DNA from: Erwinia piriflorinigrans CFBP 5888
Lineage (GTDB): Bacteria > Pseudomonadota > Gammaproteobacteria > Enterobacterales > Enterobacteriaceae
Direction: 5' to 3'
NCBI RefSeq assembly: GCF_001050515.1
Contig: NZ_CAHS01000014.1
Location: 124,001-188,000, forward strand
Length of the DNA: 64,000 nt
The notes below the pieces were generated by a model, which was given only the letters and a program-made list of their open reading frames with translations, ran no database searches and was not told where the DNA came from. A program made the position numbers and the translations under genes. Of this stretch, positions 1 to 64,000 are shown one piece after another (position 1 is the first letter of the stretch; every line of letters begins with the position of its first letter).

Positions 1-612
1 AAAACCCATTACCAGACCGAACGCGATCGCTATCCACCAGCAAAAGAGAGCAAAACGCGGGCGACGCGGATAGAACAAAAAAAACAGCGCCATGGCGCTA
101 AAGCCGCTGGAAGCGTGCCCGCCCGGGAAGCAATGCCCCGGCCCGCTCTGAGCAGGGACATGGCCGAACAGCGGATAAGAGACGGCTTGGCCGCCAAATT
201 GTACCAGGTCCCACGGACAGGAGTGCGCGCTGCTGGCCTTCAATATGCCGACTACCAGCGGGCCGGTCCCCATCATCAGGGCTACCAGTACCCACCGAGG
301 CTGGCGGCGCAGCAGACCGGCCAGCAGCAGCAGGACGCCGCCGCCAATCAGCACTTCTTTTAGCAGCCGGTGATTAATCACATCCAGCCAGCGGTTATCC
401 TTCCACGGAAACTGATGGATGACCGGATCGAACCACAGTCTGGTCAGCGCCATATCCCAACTCTCGTCCCGCGACAGCCAGATAAAAAACAGGGCGGTAA
501 GTACCAGTAACACGAACTGTTTAAGATAAAAGCGTGCGGGCAGTGGGTAAAGAGGATCGCGCTGAATGTCACGGGCCGTTTGGCTTCTGTTTAGAATGGC
601 TAATGGTTTCAT
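1..612 (-). CDS. PAP2-family membrane phosphatase (3' end outside window)
   Basis: The frame opens with ATG at 610-612 (MKPLAILNRSQTARD...) and stays open to base 1, giving 204 codons without a stop, so the C-terminus lies outside the window. It has an N-terminal hydrophobic helix, a second at about residues 85-100, then a third. The phosphatase signature follows: a Lys-containing segment (KASSAHSCPWDL), then GHCFPGGHASSGF with the PAP2 GGHAS core. The family dephosphorylates lipid pyrophosphates or phosphates such as undecaprenyl-PP or lipid A at the membrane. It resembles neither E. coli YbjG nor LpxT in sequence, so I assign no symbol and the substrate is unknown. A PmrA/BasR-type box lies 49 bp upstream, which points to envelope remodelling. 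The family call is firm; the function is inferred. Confidence 0.8.
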   Translation of the reverse strand, partial: MKPLAILNRSQTARDIQRDPLYPLPARFYLKQFVLLVLTALFFIWLSRDESWDMALTRLWFDPVIHQFPWKDNRWLDVINHRLLKEVLIGGGVLLLLAGLLRRQPRWVLVALMMGTGPLVVGILKASSAHSCPWDLVQFGGQAVSYPLFGHVPAQSGPGHCFPGGHASSGFSAMALFFLFYPRRPRFALFCWWIAIAFGLVMGF

Positions 613-660
613 GTCGTTTTCGACTGGCTGATAAACATCATGCTATTCTGCCGGGTGGCG

Positions 661-677
661 ATTAAGGAAACATTAAG
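661..677 (-). promoter_or_regulatory. Probable PmrA (BasR) box upstream of the PAP2 phosphatase
   Basis: On the minus strand the sequence is CTTAATGTTTCCTTAAT: two identical CTTAAT hexamers with a 5-bp spacer. This is the known PmrA/BasR direct-repeat architecture. It lies 49 bp before the start codon at 612, and a poor -10 (TAGCAT) sits 15 bp downstream of the box. The motif match is seen directly; regulation is inferred. Confidence 0.6.
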
Positions 678-719
678 AGTTGGCGGGCATGTGGCAGCAG
701 ACAGGGCCAAATGGGCATG

Positions 720-786
720 AAAAAAACCCGTTAATCAGTCGATTAACGGGCTCCTCAATGCGGGAATTTCAAAGAAAAGCAGTGGC
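720..786 (-). ncRNA. rybB: RybB small RNA
   Basis: On the minus strand, from 786 downward, the sequence begins GCCACTGCTTTTCTTTGA. I recognise this as the conserved 5' seed of RybB, the Hfq-dependent sRNA that represses outer-membrane protein mRNAs in the sigma-E response. The middle has diverged. The 3' end is a perfect 10-bp stem, CCCGTTAATC/GATTAACGGG with loop GACT (727-750), followed by seven Us, so it carries its own terminator and Hfq tail. The predicted length is about 67 nt, shorter than the roughly 80 nt of E. coli RybB. It sits just downstream of ybjL on the same strand, as in E. coli. A sigma-E-like promoter lies exactly upstream. Confidence 0.88.
727..750 (-). terminator. Intrinsic terminator of rybB (and possibly ybjL read-through)
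   Basis: A perfect inverted repeat with 10-bp arms and a 4-nt loop is followed on the minus strand by a T run (720-726). It forms the 3' end of RybB and could also stop transcripts arriving from ybjL. Confidence 0.85.
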
Positions 787-791
787 ACTAA

Positions 792-820
792 TTAAGACTT
801 CAGCATCAAAAGAAAGTTCT
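792..820 (-). promoter_or_regulatory. Sigma-E promoter of rybB
   Basis: On the minus strand AGAACTT (814-820) is followed by 15 nt and then GTCTTA (793-798), with the RybB 5' G six bases further on. This matches the sigma-E consensus (GGAACTT, about 15-16 nt, GTCTAA) in both sequence and spacing. The promoter lies in the short gap after the ybjL stop codon. Confidence 0.8.
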
Positions 821-839
821 GTGCAGAATGAGATTATTT

Positions 840-2528
840 TCATCCGCCGAGGATTGGCCAGATTATGACGATCAGCGTCCCTGCCAGGGTGAGTAATACG
901 TTAGCAATCGCGTAGGTTCCCGCATAACCGAGTGCCGGGATGTTACTGCGTGCCGTATCGCTGATAATCTCCATCGCCGGAGCACAGGTACGTGCACCCA
1001 TGATTGCGCCAAAGAGCAGAGCGCGGTTCATTTTTAGCACCCAGGCACCAAACAGGAAACAGATAACCACCGGGACCAAGCTGACCACTAACCCCGCCCC
1101 CAGCATGAGCAGCCCGGTTTCGCCCAGCCCCTGGGTTATCCCGCTACCGGCGCTTAAACCGACACCCGCCATAAACACCATCAGTCCGAACTCTTTCACC
1201 ATTGTCAGAGCGCCCTGTGGAATATAACCAAAGGTGGGATGGTTAGCACGCAGGAAGCCCAGCATAATCCCTGCGAAGAGCAGTCCGGCCGCATTGCCGA
1301 TACCAAAGTTGAAGTTGCTGAACTGGAAAGTGATCATGCCGATCATCAGGCCGACAATAAAGAAGGCGCAGAATGCCAGCAGGTCGGTGACCTGGCTGTT
1401 TATGGAGATAAAGCCGATACGGTCGGCGACGGATTTGACGCGTCTTGCTTCTCCGCTGATATGCAGCACATCGCCTTTATTGAGAATGATGCTTTCATCA
1501 ATGGGCATTTCAATCTGACTACGGATCACTCGATTAAGAAAGCAGCCGTGATCGGTCAGCTTCAGCTGGCTCAGCCGTCTGTTGACCGCGTTGTTATTCT
1601 TTACCACGATCTCTTCGTTAACAATGCGCATATCCAGCAGGTCACGGTCGAACACCTCTTTACCATTGCGGAAGCTGGGATCTAGGCGGGCATGGGCATC
1701 CGGGTAGCCAACCAACGATATTTCGTCGCCCGGCTGTAACACGGCGTCGCCATCCGGACTGGCCAGAATGCCGTTACGGCGAATACGTTCAATGTAACAA
1801 CCGGTCTGGCGATAGATGCCCAGCTCGCGCAGGTTTTTCCCATCGCTCCAGGCCACCAACTCCGGGCCTACGCGATATGCGCGGATCACCGGCAGATAGA
1901 CCTTACGTTTACTGTCTGGGTCCAGCCCACGTTCGCGTGCAATCTGCTGTGCGCTGGTAGGCAGATCCTGATGCTGTAATTTTGGCAGGTAGCGCGCGCC
2001 GAAAATTAAACTGACCAGGCCAATCAGGTAAGTCAGTGCGTATCCCAGACTAAGATGGTCCTGAGCAATACTCAGGCTTTTACCGTCCGGCAGCGTCTGG
2101 CGCAGGGTATCGCCAGCGCCAACCAGTACCGGAGTCGAAGTCATCGATCCGGCCAGCATCCCGGCAGTCAGGCCAATATCCCAGCCGAACAGTTTACCCA
2201 GCCCGAGAGCCAGCACCATCGCGCTACTGACCATCACTATCGCCAGCATCAAATAGTTTTTGCCATCGCGGAAGAAAATAGAAAAGAAGTTGGGGCCGGC
2301 TTCAACGCCTACACAGAAGATAAATAACATAAAGCCCAGATTAAGGGCGTCAGTGTTAATAGAGAAGTGCTGCTGACCGAGTAATAAAGAAACGACTAAA
2401 ACGCCAATAGAATTACCGAGTTGAACAGAGCCTAACCGGAGTTTGCCTAAACACAACCCTAATGCCAGTACGACGAATAATAACAGAATGTAATTTCCAC
2501 TTAACAAATCTGCAACGTTTATATTCAC
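840..2528 (-). CDS. ybjL: Putative transporter YbjL (AspT/YidE family)
   Basis: 562 residues, the usual length for YbjL. The layout is the aspartate:alanine antiporter-like fold: an N-terminal block of five or six hydrophobic helices (about residues 10-180), two soluble RCK_C/TrkA-C domains in the middle (about 205-285 and 295-375, e.g. [17 protein letters not shown] and [13 protein letters not shown]), and a second membrane block repeating the first (about 385-560). It sits in the inner membrane. The transported substrate is not established for YbjL itself. The gene stands alone; rybB follows it on the same strand. Confidence 0.93.
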
Positions 2529-2866
2529 ATGTCACTTCTTGTTGACGAATAAACTGATGATGGAAAGGGCATATACGCTAAATTTAACCCGGTGATGCTG
2601 CCTATCAGGCGATGTAGACGGCGCGATGGGCAGGCTTAATGCAAACACCGACTATTTTAATCGTTACCGGGTCAGACAGCCACCTTGCGGTATATTTATT
2701 TATTAACCATGCTTTATTTAAATTCGATACGCATGACGAGACGCTGAGCTGACGAGAAAGGGGAAGCAGTGACGAGCGGAGGGGCGGGTCAAACCACGAA
2801 GGCGTTGCGTCAGGGCTGAAAAGCGCAGACGCTGGGTGTGGACACAGCGCCTGCCGCCGTCAGAAA
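2529..2866. other. Intergenic region between grxA and ybjL
   Basis: 338 bp without a convincing gene. It should hold the ybjL promoter (minus strand, right-to-left; a TATATG-like element lies near 2567-2572) and the 3' flank of grxA. A GACGAG hexamer occurs three times between about 2736 and 2778. I see no terminator hairpin with a T run and no recognisable RNA. Confidence 0.5.
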
Positions 2867-3130
2867 TTACTGGAACAGGCCCAGATTTTCTTTGGCGTAA
2901 GCTTCGAATTCAGTACAGCCACCGATATGGTTCTGATCGAGGAAAATCTGTGGGACTGTCTCAACCGGTTTACCAACGGTTTTTTCCAGGTCGGCTTTGG
3001 TAATACCTTCAGCATGAATATCGATATAACGGAAATTGAAGTCGTCGCGCTCTTCGGTCAACTTCTCGGCAAGCTCTTTAGCACGGACACAATAAGGGCA
3101 GCCCGGGCGGCCAAAAATGACTGCAAACAT
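2867..3130 (-). CDS. grxA: Glutaredoxin 1
   Basis: 87 residues with the CPYC redox motif near the N-terminus (GRPGCPYCVRAKELA) and the conserved TVPQIFLDQNHIGG glutathione-binding segment. It is a cytoplasmic glutathione-dependent dithiol reductant for ribonucleotide reductase and other disulfides. E. coli GrxA is 85 residues. It is divergent from ybjC-nfsA. In E. coli grxA is OxyR-controlled; I could not find a convincing OxyR motif in the 180-bp divergent gap here. Confidence 0.96.
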   Translation of the reverse strand: MFAVIFGRPGCPYCVRAKELAEKLTEERDDFNFRYIDIHAEGITKADLEKTVGKPVETVPQIFLDQNHIGGCTEFEAYAKENLGLFQ

Positions 3131-3311
3131 GGTATCTCCTGAAATCTTATAAAGAAATTTAAGTTAATGGGGCCAATGATGCCCGCATCTCCCGCTTAAA
3201 GAAAGAGGGAATTACCTGTTAGTCTGATTCGCCAGATCTATACTAAGCGGTTTAAGCCACACCTTTAACCGACTTGTAAAGTGTCAACCCGCCGCAGTCA
3301 GGAGAGTGTTA

Positions 3312-3569
3312 ATGCGTGCCTTTAGTCAATTACCCCGCCCGATATTGCTGTTGGAAATATTGGGTATTGTGCTGCTGGTTGCCTCCCCTCTCGCACTGCG
3401 TGAGATGCTGCTGTTTGCGCCGTTAAACGGTAAGGCGGCGGCAACGACATTGCTGTTTGTAGGAATTGCCCTGATACTGCCGGCCGCCATAGTCATGATC
3501 TGGCGTACCGCCAAAATAATGGCTCCCGAATTATTTAACGCGCGATCGGCACGCGACAAACGTCAATAA
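3312..3569 (+). CDS. ybjC: Small membrane protein YbjC
   Basis: 85 residues from ATG 3312. An in-frame GTG at 3306 is possible, but the AGGAG at 3300-3304 is only one base from it and is well spaced (7 nt) for ATG 3312. Two hydrophobic helices are visible (about residues 12-32 and 45-66), followed by a charged C-terminus. The DUF1418 family is of unknown function. It is 10 bp upstream of nfsA and probably co-transcribed with it, as in E. coli, where the pair responds to SoxRS. Confidence 0.85.
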   Translation: MRAFSQLPRPILLLEILGIVLLVASPLALREMLLFAPLNGKAAATTLLFVGIALILPAAIVMIWRTAKIMAPELFNARSARDKRQ

Positions 3570-3579
3570 GGAGATCCCC

Positions 3580-4302
3580 ATGACGCCAACTATTGAATTA
3601 CTGCGTTCCCATCGATCGATTCGCTCTTTCACCGACGAGCAGATCGCCCCCGGGCAGCGTGCTGCCATCATTGATGCGGCCCAGTCCGCTTCCACTTCCA
3701 GCTTTTTGCAGTGCTCCTCGATTATTCGCATCAGCGATCGCGCGCTGCGCGAAACCTTGGTCAAACTGAGCGGTGGTCAGCATTACGTTGCGCAAGCTGC
3801 TGAATTCTGGGTTTTTTGTGCTGATTTTAATCGTTTGCAGCAGATCAGCCCGCAGGCGGAGTTGGGGCTGGCAGAGCAGCTGTTGCTGGGATGTGTTGAT
3901 ACGGCGCTAATGGCACAAAACGCGATGATAGCCGCAGAATCCCTCGGCTTCGGCGGTGTGTACATTGGCGGCATTCGTAATCATATTGCGGAAGTCACGG
4001 AAGTATTGGGCTTGCCGAAATTTGTGCTGCCGTTGTTTGGCCTGTGCCTGGGTAAGCCCGCTCAAGATCCGCAGTGCAAACCCCGTATGCCGGCGGAGCT
4101 ATTAGTGCATGAAAACCGCTATCAGCCTTTGAACAGCGAACTGCTGGCGCAGTATGACGATGAGCTGGTGCAGTATTATCAGAAACGCGAAAGTAACCCT
4201 CGTTCTGAAAGCTGGAGTGAACACATTCAGAAGACGCTTAGTAAAGAGAGCCGCCCATTTATTCTCGATTATTTGCATCAGCAGGGATGGGCCACGCGCT
4301 AA
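3580..4302 (+). CDS. nfsA: Oxygen-insensitive NADPH nitroreductase
   Basis: 240 residues, identical in length to E. coli NfsA. It has the flavin-binding nitroreductase start (LLRSHRSIRSFTDEQI), the FMN-contacting region around LQCSSIIRI, and the C-terminal segment with GGVYIGGIRNH and FGLCLGKP. It is a cytoplasmic homodimer that reduces nitroaromatics, quinones and chromate in two-electron steps with NADPH. A strong AAGGAG precedes the ATG by 7 nt. The E. coli downstream neighbour rimK is absent here. Confidence 0.96.
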   Translation: MTPTIELLRSHRSIRSFTDEQIAPGQRAAIIDAAQSASTSSFLQCSSIIRISDRALRETLVKLSGGQHYVAQAAEFWVFCADFNRLQQISPQAELGLAEQLLLGCVDTALMAQNAMIAAESLGFGGVYIGGIRNHIAEVTEVLGLPKFVLPLFGLCLGKPAQDPQCKPRMPAELLVHENRYQPLNSELLAQYDDELVQYYQKRESNPRSESWSEHIQKTLSKESRPFILDYLHQQGWATR

Positions 4303-4570
4303 CTCAGGCTTAATCCTGTTCTGATAAGACGGGAATACCGCACAGCGTATCGTTGAAATGACGTTCACGCTGTCGGTGAGACGGCGGTGATAACAAAAGC
4401 AGCGTACTGGGATTGGGGCGGACATAATGGCCTCAGGATTGTCAGGCTACGTAACATAGGTTCTGTCTTAATTGCGCGTTTTAACCTCATATTTATGTGT
4501 TAATCGTAGTTTTTGCTGCCGTTTTTCCGTAAGCTAGTACGCAATTTTATGGCTTAAGAGACAATTCTAT

Positions 4571-5050
4571 ATGGCTTCACTCGTCGTTCCGGACCTCGAC
4601 GTGTTACGACGTTGGCTGGATCAACAAAGTATTACCTGGTTTGAGTGTGATTCGTGTCAGGCTCTTCATTTGCCGCATATGCAAAATTTTGACGGCGTGT
4701 TTGATGCCAAGATTGACCTTGTGGATGAGGTTATTCTTTTTTCGGCACTGGCCGAGGTTAAGCCGACTGCGCTGATCCCGTTGGCGGGAGACCTGTCACA
4801 AATCAATGCCAGTTCACTGACGGTGAAAGCATTTCTGGATATTCAGGACGATAATCTCCCTAAGCTGATTGTCTGCCAGTCGTTGAGCGTCGCGGCCGGT
4901 GTAACCTACGCTCAGTTCATGCACTTTATGAAACAGAGTGAAGAACAGATTTCAATGATCGTCATGGAGGCGTTCGCCAATCATTTGTTGATGATTGCAG
5001 AAGAGGACGAACGGCCGCCGATGATAGCCAGCCATTCGCTGCTACATTAA
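4571..5050 (+). CDS. ybjN: YbjN family protein (type III secretion chaperone-like fold)
   Basis: 159 residues, close to E. coli YbjN (158), and acidic (many D/E). It has no membrane segment or signal peptide. The DUF1790/YbjN family has a fold related to type III secretion chaperones. In E. coli it affects motility, exopolysaccharide and stress phenotypes, but the mechanism is unknown. The Erwinia amylovora homologue AmyR is a regulator of amylovoran production, which is the more relevant precedent if this is Erwinia. It is monocistronic, with 268 bp upstream where rimK would normally be. Confidence 0.9.
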   Translation: MASLVVPDLDVLRRWLDQQSITWFECDSCQALHLPHMQNFDGVFDAKIDLVDEVILFSALAEVKPTALIPLAGDLSQINASSLTVKAFLDIQDDNLPKLIVCQSLSVAAGVTYAQFMHFMKQSEEQISMIVMEAFANHLLMIAEEDERPPMIASHSLLH

Positions 5051-5466
5051 TCTGCCCGTGACGTATCATTGCCTTCGGGTGGATTGGCTTCTGCCCGTCT
5101 GCCTCGGTTTTTTCTGTCGCTGAAAAAGTGAGCAAGGCTTTTCAACTGTCGCTATCCTCCCTGCCATACCCTGTTTTATTCTGCGTTTTGTCCTTTATTG
5201 CCAGATATTTATCCGCATTTTCGCCTCCGATGCCTCACCTGTAGGGAATAAATGCATAATAAATCGCTTACCGCGTTTTTTAATCCAGAGACTGGTTTGG
5301 ATGACTGACTGGCGCTATCTTTGTTTATCCTGCTTCATCGCGCCATACCGCTAAACATTCCGGTTAACAGTATGAGCATTAGCATGAATAATGATGCATG
5401 ATGATTTCATCACGTGACGCCAGTTCTGCGTGGCATAAAGATTACCCTTGTTCAGGAGGATGGAAG
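5051..5466. other. Intergenic region upstream of potF
   Basis: 416 bp carrying the presumed promoter and leader of the putrescine operon. An open frame extends upstream of potF from 5398, but it is not used: the conserved signal peptide and a good Shine-Dalgarno place the start at 5467. I see no clear operator. Short ATGATG/ATGCAT repeats occur at about 5386-5406. Confidence 0.5.
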
Positions 5467-6576
5467 ATGTTCAGCCAAGATAAAAAATGGTTGTCAGGCG
5501 TTGCTGTAGCAATGCTGATGGTGGCTTCCGCTGGCTCACTGGCGGCAGACAAGACGCTACACGTCTATAACTGGTCTGATTACATCGCGCCGAATACCGT
5601 AGCGGATTTTGAAAAGCAGACCGGCATTAAAGTGGTGTACGACGTCTTCGACTCCAATGAAGTGCTTGAGGGGAAATTGATGGCGGGTAATACCGGCTAC
5701 GACGTGGTGGTGCCTTCATCCAGCTTCCTGGCGCGTCAGTTGCAGTCCGGTGTGTTTCAGCCGCTGGATCGTAGTAAGCTGCCAAACTATAAAAATCTTG
5801 ATGCGGATCTGCTGAAGAAGCTGGAACAACACGATCCGGGCAACAAATATGCTATCCCTTACCTGTGGGCCACTACCGGCATCGGCTACAACGTGGAAAA
5901 AGTGAAGGCCGCGCTGGGCAAAGATGCACCGGTGAATAGCTGGGATCTGGTACTCAAGCCTGAAAATCTCGCCAAACTGAAAAGCTGTGGCGTCTCCTTC
6001 CTTGACGCTCCTGAAGAGATCTTTGCCACCGTGCTGAACTATCAGGGTAAAGACCCGAACAGCAGCGATGCAAAAGATTACTCGGGGGCGGCAACCGATC
6101 TGCTGTTGAAGCTGCGCCCAAGCATTCGTTACTTCCACTCATCGCAGTATATTAATGACCTTGAGAATGGCAATACCTGCGTGGCTATTGGCTGGGCAGG
6201 CGATATCCTACAGGCGAAGAATCGTGCGCAGGCCGCAAAAAATGGTGTTGAGATCGCCTACAGCATCCCAAAAGAAGGCGCGCTGGCGTTCTTCGATACG
6301 CTTGCCATCCCTAAAGATGCGAAAAATGTCGATGAAGCCTTGCAGTTTATTAACTATCTGCTGGAACCTAAAGTGATGGCGAACATATCCAACGCGGTTT
6401 TCTATGCCAGCGGTAATAAAGCCTCGGTGCCGTTTGTCGATGCCGCCATCCGTAATAATCCAGGCGTCTATCCGCCGGCGGATATTATGGCAAAATTGTT
6501 TACCCTGAAGGTGCAGGAGCCAAAACTTGACCGTGTGCGCACGCGCGCATGGACTAAAGTGAAGAGTGGCCAGTAG
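5467..6576 (+). CDS. potF: Putrescine-binding periplasmic protein
   Basis: 369 residues from ATG 5467, chosen because AGGAGG (5454-5459) is 7 nt upstream and a signal peptide begins there ([10 protein letters not shown]... ending SLA-ADK). The mature protein shows the PotD/PotF fold: [30 protein letters not shown] and the [10 protein letters not shown] hinge segment. It captures putrescine in the periplasm and hands it to PotGHI. It is followed by a hairpin and then potG, which fits excess production of the binding protein over the transporter. Confidence 0.96.
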
Positions 6577-6605
6577 CTGAGAATCATCTCAACTGCGCAT
6601 AAGCA

Positions 6606-6631
6606 ACAGAGGCGCGCATAGCGGCCTCTGT
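6606..6631 (+). terminator. Hairpin between potF and potG (attenuating or stabilising)
   Basis: A perfect 8-bp inverted repeat, ACAGAGGC/GCCTCTGT, with a 10-nt loop is followed by a T-rich stretch (TCTTGTCATTT). It is too weak for a strong terminator. It is suited to protecting the potF mRNA 3' end or lowering expression of potGHI. Confidence 0.5.
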
Positions 6632-6687
6632 CTTGTCATTTCAGCGGGCTTGCTAACTGCAGGCCGCACTTCTGGTGCCGGAGTATC

Positions 6688-7827
6688 ATGGCAGTGAATG
6701 ATCTAATTCCCCGTTCTCAAAGCAAAGCTGGCAAGGCGCTAAACCCGTTGCTGGAGATCCGTAATCTGACCAAATCCTTTGACGGACAGCATGCGGTAGA
6801 TGATGTCAATCTCACCATCTATAAAGGCGAGATTTTTGCGCTGCTCGGGCCGTCAGGCTGTGGTAAGTCAACCTTGCTGCGCATGCTGGCAGGGTTTGAA
6901 CCCCCGACCCAGGGGCAGGTTGTGCTGGACGGGCTTGACCTTTCCCATGTGCCACCTTACCAACGCCCGATCAATATGATGTTCCAGTCATATGCGCTTT
7001 TCCCGCATATGACGGTGGAGCAAAACATCGCCTTTGGCCTGAAACAGGATCGTCTGGCGAAGGGTGAAATCAGTGCACGCGTCGCCGAGATGTTGACACT
7101 GGTACATATGCAGGATTACGCCAAACGTAAACCCCACCAGCTCTCTGGCGGCCAGCGTCAGCGCGTGGCGCTGGCACGCAGCCTGGCGAAACGGCCAAAG
7201 CTGCTGCTGCTTGATGAACCGATGGGCGCGCTGGATAAAAAACTGCGCGACCGTATGCAGCACGAAGTGGTGGATATTCTTGAGCGCGTGGGAGCAACCT
7301 GCGTCATGGTGACTCATGATCAGGAAGAAGCAATGACGATGGCCGGGCGTATTGCGATTATGAACCGGGGTAAATTCGTCCAGATCGGTGAACCGGAAGA
7401 GATTTACGAGCACCCGGCGACGCGCTTCAGCGCCGAATTTATTGGTTCGGTTAACCTGTTTGAGGGGGTTCTGCGCGAACGTCAGCCTGAACATCTGCTG
7501 ATTGACAGCCCCGTGCTTGCCTGTCCACTGAAAGTGCTCTCTGATGCTTCGGTAGTGGATGGTGTGCCGGTTAGCGTGGCGCTGCGTCCGGAAAAAGTGA
7601 TGCTGTGCACGCAGCCAACGGCCGATGGCTGTAATTATGCCGTCGGCGAAGTGGTACATATTGCCTATCTCGGTGACTTGTCCATCTACCATGTGCGCCT
7701 CGGTAACGGCCAGATGATCAGCGCCCAGCTGCAAAACGCGCATCGCTTCCGTCAGGGAACGCCGACCTGGGGTGATGAAGTGCAGCTGTGTTGGGATGCC
7801 GACAGTTGCGTGATCCTGACGCTATAG
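6688..7827 (+). CDS. potG: Putrescine ABC transporter ATP-binding subunit
   Basis: 379 residues (E. coli 377). It has Walker A GPSGCGKST (about residue 55), Q-loop QSYALFPHMT, ABC signature [16 protein letters not shown], Walker B LLLLDEPMGALD, and a C-terminal TOBE-like regulatory domain (VALRPEKVML). It is the cytoplasmic ATPase of PotFGHI, energising putrescine uptake. GGAG lies 4 nt before the ATG. Its stop codon is 5 bp from the potH start. Confidence 0.97.
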   Translation: MAVNDLIPRSQSKAGKALNPLLEIRNLTKSFDGQHAVDDVNLTIYKGEIFALLGPSGCGKSTLLRMLAGFEPPTQGQVVLDGLDLSHVPPYQRPINMMFQSYALFPHMTVEQNIAFGLKQDRLAKGEISARVAEMLTLVHMQDYAKRKPHQLSGGQRQRVALARSLAKRPKLLLLDEPMGALDKKLRDRMQHEVVDILERVGATCVMVTHDQEEAMTMAGRIAIMNRGKFVQIGEPEEIYEHPATRFSAEFIGSVNLFEGVLRERQPEHLLIDSPVLACPLKVLSDASVVDGVPVSVALRPEKVMLCTQPTADGCNYAVGEVVHIAYLGDLSIYHVRLGNGQMISAQLQNAHRFRQGTPTWGDEVQLCWDADSCVILTL

Positions 7828-7835
7828 GGGGGATG

Positions 7836-8798
7836 ATGAGCTTATTTTCTGAACGTCCTACGCCAAATCCCAGCGCCCGGCAAACCGGTATCAGTGGTCT
7901 GTTGACCCGTATACAGATGGCGCACGGGCGTAAGCTGGTGATTGCGCTGCCATACCTGTGGCTTTCACTGTTGTTTCTGCTGCCGTTCCTGATTGTACTT
8001 AAGATCAGCTTCGCGGAAGTGGCGCGTGCCATCCCACCGTATAGCGAACTGCTCAGCTGGGCCGACGGCCAGTTGAACCTGGTGCTGAATTTTGGCAACT
8101 ATTTCACCCTGACCGACGATCCGCTGTATATCGATGCCTATCTGCACTCTTTGCAGGTGGCGGCGATTTCGACCTTGATCTGCCTGCTGATCGGCTATCC
8201 CCTGGCATGGGCGGTCGCGCACGCTCCGGCATCAACGCGCAATATCCTGCTGCTGCTGGTGATCCTGCCTTCGTGGACCTCTTTTCTGGTGCGCGTTTAT
8301 GCGTGGATGGGCATCCTCAACGATAATGGCGTGTTAAATCGTTTGCTGATGTGGAGCGGCATCACCGACCATCCGCTGACTATCCTCTACACCAATCTGG
8401 CGGTATATATTGGTATCGTTTACTGCTATCTGCCGTTTATGGTGTTGCCCATCTATACTGCGCTGACGCGCATCGATTATTCGCTGGTGGAAGCCGCGCT
8501 CGATCTTGGCGCGCGCCCGTTGAAGACCTTCTTTAGCGTGATTGTGCCGTTGACCAAAGGCGGGATTATTGCCGGTTCGATGCTGGTATTTATCCCGGCG
8601 GTGGGGGAGTACGTGATCCCAGAACTGCTCGGCGGCCCGGACAGTATTATGATTGGCCGCGTGCTGTGGCAGGAGTTCTTTAATAACCGTGACTGGCCGG
8701 TCGCTTCTGCTTTGGCAGTGATTATCCTGCTGATCCTGATCCTGCCAATCATTTGGTTCCATAAGCACCAGAACAAAGAGATGGGGGACAAGGCGTGA
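7836..8798 (+). CDS. potH: Putrescine ABC transporter permease PotH
   Basis: 320 residues from ATG 7836. ATG 7833 directly before it is an equal alternative, and both are served by the GGGGGG at 7827-7832. Six transmembrane helices are expected; the EAA loop (EAALDLGARPLKTFFSVIVPLT) that docks on PotG is present. It forms the membrane channel with PotI. An open frame extends upstream into potG, but E. coli PotH is 317 residues and supports the later start. Confidence 0.95.
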   Translation: MSLFSERPTPNPSARQTGISGLLTRIQMAHGRKLVIALPYLWLSLLFLLPFLIVLKISFAEVARAIPPYSELLSWADGQLNLVLNFGNYFTLTDDPLYIDAYLHSLQVAAISTLICLLIGYPLAWAVAHAPASTRNILLLLVILPSWTSFLVRVYAWMGILNDNGVLNRLLMWSGITDHPLTILYTNLAVYIGIVYCYLPFMVLPIYTALTRIDYSLVEAALDLGARPLKTFFSVIVPLTKGGIIAGSMLVFIPAVGEYVIPELLGGPDSIMIGRVLWQEFFNNRDWPVASALAVIILLILILPIIWFHKHQNKEMGDKA

Positions 8799-9640
8799 AT
8801 ACCTTGCCTGTTATTCGCTCGAAATGGCGCACGGCGATCCTGGCGGTTTGTTTCTTCTTTCTGTATGCGCCGATGCTGCTCCTGGTGGTTTATTCATTTA
8901 ACTCATCGCAGCTGGTCGCATGGGAGAGCTTCTCACTGCGCTGGTACAGCGTATTGTTCCACGACGATGCTATGATTAGTGCAGTAATGCTAAGCCTGTC
9001 GATTGCCGCTATGTCGGCAACGGCGGCGGCTATCCTCGGCACTATTGCGGCGGTGGTGATCGTGCGCTTTGGTCGGTTCAGGATGTCGACGGGCTTCGCC
9101 TTTATGCTGACCGCGCCACTGGTGATGCCGGATGTGATCACCGGGCTGTCGCTACTGCTGCTGTTTGTGGCAATGGCAAACACCTTTGGCTGGCCCGCCG
9201 ATCGCGGTATGTTAACTATCTGGCTTTCGCATGTGACCTTCTGCACCGCCTATGTGGCGGTGGTGATCAACTCACGGCTGCGTGAATTGGACAGATCGAT
9301 TGAAGAGGCGGCGATGGATCTCGGCGCCACGCCGCTGAAAGTGTTCTTTGTGATCACCGTACCGATGATTGCTCCGGCTATCGTGACCGGCTGGCTACTG
9401 GCGTTTACGTTGTCCCTTGACGATCTGGTGATCTCCAGCTTTGTCACCGGACCGGGAGCCACCACGCTGCCCATGCAGATTTTCGCCAGCGTGCGCCGTG
9501 GCGTTAACCCGGAAATTAATGCCCTGGCATCGCTGATCCTGTTCGTGGTGGGGATCGTCGGATTTATAGCCTGGCGACTGATGGCGCGTGAAGAGCAGCA
9601 GCGCCTGAAAGATATCCGCAAGTCTCGCGGCGGGGAATAA
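8795..9640 (+). CDS. potI: Putrescine ABC transporter permease PotI
   Basis: 281 residues, the same length as E. coli PotI, starting at GTG 8795 inside a 4-base GTGA overlap with the potH stop, so translation is coupled. It has six hydrophobic segments and the EAA loop EEAAMDLGATPLKVFFVITVPM. It is the second half of the inner-membrane channel. ybjO follows after 11 bp and is probably the last gene of the operon. Confidence 0.97.
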   Translation: MNTLPVIRSKWRTAILAVCFFFLYAPMLLLVVYSFNSSQLVAWESFSLRWYSVLFHDDAMISAVMLSLSIAAMSATAAAILGTIAAVVIVRFGRFRMSTGFAFMLTAPLVMPDVITGLSLLLLFVAMANTFGWPADRGMLTIWLSHVTFCTAYVAVVINSRLRELDRSIEEAAMDLGATPLKVFFVITVPMIAPAIVTGWLLAFTLSLDDLVISSFVTGPGATTLPMQIFASVRRGVNPEINALASLILFVVGIVGFIAWRLMAREEQQRLKDIRKSRGGE

Positions 9641-9651
9641 GTAGGGGAGTC

Positions 9652-10125
9652 ATGTCACAGATATATGGAGATAATCATACGTTGTTCAGTCGTGCCAGTC
9701 CTGTCCCGGTCCCGGTGTGGATCGCCGGTAGTTCCATCATCGCTACTCGCTGCCTCGGCGTACTGTTGTTGGCTAATGAACTCGGCCTTGAGGAGCTGCT
9801 GAACCTTGTCCATCGCAGCGCCCAGGCCTGGGGATCGACGCTGATTTTTATTGCCAGCCAGCTGGTGTGGTTGATCGAGCTGCGTAGCGCGGTCGCTTTA
9901 ATGCGCGGGCATAACTGGGGGAGATGGGTTTTTCTTACCACTCAGGGAGTAGTGCTGCTGTATATGTTTGCTGCCTCAATGGGCTGGGTCTACCCGGAGC
10001 TGTTTAGCATTGTCAGGGAGCATGACAGTCAGGTTCTCCCTTTACTGTTACTGGAGAAATCCCCCGACCTGCTGGTACTCCTGCTGCTGTTCGTCCCGGC
10101 GAGCAGTCGACGCTTTTATCGCTAA
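9652..10125 (+). CDS. ybjO: Inner-membrane protein YbjO
   Basis: 157 residues with four hydrophobic stretches (about 20-40, 60-80, 90-112 and 125-150), so an integral inner-membrane protein. DUF2593 family, function unknown. GGGGAG lies 5 nt upstream of the ATG, and the gene is 11 bp after potI, so it is likely part of the pot operon. In E. coli the next gene is rlmC; here artJ follows directly on the opposite strand. Confidence 0.87.
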   Translation: MSQIYGDNHTLFSRASPVPVPVWIAGSSIIATRCLGVLLLANELGLEELLNLVHRSAQAWGSTLIFIASQLVWLIELRSAVALMRGHNWGRWVFLTTQGVVLLYMFAASMGWVYPELFSIVREHDSQVLPLLLLEKSPDLLVLLLLFVPASSRRFYR

Positions 10126-10148
10126 CCGGTTAACGTTGACCGCACGCA

Positions 10149-10178
10149 GTGGGCGCAGCATTTTTTGGCCGCGCCCAC
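10149..10178. terminator. Inverted repeat between convergent ybjO and artJ
   Basis: GTGGGCGC and GCGCCCAC form a perfect 8-bp stem around a 14-nt loop that contains six Ts. It lies in the 65-bp convergent gap and may end transcripts from either side. Neither arm is followed by a T run, so this is only a candidate. Confidence 0.4.
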
Positions 10179-10190
10179 CCGTGACGCAGA

Positions 10191-10922
10191 TTATTGCGGA
10201 AACCAGCGCTGATTCAATTTTTCGATAGTGCCATTGGCTTTCAGCACATCAAGTGCCGCGTTAAACTGTGTCAGTAGCGCCGCATTGTCTTTGCGTACCG
10301 CGATACCGACCCCGGTTCCGAAAAAGTCGCGGTCGGTAATATGTTCGCCGACACTGGCCAGACTCGGATTGGTTTTCAGCCAGGCACCCACCACCGCGCT
10401 ATCCCCCAGAATACCGTCGAGGCGGCTATTTTTCAGATCGAGAATGGCGTTCTGATAGCTGTCATAAGCGACGGTGACAATCTCCGGGTGTTTTTCCTGC
10501 AAATACTTCTGATGTGTGGTGCCGTTTTCAACCCCGACACGTTTCCCTTTCAGCTGATCCAGATGGGTGAATTTGCCCTTCTGGGCAATGATAATCGCTG
10601 AATTGGCGTAATAGGGTTGGGTGAAGCTCACCTGCTTGCTGCGCTCTGCGGTGATGTCCATACCGGAAATAACGGCATCATAGCGGCGGAATTTCAGCGC
10701 CGGTACCAGGCTGTCAAACGGATTGTTGGTAAAGCTGCATTCCGCCTTTATCTGTTCACACAGGGCGTTAGCCAGATCGATATCGAAACCGACGATCTGA
10801 TTTTCACTGTTGAGGGATTCAAAAGGCGGATAGGTGGCCGACGAGGCAAAACGAATATGTTCTGCGGCCTGGGCGCCAAAGGCAGCGCTGGCAATCAGGG
10901 CTGCCAGAATGATTTTTTTCAT
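10191..10922 (-). CDS. artJ: Arginine-binding periplasmic protein ArtJ
   Basis: 243 residues with a cleavable signal peptide (KKIILAALIASAAFGAQA-AEH). It has the type 3 solute-binding domain: IRFASSATYPPFESLN, GFDIDLANALC, then GTTHQKYL and YDSYQNAILDLKNSRLDG. ArtJ is the arginine-specific binding protein of the Art system. It lies 72 bp downstream of artM and is closely related to ArtI in the same cluster (tandem paralogues). The gap is long enough for its own promoter, as in E. coli, though I do not see a clear ARG box there. Confidence 0.95.
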   Translation of the reverse strand: MKKIILAALIASAAFGAQAAEHIRFASSATYPPFESLNSENQIVGFDIDLANALCEQIKAECSFTNNPFDSLVPALKFRRYDAVISGMDITAERSKQVSFTQPYYANSAIIIAQKGKFTHLDQLKGKRVGVENGTTHQKYLQEKHPEIVTVAYDSYQNAILDLKNSRLDGILGDSAVVGAWLKTNPSLASVGEHITDRDFFGTGVGIAVRKDNAALLTQFNAALDVLKANGTIEKLNQRWFPQ

Positions 10923-10994
10923 CTTCTCGGTTCCTTGCGGTCTTATTGTTTGGGTGGTGATGACAGTTGTTAACGCATTTTCCGTTGGCGAGGA

Positions 10995-11663
10995 TCAGTT
11001 ACGCCGCTCAAAGGCCAGCGCCCGTCGTTCGACCATCCGCATCAACAGGGTCAGCAAACCGTTAACGCACAGATAGATCACGCCAGCGGCAGCGAACACG
11101 CTTATATCGTAAGTGCGTCCGTACAGCAGCTGTCCGTGGCCCATGACTTCCATCAGGGTAATGGTATAGGCCAGCGAGGTGCTTTTGAATACCAGCACCA
11201 CTTCGTTGGAATAGGAGGAGAGTGCCCGTTTCAGCGCATAGGGTAACAGGATACGCAGCTGATCTTTACGCCCCATCCCCAGTGCGGCACAGGCCTGCCA
11301 CTGTCCGGACGGGATAGCGCGAACCGCCCCGTGAAACAGTAGCGTGGTGTAGGCAGCACTGTTCAGTGACAGCGCCAAAAGAGCACACAGCCAGGGTTGT
11401 GACAGCAGGCCCCATAGCCAGGGAATGCTCTGGATAGCCGGGAACTGCCCTGGCCCGTAGTAAATCAGAAAGATCTGCACCAGCAGCGGAGTACCGGTAA
11501 ACAGGGTGATATAACCACGGGTTATCAGGCTCAGCACCGGGACTTTCAATGCCAGCACCACGGTGAAAAGCAGCGCCAACACCAGCGCCAGTACCAATGA
11601 TGCCAGAGTAAGTGACAGGCTGGTGTGCAGTCCCTTCAGCAGTTCAGGAAAATAGCTCAGCAT
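10995..11663 (-). CDS. artM: Arginine ABC transporter permease ArtM
   Basis: 222 residues, matching E. coli ArtM. It is a HisM/GlnP-type permease with about five transmembrane helices and the coupling-loop segment ACAALGMGRKDQLRILLPYA. It pairs with ArtQ in the inner membrane. Its start overlaps the artQ stop by one base (TGATG), so translation is coupled. Confidence 0.96.
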   Translation of the reverse strand: MLSYFPELLKGLHTSLSLTLASLVLALVLALLFTVVLALKVPVLSLITRGYITLFTGTPLLVQIFLIYYGPGQFPAIQSIPWLWGLLSQPWLCALLALSLNSAAYTTLLFHGAVRAIPSGQWQACAALGMGRKDQLRILLPYALKRALSSYSNEVVLVFKSTSLAYTITLMEVMGHGQLLYGRTYDISVFAAAGVIYLCVNGLLTLLMRMVERRALAFERRN

Positions 11664-12379
11664 CAGGCATCTCCTCGCTCAAAGCGCGTGGTTCGCAGTT
11701 CAATGCGTTTCAGCACCTGCTGGCTGAACAGGGTGATTAAAAGGTAGATAGCCGCAGCAGCCACATACCAGGTAAAAGGTTCTTGGGTGCGGGTGGCGAT
11801 ACTTTTGGTTTGTAGCATTATGTCGTTTACGCTGATCAACGACACCAGCGCGGTATCTTTTAGCAACACCAGCCACTGGTTACCCAGACCGGGCAACGCA
11901 TGCCGCCACATTTGCGGCACGATCAGGCGCACGAAGATGGCTGATTTTTTCATTCCTAACGCCTGGCCCGACTCCCACTGCCCTTGCGGCACCGCTTTCA
12001 GCGCACCGCGCAGAGTTTGTGATGCGTAGGAGGAGTAGAGGATCGCCAGTGCAATCACCCCGCAGAGGAAGGGGCTGACGTCAAAATTCTCAATGTTGAC
12101 CTGAATCGGGATCTGAACAAACGCCAGATTAATGGTGAAACCATCCGACAGGGTGAGCAACAGCTGCGAAGCGCCGAAGTAGATAAACAGCACCACGAGA
12201 ATTTCTGGTAAAGCGCGAAACAGCGTAACCAGACCAGTGCCGACCCATGCCAGTGGACGCCAGCGTGCGGATTCCCAAACGGCAAACACCATCGCCAGCA
12301 TTAATCCGGCGACCAGGGCACAAACGGCCAGCCCGACGGTCATCCCGGCGGCGCTGGCAAGAGTATAAAGTTCGTTCAT
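11663..12379 (-). CDS. artQ: Arginine ABC transporter permease ArtQ
   Basis: 238 residues (same as E. coli). It is hydrophobic with about five helices, and carries the permease coupling motif [20 protein letters not shown]. It forms the channel heterodimer with ArtM. Only 3 bp separate it from artI upstream, in a tight artPIQM operon. Confidence 0.96.
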
Positions 12380-12382
12380 TAA

Positions 12383-13114
12383 TTACTGCTGAAACCACTT
12401 GCTGTAGAGAGTTTTATAGGTACCGTTGGCTTTTACTTTATCCAACGCCGCATTGAGTTTGCTCTGTAGCTCGGCGTTACCCTGACGCACGGCAATGCCG
12501 AGGCCGTTACCGAAGTAAGTTTTGTCGGTGACCTTTTCACCCAGCGGTGCCAGATCCTGATTATTCTTCAACCACTCGTTGACCACGGCGGTATCACCGA
12601 ACACGGCATCAATACGGCCATTTTTCAAATCGAGAATGGCATTCTGATAACTGTCATAAGGCACGACTTTGACATCCGGCAGCTTTTCGCCAATGTATTT
12701 CTGATGCGTGGTGCCATTTTGCACGCCAACACGCTTACCCTTCAGCGCATTCATATTGGCCAATTTACCTTTCTGAGTGATAAACAGGGCTGAATTCTCG
12801 TAATAGGGCTGGCTGAACAGCACCTGTTTTTCACGCTCGGGGGTGATATCCATGCCTGACATCACTGCATCAAAACGGCGGAATTTCAGGCTGGGGATAA
12901 GGCTGTCAAACGCCTGATTGGTGAAGGTACAGTCGGCGTCAATTTCCTGACACAGGGCATTCGCCAGGTCGACATCAAAGCCCTGAATCTTGTTATCCGC
13001 ATCAATAAATTCGAACGGAGGGTAGGACGCTTCGGCGGCGAAGCGAATCGTCTGGCCAGCAGTGGCGCTCAGGCTGAAACCCGCTAACAGTGCGGCAATG
13101 ACCATTTTTTTCAT
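12383..13114 (-). CDS. artI: Arginine/basic amino acid-binding protein ArtI
   Basis: 243 residues from ATG 13114, which begins the signal peptide (KKMVIAALLAGFSLSATA-GQT) and has AGGAT upstream. The frame is open a further five codons upstream to 13129, but the conserved family start is MKK. It has the solute-binding domain with ASYPPFEFIDADN, GFDVDLANALC and GTTHQKYIGEK. It delivers ligand to ArtPQM and is closely related to ArtJ at 10191-10922. Confidence 0.95.
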   Translation of the reverse strand: MKKMVIAALLAGFSLSATAGQTIRFAAEASYPPFEFIDADNKIQGFDVDLANALCQEIDADCTFTNQAFDSLIPSLKFRRFDAVMSGMDITPEREKQVLFSQPYYENSALFITQKGKLANMNALKGKRVGVQNGTTHQKYIGEKLPDVKVVPYDSYQNAILDLKNGRIDAVFGDTAVVNEWLKNNQDLAPLGEKVTDKTYFGNGLGIAVRQGNAELQSKLNAALDKVKANGTYKTLYSKWFQQ

Positions 13115-13129
13115 CGTTATATCCTGCAA

Positions 13130-13858
13130 TCAGTGCGAAAGATAATGTGCAAACGCCTCGGTTTGCGGCTGGTTAAAGCGGCTTTCATCACCCTGTTCCA
13201 CGATGTAGCCGTTTTCCATGTATACCACACGGCTGGCGGTTTTACGTGCCACTTCCACTTCATGGGTAACAATCACTTGGGTAATATGGGTCTGCGCCAG
13301 TTCACGGATAATACTGACGATCTGCGCGGTAATTTCAGGATCGAGTGCAGCTGTGGGTTCGTCAAACAGCAGCACTGCAGGTTCCATCATCAGCGCGCGT
13401 GCTATGGCAACACGCTGTTGTTGACCGCCCGACAAATGCAGTGGATATCGATCGGCATATGGAGTCAGGCGTAGCCTGTCCAACAGCTTTTTCGCCCGTT
13501 CATGAGCCTGTGCCTTGCTCAGGCCCAGCACGCGGCAGGGTGCTTCAATCAAATTGTGGGTGACGGTCAGATGCGGCCAGAGATTGTACTGTTGGAATAC
13601 CATGCCGACATTTTGCCGCAGTTCACGAATAGCGTTGTCAGCAGGTGGTTTGCTGAAATCAAAGTTGTTACCAGCTATGGATAGCGTACCGGACTGCGGC
13701 ATTTCCAGCAGGTTTAACACGCGCAGGAGTGAGCTTTTTCCGGCACCGCTCGGCCCGAGCAATACCAGCGTTTCGCCCTCCGGGCAGGATAGCTGAATGT
13801 CAAAAAGCGCCTGGTGGGCACCGTAGAAGCAGTTAATAGCGTTTAGTTGAATACTCAT
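13130..13858 (-). CDS. artP: Arginine ABC transporter ATP-binding protein ArtP
   Basis: 242 residues. It has Walker [17 protein letters not shown]-loop [10 protein letters not shown], signature [15 protein letters not shown], Walker [12 protein letters not shown] and the H-loop VTHEV. It is the cytoplasmic ATPase for arginine import and the first gene of the artPIQM operon. Candidate ARG boxes lie just upstream, which fits repression by arginine-bound ArgR. Confidence 0.97.
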
Positions 13859-13902
13859 GCGCTTAAAGTGAATAGCAATTGATGGCGCAAATCTTAACGC
13901 TG

Positions 13903-13941
13903 ACAGAATAGTTATGCAATCATTGTGCGTTAAAATTTATT
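13903..13941 (-). promoter_or_regulatory. Candidate tandem ARG boxes (ArgR operator) upstream of artP
   Basis: Two imperfect matches to the ARG box (TGAAT-N4-ATTCA) occur at 13905-13918 (AGAATAGTTATGCA) and 13926-13939 (TGCGTTAAAATTTA). Their centres are exactly 21 bp apart, the spacing that ArgR hexamers require. A further single near-match, TGAATAGCAATTGA, sits at 13869-13882 next to the artP start. Each box has two or three mismatches; the spacing is the stronger evidence. Confidence 0.55.
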
Positions 13942-14058
13942 TTTGTTGGCGGGAAGAGTGAAGCGCAGCACATCATAGCGCGTACCGGCCTCTCTGACCT
14001 GCCAGACTGTCGTCGTTATTCAAATCTGCGCGCCGCCAGGCAGGCACGCAGGTCACAC

Positions 14059-14589
14059 TTATTTTGACAGTAGCTGATTGAGTGAACCGTTGGCTAAATG
14101 TGGGGTAGTGCCAAGATACCGCACGTCATCCACCGTCCAACAGGCCCCTTCGCGTACCATTAAGACTTCATCCTGCCACTTGCGGCTGCCGTTTTTTAGC
14201 GTTACCCGAAGGGGAATATTGCGGGCATCGCGGTTGGGGATGGTAGAAGCATCGGCAACGCTGGCATCAGTGGCGCCGTCACGGGCGCTGGAAAAAATAT
14301 CACCGCTCAGCATGGCGTTTTTCTGCCCATCGCGCTGTGCGCCAATCAGTGACTGGTACAATTTTTCACTGAAATAAGGGCGGTATTTAGCCAGCAGCTG
14401 CGCATCCGGCACGCCTGTTGAAGGTTGTTGCTCATGCAGATCGTAGAACTGCTGCGCCACGCTGTCCGGGCCGCCATTGATGCAGGAACCCAGGCGTGTA
14501 CCGGCATCTTTGTAGGCAGGGTCGACGGTGGTACAGGCGCTAAGTAGCAGGGCCAAAGGCACCACGGCGGCGAAAGGCTGGTATTTCAT
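14059..14589 (-). CDS. ybjP: Lipoprotein YbjP
   Basis: 176 residues. It has a lipoprotein signal peptide with lipobox LLSAC (Cys about residue 19), so the mature protein is lipid-anchored in the envelope. The conserved C-terminal half (ASTIPNRDARNIPLRV, WQDEVLMVREGACWTVDDVRYLG) belongs to the DUF3828 family. E. coli YbjP is 171 residues and its function is unknown. It is divergent from ybjQ. Confidence 0.9.
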   Translation of the reverse strand: MKYQPFAAVVPLALLLSACTTVDPAYKDAGTRLGSCINGGPDSVAQQFYDLHEQQPSTGVPDAQLLAKYRPYFSEKLYQSLIGAQRDGQKNAMLSGDIFSSARDGATDASVADASTIPNRDARNIPLRVTLKNGSRKWQDEVLMVREGACWTVDDVRYLGTTPHLANGSLNQLLSK

Positions 14590-14690
14590 TCTGATTTCCT
14601 TATTGTTATCAGCGGGTGTGCATTATCATTGAGTATAGCGACTTATGTGTAACCCTAAGAGCTAAACCCATATAGAACAAGGAGAGCAGT

Positions 14691-15014
14691 ATGCAATTTT
14701 CCACAACCCCCACGCTGGAAGGCCAGCCGATCGCTGAATACTGTGGCGTAGTCACCGGCGAGGCAATCCTCGGCGCAAATATCTTCCGCGACTTTTTCGC
14801 CGGGATACGCGATATCGTCGGCGGGCGCTCCGGCGCTTATGAAAAGGAGCTGCGTAAAGCACGCCAGATTGCCTTTGCCGAACTGGAAGAACAGGCAAAA
14901 GCGCTGGGCGCTCAGGCGGTGGTGGGTATTGATATTGATTATGAAACCGTCGGGAAAGACAGCAGTATGCTGATGGTCAGTGTCAGCGGCACTGCGGTGA
15001 AACTGCGGCACTGA
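14691..15014 (+). CDS. ybjQ: YbjQ family protein (UPF0145)
   Basis: 107 residues, the standard size. It has the conserved [25 protein letters not shown] start, and an [14 protein letters not shown] strand region. It forms a pentameric fold in solved family members, sometimes annotated as heavy-metal binding; the physiological role is unknown. AAGGAGAG lies 7 nt before the ATG. The stop overlaps the amiD start by one base (TGATG), so the two are translated together. Confidence 0.92.
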
Positions 15015-15856
15015 TGCGTCCTCTGTCCATCATTCGACCGCTGTGGGTGCTGTTAGCAATCTTCCTGTTTACCTCAATCACTCCGCAGGGGCTTCAGCCG
15101 CAGCAAGGGTATATGGTGGATACCCGACAGGAGGCTTTCGGTGCGCGCCCGCGCATTAAGGTACTGGTTATTCACTACACGGCCGGTGATTTTTCGCGTT
15201 CGCTCAACGTACTGACCGATCGTAGCGTTAGCGCGCACTATTTGCTTCCCGCCGCGCCGCCTAAGTATGACGGTCAACCGCTGGTTTGGCGGCTGGTGCC
15301 AGAGTCGATGCTGGCCTGGCATGCCGGGGTCAGCTTCTGGCGCGGTGCCACCCGACTGAACGATACCTCGATCGGCATTGAGCTGGAAAACGCAGGCTGG
15401 GAGCGCACCGGTTCCGGTATAAACTGGGCACCGTTTCCTGCTGCGCAGATGGCGGCGCTGCTGCCGCTGATGCGTGATATTGTGCAGCGCTATGGCATCA
15501 GCCCGCAGGACGTGGTGGCGCACAGCGATATCGCTCCGCTGCGCAAGCAGGATCCGGGGCCGCTGTTTCCGTGGCGCTGGCTTGCCGCGCAGGGTGTGGG
15601 GGCGTGGCCTGATGATGACCGTGTGGCGTTTTATCTGGCCGGACGGTCGGCTAATCAACGGGCAGATAAGGCGAAACTGCTGGGCCTGCTGGCGAGCTAC
15701 GGCTATGAAGTGCCGCCGCAGATGTTGCCGTACCAGCAGCAGGCGCTGATTACGGCATTTCAGATGCACTTTCGTCCGACAGATTATCGTGGCGTAGCCG
15801 ATGCTGAAACTGAAGCTATCGCCGCCGCGCTGGTGGAAAAATACGGTGGGCAGTAG
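15014..15856 (+). CDS. amiD: N-acetylmuramoyl-L-alanine amidase AmiD (no lipobox)
   Basis: 280 residues. It has a zinc amidase_2 (PGRP-like) domain with the first zinc His in VLVIHYTAGDF, the SAHYLLP segment, SIGIELENAG, and the second zinc region VAHSDIAPLRKQDPGP. A C-terminal peptidoglycan-binding domain follows at about residues 205-278. It cleaves the MurNAc-L-Ala bond of peptidoglycan, including anhydro-muropeptides. In E. coli AmiD is an outer-membrane lipoprotein. Here the N-terminal hydrophobic stretch (VLLAIFLFTSITPQG) contains no cysteine, so acylation is not possible from this start. It would be secreted or membrane-anchored. Confidence 0.93.
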   Translation: MRPLSIIRPLWVLLAIFLFTSITPQGLQPQQGYMVDTRQEAFGARPRIKVLVIHYTAGDFSRSLNVLTDRSVSAHYLLPAAPPKYDGQPLVWRLVPESMLAWHAGVSFWRGATRLNDTSIGIELENAGWERTGSGINWAPFPAAQMAALLPLMRDIVQRYGISPQDVVAHSDIAPLRKQDPGPLFPWRWLAAQGVGAWPDDDRVAFYLAGRSANQRADKAKLLGLLASYGYEVPPQMLPYQQQALITAFQMHFRPTDYRGVADAETEAIAAALVEKYGGQ

Positions 15857-15860
15857 AAGT

Positions 15861-16865
15861 TTAGCCTGCGGCTAAAAACGATTGCCACGCGCTAACCAGA
15901 GTTTGCAGCGCCGCCCGGTCAACGTCCAGATGCGTGACCAGCCGCGTCACCGCGCCAGTGCTGAGCAGAATGCCACGCTCGCGCATCCACTGCCCCAGCG
16001 TCGCAACCTGTGCTGGCGGCAGGCGCAGAAAGACCATGTTGGTATCCTGACGGGTCACATCAACGCCGATGGCGCGTAATGCAGTAGCCAGCCATGCGGC
16101 GTTGTGGTGATCATCTTTTAAACGCGCCACGTTATGCTCCAGCGCATACAGTCCGGCTGCCGCGAGAATACCGGCCTGGCGCAGCCCGCCGCCGGTCATT
16201 TTGCGCCAGCGCCGCGCCCGCTGAATAAACGCCTCACTGCCGCACAGCATTGATCCCACCGGTGTGCCCAGCCCTTTCGACAGGCAGATGGTAAGCGTAT
16301 CGCAGTAACGGGTCAGTGCTGCGAGCGGAACGTCAAGCGCCACCGCCGCGTTGAAAATGCGCGCCCCGTCAATATGCAGCGCCAGCTGGCGTTCACGGGT
16401 GAACGCCCATGCCTGTTGCAGGTAGCTCATCGGCAGCACTTTGCCGTTATAGGTATTTTCCAGGCTTAACAGGCGAGTGATGGCAAAATGGATATCGTCA
16501 GGCTTGATAAACTGCGCCACCACATCCAGCGGCAGCGTGCCGTCGCTGGCCGCGAGCACCGGCTGGGGCTGAATACTACCGAGAACCGCCGCGCCGCCCG
16601 CTTCATATTTATAGTTATGGGCCAGCTGCCCGACGATATACTCCTCGCCACGCTGACAGTGGCACAGCAGCGCCACCAGATTAGCCTGCGTGCCGGTTGG
16701 CAGAAACAGCGCGGCGGCTTTACCACTCAGACGAGCGATTTCAGCTTCCAGCCGGTTGACCGTCGGATCATCGCCGTAAACATCGTCGCCGGTTTCAGCG
16801 CGCATCATCGCTTCCAGCATAGCGGGTGTCGGACGGGTCACGGTATCACTACGTAAATCAATCAC
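15861..16865 (-). CDS. ltaE: Low-specificity L-threonine aldolase
   Basis: 334 residues (E. coli 333). PLP enzyme that cleaves L-threonine and L-allo-threonine to glycine and acetaldehyde. It has MIDLRSDTVTRPTPAML, GDDVYGDDPT, HIDGARIFNA and the PLP lysine in CLSKGLGTPVGS. It is convergent with amiD with only 4 bp between stops. A TTTAGCC/GGCTAAA hairpin overlapping its stop (15860-15876) may serve both. It is downstream of poxB on the same strand but separated from it by a terminator. Confidence 0.96.
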   Translation of the reverse strand: MIDLRSDTVTRPTPAMLEAMMRAETGDDVYGDDPTVNRLEAEIARLSGKAAALFLPTGTQANLVALLCHCQRGEEYIVGQLAHNYKYEAGGAAVLGSIQPQPVLAASDGTLPLDVVAQFIKPDDIHFAITRLLSLENTYNGKVLPMSYLQQAWAFTRERQLALHIDGARIFNAAVALDVPLAALTRYCDTLTICLSKGLGTPVGSMLCGSEAFIQRARRWRKMTGGGLRQAGILAAAGLYALEHNVARLKDDHHNAAWLATALRAIGVDVTRQDTNMVFLRLPPAQVATLGQWMRERGILLSTGAVTRLVTHLDVDRAALQTLVSAWQSFLAAG

Positions 16866-16879
16866 GTTGCTCTCCTGTT

Positions 16880-16908
16880 CAAAGTAAAACGGACGCCGCA
16901 GCGTCCGT
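16880..16908 (-). terminator. Intrinsic terminator of poxB
   Basis: ACGGACGC/GCGTCCGT (16889-16896 and 16901-16908) form an 8-bp GC-rich stem with a 4-nt loop. On the minus strand it is followed by TTTACTTT. It lies between the poxB stop and the ltaE start. Confidence 0.75.
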
Positions 16909-16927
16909 CACATAGCCCTTAACGGTT

Positions 16928-18649
16928 TTACCTCAGCCAGTTGGTTTTAGCCAGATCAACCACTTCATCACCACGACCGCTAATAATCGCCCGCAGCATA
17001 TACAGGCTGAAACCTTTGGCCTGTTCCAGTTTTATCTGTGGCGGCATCGCCAATTCGTCGGTTGCGGTGACCACATCAACCAGTGCCGGGCCATCGTGGG
17101 CCAGCGCCTCGCGCAAGGCTTCATCCAGCTGCGATGCCCGCTCCACGCGAATGCCTTTTACCCCGCAGGCGTTGGCAATAGCGGCGAAGTTGGGATTGTC
17201 CAGCTCGGTTCCATCGGTCAGGTAGCCGCCCGCTTTCATCTCCATCGCCACAAATCCCAGCACGCTGTTGTTAAATACCACGATTTTAACCGGTAGCTTG
17301 AGCTGCGCCAGCGACAGGAAGTCACCCATCAACATGCTGAAACCGCCGTCACCGCACAGGGCAATGACCTGGCGTTGTGGGTCAATCGCCTGTGCGCCAA
17401 TGGCCTGCGGCATGGCATTGGCCATAGAACCGTGGCTGAAGGAACCGACCAGACGCCGCTTGCCGTTCATTTTCAAATAGCGCGCTGCCCAAACGGTCGG
17501 CGTACCGACATCGCAGGTGAAGATTGCGTCCTCACTGGCATGTTGACTGATTTGCTGCGCGAGATACTGTGGATGGATCGCCTGATTATCATTGGCGGTG
17601 GCCAGTGAATCCAGGTCTTTGCGCGCCTCAACATAGTGCTTTAGCGCTTTATCGAGGAACTGACGGTCGGTTTTCACCGTCAGCTGCGGCAGCAGGGCAC
17701 TGACGGTGGTCTTGATATCGCCAACCAGCGCCATATCGACATGAGAATGGCTGCCAATGCTGCCGGGATTGATATCGATCTGGATGATTTTCGCCTTCGG
17801 TGGATAGAACGCGCGATAAGGGAACTGGCTACCCAGCACCAGCAGCGTATCGGCATTCATCATGGCATGATAGCCGGAAGAAAAGCCGATCAGGCCGGTC
17901 ATCCCAACGTCATAAGGATTGTCGTACTCGATGTATTCCTTGCCGCGCAGCGCATGTACGATGGGTGCTTTTAGGGATTCAGCCAGTTTAACCACTTCGG
18001 CGTGGGCACCGGCACAACCGCTGCCGCAAAGCAGGGTAATTTTCCCGGACTGATTGAGCGTCTCCGCCAGCCTGGCCAGTTCATCGGGCACCGGCAGCAC
18101 CTGCGGTAGCCGTGGTGGATACCAGTCCGGGGTGGCATTTTCAGGGGCAGACTGTAGCGCCACATCACCGGGTAACACCACGACCGACACGCCACGATTG
18201 AGGATCGCTTTACGCATCGCGATGCCCAGCACCTGTGGCAGCTGTTCCGCATTGGAAACCATTTCGCAATAGTGACTGCACTCACGGAACAGGTCCTGTG
18301 GGTGTGTTTCCTGGAAATAGTTACTGCCGATTTCGCTTGAAGGAATATGCGCTGCGATCGCCAGTACCGGAACATGGTTGCGGTGACAGTCAAAAAGACC
18401 ATTAATCAGGTGAAGATTACCCGGCCCGCAAGAACCGGCGCAGACCGCCAGTTCACCAGTCAAATGCGCCTCTGCGCCAGCGGCGAAGGCAGCCACCTCT
18501 TCGTGGCGGGTAGGCATCCATGCAATGGTACCCATTTTGTTCAGGCTGTCATTCAGGCCGTTCAGTGAATCGCCGGTGACGCCCCAGATTCGTTTAACGC
18601 CTGCGCTTTCCAGCGTTTTTGCCACCAGTGATGCAACGGTTTGCTTCAT
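16928..18649 (-). CDS. poxB: Pyruvate dehydrogenase (quinone) / pyruvate oxidase
   Basis: 573 residues from ATG 18649, with AGGAG 7 nt upstream; the frame is open further upstream, but this is the conserved start ([16 protein letters not shown]). It is a ThDP enzyme with an N-terminal PYR domain (catalytic Glu in [11 protein letters not shown]), a central FAD-binding domain and a C-terminal PP domain with the ThDP motif ([17 protein letters not shown]...NN). The C-terminal tail acts in lipid activation. It decarboxylates pyruvate to acetate plus CO2 and passes electrons to ubiquinone at the membrane. It is stationary-phase expressed in E. coli. hcp-hcr, its E. coli neighbours, are absent. Confidence 0.96.
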
Positions 18650-18821
18650 GCTTTTCTCCTCAGTTAGGGCATTATCCTTCAGCCGGAAGGGATAAGTTGC
18701 AGCACAAGCATAGTTTAGGTTAGCGCAAGCGGGGGGAAGCGGGATGAAACAAGCTGTTTCTCCTTGACCAGGCGGTTGCTGCCAACCATTCTCAATATAT
18801 AAGGGGCAGGGAGAGGCAGAA

Positions 18822-20474
18822 ATGATCCTGGAAAAAATCGTCGTTACCGGCTTTCGTGGTATCAACAAGTTGTCGCTGCGGCTGGAAGAAGACAACGTTT
18901 TAATTGGTGAAAATGCCTGGGGGAAATCCAGCCTGCTGGATGCGTTGACGCTGTTGTTGGCCCCCGGAGAACCTTATCAATTCAGCTCCGGAGATTTTCA
19001 TTTCCCGCCGGGCGATGCCCACAGACGGGAGCGCAATATCCATATCCGTTTTACTTTCCGTGAGTTCGAAGCCGGACAGCGCCAGGCACCGCGCTATGCG
19101 GCGTTTAGCGGCCTTTGGCAGCGGGGAGACGGCGGCGCCTATCAACTTTGTTATCAGGTGCAGGGAGAACTGCTGAAGGAAGGCACGGTCATGACCCACC
19201 ATCAATTTTTAGATGCCCGGGGAGAGGTGCTGGCGGGAGATCGTTCCACGTTGGTGCATGCTCTCAAGCGCCTGCATCCGGTTTTACGCCTGCGAGATGC
19301 GCGGTTTAACCGCCGTATGCATCTTGAGCCGACGCAGCACAGCGACGAGGCCGATTTTAATGCGCTGGCAGAGCAAATTGATAACCTGACCCGTGATTTG
19401 CAGTCACGCCCGCAAAATTTGACCGACAGCGCATTGCGTCAGGGGCTGACGACCATGCAACAACTGCTGGAGCACTATTTTTCACTTCAGCCTCCGGCCG
19501 CCGCATCACAAAGCGGTCGCTTATCTCATCAGCTGGCCTCACGCAGCGGCTGGCGTTATCTGGATAATATTAATCAGCTGATAGCCGAGGCTGACAGCCG
19601 CAGTCGAAAAGTGATCCTGTTGCGTATGTTTGCTCTGCTGGTGCAGGTGCGAGGGGCGCATCAGCTTGATCCTATGGCACGACCGCTGCTGCTGATTGAA
19701 GACCCGGAAACGCGCCTGCATCCGATCATGCTGGCGGTGGCGTGGGGGTTGCTTAACCTGCTGCCGCTGCAAAAAATCACCACCACTAATTCTGGAGAGT
19801 TACTGTCGCAGGTTCCTATAGAGCAGGTCTGTAGGCTGGTGCGTGAGCCGGAGCGGATCGCTGTCTGGCGTGTTGGCCCCGGTGGCATGAGCGCTGAAGA
19901 GAGCCGACGCATCGCTTTTCATATCCGCTTCAATCGGCCATCTTCGCTATTTGCCCGCTGCTGGCTGTTGGTGGAAGGCGAAACCGAAGTCTGGGTGATG
20001 AACGAACTGGCGCGCCAGTGCGGTTACCATTTTGCTGCTGAAGGGATAAAAGTGATTGAGTTTGCCCAGTGTGGGCTGCGGCCGTTGCTGAAGTTTGCCG
20101 AGCGAATGGGAATTGAATGGTATGTGCTCACCGATGGCGATGAAGCGGGAAGGAAATATGCCGCTACAGCCCGTAGTCTGCTGGAAGGCGATGCCGAACA
20201 GCAGCATCTAACACAATTACCCGCACTGGATATGGAGCATTTCCTGTACAAGCAGGGATTTTCTGAGGTTTATCATCGTTTCGCCCGCTTGCCTCCTGGC
20301 GTACCCATGAATATGCGGCGCATTATCACAAAAGCAGTTCACCACTCATCAAAGCCTGAGCTGGCGATTGCCGTAGCGATGGAGGCGGCAGAAAGCGGGA
20401 CGGAGGCGGTGCCGCTGTTGTTACGTAAAATGTTTGCCCGGGTACAGTGGCTGGCGCGCGGCAAGGTGGATTGA
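18822..20474 (+). CDS. ybjD: OLD-family ATP-dependent nuclease YbjD
   Basis: 550 residues (E. coli 552). The N-terminal ATPase has a P-loop variant, [15 protein letters not shown] (about residues 28-42), and a later Walker B-like [13 protein letters not shown]. The C-terminal TOPRIM nuclease domain is marked by [15 protein letters not shown] and [15 protein letters not shown] proteins are DNA endonucleases related to phage exclusion. YbjD itself has no firmly assigned role and is chromosomally conserved. It is divergent from poxB, sharing a 172-bp promoter region. Confidence 0.92.
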
Positions 20475-20830
20475 TCGCAAATCTGACAGTGGCTGCTTTC
20501 CGTTTTGCACACGAAGATAAAACCCGCACTTGAAATCGGCAGACAGCCACCCATATTGTTTAAAGCGGTGGTGTATATCCTGTCAGGCCCAGGCCAGAGA
20601 AACTGCACTGCACACCGTTGCCATGCAGGGGCAATCAAACGAAAGGCGATGCCCTGGAAAAAATCATCTATATTCAAGGCAGTTAAAGCTGCTGCAAATT
20701 CACGGACAAAGGCCGCAACTGACGGTGCCGCCAGACCATCTCAACCCACTTGTACGACATATTGTTCTGGTTTTTCCTGGCCTGAATAATGTTAGTCTGG
20801 CGAAAGTTATACTGAGCACACTGGATAAAT
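20475..20830. other. Intergenic gap where ybjX-macAB-cspD stands in E. coli
   Basis: 356 bp with no intact gene on either strand. It should contain the clpS promoter near its right end. Traces on the minus strand resemble a decayed cspD (separate entry). No terminator with a T run is apparent after ybjD. Confidence 0.5.
20575..20731 (-). pseudogene. Possible remnant of cspD
   Basis: On the minus strand, GGCACCGTC (20721-20729) corresponds to the cold-shock start GTV. It is followed at roughly the right distance by CTGCCTTGAA and GATGATTTTTTCC (compare ICPE...EDIFA). Further on is GTGCAGTTT (compare VQF), then a GGGCC element (compare QGP). Stops and small indels break every frame. CspD, a stationary-phase cold-shock-like replication inhibitor, is encoded at this place and strand in E. 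coli. The resemblance was judged from memory and is weak. Confidence 0.3.
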
Positions 20831-21151
20831 ATGGGAAAGACTAACGACTGGCTTAATTTTGAACAGCTCGCCGACGATAAAGTTCGTGAAGAGCTTAAGC
20901 CGCCATCGATGTATAAGGTTATTTTGAACAATGACGATTTCACGCCGATGGAATTTGTTATTGACGTTCTGCAAAAGTTCTTTTCTTATGATATTGAACG
21001 TGCAACGCAACTGATGCTTACCGTTCACTACCAGGGTAAAGCGATTTGTGGTGTTTTCACCGCCGAAGTGGCGGAAACCAAAGTCGCTCATGTGAATAAG
21101 TATGCCAGGGATAATGAGCATCCGTTGCTATGTACGCTGGAAAAAGCCTGA
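20831..21151 (+). CDS. clpS: ClpS, adaptor for ClpAP (N-recognin)
   Basis: 106 residues, the usual length. It has the conserved N-degron pocket segment [15 protein letters not shown], the [11 protein letters not shown] strand and the [21 protein letters not shown]-terminus that docks on the ClpA N-domain. It recognises N-terminal Leu, Phe, Tyr and Trp and delivers substrates to ClpAP. clpA follows 28 bp downstream. The aat gene nearby makes Leu/Phe N-degrons, so this window holds most of that pathway. Confidence 0.97.
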
Positions 21152-21179
21152 AAAAGGCGATCTACTGTGAGAGGTGCCT

Positions 21180-23456
21180 ATGCTCAACCAAGAACTGGAA
21201 CTCAGTTTAAATATGGCTTTCGCCAGAGCGCGTGAGCACCGTCATGAGTTTATGACAGTCGAACATCTGTTGCTGGCCCTGTTAAGTAACCCGTCGGCCA
21301 GAGAGGCACTGGAAGCCTGTGCGGTGGATATCGTGGCATTACGCCAGGAGCTTGAAGCCTTTATTGAACAAACTACCCCGGTTCTGCCGGTTAGCGAAGA
21401 AGAGCGCGACACGCAGCCAACGCTGAGCTTCCAACGTGTGCTGCAACGTGCGGTATTTCATGTGCAATCATCAGGCCGCAGTGAAGTGGCTGGAGCCAAC
21501 GTATTGGTCGCTATCTTTAGCGAACAGGAGTCGCAGGCTGCCTATTTGCTGCGTAAACATGAAGTCAGCCGCCTTGATGTAGTGAACTTTATTTCTCACG
21601 GTACGCGTAAAGATGAGCCTGGCCCGGCTTCGGGTGCAGAAAATCCTGTTAACGAAGAGCAAGCAAGCGGGGAGGAGCGTATGGAAAACTTCACCACCAA
21701 CCTCAACCAACTTGCCCGTGTCGGAGGGATTGACCCGCTGATCGGCCGTGATAAAGAGCTGGAACGTACTGTTCAGGTACTCTGCCGCCGACGTAAAAAT
21801 AATCCACTGCTGGTCGGTGAGTCAGGCGTGGGTAAAACCGCGATTGCTGAAGGGCTGGCCTGGCGGATTGTGCAGGGCGATGTTCCGGAAGTGATTAAAG
21901 AGTGTACTATTTACTCGCTGGATATCGGCTCGCTGTTGGCCGGGACTAAATATCGCGGTGATTTTGAGAAACGCTTTAAAGCCCTGCTGAAACAGCTGGA
22001 GCAGGATCAAAACAGCATCCTGTTTATCGATGAAATTCACACTATCATCGGTGCTGGTGCGGCTTCCGGCGGTCAGGTGGATGCGGCAAACCTGATTAAA
22101 CCGCTGCTCTCGAGCGGCAAAATACGCGTGATGGGTTCTACCACCTATCAGGAATTCAGCAATATCTTTGAGAAAGATCGTGCGCTGGCCCGCCGCTTCC
22201 AGAAAATAGATATCACTGAACCCTCCATCGATGAAACGATACAGATTCTTACCGGCCTGAAGCCGAAGTACGAAGCGCATCACGACGTACGCTACACCGC
22301 GAAAGCAGTGAGAGCGGCGGTAGAGCTGGCGGTGAAATACATTAATGACCGTCATCTGCCTGATAAAGCTATCGATGTTATCGATGAGGCCGGGGCGCGT
22401 GCGCGCCTGATGCCGGTCAGCAAACGCAAGAAAACCATCAACGTAGCGGATATAGAAACCGTGGTGGCGCGCATTGCCCGTATTCCGGAAAAGAGCGTAT
22501 CAGCTTCCGATCGTGATTCGCTGAAAACGCTTGGCGACCGACTGAAAATGCTGGTGTTTGGACAGGACAATGCCATTGAAGTGTTGACCGAGGCCATCAA
22601 AATGAGTCGGGCCGGACTGGGGCAAGATCGCAAACCGGTAGGTTCTTTCCTGTTTGCCGGCCCAACCGGTGTTGGGAAAACCGAAGTGACGGTCCAGCTG
22701 GCGAAAGCGCTGGGCATTGAGCTGCTGCGTTTTGATATGTCCGAGTATATGGAACGCCATACCGTCAGTCGTTTGATTGGTGCGCCTCCTGGCTATGTGG
22801 GCTTCGATCAGGGCGGTTTGTTAACGGATGCCGTGATCAAACATCCTCATGCGGTGGTGCTGCTGGATGAAATTGAGAAAGCGCATCCCGACGTGTTCAA
22901 TCTCCTGTTGCAGGTGATGGATAATGGCATGCTGACCGATAACAACGGTCGCAAAGCGGACTTCCGCAACGTGGTGGTGGTCATGACCACCAACGCCGGA
23001 GTGCGTGAAACGGAGCGTAAGTCAATTGGTCTGATCCAGCAGGATAACAGCACGGATGCGATGGAGGAGATTAAAAAGATCTTCACGCCGGAATTCCGAA
23101 ACCGTCTTGATAACATCATCTGGTTTAAACACCTCGACCAGGTTGTTATTCATCAGGTTGTCGACAAGTTCATTGTTGAACTGCAGGCGCAGCTGGATGC
23201 CAAAGGCGTTTCGCTGGAAGTGAGCGATGATGCCCGCGACTGGCTGGCAGAGAAGGGCTACGACAAGGCGATGGGTGCCCGTCCGATGGCGCGTACCGTG
23301 CAGGAAAACCTGAAGAAGCCGTTGGCCAATGAATTGCTGTTTGGTTCACTGGTGGATGGTGGATCGGTCTCCGTGGCGCTTGATAGAGAGAAAAATCAGC
23401 TGACCTACCATTTCCTGAGCGCAGAAAAGCGCAAGGCGGAAGGTACGGTGCATTAA
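21180..23456 (+). CDS. clpA: ClpA, ATPase subunit of the ClpAP protease
   Basis: 758 residues from ATG 21180 (the conserved start [10 protein letters not shown]). A GTG two codons upstream is open but not favoured. The N-domain is at about residues 1-145. AAA module 1 has Walker [15 protein letters not shown] and Walker [14 protein letters not shown] module 2 has [10 protein letters not shown] and [13 protein letters not shown]. An IGL loop (SIGLIQQ) contacts ClpP. The hexamer unfolds proteins for ClpP. It ends in a strong terminator. Confidence 0.98.
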
Positions 23457-23473
23457 TTCACCGTCATCACAGC

Positions 23474-23515
23474 AAAACGCCTGGCGAGATAAAATCTCGT
23501 CAGGCGTTTTTTTTT
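23474..23515 (+). terminator. Intrinsic terminator of clpA
   Basis: A long stem (AAAACGCCTGGCGAGAT with ATCTCGTCAGGCGTTTT) around a 3-nt loop is followed by a run of nine Ts. It is a strong rho-independent terminator 18 bp after the clpA stop. Confidence 0.92.
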
Positions 23516-23557
23516 CGCTTTATGCCAGTCATAAATCGTGCTGATAACATTGCGCTG

Positions 23558-23590
23558 AAGAAAAGGCCGGGCAGTTACCTGTCCGGCCTT
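23558..23590 (-). terminator. Intrinsic terminator of infA
   Basis: AAGGCCGGGCAG/CTGTCCGGCCTT forms a 12-bp stem (one G-U pair) around TTAC. On the minus strand it is followed by TTTTCTTC. It lies 48 bp after the infA stop. No tRNA-Ser gene occurs between the two terminators, unlike in E. coli. Confidence 0.85.
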
Positions 23591-23637
23591 GGTATCAGTG
23601 TTGCAGTGAGTACAGCAGCACGGCAGAATGGGGCAAA

Positions 23638-24217
<580 letters not shown>

Positions 24218-24910
24218 CTAAAAAAGCCGCTGCGAACACCAGCATTCAGAGGAAAGGGGCTGGAGCGCAAGGGAATCAATATACGACATATAACTGGTAC
24301 GCGGGATTTCCCGTGCCCCCAAAGACTGAGTATGGGGATTCAGCACCTGGCAATCAATCAGCTTGCCGCCCTGTTGCAGAAAGTATTGGCAGAATACCAG
24401 TAGCGCTGTCTTTGACGCATTCTCACTGCGGCTGAACATCGATTCGCCACAAAATATTTGCCCCAGTGCCAGGCCATACAGACCACCAACCAGCTCATCA
24501 CCTTGCCAGACTTCTATCGACTGGGCATGGCCAAGTTCATGCAGCCGCTGCCAGGCAAGCTTCACTTCATGGGTAATCCAGGTGCCTTCCTGACGGGCGC
24601 TGGCGCAGCCTTCAATCACCTGTTGGAACCGTTGATTCAGGGTGACACGATAGGGAGATTGCTGGTGGAAACGCTTCATGCTGCGGCTAAGGTGGAAATG
24701 CTGCGGCAGTAAAATCGCACGCGGATCGGGTGACCACCAGAGAATAGGGTCGCCCGGCGAAAACCACGGAAAAATACCGCGATGATAGGCGTTAAGCAGC
24801 CGCTGGGGGCTGAGGTCGCCACCCATCGCCAACAGGCCGTTCGGTTCCCGCAGCGCCTTTTCAGGCGGCGGGAAGTTAAGCGATTCATGAGAGAGTTGGG
24901 CTAGCCGCAT
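24218..24910 (-). CDS. aat: Leucyl/phenylalanyl-tRNA-protein transferase
   Basis: 230 residues from ATG 24910 ([19 protein letters not shown]); an upstream TTG at 24952 would overlap cydC and lacks family support. It has the conserved [40 protein letters not shown]-like and [15 protein letters not shown] motifs. It transfers Leu or Phe from tRNA to N-terminal Arg or Lys, creating N-degrons read by ClpS. It starts 31 bp after the cydC stop, so may be co-transcribed with cydDC. Confidence 0.95.
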
Positions 24911-24941
24911 CGGGATATGCTCATCAGGACGATGATAATCA

Positions 24942-26672
24942 CTATAGCGCAAAGCGCTGAAGAAATGTCCAGTAGCGCCCCTGTTTTGCGATTAATTCCT
25001 GGTGATTTCCCTGCTCAATCAGCTGTCCGTCATCCAGCACGCAAATTTGGTCAAAGTGTGCCAGCCCACGTAGCCGGTGAGTGACCATAATCAGGGTTTT
25101 GCCGATGGCGACTTTACGCAGCAGAGCCAGGATTTGCTGCTCGGTCTCAGCATCCAGCCCCTCGGTAGGTTCATCCAGCAACATCAGCGGAGCATCCTTT
25201 AGTAGCACCCGAGCCAAACCTAGACGGCGCAATTCTCCGCCGGAAAGCTGCCGACCGCCTTCACCCAGCCAGGCATTAAGGCCCTGATTGTTATCAAGCA
25301 GCTTCTCCAGCCCAACCTGGCACAGCGCGTCGCACAGTTTCTCATCGCACGCAGTCGGCGCGGCCAGTAGCAGGTTATCCCGCAGGCTGGCGCTAAAGAG
25401 ATGCACGCGCTGCGTAACGACGCTGGTGCAGGAACGCAGCTCGGCTTCACTCCAGGCGTGCAACGGCCGATCGTTAAGCATAATGCTGCCGTTTTGCGCA
25501 TCCCATGCGCGGGTAAGCAGCTGTAGCAGCGTGGATTTGCCGCAGCCGGTACGCCCCAGCAGCGCGATATGTTGTCCGGCGGCAATATCAAGCGACAGGT
25601 TTTTAATGGCAAACGGGCCTTCATCATAACTGAAACTGACGTTATGCAGACTCAGTCTCGCTGTATCCTGGTGTGCCTGTGCAGCATTGGCATTAAACGT
25701 GACCTGTGGGCGCTGGGTAATAATTTCAGAAACGCGCCTTGCTGAAGCGATAACATGACCGAGGTGCTGGAATGCGGTTCCCACCGGGGCCAGCGCTTCG
25801 AAGGCGGCCAGGGCACAAAAAACAAACAGGGCAATATATGCGCCGGGGTGGGCATCTCCACCGATACCGCCGGCGCTTAACCATAATATTAGCGTCACGG
25901 CGATGCCGCCCATCAGCATCACCAGCCCCTGGGATATGCCGGTCAGGCTGGCCTGCCGCCGTTGAGCGGTCAACCATGCCGCTTCGGTGGCGTCCATCTC
26001 CTGACGAAAACGAATGGCACCACCATAAAGGCTAAGCTCCGTCTGCCCGCTCAACCAGCTGGTCAGGCTGCCACGGTACTCACTGCGCAGGCGGGTCAGA
26101 GCAGCACCGACCGGCAGCCCGGCGCGATAAAATACAGGCGGCAGCAGCAGCAGAGTCAGCAGCATCAATCCTCCGAGGGTAAGCGCTAAACGGCTGTCCA
26201 GCCAGCTCAGACCGGTGGTGACCACCATCAGGACGACCAGCGCCCCAACCAGGGGTGAGATAACCCGCAGGTAGAGATGGTCCAGCGTATCGACGTCTGC
26301 AACCACGCGATTAAGCAGATCTCCCTGACGGAAGCGGGTGATACCCGCTGGCGAAAGCGGTAACAGCTTGCTGAATGTGAATACCCTAAGATGTTGTAAT
26401 ACGCGGAAAGTGCCATCATGGCTGACCAGCCGTTCAAGATAACGGGCAACGGTACGGGTGATGGCCGCGCCACGCACGCCGGCGGCGGGCAGCATATAGT
26501 TGAAGCTATAAATGCCCGCCACGCCGACCAGCGAAGTGGCTGCAAGGAACCAGCCGGAGAGCGTCAGCAGGCCGATGCTGGCGAGCAGAGTGACCGCCGC
26601 CAGCAGGATGCCACAAAACAGCCGCAGACTGTGACGGCGATAGAGCTTTAGAAATGGCAGCAGAGTTTTCAC
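24942..26672 (-). CDS. cydC: Glutathione/cysteine ABC exporter subunit CydC
   Basis: 576 residues. Six transmembrane helices are followed by an ATPase domain with Walker [17 protein letters not shown], signature [16 protein letters not shown] and Walker [13 protein letters not shown]. With CydD it exports cysteine and glutathione to the periplasm, needed for cytochrome bd assembly. It starts with GTG in a 4-base GTGA overlap with the cydD stop, so the pair is translationally coupled. Confidence 0.97.
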
Positions 26673-28438
26673 TCGAGCGATCCTCCACGTAGGGCTAACA
26701 GTTCGGCAAAGGGACCGGGATGATTTACCAGAACATCCCAGCTTCCCTGCTGTGCAATTTTGCCGTCACGCATGAGCCAGATTTCATCCCATTGCGCCAG
26801 GCGGTCCAGCTGATGGGTGATCAGCAACGTCGTCTGTGCTTTGGATGCCTCCAGCAGTGCACGGTTGACGTGCTGCTCGCTGTGCGCATCTAAGCTGGCA
26901 TCAGGTTCGTCCAGTAACAGTAACTGACAGGGTTTCATCAGCGCTCGCGCAACGGCGACGCGCTGTGCCTGGCCGACTGACAGCGTAGTGGCCTGATCTC
27001 CGGTGTCACTGTCCAGGCCCGCAGGTAATCGTGGCAAAAACTCACTCACTCCTGCGAGTTCAAGCACCTGCTGTAAACGCGTTGCATCATGGTTGCCGCT
27101 TAACAGAATATTCTGACGCACGGTTGCCGCCGGTAGATGCGGGTTTTGCCCTACCCAGGCGAGTTGCTGCTGCCAGTGGGGCAGGGCGATGTCACGCAGT
27201 TCGGTGCCATTCACTAACAGTGAACCACGGTAGGGCAGATTACCGAGTAGCAGGTTGATTAATGAGGTTTTACCTGCTCCACTCTGTCCCACCAGTGCGA
27301 CACGCTGCCCGGGCCGTAAACTGAAGTTCAGCGGCCCTGCCAGCGGCTGTCCGTCGGCGGTTATTATCGTCAAATCGCTGGCCACCAAGCTAAAACCGCC
27401 TTCCAGCTGGGGGGTTAACTCGCCGCGCTGTATGGCGGCCGCTTCACTCTCTTCAAGGAAAGTTTGCAGCACGTCGGCTGCGCCAACGGCCTGTGCTTTG
27501 GCATGATAAAATGTACCGAGGTCGCGCAGCGGTTGATAAAATTCCGGCGCGAGGATCAGCACCAGGAAGCCTGCAAACAGCGTAACCGGCCCGTTATAGT
27601 GACCGAAGTCAAAAATGCCAAGATAGGAGAAGCCAAAATAGACGGCGATCAGCGCAATGGAAATTGAAGCAAAAAATTCCAGCACCGCCGAAGAGAGAAA
27701 CGCCATCCGCAGGACTTCCATAGTGCGCAGACGAAACTGTTCCGAAGCGGTAGCGATAGTGGCCGTTTCCGCCTTAGCCCGATGGAACAGACGTAGCGTG
27801 TCCAGCCCACGCAGGCGGTCAAGGAACTGTCCACTAAGACGAGACAGCGCCAGAAAGTTACGGCGGTTTGCATCAGCGGCACCCATACCGACCATCGCCA
27901 TAAACAGCGGAATGAGCGGAGCCGTCGCCAACAGCACCAGAGACGCAACCCAGTTCACCGGAAACAACACTAGCAGCACCATGACCGGGATCGCCCCGGC
28001 GAGGATCATCTGCGGCAAATAGCGGCCATAATAGTCCTGCATATCTTCGATCTGTTCCATCAGCAGCGTTGCCCAACTTCCGGCAGGTTTGCCCTGAATC
28101 CATGCGGGGCCAAGATGCGCAAGACGATCCAGCACCTGCTTGCGCAGTGCCTGTCGGATGCCCTGGCCGGCTCGGAAGCCCACCTTTTCACGCAGCCATG
28201 CCAGCAGTGCACGCCCGGCAAAGCAGGCCAGCAGCATGTAGAAGTCGGCCAGCAGGTGGTGACGCGGCTGTTGGTCAACTAGCAGCGCCTGTAACAACGA
28301 GGCCAGTAGCCAGGCCTGAGCAAGGATTAACAGTGTGCTCAAAATACCTAACAAAAATGAGAGGCGCAGCCAGCGTTGGCCGTGCACGCTCTGACTCTTT
28401 AGCCAGCGGGTGAGTACTTGTTGTCGTGTTTTGTTCAT
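26669..28438 (-). CDS. cydD: Glutathione/cysteine ABC exporter subunit CydD
   Basis: 589 residues from ATG 28438 (NKTRQQVLTRWLK), matching E. coli's 588; the frame is open 24 codons further upstream without conserved content. The Shine-Dalgarno is poor (CGGCAACAG). It has a membrane domain of six helices with GMGAADANRRNFLALSRLSG, then an ATPase with Walker A VGQSGAGKTSLINLL, signature LSVGQAQRVAVARAL (a non-canonical Val replacing Gly, as in E. coli) and Walker B LLLLDEPDASLD. It is the partner of CydC. Confidence 0.96.
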   Translation of the reverse strand: MNKTRQQVLTRWLKSQSVHGQRWLRLSFLLGILSTLLILAQAWLLASLLQALLVDQQPRHHLLADFYMLLACFAGRALLAWLREKVGFRAGQGIRQALRKQVLDRLAHLGPAWIQGKPAGSWATLLMEQIEDMQDYYGRYLPQMILAGAIPVMVLLVLFPVNWVASLVLLATAPLIPLFMAMVGMGAADANRRNFLALSRLSGQFLDRLRGLDTLRLFHRAKAETATIATASEQFRLRTMEVLRMAFLSSAVLEFFASISIALIAVYFGFSYLGIFDFGHYNGPVTLFAGFLVLILAPEFYQPLRDLGTFYHAKAQAVGAADVLQTFLEESEAAAIQRGELTPQLEGGFSLVASDLTIITADGQPLAGPLNFSLRPGQRVALVGQSGAGKTSLINLLLGNLPYRGSLLVNGTELRDIALPHWQQQLAWVGQNPHLPAATVRQNILLSGNHDATRLQQVLELAGVSEFLPRLPAGLDSDTGDQATTLSVGQAQRVAVARALMKPCQLLLLDEPDASLDAHSEQHVNRALLEASKAQTTLLITHQLDRLAQWDEIWLMRDGKIAQQGSWDVLVNHPGPFAELLALRGGSLE

Positions 28439-28584
28439 CTGTTGCCGTATTGCCCTGACGTAAACAGTAGACAGGCAGAAGCCTGGGAAGGTTGGTGTGA
28501 AGCCTGGCAATGGTACAACGCAGAGGGGTGAAAGGCGACAATTGCTCGTCGCCTCAGGTGTAATTCGCTCAGAATCTTAACAAC

Positions 28585-30078
<1,494 letters not shown>

Positions 30079-30573
30079 ATGGTAGAAAATAAAAAGCGAC
30101 CCGGTAAAGATCTGGATAGAATCGATCGCAATATCTTAAATGAACTGCAAAAAGATGGCCGTATTTCTAATGTCGAACTATCCAAACGCGTTGGCCTATC
30201 ACCAACACCGTGCCTGGAGCGTGTACGCCGTCTGGAGCGACAGGGGTTTATTCTCGGCTATACTGCGCAGCTCAATCCGCATTATCTTGATGCTTCATTA
30301 CTGGTATTCGTTGAGATTACTCTGAATCGTGGTGCGCCGGATGTGTTTGAGCAATTTAACGCCGCCGTGCAAAAACTTGAGGAAACTCAAGAGTGTCACC
30401 TTGTTTCAGGTGATTTCGACTATTTATTAAAAACCCGTGTGCCGGACATGTCGGCATATCGTAAATTGCTCGGTGAAACCTTGTTACGTCTGCCGGGCGT
30501 GAACGATACCCGTACCTATGTGGTCATGGAAGAAGTAAAACAGAGTAACCGGTTAGTGATTAAAACCCGGTAA
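30079..30573 (+). CDS. lrp: Leucine-responsive regulatory protein Lrp
   Basis: 164 residues from ATG 30079, the second of two ATGs (30076 adds one Met). It has a helix-turn-helix near residues 15-60 (LDRIDRNILNELQKDG, NVELSKRVGLSPTPCLERVRRLE) and a C-terminal RAM effector domain (TLNRGAPDVFEQF, HLVSGDFDYLLKTRVPD). It is nearly identical to E. coli Lrp. It is a global regulator of amino-acid metabolism and an octamer/hexadecamer that responds to leucine. Confidence 0.98.
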   Translation: MVENKKRPGKDLDRIDRNILNELQKDGRISNVELSKRVGLSPTPCLERVRRLERQGFILGYTAQLNPHYLDASLLVFVEITLNRGAPDVFEQFNAAVQKLEETQECHLVSGDFDYLLKTRVPDMSAYRKLLGETLLRLPGVNDTRTYVVMEEVKQSNRLVIKTR

Positions 30574-30611
30574 CACAGGACAGGTGCAAAACCTTGTCGT
30601 TTTCGCTACAC

Positions 30612-30631
30612 TCCTGTGAATTCATACAGGT
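30612..30631 (+). promoter_or_regulatory. LexA (SOS) box upstream of ftsK
   Basis: CTGTGAATTCATACAG at 30614-30629 fits the CTGT-N8-ACAG LexA consensus and lies 63 bp before the ftsK start. E. coli ftsK (dinH) has a LexA-controlled promoter in the same place. The motif is seen directly; SOS control is inferred. Confidence 0.7.
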
Positions 30632-30691
30632 CAAGCGTCGGACATGTCCGGCGCTGTTTCCTTCATAGTTTACAGGCACCTGGAGATACTC

Positions 30692-32632
30692 TTGAGCCAG
30701 GAATACTCAGAAGATAAAGAAGTTACGTTACAACCCTTGAGTGGCGGACGCCGCCTGCTTGAGGCTTCACTGATTATTGTTGCTCTATTCGCCGTTTATT
30801 TAATGGTGGCGCTGGTGAGTTTCAATCCTTCCGATCCCAGCTGGTCACAAACCGCTTGGCATGAACCCATCCATAATATAGGAGGGGGAGTGGCTGCCTG
30901 GCTTGCCGACACGCTGTTCTTCATGTTTGGCGTGATGGCTTACGCCATTCCTCCGGTGATTTTGGGCCTGTGCTGGATCACTTTCCGGCAGCGCCATTCC
31001 CATGATTATATCGACTATTTTGCCGTGGCACTGCGCCTGATCGGCGTTCTGGCACTGGTCGTCACATCCTGTGGTTTAGCGGCTTTAAATGCTGATGACA
31101 TTTGGTATTTCGCCTCTGGCGGGGTCATTGGCAGCCTGTTAAGCAACGCTATCGCGCCCTATTTAAGCGGTTCAGCCGCCACCCTGACGCTGCTGTGTAT
31201 CTGGGCGGCTGGACTGACGCTTTATACCGGTTGGTCTTGGCTCACTATCGCTGAAAAAATCGGTGCGGTGGTGATGGGCGTACTCACCTTCGCCAGTAAC
31301 CGTTCGCGCGGTGACGAAGAATGGCAGCGCGAAGAGCATGACAGTGACGATGAACAAGACGAGAGTTCGATAATGCCCCGGCATGAAAACTCCGCGCATG
31401 CTGACGATGTGCTTCTTTCTAAACCAAAAGCCGTGCTGGATAAAGTGGCCAATGGGCAGAGCGCCGCAGAGTTAGCAAAATCCACCATGCAGCCTGCTGG
31501 TGAGGCGACGGCTGGTCATGCTCAGCAGAATGCTCTTACCACTGCGGCTATTGCACCTGGACAAACTTCTTCAATCGAGATTGGCCAGCAGGCGGTACAC
31601 CCGGAGCAGGCTGCTGTTGCAACTAAAAACGATCCGGCTGACCCGCCGCTCTACCGTTTTGAAATGCCATCCGACGTGCAGACGCCTGCACCATCAATGC
31701 CGCTTGATGAAGATGAAGGCCCGCAGATGGGCAACTGGCGGGATGCATCAACGGCTTCGCCGTTTGATTTCTCTACGCCGCATGCTTCTCACCCTGCTTC
31801 AGTGGCGGCTGCTGCCACCGGGGCTGCGCTGGGTGCAGTTGCGCATTCCGCCAAGAGCAATACGCCGTTTATGCCTGGTTTTACCGCCACCAGCGATGAC
31901 GATGTTAATCGCCAGGTTAAGCAGGGAATTGGTCCAGAACTGCCTCGGCCTAAGCCGGTCAAGCTGCCCACGCGCCGTGAGCTCGCTTCTTACGGCATTA
32001 AGCTTCCTTCACAGCGCATGGCTGAAGAGAAGGCCAAAGAGCAGGAGCAGCTCCAGGCGCAGCAACATAGTAATGACAATCAGGTTGTGGAAGATGAAGA
32101 CGCTGTGCAACAGGCCGAGCTGGCTAATCAGTTCGCCGCGCAGCAGCAGCAGCGTTATGCCTCTGAAACCAGGCCTGAAGCGAAAAACGACGATTCCGCC
32201 TTTATGCTAGATACGCGCGGTGCATTTGATTTCTCTCCAAAAGACGATTTTGTAGAGGAAGGCCTGATTGAGCCGCTGTTGACACTGTCCAGCGTCGAGT
32301 CTGAGCAACAGCAGCCTGCTGCTGTTGCTCCGGTTCCGGCGTGGCAGCAGTCGCCATCTACTGGAACGGCGCACGCTGCGGTTCCGGCATGGCAACAGCC
32401 GCCAGCTCCTGAACCGGCGCACGCTGCGGTTCCGGCACGGCAGCAGCCGCCCGCTCCTGAACGGCGCACGCTGCGGTTCCGGCATGGCAGCAGCCGCCAG
32501 CGACTGAAACAACGCACGCTGCGGCTCTGGCGTGGCAACAGTCGCCAGCCGCTGAAGCGGTTCATCCAGCAAGTGCGCCGCCTGCTAAGCCACAGGAGCC
32601 GGATATGGATAGCCTCATCCATCCGTTCCTGA
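30692..32632 (+). CDS. ftsK: FtsK N-terminal part (membrane domain and linker), frameshifted
   Basis: TTG start at 30692 ([15 protein letters not shown]), with GGAG 6 nt upstream; E. coli FtsK begins with the same residues. Four transmembrane helices lie within about residues 25-200 ([18 protein letters not shown] first). This domain is essential for division. A long Gln/Ala/Pro-rich linker follows, with the conserved [20 protein letters not shown] segment. The frame is lost near 32462 by a one-base deletion relative to the flanking 48-bp repeats. It then reads 56 unrelated Arg-rich residues to TGA at 32630, giving 646 residues. Restoring one base joins it to the motor half, for about 1152 residues in total. 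It could be a real mutation, or a sequencing error. Confidence 0.9.
32321..32559 (+). repeat. 48-bp tandem repeat in the ftsK linker, about five units
   Basis: Units start at 32321, 32369, 32417, 32464 and 32512 and encode 16 residues of the type [16 protein letters not shown]. Four units are 48 bp. The third (32417-32463) is 47 bp because CCTGAACCGG has become CCTGAACGG, which causes the frameshift. In E. coli the linker also holds tandem Gln/Pro-rich repeats, so length change by slippage is expected here. Confidence 0.93.
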
Positions 32633-34149
32633 TGCGTCATGAGCAGCCGACACACAGGCCAACCACGCCACTGCCAACTCTCGATCTGCTGGCATCGCCA
32701 CCGTCAGAAACCGAACCGGTCGACCAGTTTGCGCTTGAACAGACCGCCCGTCTTATTGAAGCCCGTCTCGCCGATTATCGGGTTAAAGCGGAGGTGGTTG
32801 GGTATTCTCCTGGCCCGGTGATCACACGTTTCGAACTGGATTTAGCGCCAGGAGTAAAAGCCGCGCGCATTTCCAACCTGTCACGCGATCTGGCACGTTC
32901 ACTGTCGGCGGTAGCGGTGCGTATCGTGGAGGTGATCCCTGGGCGACCTTATGTCGGGCTGGAACTGCCCAACGTGCATCGTCAGACGGTCTATTTACGT
33001 GAAGTGCTGGACTGCCCGGCGTTTCGTGACAATCCGTCACCGCTGTCAATCGTGCTGGGTAAGGATATCTCCGGCGATCCGGTGGTTGCCGACTTGGGCA
33101 AAATGCCTCATCTGCTTGTCGCGGGGACCACGGGTTCCGGTAAATCGGTGGGCGTGAACGCCATGATCCTGAGTATTTTGTATAAAGCCACGCCGAAAGA
33201 AGTGCGCTTTATCATGATCGATCCCAAGATGCTTGAGCTGTCGGTCTATGAAGGCATCCCGCATCTGTTAACTGATGTGGTCACCGACATGAAAGACGCG
33301 GCTAACGCGCTGCGCTGGTGCGTGGTCGAGATGGAACGGCGTTATAAACTGATGTCGGCTTTGGGCGTGCGAAATATTGCAGGCTACAACGAAAAAGTGG
33401 ATATGGCGGATGCTATGGGTCGTCCAATCCCCGATCCGTTCTGGAAGCCAACTGACAGCATGGACATGAATCCGCCAGTGTTAGAGAAAGAGCCTTATAT
33501 CGTGGTGATGGTGGATGAGTTCGCCGACCTGATCATGACCGTGGGTAAAAAGGTGGAAGAGCTGATCGCCCGCCTGGCCCAGAAAGCACGTGCTGCCGGC
33601 ATCCATCTGGTACTGGCAACCCAGCGACCGTCAGTGGATGTTATCACCGGCTTGATTAAAGCCAATATCCCGACGCGTATCGCCTTTACCGTTTCCAGTA
33701 AAATTGACTCTCGCACGATCCTCGATCAGGGCGGCGCAGAGTCGCTGCTGGGGATGGGCGATATGTTGTATCTGGCACCTAACTCGTCGATCCCGGTGCG
33801 TGTGCACGGTGCGTTTGTGCGCGATCAGGAAGTCCATGCGGTGGTCAAGGACTGGAAAGCGCGTGAACGACCTCAGTATAAAGAGGGGATCCTTAGCGGT
33901 GGTGAGGATAGCGAGGGTGCGGCTGGTGGCATTGACGGTGAAGAAGAGCTGGATCAGCTGTTCGATCAGGCGGTTGAGTTTGTGGTAGATAAACGCCGCG
34001 CCTCGATCTCCGGCGTACAGCGCCAGTTCCGTATTGGCTACAACCGTGCGGCGCGCATAATCGAACAGATGGAAGCGCAGGGCATTGTTTCGTCTCCAGG
34101 CCACAACGGAAACCGTGAAGTGCTTGCCCCCCCTCCGCATGAGAGATAA
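32605..34149 (+). CDS. ftsK: FtsK C-terminal DNA translocase half (separate open frame)
   Basis: 514 residues from an internal ATG 32605, preceded by AGGAG (32594-32598) at a 6-nt spacing. The frame is actually continuous back through the repeats to about 32461. It has the conserved alpha domain ([30 protein letters not shown] region), the motor with Walker [16 protein letters not shown], Walker [13 protein letters not shown] and [21 protein letters not shown], and the C-terminal gamma winged helix that reads KOPS and activates XerD ([18 protein letters not shown]). It overlaps the N-terminal frame by 28 bp. It could be made alone, or only after frame restoration. Confidence 0.93.
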
Positions 34150-34173
34150 CTCTCTGTATTAACCAGCAGTTAG

Positions 34174-34207
34174 CAACGGGTGAGGCTCGCCTTGCCCGTT
34201 GATTTTT
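34174..34207 (+). terminator. Terminator after ftsK
   Basis: CAACGGG and CCCGTTG enclose AGGC/GCCT, giving a nearly continuous stem of about 13 bp including wobble pairs, followed by ATTTTT. It lies 25 bp after the ftsK stop. Confidence 0.75.
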
Positions 34208-34347
34208 CCCCTTTCTATCACCATATCTTAGGGTATGTTCGGAGGAATCAGTTTTTTCTCCTGTTGTTCCAGTCACTCCCTGGCTAAAGTTATCCCTGTC
34301 ACGCTTAACCCGAAAGGGGATACAAGAGCTTCAATAAGGATGCCGTA

Positions 34348-34959
34348 ATGAAAAAATTAATCATTTCCTGCTGTCTGCTGGCGACTTTTTCTGCTGCTGG
34401 CGCGTGGGCGGATGCAGCAAGCGATCTGCAACAGCGTCTGGATAAGGTGAAAAGCTTCCACGCCACCTTTGACCAGAAAGTGACAGATGGCAGCGGTTCA
34501 TCTGTGCAGGACGGCGAAGGTGAGATGTGGGTGCAGCGCCCGAATCTATTTAACTGGCACATGACCACGCCTGATGAAAGTATCCTTATCTCCGATGGAA
34601 AAACCCTGTGGTTCTATAATCCATTCGTTGAGCAGGTCAGCGCCAGCCTGCTTAAAGATGCCACCAGCAACACGCCGTTTATGCTGATAGCACGCAACCA
34701 GGCCAGCGACTGGAAACAGTATCATGTGGCACAAAAAGGTGACGATTTCTCGCTGACGCCCAAATCAACAGATGGCAACCTGAAACAGTTCACCATCAAC
34801 GTGGCGCAAAACGGAACCATTAATCAGTTCAGCGCGGTTGAACAGGATGGGCAGCGCAGTAATTATGCCTTGAAAAGCCAGCAGAACGGGCCGATAAGCG
34901 CCGACAAATTTAAGTTCACACCGCCGAAAGGCGTGACCGTGGACGACCAGCGACAGTGA
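34348..34959 (+). CDS. lolA: Outer-membrane lipoprotein carrier LolA
   Basis: 203 residues with a signal peptide ([24 protein letters not shown]). The mature part has [19 protein letters not shown] and [13 protein letters not shown]. It is a periplasmic chaperone that carries lipoproteins from LolCDE to LolB at the outer membrane. It is 7 bp upstream of rarA, likely an operon. Confidence 0.96.
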
Positions 34960-34966
34960 GGTTTCC

Positions 34967-36310
34967 GTGAGTAACCTGTCCCTCGACTTTGCCCACAATG
35001 AGTTTCAACCATTGGCCGCACGCATGCGGCCACGCACGCTGGCTGAATATATCGGCCAGCAGCATCTTCTGGCAGTGGGGAAACCGTTGCCGCGTGCCAT
35101 TGAAGCCGGGCACCTCCACTCCATGATTTTATGGGGGCCGCCGGGAACGGGTAAAACTACGCTGGCGGAGATTATCGGTCACTATGGTCAGGCGGATGTT
35201 GAACGCATTTCTGCCGTTACCTCCGGGATAAAAGATATCCGCGAGGCAATTGAGCGTGCGCGACAAAGTCGCCATGCCGGACGCCGCACGATTCTGTTTG
35301 TCGATGAAGTCCATCGCTTCAATAAAAGCCAGCAGGATGCCTTCCTGCCGCATATCGAGGATGGCACCATCACCTTTATTGGTGCCACGACGGAAAATCC
35401 TTCGTTTGAGTTGAATTCTGCTCTGCTATCCCGCGCCCGCGTCTACTTATTGAAATCGCTAACCAGTGAAGATATTGCGGCGGTGCTCAACCAGGCAATG
35501 CAGGACAGCGAGCGCGGTTATGGTAAGGACAACATTGTATTGCCAGACAACACCCGCGATATGATTGCACAACTGGTTAACGGCGATGCGCGCCGGGCGC
35601 TGAATACGTTGGAAATGATGGCCGACATGGCCGAGGTTAACAAGAAAGGCAAGCGTGAACTGACCTCGACCTTACTCAATGAAGTTTCCGGGGAGCGCAG
35701 CGCACGCTTCGACAACAAAGGTGACCGCTTCTACGACCTGATTTCGGCCTTGCATAAGTCGGTACGCGGATCGGCACCGGACGCCGCCCTGTACTGGTAT
35801 GCGCGTATTATCACGGCGGGGGGCGACCCGCTTTACGTCGCACGTCGTTTGCTGGCGATAGCCTCTGAAGATGTGGGCAATGCCGACCCACGTGGCATGC
35901 AGGTGGCTATTTCTGCCTGGGACTGTTTTACCCGCGTTGGGCCGGCAGAAGGGGAGCGCGCTATTGCGCAAGCAATCGTCTATCTTGCCTGCGCCCCGAA
36001 AAGCAACGCGGTGTACAACGCTTTCAAGGCGGCAATACGCGATGCGCGTGAGAATCCTGATTATGATGTTCCTGAGCATTTACGTAATGCGCCAACCAAA
36101 TTGATGAAAGAAATGGGGCTGGGAGCGGAATATCGTTATGCCCATGATGAAGTTAACGCTTATGCCGCTGGTGAAAGTTATTTTCCGCCGGAGCTGGCCC
36201 ATACGCGATATTATCAGCCAACATCTCGCGGGCTGGAGGGTAAGATTGGTGAAAAGCTTGCCTGGCTAGCCGAACAGGATCAAAATAGCCCGACAAAACG
36301 CTACCGCTGA
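34967..36310 (+). CDS. rarA: Replication-associated recombination ATPase RarA
   Basis: 447 residues from GTG 34967 ([16 protein letters not shown]), as in E. coli. It is an AAA+ clamp-loader-like ATPase with Walker [15 protein letters not shown], Walker [18 protein letters not shown] and sensor 1 [12 protein letters not shown], followed by a C-terminal tetramerisation domain. It acts at stalled replication forks. It is 7 bp after lolA. Confidence 0.97.
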
Positions 36311-36339
36311 TCGTAGCGTTGCGGTAAGGTTAGTAATGA

Positions 36340-37698
<1,359 letters not shown>

Positions 37699-37722
37699 AT
37701 CTGCATGCTGATATCCGGTGAC

Positions 37723-37748
37723 AAAACCCGCCCCCGGCGGGTTTTTTT
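37723..37748 (+). terminator. Intrinsic terminator of serS
   Basis: AAACCCGCC/GGCGGGTTT form a 9-bp stem around CCC, followed by a T7 run. It lies 25 bp after the serS stop. Confidence 0.93.
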
Positions 37749-37990
37749 ATGGCTGCGGTTAAGCAAAATAAATGATGGATAATTTCCATCTCATTCTTTC
37801 TTGTTTCAGTTAATACAACAAGTTAATTGATTTTCAGTAATAATAAGGCTGTTTCTGGATCTGAGCAGATAAAAATCTTAAATCGGCCAAGTGCAAATTG
37901 TGCTATTGCTAATGTATTACGCTTCTCCAATCGTCAGTGCAATGGCATGATGCGCGCAAATTATCCCCCTCGTTTTGGTTATTCACTACT

Positions 37991-39142
37991 ATGTCTACCT
38001 GGTCACGCCCTGTACGGGTATTGCTTTGCGGCCTGCTGCTGCTCACGGTTTCTATTGCCGTGCTCAATACCTTGGTTCCTCTGTGGATGACGCATGACGC
38101 CTTGCCAACCTGGCAGGTGGGCATCGTTAGCTCCTCATACTATTGTGGCAATCTGCTGGGTACGTTAACCGCTGGCTGGGTGATTAAACGATACGGTTTT
38201 AACCGCAGCTATTATCTTGCATCACTGATATTTGCGCTGGCGATTGTCGCGTTGGGATTAGGCACTAACTTTGGATTATGGGCGCTGTGGCGTTTTATTG
38301 CCGGAATAGGTTGTGCGCTGATTTGGGTGGTGGTCGAAAGTGCGCTGATGTGCAACGGAACTGTGCGTAATCGTGGGCGCATGCTGGCAGCCTATATGAT
38401 CGTTTATTACCTCGGCACCGTAGTGGGGCAGCTGTTAGTGAGCAAGGTTTCTACCGAAGTCATGTATGTGCTGCCGTGGGTAACCGGGGTAGTGTTAGCG
38501 GCAATGCTCCCGCTGGTATTCTGCCGCGTAACGGCGAATCAGGGCGAAGAAGAGTCGCCGGCAGGGCGGATGTGGCCGATGTTGCGCCGCCGTAGCGCTC
38601 GTTTAGGCATTAATGGCTGTATTATCTCCGGTATTGTACTTGGCTCCCTGTACGGTTTAATGCCGCTTTATCTTTCACATCTAGGCATGAGCGACGCTGG
38701 GGTCGGTTACTGGATGGCGTTACTGGTCAGTGCAGGTATTATAGGTCAATGGCCGATTGGTCGCCTCGCGGACCGCTATGGCCGCCTGCTGGTACTGCGT
38801 GTACAGGTGTTTGTGGTTATTCTGGGCGCCCTGGCCATGCTAAGTCATGCCGCTATGGCTCCTTCGCTATTTATCCTCGGCTGTGCCGGGTTTACCTTAT
38901 ACCCAGTCGCCATGTCCTGGGCTTGCGAAACGGTGGCCAACCACGAGCTGGTGGCGATGAACCAGGCGCTATTGCTAAGCTATACTTTGGGTAGTCTGGT
39001 TGGCCCGGCAATGACATCAATATTAATGCAAAATTACTCCGACAGTCTGCTGTTTGTCATGATTGGCGGCGTGGCTTTGGTCTATCTGGTCATGCTACTA
39101 CGAAAAGCCGATCGCCAGGCAACGCCGATCGCACACGCGTAA
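37991..39142 (+). CDS. ycaD: Major facilitator transporter YcaD
   Basis: 383 residues from ATG 37991 ([17 protein letters not shown]), close to E. coli's 382. The frame is open 18 codons upstream, without support. It has 12 transmembrane helices and the MFS motif [14 protein letters not shown] in the second half (also [13 protein letters not shown] in the first). The inner-membrane substrate is unknown. In E. coli dmsABC lies between serS and ycaD; here only 292 bp separate them. It is convergent with pflA. Confidence 0.93.
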
Positions 39143-39173
39143 GCAAACGGGCAGCCACAGGGGGCAGGCACGG

Positions 39174-39914
39174 TTAATACACCACGCTGTGCCCATAGCT
39201 TTCCAGAATGTGCTTTACCCGCTCCATCGTTTCGGCTGTGGGCGGGTGTACACCTTCGAGCCCGTATGCCTCTCCCATTGACAGCCATTTATGCTTGCCA
39301 AGCTCATGATAGGGAAGTAGTTCTATCTTCTCTACGTTGGCCATATCGCGGGTGAACTCACCGAGTTGCTGCGCCGATTCATTGTCGTCGGTGTAACCCG
39401 GAACCACCACATAGCGTATCCAGGTGCGAATGTTGCGCCGCGCCAGATAGCGGGCAAAATCGAGCGTACGGCGGTTAGAAACGCCCACCAGCGGTTGGTG
39501 TATTTCATCATTGACCTGCTTGAGATCCAGCATCACCAGGTCGGTGACATCCAGTAGTTCGTCTATCACTTCATCATAGCGGCGCACGAAGCCGTTAGTA
39601 TCAAGGCAAGTATGGATCCCCTTTGCACGGCAGGCGCGAAACCAGTCCCGGACAAATTCAGCCTGCAAAATAGCTTCGCCGCCAGAGGCGGTCACGCCAC
39701 CACCGGAGGCATTGATAAAGTGACGATAGGAGAGGACGTCACTCATCAAATCCTCTACGCTAACTTGCTTACCTCCATGCGTATCCCAGGTATCACGGTT
39801 GTGACAGTACAGGCAGCGCATCAGGCACCCTTGAAAAAAGGTAATAAAGCGAATGCCGGGACCGTCAACGGTGCCACAGGATTCAATTGAGTGAATGCGT
39901 CCAGTTATTGACAT
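39174..39914 (-). CDS. pflA: Pyruvate formate-lyase-activating enzyme
   Basis: 246 residues from ATG 39914 ([19 protein letters not shown]). It is a radical SAM enzyme with the CxxxCxxC cluster in [11 protein letters not shown] (about residue 30) and the [10 protein letters not shown] segment. It generates the glycyl radical on PflB under anaerobic conditions, using SAM and reduced flavodoxin. It lies downstream of pflB, separated by 127 bp with three hairpins. Confidence 0.97.
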
Positions 39915-39934
39915 GGCGATGATTTCTCCAGGTG

Positions 39935-40033
39935 ACACGGTCTTGAGCCGTGTTAAGTCTGTTTTGCCGGTAGTCTGATTCAGGCTACCGGCAAAACAAC
40001 CTGCCGGGGCGTTCAGGCTCCCTTGCGGGAGCC
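39935..40033 (-). terminator. Three successive hairpins between pflB and pflA
   Basis: Three perfect inverted repeats occur in under 100 bp: GGCTCCC/GGGAGCC (40016-40033), a 13-bp stem GTTTTGCCGGTAG/CTACCGGCAAAAC (39961-39997) and ACACGG/CCGTGT (39935-39953). None ends in a run of Us, so they probably stabilise pflB mRNA or lower read-through rather than form one strong terminator. Confidence 0.65.
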
Positions 40034-40041
40034 GGACCCGC

Positions 40042-42324
40042 TTACATAGATTGCGTAAAGGTGCGAGTGATCACATCCTGCTGTTGTTCTTTGGTTAGGG
40101 AATTGAAGCGCACGGCATAACCAGAGACACGGATAGTCAGCTGTGGGTATTTTTCCGGGTTTTCCATCGCTTCCAGCAGCATATCGCGGTTCATCACGTT
40201 GACATTGAGATGCTGTCCTCCCTCAATGCTGGCTTCGTGGTGGAAATAACCGTCCATTAACCCTGCGAGATTGGCTTTGCGGACATCGTCACTTTTCCCC
40301 AGAGCGTTCGGCACAATAGAGAAGGTGTAAGAGATACCGTCCTTAGCATAGGCAAACGGCAATTTTGCCACCGAGGTCAGCGAGGCAACGGCACCCTTCT
40401 GATCGCGCCCGTGCATCGGGTTGGCCCCAGGACCAAATGGTGCCCCTGCGCGGCGGCCGTCAGGCGTATTACCCGTTTTCTTACCATAGACCACGTTAGA
40501 GGTAATAGTCAGGACGGATTGCGTTGGAACGGCGTGACGGTAAGTCTGCATTTTCTGAATTTTCGTCATAAAACGCTCAACAAGATCGCAGGCGATGTCA
40601 TCCACGCGTGCATCATTGTTACCAAACTGTGGGTATTCTCCTTCGATTTTGAAATCAATCGCCAAACCGTCTTCATCACGAATGGTAGAAACTTTGGCAT
40701 ATTTGATCGCTGACAGTGAGTCAGCCGCGACCGACAGCCCCGCAATTCCGCAGGCCATAGTGCGATAGACATCACGATCGTGAAGCGCCATAAGAGCAGC
40801 TTCGTAACTGTATTTGTCGTGCATGTAGTGGATGATGTTAAGTGCGGTAACGTACTGTTTTGCCAGCCAGTCCATAAAGTGATCCATGCGATCCATCACT
40901 TTCTCGTAGTCCAGCACTTCATCCATCATCGGAGCTTCTTCAGGCCCGACCTGCATTTTGAGTTTTTCATCCATGCCGCCGTTAATGGCGTAAAGCATGG
41001 TTTTTGCCAGATTGGCGCGCGCACCGAAGAATTGCATCTGTTTACCGACGATCATCGGGCTGACGCAGCAGGCGATAGCGTAGTCATCGCTGTTGAAGTC
41101 CGGTCGCATCAGATCGTCATTCTCATATTGCAGAGAAGAAGTATCGATTGAGACTTTTGCCGCATACTGTTTGAATTTCTGCGGTAGTTTTTCCGACCAC
41201 AGTATGGTCATGTTGGGTTCCGGTGAAGGCCCCATGGTGTAGAGAGTATTCAGAAAGCGGAAAGTGCTTTTGGTGACCAGAGTACGACCATCAACGCCCA
41301 TACCAGCCAGCGATTCGGTTGCCCAGATTGGGTCTCCAGAGAACAATTCGTCATATTCTGGCGTGCGGAGGAAACGCACCATACGCAGTTTCATCACCAG
41401 ATGGTCGATCAGCTCCTGCGCTTGTTGTTCATTGATGACGCCGGCTTTAAGATCGCGTTCGATATAAATATCAAGGAAGGTTGAAACGCGGCCAAATGAC
41501 ATTGCCGCACCGTTTTGTGATTTCACCGCCGCCAGGTAGCCGAAGTAGGTCCACTGTACCGCTTGCTGTGCGTTAGTCGCCGGCCCGGAGATATCGCAGC
41601 CATATTTTGCCGCCATCTCTTTCATCTGTCGCAGGGCAAGATGCTGCTCTGCAATCTCTTCGCGCAGGCGAATGGTTGCTTCCAGATTAACGCCATTTTC
41701 CAGATCGTCCTGGAGCGATGTGAACTGAGCAAATTTGTCTTTCAGCAGCATATCAATGCCGTAAAGCGCCACGCGGCGATAGTCACCGATAATGCGGCCA
41801 CGGCCATAGGCATCTGGCAAGCCGGTCAGCACACCCGATTTACGGCAGCGCAGGATATCCGGCGTATAGACATCGAACACCCCTTGGTTGTGAGTCTTAC
41901 GGTATTCAGAAAATACTTTCTTCAGCGACGGATCGAGTTCCCGGCCATATACCTTGCATGAGCCTTCAACCATCTTGATCCCGCCGAAGGGGATAAGAGC
42001 GCGTTTTAGCGGGGCATCGGTTTGCAGACCAACGATTTTTTCCAGCTCGCGGTTAATATAGCCAGCATTGTGTGAGGTGATTGTCGAAGCCAGGTCCGTA
42101 TCGAAATCAACCGGCGCGTGGGTGCGATTTTCAAGCTTGATACCTTCCATCACCTTATCCCACAGGCTGGTGGTCGCTTCGCTTGCCCCGGTGAGAAACG
42201 CTTCGTCACCTTCATAAGGGGTGTAATTTTTTTGGATGAAGTCACGCAAATCGACACTGTTTTGCCACTCGCCCGGTGCAAAGTGTTGCCATGCTGCTGC
42301 CATCTTTTGTTTGAGATCAGTCAT
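40042..42324 (-). CDS. pflB: Pyruvate formate-lyase
   Basis: 760 residues, exactly the E. coli length. It has the catalytic Cys pair in [10 protein letters not shown] (about 419-420 counting Met) and the glycyl-radical site in [10 protein letters not shown] at Gly735 (734 in mature numbering). It converts pyruvate and CoA to acetyl-CoA and formate in anaerobic growth. The radical is installed by PflA, and formate leaves by FocA from the same locus. Confidence 0.98.
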
Positions 42325-42410
42325 TAGATACCTACCCTATAAAGTAAAATCCGTTGTGTCGTCTCGCCGAAGAGCTACATCAGGCGATGACAAAATCCAG
42401 TGAGGAAAAA

Positions 42411-43268
42411 TTAACGACGATCGCCATCTCGTAAATAAATGACCCAGTAAGTCAGCCCAACCAGCAAACCACCGCCGATGATATTGCCGAGCGTCACGGG
42501 GATCAGGTTGTCGTTGATAAACTGGCTAATGGTGAGATGTGAAAACTGCCCGGCAGTTGTGCCTGTAGCGATCCAAAAATCCGGTGCAGAGAAATTTTTA
42601 ATAATGATGGCCATCGGAATAAGAAACATATTGGCGATGCTGTGCTCAAAACCGCTGGCGACAAACATCGCCACTGGCAATATCATCGCGAACATCTTAT
42701 CCAGCAGACTGCGGCCGGAATAACTCATCCATACCGCCATGCACACCATCAGATTGGCAAGAATGCCCAGACATACTGCCTCCACGAAGGAGTGATGCAT
42801 TTTGTGGTCGGCAGTTTGAAGAACATTCAGTCCCCATGCCCCGTTAGCGGCCATATGCTGCGCGGCAAACCAGACCAAAGCGACAAAGAAAATTGCACCG
42901 ATAAAATTACCGACATAAACCAGCATCCAGTTGCGTGCCAGTTGTACCCAGCTAATGCGCCCGCTGGCCTTTGCCACTACCGTTAAGACGGTGGAGGTAA
43001 ACAGGTCAGCGCCGCAGACCACCACTAGCATCAGGCCCAAAGAGAAGCAAACGCCGCCAATCAGTTTTGCCAGCCCCCACGGAAGGGCCTCACTGCCTGT
43101 TGTGGCAGTGATATAGAAGGTGAAAGCAATGGAAATAAATACTCCAGCTGTAATAGCGAGGAAAAAGGTCGTAAAGGGATGTTTCGTAGCCTTGTAAACA
43201 CCAGCTTCTTCAGCAATTTTCGCCATTTCAGAAGGTACGATGAGATCAAAGGGGTTGCCCGCATTCAC
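42411..43268 (-). CDS. focA: Formate channel FocA
   Basis: 285 residues with six transmembrane helices of the FNT family. The conserved pore histidine occurs in the SHLTISQFINDNLIPVTLG region and the NxxGG motif follows in GNIIGGGLLVG. It is a pentameric, pH-gated inner-membrane formate channel. It is upstream of pflB in the same operon. Confidence 0.97.
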   Translation of the reverse strand: MNAGNPFDLIVPSEMAKIAEEAGVYKATKHPFTTFFLAITAGVFISIAFTFYITATTGSEALPWGLAKLIGGVCFSLGLMLVVVCGADLFTSTVLTVVAKASGRISWVQLARNWMLVYVGNFIGAIFFVALVWFAAQHMAANGAWGLNVLQTADHKMHHSFVEAVCLGILANLMVCMAVWMSYSGRSLLDKMFAMILPVAMFVASGFEHSIANMFLIPMAIIIKNFSAPDFWIATGTTAGQFSHLTISQFINDNLIPVTLGNIIGGGLLVGLTYWVIYLRDGDRR

Positions 43269-43329
43269 TCTAAGATCCTCCCGGAAGTCGTCAACCAGGA
43301 AAGCCTAACAAAGGTGGCAATGGGAGGAA

Positions 43330-43343
43330 TTGATATGGATCAT
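43330..43343 (-). promoter_or_regulatory. FNR-like box upstream of focA
   Basis: TTGATATGGATCAT matches the FNR consensus TTGAT-N4-ATCAA at 9 of 10 positions. It lies about 62-75 bp before the focA start. Anaerobic induction of focA-pflB by FNR is established in E. coli. Confidence 0.65.
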
Positions 43344-43581
43344 ACTGGTTTGGTATAGGCTGGGTGAAGGGTATCAGGAACGGGAAGAGTGAAGGCTAAG
43401 TTTATGTTTTTTAATTATTAAATAATTTTTATTTTTTAAAATTTATTTATAGAAGTATCTGTAAAGTCATAGCAGCCTACCTGTTTTCACCCGCATTACC
43501 AATCGGGGAAGAGGGTAGAATTCACATATTTATTGCTTTGTACTCATTTGATTTTTCATGGCAAGATAAAATACTGACGAT

Positions 43582-43613
43582 AAAAAAGGCAACCGTTTTC
43601 ACGGTTACCTTTC
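43582..43613 (-). terminator. Intrinsic terminator of ycaO
   Basis: On the minus strand AAAGGTAACCGT/ACGGTTGCCTTT form a stem (one mismatch) around GAAA, followed by TTTTTT. It lies 60 bp after the ycaO stop. Confidence 0.85.
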
Positions 43614-43672
43614 TTTGATAGCGCGTCAGAGCAGCATCACTGTGCTAAAAACAGTGTGATATTTTGGCGATA

Positions 43673-45430
43673 TTATTTCCAGTAACGGCGTTTAGCTACC
43701 TGAAGTTTTTCATAAGCAGCCAGCAGGGACTGGTGCGCCGGGAATGCTTTCAGATCGCTATCCACGTTCTGCAAATCATAGAACGGTGTTTCACCCGAAA
43801 TAGCGGCCGATGCTGCATCTACAGCGCTCTGACCATACATGCGTACAAAAGCGCCATAGTACTGCTGCGGATCGCGTTCTTCTTCCTGACTTAGCAGCAG
43901 CAGCGTCTGTAAACAGCGGTAGTAGTTTGCACGTTCTGCGCTGAAGATCGATTGGTTGAACTCCATAGTCCATTCGGTCCAGATGAGCGCCTGTTGCAGG
44001 TCTCCACCCGCCAGAGCCAGCATGGCTTTTAGTTCGCCAATACGCAGCGTATACCAGCCATTATCTTTGCCTGTTGCCAGGCCCAGCAGTTCGCGCACGC
44101 GGGTGAAGTCGTCGTGGCCATCTTCGTCCAGCTGTTCTAACAGCGACAGGTAGTCTGCCTTTTCCCAGCTGTTTTCCGGCAGGCTAAGCAAGGTGTCACG
44201 CAGGTAAGCGCCCATGCTGTTATTGGCCAGCAGCAGATCTTCTGCCGGGTAGATATCGGACATGCCCGGAACGATGATACGGCAGGCGTAAACATCAAGA
44301 TGTTCGTAATCAGCAATATAAACTTCCTGACCTTCCGACTTAAAGATAGCCATCAACGTGGCGAATTCTTCTTCAGTAGAACCTTTAAAGCTCCAGTCCG
44401 CGAAGTCGTAATCGGCATCGTCCTTAAACATATCCCAGGAAATCAGGCCGCTTGAGTCGATGAAATGGGTTTCCAGATTAGCATGTTCTGCCACTTCCTC
44501 ATCGTCAAAGGTTGGCGGAGTAAAGACGTCCAGATCCTTCAGGCCGCGCCCTTGTAACAGTTCGGTGACGGTACGCTCCAGGGCCACGCCAAAGTCTGGA
44601 TGTGCACCGAACGAGGCAAAACAGGTACCGTTCGCGGGGTTGAACAATACCACGCAGATCACCGGATACTTGCCGCCCAGTGAAGCATCGTAAGAGAAGA
44701 TTGGGAAACCTTCTGCTTCAAGCGTCGCAATCGCTTCCACTACGCCAGGATAGCGGTTAAGCACCTCTTGTGGAATGGTTGGCAGGCTGATGGATTCGGC
44801 GATAATACGGTTCTTAATATGGCGTTCAAACACTTCTGAAAGGCCCTGTACGCGGGCCTCGTTGGCGGTATTACCCGCCGACATGCCGTTCGACACATAC
44901 AGGTTGCCGATGATATTCATCGGGATATAGACGGTTTGAAGGTCCGACTGGCGGGTAAAAGGCAGGGCGCAGATACCCCGTGCGGCATTACCAGATTGCA
45001 AATCGACCAGTTCGCTGGCGCTGACTTCATTTTCCGGGTCATAGAATTGACGCAGACGCGCATCAAGAATGCCATCGGGCAGCTGGTCATCATCCGGCAG
45101 TGGGAACCACTTCTCGTCAGGGTAATGGACAAAATCGTCGTTGGCGATCTGTTGGCCCAGCCAGAAGTCTGCAAAGAAATAGTTGGTGGACAAACGTTCA
45201 AAATACTCACCCAGCGCAGAGGCCAGCGCCGCTTTTTTGCTGGCACCTTTTCCGTTTGTGAAACATAGCGGGCAGTCGCGGTCGCGAATATGGACTGACC
45301 AGACGTTCGGAACCGGGTTCAGCCAGGATGCCTCCTCAATATTGAAGCCGAGATCCTGCAATTTTTGCTGAAAGCGTGCGATGGAAACTTCCAGCGCGGC
45401 GTCTTTGCCTGGAATATAAGTTTGAGTCAT
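43673..45430 (-). CDS. ycaO: YcaO, ribosomal protein S12 methylthiotransferase accessory factor
   Basis: 585 residues from ATG 45430 (TQTYIPGKDAALEVS), close to E. coli's 586. The N-terminal YcaO ATP-binding domain (about residues 60-400) has SNGMSAGNTANEARVQGLSEVFE and the ERHIKNRI segment. The C-terminal part is helical, TPR-like. In E. coli it helps RimO methylthiolate S12 Asp88. It is the founding member of a family that also makes azoline heterocycles; no peptide-modification cluster surrounds it here. Confidence 0.95.
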   Translation of the reverse strand: MTQTYIPGKDAALEVSIARFQQKLQDLGFNIEEASWLNPVPNVWSVHIRDRDCPLCFTNGKGASKKAALASALGEYFERLSTNYFFADFWLGQQIANDDFVHYPDEKWFPLPDDDQLPDGILDARLRQFYDPENEVSASELVDLQSGNAARGICALPFTRQSDLQTVYIPMNIIGNLYVSNGMSAGNTANEARVQGLSEVFERHIKNRIIAESISLPTIPQEVLNRYPGVVEAIATLEAEGFPIFSYDASLGGKYPVICVVLFNPANGTCFASFGAHPDFGVALERTVTELLQGRGLKDLDVFTPPTFDDEEVAEHANLETHFIDSSGLISWDMFKDDADYDFADWSFKGSTEEEFATLMAIFKSEGQEVYIADYEHLDVYACRIIVPGMSDIYPAEDLLLANNSMGAYLRDTLLSLPENSWEKADYLSLLEQLDEDGHDDFTRVRELLGLATGKDNGWYTLRIGELKAMLALAGGDLQQALIWTEWTMEFNQSIFSAERANYYRCLQTLLLLSQEEERDPQQYYGAFVRMYGQSAVDAASAAISGETPFYDLQNVDSDLKAFPAHQSLLAAYEKLQVAKRRYWK

Positions 45431-45738
45431 TTTGCCCACTCGTGATTGATTGTGCGGAAAGCGCGCAATGATACGGGTTTTCCGCTGGAATCGCTATCTG
45501 GCAGCGGAAATTTCATAGCGGGAAGATTGCCATATTTCAGTGAAAAGTGAACCAGGTCGTTCTGTTATCAGGATAGTGCCTCACAAAATATCGTCCTCTG
45601 TTACATTTACCCTACAAGCTGTTGCGGCACTCCCCGTAGAACCAGGTTGTTTAGCGGATAAATTATTGCAGCAATGGGGTGGCAATGATAAAACCGATAA
45701 AGGAATCAAACCGATTGTTCTGAAGGTGGTGAGGGGAA
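45431..45738. other. Divergent ycaO-serC intergenic region
   Basis: 308 bp for both promoters. A 9-bp inverted repeat TTTCCGCTG/CAGCGGAAA (45479-45487 and 45502-45510) with a 14-nt loop lies 49 bp from the ycaO start. ycaP, present near here in E. coli, is absent. No gene is seen. Confidence 0.5.
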
Positions 45739-46824
45739 ATGAGTCAGATTTTCAATTTTAGCTCTGGCCCGGCTATGTTGCCGGTAGAAGTGCTTCGTCG
45801 TGCTGAGCAGGAACTTTGCAACTGGCATGGTTTAGGGACCTCCGTAATGGAGATCAGCCATCGCAGTAAAGAATTTATTCAGGTTGCTGAAGAGGCTGAA
45901 AAAGATTTTCGCGATCTGCTGAAGATCCCCTCCAACTACAAAGTTTTATTCTGTCATGGCGGTGCGCGTGGGCAGTTTGCAGCGGTGCCGTTAAATTTGC
46001 TGGGTGAGCACAGTAAGGCGGATTATGTTGATGGCGGCTATTGGGCAGCCAGTGCAATCAAAGAGGCGCAAAAATACTGTACGCTTAACGTGATTGAAGC
46101 CAAAACGACGCTAAAGGGCCTGCGTGCGATTAGCCCGATGAGCAGCTGGGCGCTTTCCGATGATTCTGCCTACGTTCATTTTTGCCCGAATGAAACGATT
46201 GATGGTATCGCTATCCATGAAACACCCGACTTCGGCGATAAGACCGTTGTTGCCGATCTCTCATCTACGATCCTCTCGACGCCGATTGACGTGAGTCGCT
46301 ATGGCGTGCTGTACGCCGGAGCACAAAAAAATATCGGTCCTGCTGGCTTAACGCTGGTGGTGGTGCGTGAGGATCTGCTGGGCCAGGCGCGTAAAGAGCT
46401 GCCTTCCATCCTTGATTACAAAGTGCTGGCGGAAAACGATTCAATGTTTAACACCCCTCCGACCTTTGCATGGTATCTGTCTGGTCTGGTATTTAAATGG
46501 CTCAAAGAACAGGGGGGCGTTGGTGAGCTGGACAGACGCAATCAGGCTAAAGCCGACCTGCTTTATGGTACCATCGACAGCAGCGACTTTTACCGCAACG
46601 ATGTGGTTGCTGCTAACCGTTCGCGCATGAACGTGCCGTTCCAGCTGGCGGATGCAGCGCTGGATAAACTGTTCCTTGAAGAGTCATTTGCTGCCGGATT
46701 ACATGCCTTAAAAGGTCATCGGGTTGTCGGTGGTATGCGTGCTTCGATCTACAATGCGATGCCCCTGGAAGGGGTAAAAACGCTCACTGACTTTATGGTC
46801 GACTTCGAACGTCGTCACGGCTAA
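45739..46824 (+). CDS. serC: Phosphoserine aminotransferase
   Basis: 361 residues (E. coli 362). PLP enzyme with [25 protein letters not shown] and the PLP lysine in [15 protein letters not shown]. It makes phosphoserine for serine, and acts in pyridoxal-phosphate synthesis. GAGGGG precedes the start. It forms the serC-aroA operon with an intercistronic hairpin. Confidence 0.97.
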
Positions 46825-46859
46825 GGTACATCCGCAACCATAGCAGGCTTTATAATCTG

Positions 46860-46885
46860 AAACCTCGCCTCACGGCGGGGTTTTA
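46860..46885 (+). terminator. Intercistronic terminator-like hairpin, serC-aroA
   Basis: AAACCTCGCC/GGCGGGGTTT (one G-U pair) around TCAC is followed by TTTTATT. A terminator between serC and aroA that lets part of the transcripts through is known in E. coli. Confidence 0.75.
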
Positions 46886-46914
46886 TTGCAATTATTTTGG
46901 AGAGTACGTTTCAC

Positions 46915-48201
46915 ATGCAGGATTCCCTGACGTTACAACCTATCGCCCTGGTCGACGGCACCGTTAACCTTCCTGGCTCCAAGAGCGTATCTAACCGTGC
47001 TTTACTGCTGGCTGCGCTGGCAAAGGGAACGACCCGTCTGACCAACCTGCTCGACAGTGATGATGTGCGTCATATGCTGGATGCGTTGAAGGCGATCGGC
47101 GTAAAGTATTCGCTGTCTGCCGACCGCACCCGTTGTGAGATAGTGGGTCAGGGTGGGCCACTACAGGCAAAAGAGCCGCTTGAGCTTTTCCTTGGTAATG
47201 CGGGTACCGCAATGCGCCCGCTTGCGGCAGCATTGTGTATTGGCAACGGCGATGTTGTTCTTACCGGTGAGCCGCGAATGAAAGAGCGTCCAATAGGACA
47301 TCTGGTTGATGCCTTACGCCAGGGCGGGGCTGACGTCGAGTATCTGGAACAGGAAAATTATCCGCCACTGCATGTTAAAGGCGGGTTCAGCGGTGGGGAA
47401 GTCGTGGTAGACGGTAGTGTCTCCAGCCAGTTTTTGACCGCGTTGTTGATGGCAGCACCGCTGGCAGTCAATGATACCCGGATCGTGATCAAAGGCGATC
47501 TGGTTTCTAAACCCTATATTGATATCACTCTCAAGCTGATGGCAACTTTCGGCGTGGTAGTGGAAAATAACGATTACCATACCTTCCACGTCCGTGGGCA
47601 GCAGCAGTATCAGGCGACGCGTGAGTATTTGGTAGAAGGTGATGCTTCTTCTGCTTCTTACTTCCTGGCAGCAGCAGCGATCAAAGGTGGTACGGTCAAA
47701 GTCACTGGTATTGGTCGTAACAGCATGCAGGGCGATATTCGTTTTGCCGATGTGCTGGAAAAAATGGGTGCCAGTGTGGAATGGGGCGATGATTACATTG
47801 CCTGCACGCGTGGTGACCTTAACGCAGTCGATTTGGATATGAATCATATTCCTGATGCTGCCATGACCATTGCCACTACGGCGTTGTTCGCAAAAGGCAC
47901 CACGGTGATGCGTAATATTTATAACTGGCGTGTTAAGGAGACCGATCGTCTGGCGGCGATGGCAACTGAGTTACGCAAAGTGGGGGCAGAAGTTGAAGAG
48001 GGGCATGATTACATTCGTATTACGCCTCCAGAGAAAATCGCATTCGCGGAAATCGGTACTTACAACGATCATCGCATGGCAATGTGCTTCTCGTTGGTGG
48101 CGCTCTCTTCCAGCCCGGTGACTATCCTCGACCCAAAATGTACTGCCAAAACGTTCCCTGATTATTTCGAACAACTGGCCCGTCTTAGCCGACTGGCATA
48201 G
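46915..48201 (+). CDS. aroA: 5-enolpyruvylshikimate-3-phosphate synthase
   Basis: 428 residues from ATG 46915 ([18 protein letters not shown]), similar to E. coli's 427. A start at 46897 is possible, but GGAGA at about 46898-46902 favours the later ATG. It has [17 protein letters not shown], the phosphoenolpyruvate site [13 protein letters not shown] and [11 protein letters not shown]. It is the sixth shikimate step, toward chorismate. It follows serC across a hairpin. Confidence 0.97.
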
Positions 48202-48345
48202 CAAAACGTTGCCATGTGCTGGCCGCGTGCTGAATGCCTTGGTGCGTGGTCGCTGCGGTTGCAGGTTAGGTTATGAAAGGTATAATGCGCGTCGATATTT
48301 CCCTGAGCATCTGCTGCTTGGGCATTCCACCGAAAGGAGAACGAC

Positions 48346-49029
48346 ATGACGGCTACAGCTCCCGTGATCACTATTGATGGCCCGAGTGGTGCAGGCAAAG
48401 GGACATTGTGTAAAGCAATGGCTGAAGCATTGCAGTGGCACCTGTTGGATTCCGGCGCAATTTATCGAGTACTGGCTTTAGCCGCGCTGCATCACCAGGT
48501 GGATATCAGCTCTGAAGAGGCGCTGGTGCCGATTGCCGCTCATCTTGACGTACGTTTTGTTTCTCACAACGGTGAGATAGAGGTGATTCTGGAGGGTGAG
48601 GACGTTTCTACAGAGATTCGTACCCAGGATGTTAGTAACACAGCATCTCGTGTCGCCGCGTTTCCCCGTGTGCGCGAAGCACTATTGCGCCGCCAGCGTG
48701 GTTTCCGTGAATTGCCGGGGCTGATTGCTGATGGACGCGATATGGGAACGGTGGTATTTCCCGATGCTCCGGTCAAAATCTTCCTTGATGCCAGTTCTGA
48801 AGAGCGTGCCAGCCGACGCATGCTGCAGTTGCAGGAGAAAGGCTTTAGTGTTAACTTTGAGCGCCTTTTATCTGAGATAAAAGAGCGAGATGACCGCGAT
48901 CGCAATCGCGCCATTGCACCATTGGTGCCTGCAGCTGATGCCTTAGTGCTTGATTCGACTACCATGTCGATTGAGCAGGTGATTGAAATTGCGCTAAACT
49001 ATGCGCGTGAAAAACTCGCTTTGGCGTAA
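48346..49029 (+). CDS. cmk: Cytidylate kinase
   Basis: 227 residues. It has P-loop [18 protein letters not shown]-binding [13 protein letters not shown], and [13 protein letters not shown]. It phosphorylates CMP and dCMP. A GAAAGGAG precedes the ATG. rpsA follows after 153 bp; in E. coli the two share transcripts. Confidence 0.97.
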
Positions 49030-49182
49030 TTTTCGGCTATGCTTATTTCTATTGTGATAAGCAACAGTTCGCCGAATGATTTATCTAACCCTGTGATATG
49101 GACGTCATGGGGCATGTGAAACAACCCCACCCGTCAGGATGTCAGGTGGACGTTAAATTGAAGAATCCTGAAGATTATCAAT

Positions 49183-50856
49183 ATGACTGAATCTTTTGCT
49201 CAACTATTTGAAGAATCCCTAAAAACAATCGAAACCCGCCCGGGTTCCATCGTTCGTGGCGTTGTTGTCTCTATCGACAAAGACGTCGTTCTGGTTGATG
49301 CGGGTCTGAAATCTGAGTCTGCAATTCCTGCAGAGCAGTTCAAGAACGCAGCCGGCGAACTGGAAATTCAGGTTGGTGACGAAGTTGACGTTGCCCTGGA
49401 TGCAGTAGAAGACGGCTTCGGTGAAACCCTGCTGTCCCGTGAGAAAGCTAAACGTCATGAAGCTTGGATCACGCTGGAGAAAGCTTACGAAGACGCTGAA
49501 ACTGTTACCGGTGTTATCAACGGCAAGGTTAAAGGCGGCTTCACAGTTGAGCTGAACGGCATCCGTGCGTTCCTGCCAGGTTCACTGGTAGACGTGCGTC
49601 CAGTGCGTGACACGCTGCACCTGGAAGGCAAAGAGCTTGAGTTCAAAGTCATCAAGCTGGATCAGAAACGCAACAACGTCGTTGTTTCACGTCGTGCGGT
49701 AATCGAATCCGAGAACAGCGCAGAGCGCGATCAGCTGCTGGAAAATCTCCAGGAAGGCATGGAAGTTAAAGGTATCGTTAAGAACCTCACTGACTACGGT
49801 GCATTCGTTGATCTGGGCGGCGTTGATGGCCTGCTGCACATCACTGACATGGCTTGGAAACGCGTTAAGCATCCAAGCGAAATCGTCAATGTTGGCGACG
49901 AAATCACTGTTAAAGTGCTGAAGTTCGATCGCGAGCGTACCCGTGTTTCTCTGGGTCTGAAGCAGCTGGGTGAAGATCCATGGGTTGCTATCGCTAAACG
50001 TTACCCAGAAGGCACCAAGCTGACTGGTCGTGTGACCAACCTGACTGATTACGGCTGCTTCGTTGAAATCGAAGAAGGCGTGGAAGGCCTGGTACACGTT
50101 TCAGAAATGGACTGGACCAACAAAAACATCCACCCATCTAAAGTTGTTAACGTGGGCGATGTTGTAGAAGTAATGGTTCTGGACATCGACGAAGAACGTC
50201 GTCGTATCTCCCTGGGTCTGAAGCAGTGCAAATCTAACCCATGGCAGCAGTTTGCAGAAACCCACAACAAGGGCGACCGTGTTGAAGGTAAAATCAAGTC
50301 AATCACTGACTTCGGTATCTTCATCGGCCTTGACGGCGGCATCGACGGCCTGGTTCACCTGTCTGACATCTCCTGGAACGCTACCGGAGAAGAAGCAGTT
50401 CGTGAATACAAGAAAGGCGACGAAATCGCAGCTGTGGTTCTGCAGGTTGACGCAGAGCGCGAACGTATCTCTCTGGGCGTTAAACAGCTGGCAGAAGATC
50501 CGTTCAACAACTACATCTCTCTGAACAAGAAAGGTGCAATTGTTAACGGTAAAGTCACTGCAGTTGATGCCAAAGGTGCTACAGTTGAATTAGCTGATGG
50601 CGTTGAAGGCTACCTGCGTGCTTCTGAAGCATCGCTGGATCGTGTAGAAGACGCAACTCTGGTTCTGAATGTTGGTGATGATGTTGAAGCCAAATTCACC
50701 GGTGTTGACCGTAAAAACCGCGTTGTCAGCCTGTCTGTTCGTGCTAAAGACCAGGCAGACGAGAAAGAAGCCATCAACACTGTTAACACCAAACAGGAAG
50801 AAGGCAACTTCTCTAGCGCTATGGCTGAAGCATTCAAAGCAGCTAAAGGCGAGTAA
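49183..50856 (+). CDS. rpsA: 30S ribosomal protein S1
   Basis: 557 residues, the E. coli length, with six S1 OB-fold repeats (e.g. [57 protein letters not shown]). Strong codon bias (CTG, GGT/GGC, CGT, AAA) marks very high expression. It binds mRNA and mediates initiation on structured or weak-SD messages. Its own start lacks a strong SD (CTGAAGATTATCAATATG), typical of S1 autoregulation. Confidence 0.98.
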
Positions 50857-50862
50857 TTGCTT

Positions 50863-50883
50863 AGGGGCAGCGTAAGCTGCCCT
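50863..50883 (+). terminator. Hairpin between rpsA and ihfB
   Basis: GGGCAGC/GCTGCCC is a 7-bp stem around GTAA, seven bases after the rpsA stop. It has no T run, so is more likely an mRNA-stabilising element than a terminator. Confidence 0.55.
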
Positions 50884-50937
50884 GTTACCGTCGTTAACTG
50901 TCATAACTATTCCTGTCAGGGATTAACCGGAGGTTTT

Positions 50938-51225
50938 ATGACCAAGTCAGAACTGATTGAAAGGCTTGCTGGCCAGCAATCTCATATTCCGGCGAAAGTC
51001 GTTGAGGATGCGGTAAAAGAGATGCTGGAACATATGGCAACGACGTTGTCAGAGGGTGAACGCATCGAAATCCGGGGATTTGGCAGCTTCTCATTGCACT
51101 ATCGTGCACCTCGTACTGGTCGTAACCCGAAAACGGGTGACAAAGTAGAGTTGGAAGGTAAATACGTTCCACACTTTAAGCCAGGAAAAGAGTTGCGCGA
51201 TCGCGCCAATATTTACGGCGGCTGA
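50938..51225 (+). CDS. ihfB: Integration host factor beta subunit
   Basis: 95 residues from ATG 50938, preceded by CGGAGG. It has [28 protein letters not shown] and the DNA-intercalating arm [23 protein letters not shown] with its conserved Pro. It forms the IHF heterodimer with IhfA, which bends DNA. It lies 81 bp after rpsA and ends in an intrinsic terminator. Confidence 0.98.
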
Positions 51226-51241
51226 TAAGCAATTTATCGAT

Positions 51242-51269
51242 AAAACGACACTAAGGTGTCGTTTTTTTT
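51242..51269 (+). terminator. Intrinsic terminator of ihfB
   Basis: AAAACGACAC/GTGTCGTTTT around TAAG, followed by Ts (eight in a row), begins 17 bp after the ihfB stop. Confidence 0.93.
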
Positions 51270-51424
51270 GCTTTAAATAAATGTTGTATTTTTTGTCGCA
51301 GAAATCTGGTGACTTGCTGTAACCGCGCAAACTCTCTGCGCGCTGCTATCCACATCTACTCTTCTCTGGCTGCTTGCTACCCGAAGATACGGCACACTTA
51401 ACCTGTCTTGAACAGGGAGAGCGT

Positions 51425-53689
51425 ATGCCACTGACGGTTAATCATATTGCGTGGAGCGTTATTATCGCAACGCTGCCGCTCAACTTTTTGTCTCATCTAC
51501 CGGGGTCTGGCATGACGCTTGTCATCCTGTTGCTCTCTCTTACTCTGGCACTGTGCCCGGGGAAGCTGACAAAATTTCTGGCGCTAACGATAGTTATGTT
51601 TGTTTGGGCGATGACAGCGGGGCAGTCTGCGCTGAAGCAAATTAATGAGTTATCCCGCACGCCGATCGAAGCTGAAGTGCAGATTGAAAGTATACAGCCG
51701 GACGGCGACAGGTTAAAAATACGCCTGTTGAGCTATCGGGACAAATTAGTGTTCCCACCCGTTTATGCCAACGTAAAGTTAAAGTCACAGGGTATCGCGT
51801 TCTGCACCGGCCAGCGATGGTTGATGCAACTGATGCTCAGGCCGGTGCATGCGCAGCTAAATGAAGGGGGATTCGATCGCCAACGTTTTGCCCTCGCGAC
51901 CCATACGCCGCTAACCGGCAGAGTGAAAAGCGCTAAGATTATCGCGGCAGAATGTAGCTGGCGTGGCCGCCTGATTGAATCAGGTAAAAAAAGTTATGCC
52001 CATCTGCCGTGGCAGGGACTAATCTCCGCGCTGGCCTTTGGTGAAAGGGACGACGTCAGCAAGAATATTAACCAGCTATTACGTGAAACCGGTACAGCGC
52101 ATCTTATGGCCATTTCAGGGATGCATATCGCCCTTGCAGCCAGCTTCGGATGGCTGCTAATGCGCGGCATGCAGTTTACTTTTCCCGTCAGATATATCGG
52201 TTATCGGTTACCGCTGTTTTGCAGTCTTTTAGTGGCTTTGATCTACAGCTGGCTTTCAGGTGGAAATGCACCAGCAATGCGCGCCATGCTGGCTTTACTT
52301 GTGTGGAGCATCCTGCGGTTGCGTGGCATTTACTGTCAGTCTTGGCAGATATGGAGCCTTTGTATTGCCCTGATCCTTTTTTTTGACCCGCTTAGCCTGC
52401 TCTCAGACAGCTTGTGGCTGTCGGCTATGGCTGTGGCTGCCCTGCTGCTTTGGTATCACACTTTTCCACTACCCGTGCGTTTCTTGCGGCGGTGGTACTG
52501 GTTACCGCTACGTTTACTACACCTTCAGTTGGGAATGCTGCTGCTGCTGATGCCTTTGCAGGCACTGTTGTTTCATGGTATCAGCCTGAGTGCGCTGGTG
52601 GCTAATCTATGGGCGGTTCCGCTAGTTTCATTGGTCACCGTGCCGCTGATTTTGGTGGCATTAGTTTGCAATGCGCTTCCCTGGATTTCTGCCCCACTGT
52701 GGTATGGCGTCGATCGGTCTCTGGCACTGGTGTTTATGCCCTTGCAACACTTGCCACATGGCTGGTTGCCTGTGGATCAGGCACTAAGCGTCGCCAGCTT
52801 GTTGTGTTGGTTGATTTTAGTCTGTCTGCGCTTCGGCTGGTGGCGGACTTCAACAGCCAGCATCGCGAGCACGGCATTGCTGTTATGCAGCTGGCGTTCA
52901 TTATGGCCCGAGCCGGAATGGCGTGTAGATATGCTGGACGTAGGGCACGGGCTGGCGGTGGCGATCTCTCGTAACGGCGAGGCTACGCTGTATGATACCG
53001 GCAATCGCTGGCCCGGTGGCGATGCAGCCCGTAGCCACATCCTGCCCTGGCTTGCCTGGCAGGGGCTACGCGTGAGTCACATTATTATCAGCCATGCTCA
53101 TCTCGATCATATCGGCGGGCTGGCCAGTATGCAGGCCACATTCCCCCAAGCCAGCGTGCGGAGCGCGCTGGCCAAACCGGGTCATCTTTCCTGCCGTAAG
53201 GGAGATAACTGGCGTTGGCAAGGCTTAGGGTTTCACGTGCTCTGGCCTCCAATAGAAGCAAAAGGTGAAGGTAATGACCAATCATGTGTGGTCTTAGTCA
53301 CGGATGGAAAATGGCGGGTACTGTTAACAGGGGATATTGAAGCGCCAGCTGAAAAGAAACTGGTCGCGGAACGGCGGGACGATCTGCATGTCGATCTGCT
53401 CCAGGCGCCACATCATGGCAGCCGAACCTCCTCCACCGGGCCTTTTCTGCGCGCCGTCTCTGCAAGTGCAGCAATGGCTTCTGCTGCACGCTACAGCGCC
53501 TGGCGTTTGCCCGCGACACAGATTATTCGCCGCTACGGTGAAAATGGCGTCAAATGGCGTGACACCGCGCTTTCCGGCCAGTTGAGCGCGCGCTTTTATG
53601 CGCATCGATGGCAACTTATTGGGCTAAGAGAACAAATAATGAACCGTTGGTATCATCAGTGGTTTGGCGTACCCAGGGATTCCGGCTAG
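51425..53689 (+). CDS. ycaI: ComEC/Rec2-family protein YcaI
   Basis: 754 residues from ATG 51425 (PLTVNHIAWSVI), with AGGGAG upstream. An N-terminal OB-like region leads to a ComEC membrane domain of many helices (GTAHLMAISGMHIALAASF is the conserved core). The C-terminal metallo-beta-lactamase domain has LDVGHGLAVAISRNGEATL, HAHLDHIGG and HHGSRTS. In naturally competent bacteria ComEC takes single-stranded DNA across the inner membrane. In enterics the role is unclear. Confidence 0.94.
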   Translation: MPLTVNHIAWSVIIATLPLNFLSHLPGSGMTLVILLLSLTLALCPGKLTKFLALTIVMFVWAMTAGQSALKQINELSRTPIEAEVQIESIQPDGDRLKIRLLSYRDKLVFPPVYANVKLKSQGIAFCTGQRWLMQLMLRPVHAQLNEGGFDRQRFALATHTPLTGRVKSAKIIAAECSWRGRLIESGKKSYAHLPWQGLISALAFGERDDVSKNINQLLRETGTAHLMAISGMHIALAASFGWLLMRGMQFTFPVRYIGYRLPLFCSLLVALIYSWLSGGNAPAMRAMLALLVWSILRLRGIYCQSWQIWSLCIALILFFDPLSLLSDSLWLSAMAVAALLLWYHTFPLPVRFLRRWYWLPLRLLHLQLGMLLLLMPLQALLFHGISLSALVANLWAVPLVSLVTVPLILVALVCNALPWISAPLWYGVDRSLALVFMPLQHLPHGWLPVDQALSVASLLCWLILVCLRFGWWRTSTASIASTALLLCSWRSLWPEPEWRVDMLDVGHGLAVAISRNGEATLYDTGNRWPGGDAARSHILPWLAWQGLRVSHIIISHAHLDHIGGLASMQATFPQASVRSALAKPGHLSCRKGDNWRWQGLGFHVLWPPIEAKGEGNDQSCVVLVTDGKWRVLLTGDIEAPAEKKLVAERRDDLHVDLLQAPHHGSRTSSTGPFLRAVSASAAMASAARYSAWRLPATQIIRRYGENGVKWRDTALSGQLSARFYAHRWQLIGLREQIMNRWYHQWFGVPRDSG

Positions 53690-53725
53690 AATAAGCGGCT
53701 ATTTTCAACTAAAGCTGGTTAAACA

Positions 53726-55474
53726 ATGCATCTGGATAAAGATCTCTCCACCTGGCAGACATTCCGTCGTCTCTGGCCCATGATTGTGCCATACAAGACG
53801 GGGTTGATTGTGGCCGCAGTCGCACTGATCCTCAATGCGGCGGGCGATACACTTATGCTGTCATTGCTGAAGCCTTTACTTGATGATGGTTTTGGTAAAG
53901 CTGATAACTCGGTGCTGCTGTGGATGCCGCTTGCTGTTATCGGCCTGATGTTGATACGTGGTATCACCAGTTACGCTTCCAGCTACTGTATTTCATGGGT
54001 GTCGGGCAACGTGGTGATGAAGATGCGCCGTAGCCTCTTCAGCCATATGATGGGCATGCCTGTTGCCTTCTTTGACCAGCAGTCCACCGGGACACTGCTG
54101 TCGCGTATTACTTATGATTCGGAGCAGGTCGCCTCCTCTTCGTCCAGCGCGTTAGTCACGGTCGTACGTGAAGGTGCTTCAATCATCGGCCTGTTTATAC
54201 TGATGTTTTACTATAGCTGGCAGCTGTCTTTAATTCTGATTGTTTTGGCTCCGGTGGTCTCTTTTGCTATTCGCACCGTATCCAAGCGTTTCCGTAATAT
54301 CAGTAAAAATATGCAGAATACGATGGGGCAGGTGACCACCAGCGCAGAGCAGATGCTGAAAGGGCATAAAGAAGTGCTGATTTTTGGTGGTCAAAGCATT
54401 GAGAGTGAGCGCTTTAACCGCGTCAGCAACCGCATGCGTCAGCAGGGAATGAAGCTGGTTTCTGCGTCTTCAATTTCCGATCCCATCATTCAGCTGATCG
54501 CTTCACTGGCGCTGGCATTTGTGTTGTTTGCCGCCAGTTTCCCGAGCGTGATGAATACGCTAACAGCCGGTACGATCACCGTGGTGTTTTCATCAATGAT
54601 CGCGTTGATGCGTCCGTTAAAATCTCTGACTAACGTCAATGCTCAGTTCCAGCGTGGAATGGCAGCCTGCCAAACGCTGTTCTCCATCCTCGACAGTGAG
54701 CAGGAAGTGGATACGGGTAAACGCAATGTTGAGCGTGCAAAGGGCGATATCGAATTCCGCGATGTCACTTTTAGCTATCCGGGGCGCGATATGCCCGCGC
54801 TCAAAAATATCAATCTGGCGATCCCGGCGGGAAAAACTGTGGCACTGGTCGGACGTTCTGGTTCCGGCAAGTCAACTATGGCCAGCCTGCTGACGCGCTT
54901 TTACGATATCCAGCACGGTAACATTCTGATGGACGGACACGACCTGCGTGAATACACGCTTGCCTCATTGCGTAATCAGGTGGCGTTGGTATCGCAAAAT
55001 GTCCATCTGTTCAACGATACCGTGGCGAATAACATCGCCTACGCCCGTCATGAGCAATACAGTCGTCAAGATATCGAAAAGGCTGCGACGATGGCGCATG
55101 CCATGGACTTTATCAGCAAGATGGATGAGGGCCTGGATACGATGATTGGTGAAAATGGCGTGTTGCTCTCCGGCGGTCAGCGCCAGCGCATTGCCATCGC
55201 CCGCGCATTGTTAAGAGACTGCCCGATTTTAATCCTCGATGAGGCCACCTCCGCGCTGGACACCGAATCTGAACGTGCCATCCAGTCTGCGTTGGATGAA
55301 CTGCAAAAGAACCGTACTTCACTGGTGATTGCGCACCGTCTTTCTACCATTGAGAAAGCGGATGAGATCATTGTGGTAGAAGATGGTCAGATTGTGGAGC
55401 GCGGTACACATGAAGATCTTCTGGCAGAGCGTGGTGCATATGCGCAGTTGCATAAGATGCAATTTGGCCAATGA
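53726..55474 (+). CDS. msbA: Lipid A flippase MsbA
   Basis: 582 residues, the E. coli length. It has six transmembrane helices in the first half, then the ATPase with Walker [15 protein letters not shown], signature [16 protein letters not shown], Walker [12 protein letters not shown] and the H-loop IAHRLST. It is a homodimer that flips core-lipid A across the inner membrane. It overlaps lpxK by 4 bases (ATGA). Confidence 0.98.
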
Positions 55475-56451
55475 TTGAACGAATCTGGAGTGGGCGTAGT
55501 TCACTCTATTTGCTGCTGCTTCCCTTTAGCCTTCTCTACGGGCTGATAAGCAATGTTATGCGCCTCAGTTATTTCTGGGGTTGGCGTAAGGCGTGGCGCG
55601 CGCCCGTTCCGGTGGTAGTGGTAGGTAACCTTACCGCAGGGGGCAATGGCAAAACCCCGGTAGTTATTTGGCTGGTGCAAGCGTTGCAGCAACGTGGGTT
55701 ACGCGTTGGCGTTGTGTCGCGCGGCTACGGCGGCAAGGCAGAGCATTATCCGCTGGTGCTGGGGCCGCAAACGACCACTGATGAAGCTGGTGATGAACCT
55801 GTACTGATTTATCAGCGCACCGGCGCAACGGTGGCCGTTGCGCCGGTGCGGCGTCAGGCGGTTGAAGCGGTGCTGTGCAGCGCGGCAGTCGATATCATCA
55901 TTACCGATGATGGATTGCAGCATTATGCGCTGGCGCGTGATATTGAGATCGTAGTGATTGACGGTGAACGGCGTTTTGGTAACGGCTGGTGGCTCCCGGC
56001 AGGGCCAATGCGTGAACGCGCTTCCCGCCTGCACAGTGTGACGGCAATAGTCACCAATGGTGGTAAAGCCTTGCCCGGTGAAATGGGCATGCAGCTAAAG
56101 CCGGGTTTGGCCGTGAACCTGAAATCCGGCGAGCGGCGGCCCGCTGCTGAACTGGATAATATAGTGGCAATGGCGGGTATTGGCCATCCGCCACGCTTTT
56201 TTAATACTCTGCGGCAGCTGGGAGTGATCCCGATCAAGCAGGTCGCTTTTGCTGACCATCAGTACTACAGCACCGATAGCCTGAATTCACTCACCTCAAC
56301 GGGTCAAACGCTGCTAATGACCGAAAAAGATGCCGTAAAAGCCAGCTCTTTTGCTGCTGATAACTGGTGGTATTTGCCGGTAGATGCCTCTCTGCCCGCA
56401 GCAGAGGCTGAGGTGCTGCTAACCACGATCACTGCATTATCAGCAGGTTAA
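55471..56451 (+). CDS. lpxK: Tetraacyldisaccharide 4'-kinase
   Basis: 326 residues. It has an N-terminal hydrophobic anchor ([15 protein letters not shown]), P-loop [17 protein letters not shown] and [12 protein letters not shown]. It phosphorylates the lipid A precursor at the 4' position. It is translationally coupled to msbA (ATGA overlap). In E. coli ycaQ comes next; here a gap of 276 bp precedes ycaR. Confidence 0.97.
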
Positions 56452-56684
56452 CATCAGCCGCCCCCCATAACGATTTTCTGATGCCATTTCTGGCTGGGCC
56501 GGTTCCAGCCAGAAATCGCGCGATACCACGTTTATCTGCTGGTTATGCCGCCAGTTGGCAAAATAAGTCTGCCAGCGTTGTCAAAAGTCGTCAGGTCGAG
56601 CCACACGATGGCCGGCTCGTCTGCCTGTAAATTTCGAGCAGCCTGGGTAACTTCCGGTACGACAGCTATGATATTCTGACGCGA
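56440..56684 (-). pseudogene. Possible decayed coding fragment in the lpxK-ycaR gap
   Basis: On the minus strand two adjacent open stretches look protein-like but are in different frames. One (56577-56684) reads ...ADEPAIVWLDLTTFDN; the other (56440-56574) reads WQTYFANWRHNQQ...VVSRDFWLEPAQPEM and ends inside the 3' end of lpxK. They would join with one frameshift near 56575. No start codon or family is recognised. It also contains a perfect 11-bp inverted repeat TTTCTGGCTGG/CCAGCCAGAAA (about 56489-56517). It may be a gene remnant or chance. Confidence 0.3.
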
Positions 56685-56727
56685 TTAACCTACCGGCTTA
56701 TATTAGCGGGCCCCTTACGGAGGAATT

Positions 56728-56910
56728 ATGGATCATCGTCTGCTTGAAATCGTCGCTTGCCCGGTATGTCACGGCAAGCTCTATTACAACAAAGAACAGC
56801 AGGAACTTATTTGTAAACCTGACGGTCTGGCTTACCCGGTGCGGGATGGTATTCCCGTGTTGCTGGAAGTCGAGGCGCGTGCGCTGACGCTGGAAGAGAG
56901 CCATCCATGA
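56728..56910 (+). CDS. ycaR: YcaR (Trm112-family small protein)
   Basis: 60 residues, as in E. coli. A CPVC motif ([10 protein letters not shown]) and [24 protein letters not shown] give the Trm112-like fold; only two of the usual four cysteines plus one further Cys are visible. The function is not established. ACGGAGG precedes the ATG, and its stop overlaps kdsB by 4 bases. Confidence 0.92.
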
Positions 56911-57653
56911 GTTTTGTTGCCATTATTCCTGCCCGTTTTGCTTCTACCCGTCTGCCGGGGAAACCGCTGGTGGATATACACGGTAAGCCGATGGTGGTTC
57001 ACGTTATGGAGCGGGCGCTTGAATCAGGTGCCGAGCGAGTGATTGTGGCAACCGACCATATTGACGTGGCGCGCGCGGTTGAAGCAGCCGGAGGCGAGGT
57101 CTGCATGACTCGTGCCGATCATCAGTCGGGTACAGAACGTCTGGCAGAAGTGATCGATCACTATCAATTTCCCGATGATAAGGTGATTGTTAACGTCCAG
57201 GGTGATGAGCCGATGATCCCTCCGGTGATTATCCAACAGGTAGCAAAAAACCTCGCTCAGCGTAGCGTAGGGATGGCCACTTTGGCAGTGCCTGTAGACT
57301 CTGTGGAAGAAGCGTTCAACCCCAACGCCGTGAAAGTGGTGCGTGATGCACAGGGTAATGCGCTTTACTTTTCCCGGGCGACCATCCCGTGGGATCGTGA
57401 GCGTTTTGCCACTTCTCAGGACAGTATTGGCGACCACTTCCTGCGTCATATTGGCATCTACGGCTATCGCGCCGGTTTCATTCGCCGCTATGTGCGCTGG
57501 GAAGCCAGCCCGCTCGAACAGATTGAGCTGCTGGAACAGTTACGCGTGCTGTGGTACGGCGAAAAGATCCATGTTGATGTGGCGCAAGCTATTCCCAGTG
57601 CGGGTGTGGATACGGCTGAAGATCTGTTGCGTGTACGCGCAGCCATGAAATAA
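56907..57653 (+). CDS. kdsB: CMP-KDO synthetase
   Basis: 248 residues. It is a nucleotidyltransferase with [19 protein letters not shown], the CTP/KDO region [11 protein letters not shown] and [14 protein letters not shown]. It activates KDO for LPS inner core synthesis. The start lies in an ATGA overlap with ycaR. Confidence 0.97.
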
Positions 57654-57769
57654 ATTTTTTTGCGGAGCCGTTGCGGCGGCCCGTAACGCCTCTCGTGAAC
57701 CTGCTTCACCCTGGCGCAAATGCTCCTTCGCCGCGCCATCATATCGCTTTTTGCCAGTGAGGAAGGAAG

Positions 57770-58663
57770 ATGGAACAGCTGCGCTCTGAACTTGCGTTGG
57801 TGCTGGGTGAGCCTGTCAGTCGGGTTGAATGCATTAGCCAGCAGCCTTATGCCAGCCTGTATACCCTGTATGACGGCAGCGGCCAGCCACTGCCGCTAGT
57901 GGCCAGGTATTTCAGAGTGCAGGGTGCCGCAGGACAGGAAGCGCACAAGCTGTCGATATTGGCGCGTGAAGGGAAAGTGCGCGTCCCGATAGTGCATGGT
58001 CTGGTTATCAGCCAGCAGATGCCACGGCATGAAGTTTTACTGATCGAGCGAATAAGCGGTTTTCCGCTTGAGATGCCAATGCGCGCCCCAGACCGCTGGC
58101 GGCAGCTGCGTGAGCAAATAGTGGTTGGGCTGCTCTCATGGCATCGCATCGATAGCCGGGGCCTGGTCGGCAACGTCGACAGCACCCAGCAAAACAGCTG
58201 GCCCGCCTGGTACGCGCAACGTATAGAGGTGTTATGGGCCAGCCTGAACTATATGCGCCCGACCAGCCTCGGCATGGAAGATTGGCAGATATTATTCCGC
58301 AGCCGCGCTCGTCTGGCCTCACTGTTTGTGGGCTTTGACGATCCCTGCGTGTTGATACACGGAAATCTCACGCTGAACAACATGCTTAGAGAAGCCAGGA
58401 GCGATCGTTTGCTGGCAATGATTAATCCTGGTCCGGTTCAGTGGGCTCCGCGTGAATTTGAACTCTATTCACTGTGTGAAACCGGGATAGGGGATGAAGT
58501 GATTGGTGAATACTTGCAATCTGCGCCGGTAGCAGAAGGATTTGTTGCACGCCGCTGGCTTTATATTATCTGGGAAGAAGTGGCGCGCCTGATCCACTGC
58601 GCGCAGTTCGATCACGCACGTTTCAGGCTCGCCACGCGTTCACTGCTACCGTGGCTTACCTGA
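57770..58663 (+). CDS. ycbJ: YcbJ, phosphotransferase-like protein
   Basis: 297 residues, the E. coli length. The APH-like kinase fold is suggested by VLLIERISGFPLEMP and by VLIHGNLTLNNMLREA. Here the usual catalytic HGDL is HGNL, so catalytic Asp is replaced by Asn, and the family may not be an active kinase. The function is unknown. Its 3' end overlaps elyC on the opposite strand by 18 bp. Confidence 0.9.
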   Translation: MEQLRSELALVLGEPVSRVECISQQPYASLYTLYDGSGQPLPLVARYFRVQGAAGQEAHKLSILAREGKVRVPIVHGLVISQQMPRHEVLLIERISGFPLEMPMRAPDRWRQLREQIVVGLLSWHRIDSRGLVGNVDSTQQNSWPAWYAQRIEVLWASLNYMRPTSLGMEDWQILFRSRARLASLFVGFDDPCVLIHGNLTLNNMLREARSDRLLAMINPGPVQWAPREFELYSLCETGIGDEVIGEYLQSAPVAEGFVARRWLYIIWEEVARLIHCAQFDHARFRLATRSLLPWLT

Positions 58664-59428
58664 TGGCTCATTAAGCTGTTTCAGCCACTGCCACAAACGC
58701 CCGATATTCTCATACACGGCGCGTTCACTGTGACCGAGCCAGAATGAGGATGGCAACACACGTTCCCAGAGATTAAGTGGTGAAGCAATAGCCAACTGAT
58801 TGGCAGGCGCAGGCCAGGGCTGCAATCCTTCGTGCTGGAAATAAAGCATGGCCCGGGGCAGATGATTGGCGGAAGTGACCAGCGCGAATGGACGGTTAGC
58901 GACAATTTTTGCGATTTCGTGTGCTTCCTGTTCCGTATCGCGGGGGCGGTCAAGAATGACAATGGCACTGGCGGGGATGCCGAGGGATTGTGCCGTATTG
59001 GCAGTGACTGCGGCAGAGCTTAACGGATTGCCCTGGGCTTTACCCCCGGTAAAAATCAGTTTTGCTCCAGGATTGTCGTGCCAGATACGGATACCCTCAG
59101 CCAGGCGTGGCAGGCTGTTATTGAGCATATTGGAGCTGGGCGCCCATTGCGGGTTCCAGGTATAGCCGCCGCCAAGCACCACGATATAATCCAGTGGATG
59201 CTGATTGTGCCAGGTTGGGTAGCGATTTTCCAACGGAGCTAACAGTCTGTCGGCAACCGGTTGCAGGCTAATAAGCAGTAAAATCAGCCAGGCGACGGAG
59301 ATTAGCGTTCTGGCGCTTTTCTGCCAGCGACTGAACCAGAGCAGGAAAAGTCCCAGTCCCATGATTAACAGTAGGATGGGTAGCGGAAGCAGCAGGCCAC
59401 CAATGATTTTTTTTAGGGTAAAAAACAT
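58646..59428 (-). CDS. elyC: Envelope biogenesis factor ElyC (YcbC, DUF218)
   Basis: 260 residues. Two N-terminal transmembrane helices (about 10-30 and 36-56) are followed by a periplasmic DUF218 domain (DYIVVLGGGYTWNP, KLIFTGGKAQG, TSANHLPRAMLYFQ). E. coli ElyC is needed for peptidoglycan synthesis at low temperature and affects undecaprenyl-phosphate metabolism. It is convergent with ycbJ (18-bp overlap) and divergent from cmoM. Confidence 0.94.
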   Translation of the reverse strand: MFFTLKKIIGGLLLPLPILLLIMGLGLFLLWFSRWQKSARTLISVAWLILLLISLQPVADRLLAPLENRYPTWHNQHPLDYIVVLGGGYTWNPQWAPSSNMLNNSLPRLAEGIRIWHDNPGAKLIFTGGKAQGNPLSSAAVTANTAQSLGIPASAIVILDRPRDTEQEAHEIAKIVANRPFALVTSANHLPRAMLYFQHEGLQPWPAPANQLAIASPLNLWERVLPSSFWLGHSERAVYENIGRLWQWLKQLNEPSGKPR

Positions 59429-59555
59429 GAAGCTGACCTCTTTTTGTCCGAAAAAACATCACCCAGGCGTAAAGCTGCGACTGGAAGGTTCATTATTTGC
59501 CAGTGTATGCCAAAATACCCTGCTGAATCACGCCCTGAAAGCCGGAGCTGCTTGC

Positions 59556-60344
59556 ATGCAGGATCGCAATTTTGATGATATCGCCGAAAAATTCTCGCAG
59601 AACATTTATGGCACCACTAAAGGGCGTATTCGCCAGGCGATCCTCTGGCAGGATCTGGATGCGCTGTTAAGCACGTATCCGGCCGGGCCGCTGTCGGTAC
59701 TTGATGCCGGAGGCGGCGAGGGGCAAACCGGGTGCGGTATTGCCGCGCGTGGGCATCAGGTACTTTTGTGCGATGTTTCACAAGAAATGTTGGCGCGTGC
59801 TCAGCGTCTTGCACAACAGCAAGGCGTGAGTGCTAACATGCAGTTCAAACAAACTGGCGCTCAGCATATCAACCAGCATTTGGCTAACCCGGTCGATCTG
59901 GTATTGTTTCATGCGGTGCTGGAATGGATCGTGGAACCGCAGCAGGCACTCGCCGCGTTGTATCAGGCGCTTAAACCCGGCGGCGTACTGTCCCTGATGT
60001 TTTACAACCTGAATGGTCTGCTGATGCAAACGATGGTATTGGGCAATTTCGGCTATTTGCAGGCGGGGCTGAACAAACGTAAAAAGAAAACGCTGTCTCC
60101 CGACTACCCACGCGATCCGCAGCAGGTTTATGCCTGGCTGGAAGCGTGCGGATTCGTGATTGAAAATAAAACCGGCATTCGGGTTTTCCACGACTATCTG
60201 CGCGATAAAACCAAACAAAGTGACCGATTTGATGAGGTACTGGCCCTGGAGAAGCAGTATTGCCGCCAGGAGCCATTTTTAAGTTTAGGGCGTTACATCC
60301 ACGTTACCGCGCGGAAACCCATAAGGCAGACGAACTATGAGTGA
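59556..60344 (+). CDS. cmoM: tRNA 5-carboxymethoxyuridine methyltransferase CmoM
   Basis: 262 residues from ATG 59556 ([19 protein letters not shown]), with CGGAG upstream; the frame is open well upstream but without conserved sequence. It is a class I SAM methyltransferase: [11 protein letters not shown] motif I and FHAVLEWI. It methylates cmo5U34 of tRNA to mcmo5U. It is the first gene of the cmoM-mukFEB operon and overlaps mukF by 8 bp. Confidence 0.95.
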
Positions 60345-61659
60345 TTTTTCCCAGACAGTACCTGAACTGGTGGCCTGGGCGCGAAAAAATGATTTTTCCG
60401 TCTCGTTGCCGACCGAGCGTCTGGCTTTTTTGCTGGCGATCGCCACCCTCAACGGTGAGCGTATGGATGGGGAAATGAGTGAAGGCGAACTGATTGATGC
60501 ATTTCGCCACGTCAGCGAAGGATTTGAGCAAACCAGCGAAACGATAGTGGTACGTGCTAACAATGCTATCAATGACATGGTGCGTCAGCGCCTGTTGAAT
60601 CGCTTTACCAGTGAACACTCTGAAGGGCATGCCATCTATCGCCTGACGCCGCTCGGCATTGGCATTACCGACTATTATATTCGCCAGCGTGAGTTTTCCA
60701 CCCTGCGTTTGTCAATGCAGCTGTCGATCGTCGCCAGTGAGCTGAAGCGCGCAGCAGATGCTGCCGATGAAGATGGCGATGAGTTCCACTGGCATCGCAA
60801 CGTTTTCGCACCGTTAAAATATTCGGTGGCGGAGATCTTCGACAGTATTGATATCACCCAGCGCATTATGGATGAGCAACAACAGGCGGTAAAAGACGAT
60901 ATCGCACAGCTTTTGAATAAAGACTGGCGCGCCGCCATCTCCAGCTGCGAACTGCTACTGAACGAAACCTCCGGCACGCTGCGTGAATTGCAGGATACGT
61001 TGGAAGCCGCGGGCGATAAACTTCAGGCCAACCTGCTTCGCATTCAGGATGCAACGATGAGCAGCCCGGATCTCGGCTTTGTCGATAAGCTGGTCTTTGA
61101 CCTGCAAAACAAGCTCGACCGCATTATCAGTTGGGGCCAACAGGCGATGGATCTGTGGATTGGCTACGACCGTCATGTGCATAAATTTATTCGTACCGCC
61201 ATCGATATGGATAAGAACCGCGTTTTTGCCCAGCGACTGCGCCTGTCGGTGCAAAACTACTTCGACATGCCGTGGGCACTCACCCACGCGAACGCCGAGC
61301 GCCTTTACGATATGCGTGATGAAGATCTGGTGTTGCGCAATGAAGAGGTGACGGGTGAACTGCCTTCCGAGCTGGAATATGAAGAGTTCAATGAAATTCG
61401 CGAACAGCTGGCGGCGATGATTGAAGAAGCGCTGGCTGACTATAAAGCGCAGAAAAAGCCGTTAGATCTCGGCGCGGTGATGCGCGATTACCTGACACAA
61501 TATCCGCGCATTCGTCATTTTGACGTGGCGCGTATTGTTGTCGATCAGGCCGTACGCTTAGGCGTGGCCGAAGCAGATTTCTCCGGCCTGGCTGCTCAGT
61601 GGCAGGCTATTAATGATTACGGAGCCAAGGTGCAGGCACATGTCATCGACAAATATTGA
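60337..61659 (+). CDS. mukF: Condensin kleisin subunit MukF
   Basis: 440 residues, the E. coli length. It has an N-terminal winged helix ([38 protein letters not shown]), long middle helices and a C-terminal winged helix that binds the MukB head ([26 protein letters not shown]). It bridges the MukB heads and holds MukE. It overlaps cmoM and mukE. Confidence 0.97.
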
Positions 61660-62365
61660 ACAAGTGATGCCGGTCAGACTGGCACAGGCCCTGGCCAGCC
61701 CGATTTTTCCGGCCCTGGATAGCCAGTTGCGTGCCGGGCGTCATATTGGTATTGAAGAGCTGGATAATCACGCATTTCTGATGGATTACCAGGAGTTCCT
61801 GGAAGAGTTCTATGCCCGCTACAACGTGGAACTTATCCGTGCGCCCGAAGGGTTCTTTTACCTGCGCCCACGCTCTACCACGCTTATCCCACGTTCGGTG
61901 CTTTCCGAACTGGACATGATGGTGGGGAAAATTCTTTGCTATCTCTATCTCAGCCCGGAACGTCTGGCCAATGAAGGGATCTTCAGCCAGCAGGAGCTGC
62001 ACGATGAGCTGATGTCGCTGGCCGATGAGGGCAAACTGCTGAAGCTGGTTAATCAGCGTTCCACCGGTTCTGACCTTGACCGCCAAAAGTTACAGGAAAA
62101 GATGCGCGCGTCATTAAACCGCCTTCGTCGCCTCGGTATGGTGTGGTTTATGGGTAATGACAGCAGCAAATTCCGTATTACCGAATCGGTATTCCGCTTC
62201 GGGGCCGATGTGCGCAGCGGTGACGATGCGCGTGATGCGCAGCTGCGGATGATCCGTGATGGTGAAGCGGTGCAGCTTGACGGTGGCCCGGCACTGAGTG
62301 ATGACGGTGAAGAGGGCGATAATGAAGCGGAAAATAGTGCGCCGGATAGTGCGGAGGAAGAGTAA
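61640..62365 (+). CDS. mukE: Condensin KITE subunit MukE
   Basis: 241 residues from ATG 61640 ([18 protein letters not shown]), which overlaps the end of mukF by 20 bp. It has two winged-helix domains ([28 protein letters not shown]) and an acidic C-terminal tail after about residue 210. It binds MukF dimers and DNA. mukB begins directly after its stop. Confidence 0.96.
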
Positions 62366-64000
62366 ATGATTGAACGTGGCAAATTTCGCTCACTGACGCT
62401 GATTAACTGGAACGGTTTCTTCGCCCGTACTTTTGATCTTGATGAACTGGTGACAACGCTGTCAGGCGGCAACGGTGCCGGTAAATCGACCACTATGGCG
62501 GCCTTTGTTACCGCGCTGATCCCTGACCTGACGCTGTTACATTTTCGTAACACCACCGAAGCGGGCGCGACCTCTGGTTCACGCGATAAAGGCCTGCACG
62601 GTAAACTGCGTCCCGGCGTGTGTTATGCGGCGCTGGACGTGGTCAACTCACTTCACCAGCGCGTGATTGTCGGCGTACGTTTGCAGCAGATTGCGGGGCG
62701 TGACCGTAAAGTGGATATCAAACCGTTCAGTATTCACGGTCTGCCAACGGCGATTAATCCAACCGAGATCCTGACCGAAACGGTCAGTGCTCGTCAGGCG
62801 CGCGTGCTGCCGCTTAGCGAGTTGAAAGAGAAGTTTGAAGCGATGGAGAGCGTACAGTTTAAGCAGTACAACTCCATTACGGATTACCACTCGGTCATGT
62901 TTGACCTCGGTATTGTGGCGCGCCGCCTGCGCACCGCTGCCGACCGCAGTAAGTACTACCGCCTGATTGAAGCTTCCCTGTACGGCGGTATTTCCAGCGC
63001 GATTACTCGCTCGCTGCGTGACTATTTATTGCCGGAAAACAGCGGCGTGCGTAAAGCTTTCCAGGATATGGAATCGGCGCTGCGCGAAAACCGCATGACG
63101 CTGGAGGCGATCCGCGTCACCCAATCCGATCGCGATCTGTTTAAACATCTGATCTCAGAAGCCACCAACTATGTGTCGGCTGACTACATGCGTCACGCCA
63201 ACGAGCGGCGCATCCACCTTGATGGCGCGCTGTTACTGCGCAATGATCTGTTTACCAGCCGCCAGCAGCGCGCCAGCGAACAGTATCGTCATATCGAAAT
63301 GGCGCGTGAACTCGCAGAACATAATGCGGCCGAAAGCGATCTGGAAACCGATTATCAGGGAGCCAGCGATCATCTGAACCTGGTGCAGACCGCTTTGCGC
63401 CAGCAGGAAAAGATTGACCGCTATGATGCCGATCTTGAAGAGCTGACCTTCCGCCTTGAAGAACAAAATGAGGTCGTGGCAGAAGCGCGTGAAGTGCAGG
63501 AAGAAAATGAAGCGCGCAGTGAAGCCACCGAGCTGGAGGTTGATGAACTGAAAAGCCAGCTGGCCGATTATCAGCAGGCGCTGGACGTTCAGCAAACCCG
63601 CGCTATTCAGTATCAACAGGCGTTACAGGCGTTACAACGTGCTCAGGATATCTGTCAGCTGCGCGATCTTAGCGTCGATAACGCCGAGGAGTGGCAGGAA
63701 ACTTTCCAGGCGAAAGAGCAGGAAGCGACCGACAAACTCCTGATGTTGGAACAGAAAATGAGCGTGGCGCAGGCCGCGCACAGCCAGTTCGAGCAGGCCT
63801 ATGAACTGGTGACCCGTATTGCCGGCCCGGTCAGCCGCAGTGACGCATGGCAGGTGGGGCGCGATCTGCTGCGCGATGCCAGCAACCAGCGCTACCATGC
63901 TGAACAGCTACAGCCGTTGCGTAGCCGCATTAGCGAGCTGGGACAGCGTGTACGTGAACAACAAGACGCTGAACGTCTGCTGAGCGACTTCTGCAAGCGT
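62366..64000 (+). CDS. mukB: Condensin SMC-like ATPase MukB (5' part)
   Basis: 545 codons from ATG 62366, open at the window end; complete MukB is about 1480 residues. The N-terminal ATPase head half has Walker [17 protein letters not shown] (about residues 33-48), then [36 protein letters not shown] long coiled-coil arm begins at about residue 330 (charged heptads, [16 protein letters not shown]). It organises the chromosome with MukEF. Only the N-terminal third is in view. Confidence 0.98.

Follow-up and report, generated by a model that had tools for sequence, protein, structure and literature searches.

The window analyzed here, a 64,000-nucleotide stretch of the Erwinia piriflorinigrans CFBP 5888 genome, begins within a gene for a PAP2 phosphatase that is preceded by a direct repeat of PmrA type. 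The locus raises the question of whether this repeat serves as a PmrA site and which process the phosphatase behind it supports. On the evidence presented below, we consider it probable that PmrA acts through this box on a ybjG operon making two lipid phosphatases and that PAP2 serves phosphoethanolamine transfer together with one clade of EptA.

The direct repeat and its genomic background

A perfect CTTAAT-N5-CTTAAT upstream of the PAP2 gene had been reported in the initial annotation and was confirmed (Table 1); its end lies 48 nt from the PAP2 ATG (position 612). The repeat, CTTAATgtttcCTTAAT at 661-677, is the sole exact CTTAATN5CTTAAT in the 3.93-Mb genome. The exact pattern read backwards, as a control, has 0 copies in the genome, and by arithmetic about 0.5 exact copies would be expected by chance in 3.9 Mb over both strands. 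With up to two mismatches allowed, the window holds 3 matches compared with 3.36 expected. The relaxed consensus YTTAAKN5YTTAAK occurs 3 times in the genome and 10 times when read backwards, i.e., without genome-wide enrichment. By motif alone, the box is not beyond chance; the weight of the evidence rests on its place and its conservation.

The other two exact matches to the relaxed consensus lie near a pagP-like gene (C13:282970-282986) and just before an mscL-like gene (C22:9036-9052); both are possibly chance occurrences. The names pagP, mscL, dacB, greA, mdfA, and deoR are used here and below for genes that we take to be such by eye. In the same genome, CTTAATTTTGCCCTAAG (11/12) stands 198 nt before arnB (L157) and ATTAAGGTTTCCCTAAG (10/12) stands 43 nt before eptA (L159); neither of these sites is the exact consensus.

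Table 1. Features at the PAP2 end of the window (positions are those of the window)
Feature	Position	Strand	Description
PmrA box, direct repeat CTTAAT-gtttc-CTTAAT	661..677	minus	CTTAATGTTTCCTTAAT; 0 mismatches to CTTAAT-N5-CTTAAT; located at the predicted promoter's -35 region
Predicted -10 element CAGAAT	645..650	minus	Aligned columns xAnnnT with invariant A and T; 10 nt after the box
PAP2 gene, 5' 204 codons	1..612	minus	259 aa in all; stop at C14:123833, outside the window; Pfam PAP2
ybjL	840..2528	minus	NF003440, 1136 bits (cutoff, 645); upstream neighbor, outside the likely operon
Inverted repeat CCCGTTAATC-N4-GATTAACGGG, then T7	720..750	minus	Read directly from the sequence

Locus organization

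The 3' end of PAP2 and its neighbors lie outside the window and were recovered from the genome sequence. The 3' end is overlapped by 41 nt by the reading frame of ybjG (NF008813, 314.4 bits; cutoff, 229), which is followed by a serine/threonine-type transporter gene. PAP2 is likely the first gene of an operon with ybjG. The hairpin at 720-750 is likely the intrinsic terminator of ybjL and would part that gene from the PAP2-ybjG promoter. In addition to PAP2 and YbjG, the genome encodes LpxT. The nearest named relatives of the locus are from Erwinia, with E. persicina at 77% identity for PAP2 and 96% for YbjL.

Conservation of the box and gene order

We searched 198 genomes of the same family for PAP2 and found it in 31, intact in 28 and degraded in 3 (G016, G162, and G071). 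Across the 28 intact loci, which were scored without a shuffled control, the box matched at 12/12 positions in 14, 11/12 in 5, and 10/12 in 9. In a second set of 80 named loci, the best 80 of 464 relatives, we scored the best-matching site in the 150 nt that precede PAP2. The two sets share loci; G176 and L104, for instance, denote one position on one contig. Among the best 80 of 464, the site scored 12/12 at 43 loci, 11/12 at 24, and 10/12 at 13; a shifted site was scored for six Serratia loci. Dinucleotide-shuffled regions reached at least 12 in 0.08% of cases, at least 11 in 1.5%, and at least 10 in 12.9%, and the reversed-sequence control for the same 80 loci gave a score of 11 at 1/80 and of 10 at 12/80. 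The initial annotation had named a lack of box conservation in related genomes as one result that would refute its reading; the box proved to be conserved, scoring at least 11/12 in 67/80 and at least 10/12 in 80/80 of these best-matching named loci.

In an alignment of 26 loci hand-picked across genera from the 80, the half-sites carry 1.67 bits per column, compared with 0.19 upstream and 0.29 downstream. Columns +28 (A) and +32 (T), counted from the start of the box, are invariant in this alignment at 2.0 bits each and fit a predicted -10 element located 10 nt downstream of the repeat. The box and the -10 footprint are thus conserved across genera. One table of box-to-start gaps is partly circular, since the start codon chosen there was the one whose distance from the box came closest to 48 nt; the gaps of the 28 loci are free of that choice.

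Gene order is likewise conserved, with ybjG directly downstream of PAP2 in 27/28 intact loci and in 79/80 of the named loci (the best 80 of 464 relatives), sets that overlap. In Buttiauxella warmboldiae (L144:1534-2232), PAP2 and the box are kept and ybjG is missing; PAP2 sits there between mdfA-like and deoR-like frames, which is the place of ybjG in Escherichia coli.

Family assignment of the PAP2 protein

The protein contains a PAP2 domain (Pfam PF01569, 52.3 bits; cutoff, 27.2). Its active site reads KX6CP-PGGH-QX5HX3H and does not match the canonical motif KX6RP-PSGH-SRX5HX3D reported for PAP2 enzymes (PMC6581854). Compared with the same motif in LpxE, the lipid A 1-phosphatase, R is replaced by C, S by G, R by Q, and D by H; both catalytic histidines are kept. 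Residues K125, C132, P133, G164, G165, H166, Q206, R209, H212, and H216 are invariant in the 28 proteins and in 62 orthologues.

The protein had been described as a membrane PAP2 distinct by sequence from both YbjG and LpxT, and this was borne out. It has the PAP2 superfamily and the inner membrane in common with E. coli YbjG and LpxT, but its motifs differ, sequence similarity is little, and the YbjG model NF008813 (cutoff, 229) gave no hit at an E value of ≤0.001. Two further models were hit below their cutoffs, namely, NF028538 (PAP2 family lipid A phosphatase; 63.6 bits, cutoff 275) and NF028536 (PAP2_near_MCR1; E value, 5.6e-13; 49 bits, cutoff 475). Replacement of LpxT by PAP2 was rejected, as LpxT is present in 116/198 genomes and in 28/28 of those with PAP2.

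A sequence search of the PDB with PAP2 retrieved no chain at an E value of ≤0.1. For structural comparison, a model of the E. persicina orthologue was used (mean pLDDT, 85). Foldseek found no match to this model at an E value of ≤0.001, the best being 5jki at 0.007. VIA-align ranked PAP2 proteins first, led by 5jki (Bacillus subtilis PGP phosphatase; Z score, 13.8; rmsd, 4.6; 187 residues). Aquifex LpxE, with which the fold is shared (6ebu; PMC6581854), came next at a Z score of 10.8; for helical proteins, the tool's note treats Z scores below about 13 as weak. By its domain and predicted fold, the protein is a member of the PAP2 superfamily.

Co-occurrence with one EptA clade

In a tree of 60 EptA sequences, all EptA proteins from PAP2-containing genomes fall into one clade of 36 rows (SH-aLRT, 99). 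This clade also holds EptA from the PAP2-less genomes G119, G143, and G165 and from G016 and G162, in which PAP2 is decayed. The 91 genomes with an EptA hit at an E value of ≤1e-100 were typed by the tree (55), by a bit score of at least 751 (35), or, for G014, by a partial 57% hit beside BasR. On this typing, the clade is present in 28/28 genomes with PAP2 and in 5/170 others (Fisher's exact test, 2.7e-29, with kinship ignored). Kinship was considered in an independent-pairs test on an LpxT tree, a single-gene proxy covering 80/198 genomes (the 28 with PAP2 and 52 chosen others). PAP2 without the EptA clade occurs in 0/80 genomes of this tree, and the best tree implies 18 changes in both traits. 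Among supported independent pairs, 4.8 agreed and 0.0 disagreed (median P = 0.0625, short of 0.05). The link between PAP2 and the EptA clade is therefore strong by count and, with kinship allowed for, only suggestive.

The association with a phosphoethanolamine transferase that marks EptA/mcr-associated PAP2 proteins thus takes the form of co-occurrence (28/28). The two genes are not adjacent in the window genome, where PAP2 is on contig C14 and EptA on C15. Since five genomes (G016, G162, G119, G143, and G165) have the EptA clade without an intact PAP2, this EptA does not need PAP2. Box-like sites scoring 9 to 12 of 12, mostly 40 to 62 nt upstream, precede the EptA genes of the clade; these were scored without a shuffled control. 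The initial annotation had also raised a role in cationic peptide tolerance, for which co-occurrence with one EptA clade offers an indirect link.

LpxT makes lipid A 1-diphosphate, EptA accepts the 1-phosphate, and in E. coli the peptide PmrR inhibits LpxT. PmrR was detected at an E value of ≤1e-5 in 10/198 genomes and in 0/28 of those with PAP2, all 28 of which have LpxT. PAP2 standing in for PmrR is consistent with this distribution, but the argument is weak because most other genomes also lack a detectable PmrR. We regard it as distinctly unlikely that PAP2, as a PmrA-controlled chromosomal equivalent of mcr-linked pap2 across Enterobacterales, would trim LpxT-made lipid A 1-diphosphate to 1-phosphate for EptA and so be the enzymatic equivalent of PmrR.

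An alternative is that PAP2 is a second undecaprenyl-pyrophosphate (C55-PP) phosphatase that adds to the dose of YbjG and that the EptA link reflects lineage history. The operon partner is indeed YbjG, the tree-aware EptA test gave a P value of 0.06, and the fold matches include LpxE, whose reported substrates are lipid A, C55-PP, and PGP (PMC6581854). However, the active site combines KX6CP with QX5HX3H, as opposed to the RX5HX3D of YbjG, and an mcr-linked hPAP2 with a triad mismatch is reported to have conferred no bacitracin resistance (PMC7559476). Moreover, PAP2 occurs without the EptA clade in 0/28 genomes, though ybjG is present in 123/198. Taken together, these points make a plain C55-PP phosphatase unlikely, and we favor a PAP2 that works with EptA.

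The ybjG promoter with and without PAP2

In Salmonella, ybjG (mig-13) is reported as a member of the PmrAB regulon (PMC1525208; PMC7559476). The present locus has the same type of PmrA box in front and ybjG behind it (PMC1525208), with the difference that an extra PAP2 gene stands between them. According to PMC1525208, neither the E. coli nor the Yersinia pestis orthologue has conserved the Salmonella ybjG motif; we found an 11/12 site upstream of E. coli ybjG. The literature covered, from which subscription journals are mostly missing, describes no PAP2 gene ahead of ybjG, a negative that does not prove absence.

Loci with ybjG and no intact PAP2 were sampled as 17 among the 30 ybjG loci listed. 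A site of at least 11/12 lies within 400 nt upstream of ybjG in 10/17, including G071, where a PAP2 remnant lies between; of the loci without any trace of PAP2, 9/16 keep such a site. In these nine, the distance from the box to the start of ybjG is 74 to 188 nt, compared with 48 nt to PAP2 here. Because ybjG follows PAP2 and sites are kept before PAP2-less ybjG genes, the promoter is best read as the ybjG promoter, with PAP2 as an extra first gene. The rule is not simple, however: no site of at least 11/12 precedes ybjG in G020, G146, G171, and G186, four ybjG-only genomes whose PmrA is of the E. coli type. The phosphatase had been proposed as an additional PmrA-controlled one. PmrA control is very probable; what did not hold is the picture of an isolated target, as PAP2 is the first gene of a likely ybjG operon.

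PAP2 is decayed in place between box and ybjG in G016 (L032), G162 (L031), and G071 (L045), which indicates that it was lost in place there. G071 has no EptA at an E value of ≤1e-100; its genus mate G192 has both genes. These decayed copies, beside which ybjG stays, and the 9/16 trace-free loci that keep their sites would suit a box that serves ybjG alone, with PAP2 a passenger that has no function in the PmrA response. We consider this very improbable, because the active-site residues are invariant in the 28 proteins and the 62 orthologues, B. warmboldiae keeps PAP2 and the box although ybjG is missing, and G046 has PAP2 with no ybjG at an E value of ≤1e-20.

PmrA versus QseB as the regulator

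The window genome has both a site of the YTTAAK-N5-YTTAAK type upstream of the PAP2 start and PmrA/PmrB, as in members of the PmrA regulon. Its PmrA gene (C5:78822-79481; 57% identity to E. coli BasR) lies apart from eptA, is followed by a frame that by eye we take to be its kinase, and adjoins dacB-like and greA-like frames; the dacB adjacency was seen in the window genome and in G086. PmrA of this type, at 72% identity or higher, is held by 23/28 genomes with PAP2. The remaining five (G003, G046, G060, G155, and G180) gave no such PmrA and only hits below 50%.

In the four of these genomes whose loci were examined (G003, G046, G060, and G180), two QseBC pairs lie beside EptA. The second, QseBC-like pair (L341 in G003, L342 in G060, L344 in G180, and L349 in G046) is 56 to 62% identical to E. 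coli QseB. In the same four genomes, the second half-site instead reads A[CT]TAA[GT], both before PAP2 and before one EptA copy. From these sequences, this looks like a regulator swap within the clade, with the sites following.

These four genomes, in which PmrA was not found, and the 45 to 50% identity of QseB-type regulators to PmrA might suggest that the repeat serves the paralogous QseB, or another OmpR-family regulator, instead of PmrA. Against this reading, PmrA is the sole such regulator at an E value of ≤1e-50 in the window genome and in G040, G086, G108, G176, and G196, and yet the 12/12 box is kept. In G119, from the same genus, no regulator exceeds 49% identity to the window PmrA, and QseB alone is present (72% identical to its E. 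coli counterpart); this genome has no site of at least 11/12 before ybjG, no site of at least 10/12 before EptA, and no PAP2. Similarly, G087 has QseB (70 to 72% to E. coli QseB) and lacks any hit of PmrA grade, any site of at least 11/12 before ybjG, and PAP2. G031, with no regulator hit at an E value of ≤1e-50, also has no site of at least 11/12 before ybjG. Since G119 and G087 lack a site of at least 11/12 before ybjG and the six genomes with PmrA alone at that threshold keep a 12/12 box, QseB is disfavored as a highly doubtful candidate and PmrA is favored as the regulator.

Relatives outside the family and mcr-linked pap2

Relatives of PAP2 occur in 39/369 genomes of the class, the window genome counted. 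Among 29 loci from other families, EptA lies within 1.5 kb in 5, DgkA in 2, and a BasR-like regulator in 3. KX6CP with HX3H was found at 14 of these loci, canonical KX6RP with HX3D at 2, and neither by pattern at 13. In one genome from another family of the class (L323; G421), a PAP2 of this subfamily is directly followed by a YbjG-like PAP2 (33% identity), with a BasR-like regulator upstream; judged by sequence, this is a PAP2-YbjG pairing outside the family.

A plasmid search retrieved 27 records matching PAP2. All were at 32 to 44% identity, and recent plasmid cargo was rejected as the source of PAP2 on this basis. In the four of 27 records whose context was examined, the signature KX6CP / P[GA]GH / [QR]X5HX3H recurs with small changes (4/4). 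The relative on an Acinetobacter baumannii plasmid lies beside pmrB and a response regulator gene. In A. radioresistens, it lies beside dgkA; kinase and response regulator genes follow, as does one for a lipid A phosphoethanolamine transferase. The Klebsiella variicola relative is also beside dgkA, and that of Pseudomonas veronii is beside a sulfatase-family gene.

Genes named hpap2 or pap2 are reported to be linked to mcr-1, mcr-2, and mcr-7 (PMC7559476 and PMC10285318), with pap2 beside mcr-1 and mcr-2 (PMC10285318); the term ybjG is absent from the main text of the latter source. The present PAP2 has in common with mcr-linked pap2 the broad family (NF028536), a tie to a phosphoethanolamine transferase, and a changed catalytic triad. 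In contrast to mcr-linked pap2, it is chromosomal, stands behind a PmrA box, is paired with ybjG, and is not linked to eptA; against the model for mcr-1 pap2, it reaches 49 bits, below the cutoff of 475.

Proposed role of PAP2

The computations establish the site, the gene order, the conservation of both, the active-site signature, and the co-occurrence with the EptA clade. In the mechanism that we propose on top of these, phosphorylated PmrA, bound to the repeat at the -35 region, would activate the promoter. One transcript would then give two inner-membrane, probably periplasm-facing lipid phosphatases, first PAP2 and then YbjG, so that PmrA would induce both together during envelope remodeling. 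YbjG, established in E. coli as dephosphorylating undecaprenyl pyrophosphate (PMC2229476), would secure undecaprenyl phosphate. PAP2 would have as its substrate a phosphorylated lipid important to EptA, which it would meet in the periplasmic leaflet. Candidate substrates, in order, are LpxT-made lipid A 1-diphosphate, undecaprenyl pyrophosphate, and phosphatidic acid or PGP. PAP2 would belong to a subfamily with an altered active site that serves phosphoethanolamine transfer to lipid A, and it would work with one EptA clade, most of whose genes lie behind box-like sites, in the way that pap2 goes with mcr-1. We infer that PAP2 is a periplasmic lipid phosphatase, induced by PmrA and supporting this EptA, and is a chromosomal counterpart of mcr-linked pap2. 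Both ybjG as a PmrA target and transferase-linked PAP2 proteins are already known; the locus is a well-supported PmrA-type operon that varies these themes and is no new kind of system.

If this proposal is correct, the unexplained pap2 next to mcr-1 would gain a counterpart on the chromosome for which a regulator is likely and an operon partner is known, and whose substrate deletion can reveal because the bacteria that carry it are culturable. The signature KX6CP/PGGH/QX5HX3H would be a marker for PAP2 proteins that may serve phosphoethanolamine transferases. Undecaprenyl-phosphate recycling by YbjG and phosphoethanolamine addition to lipid A by EptA would be joined in one PmrA-induced response.
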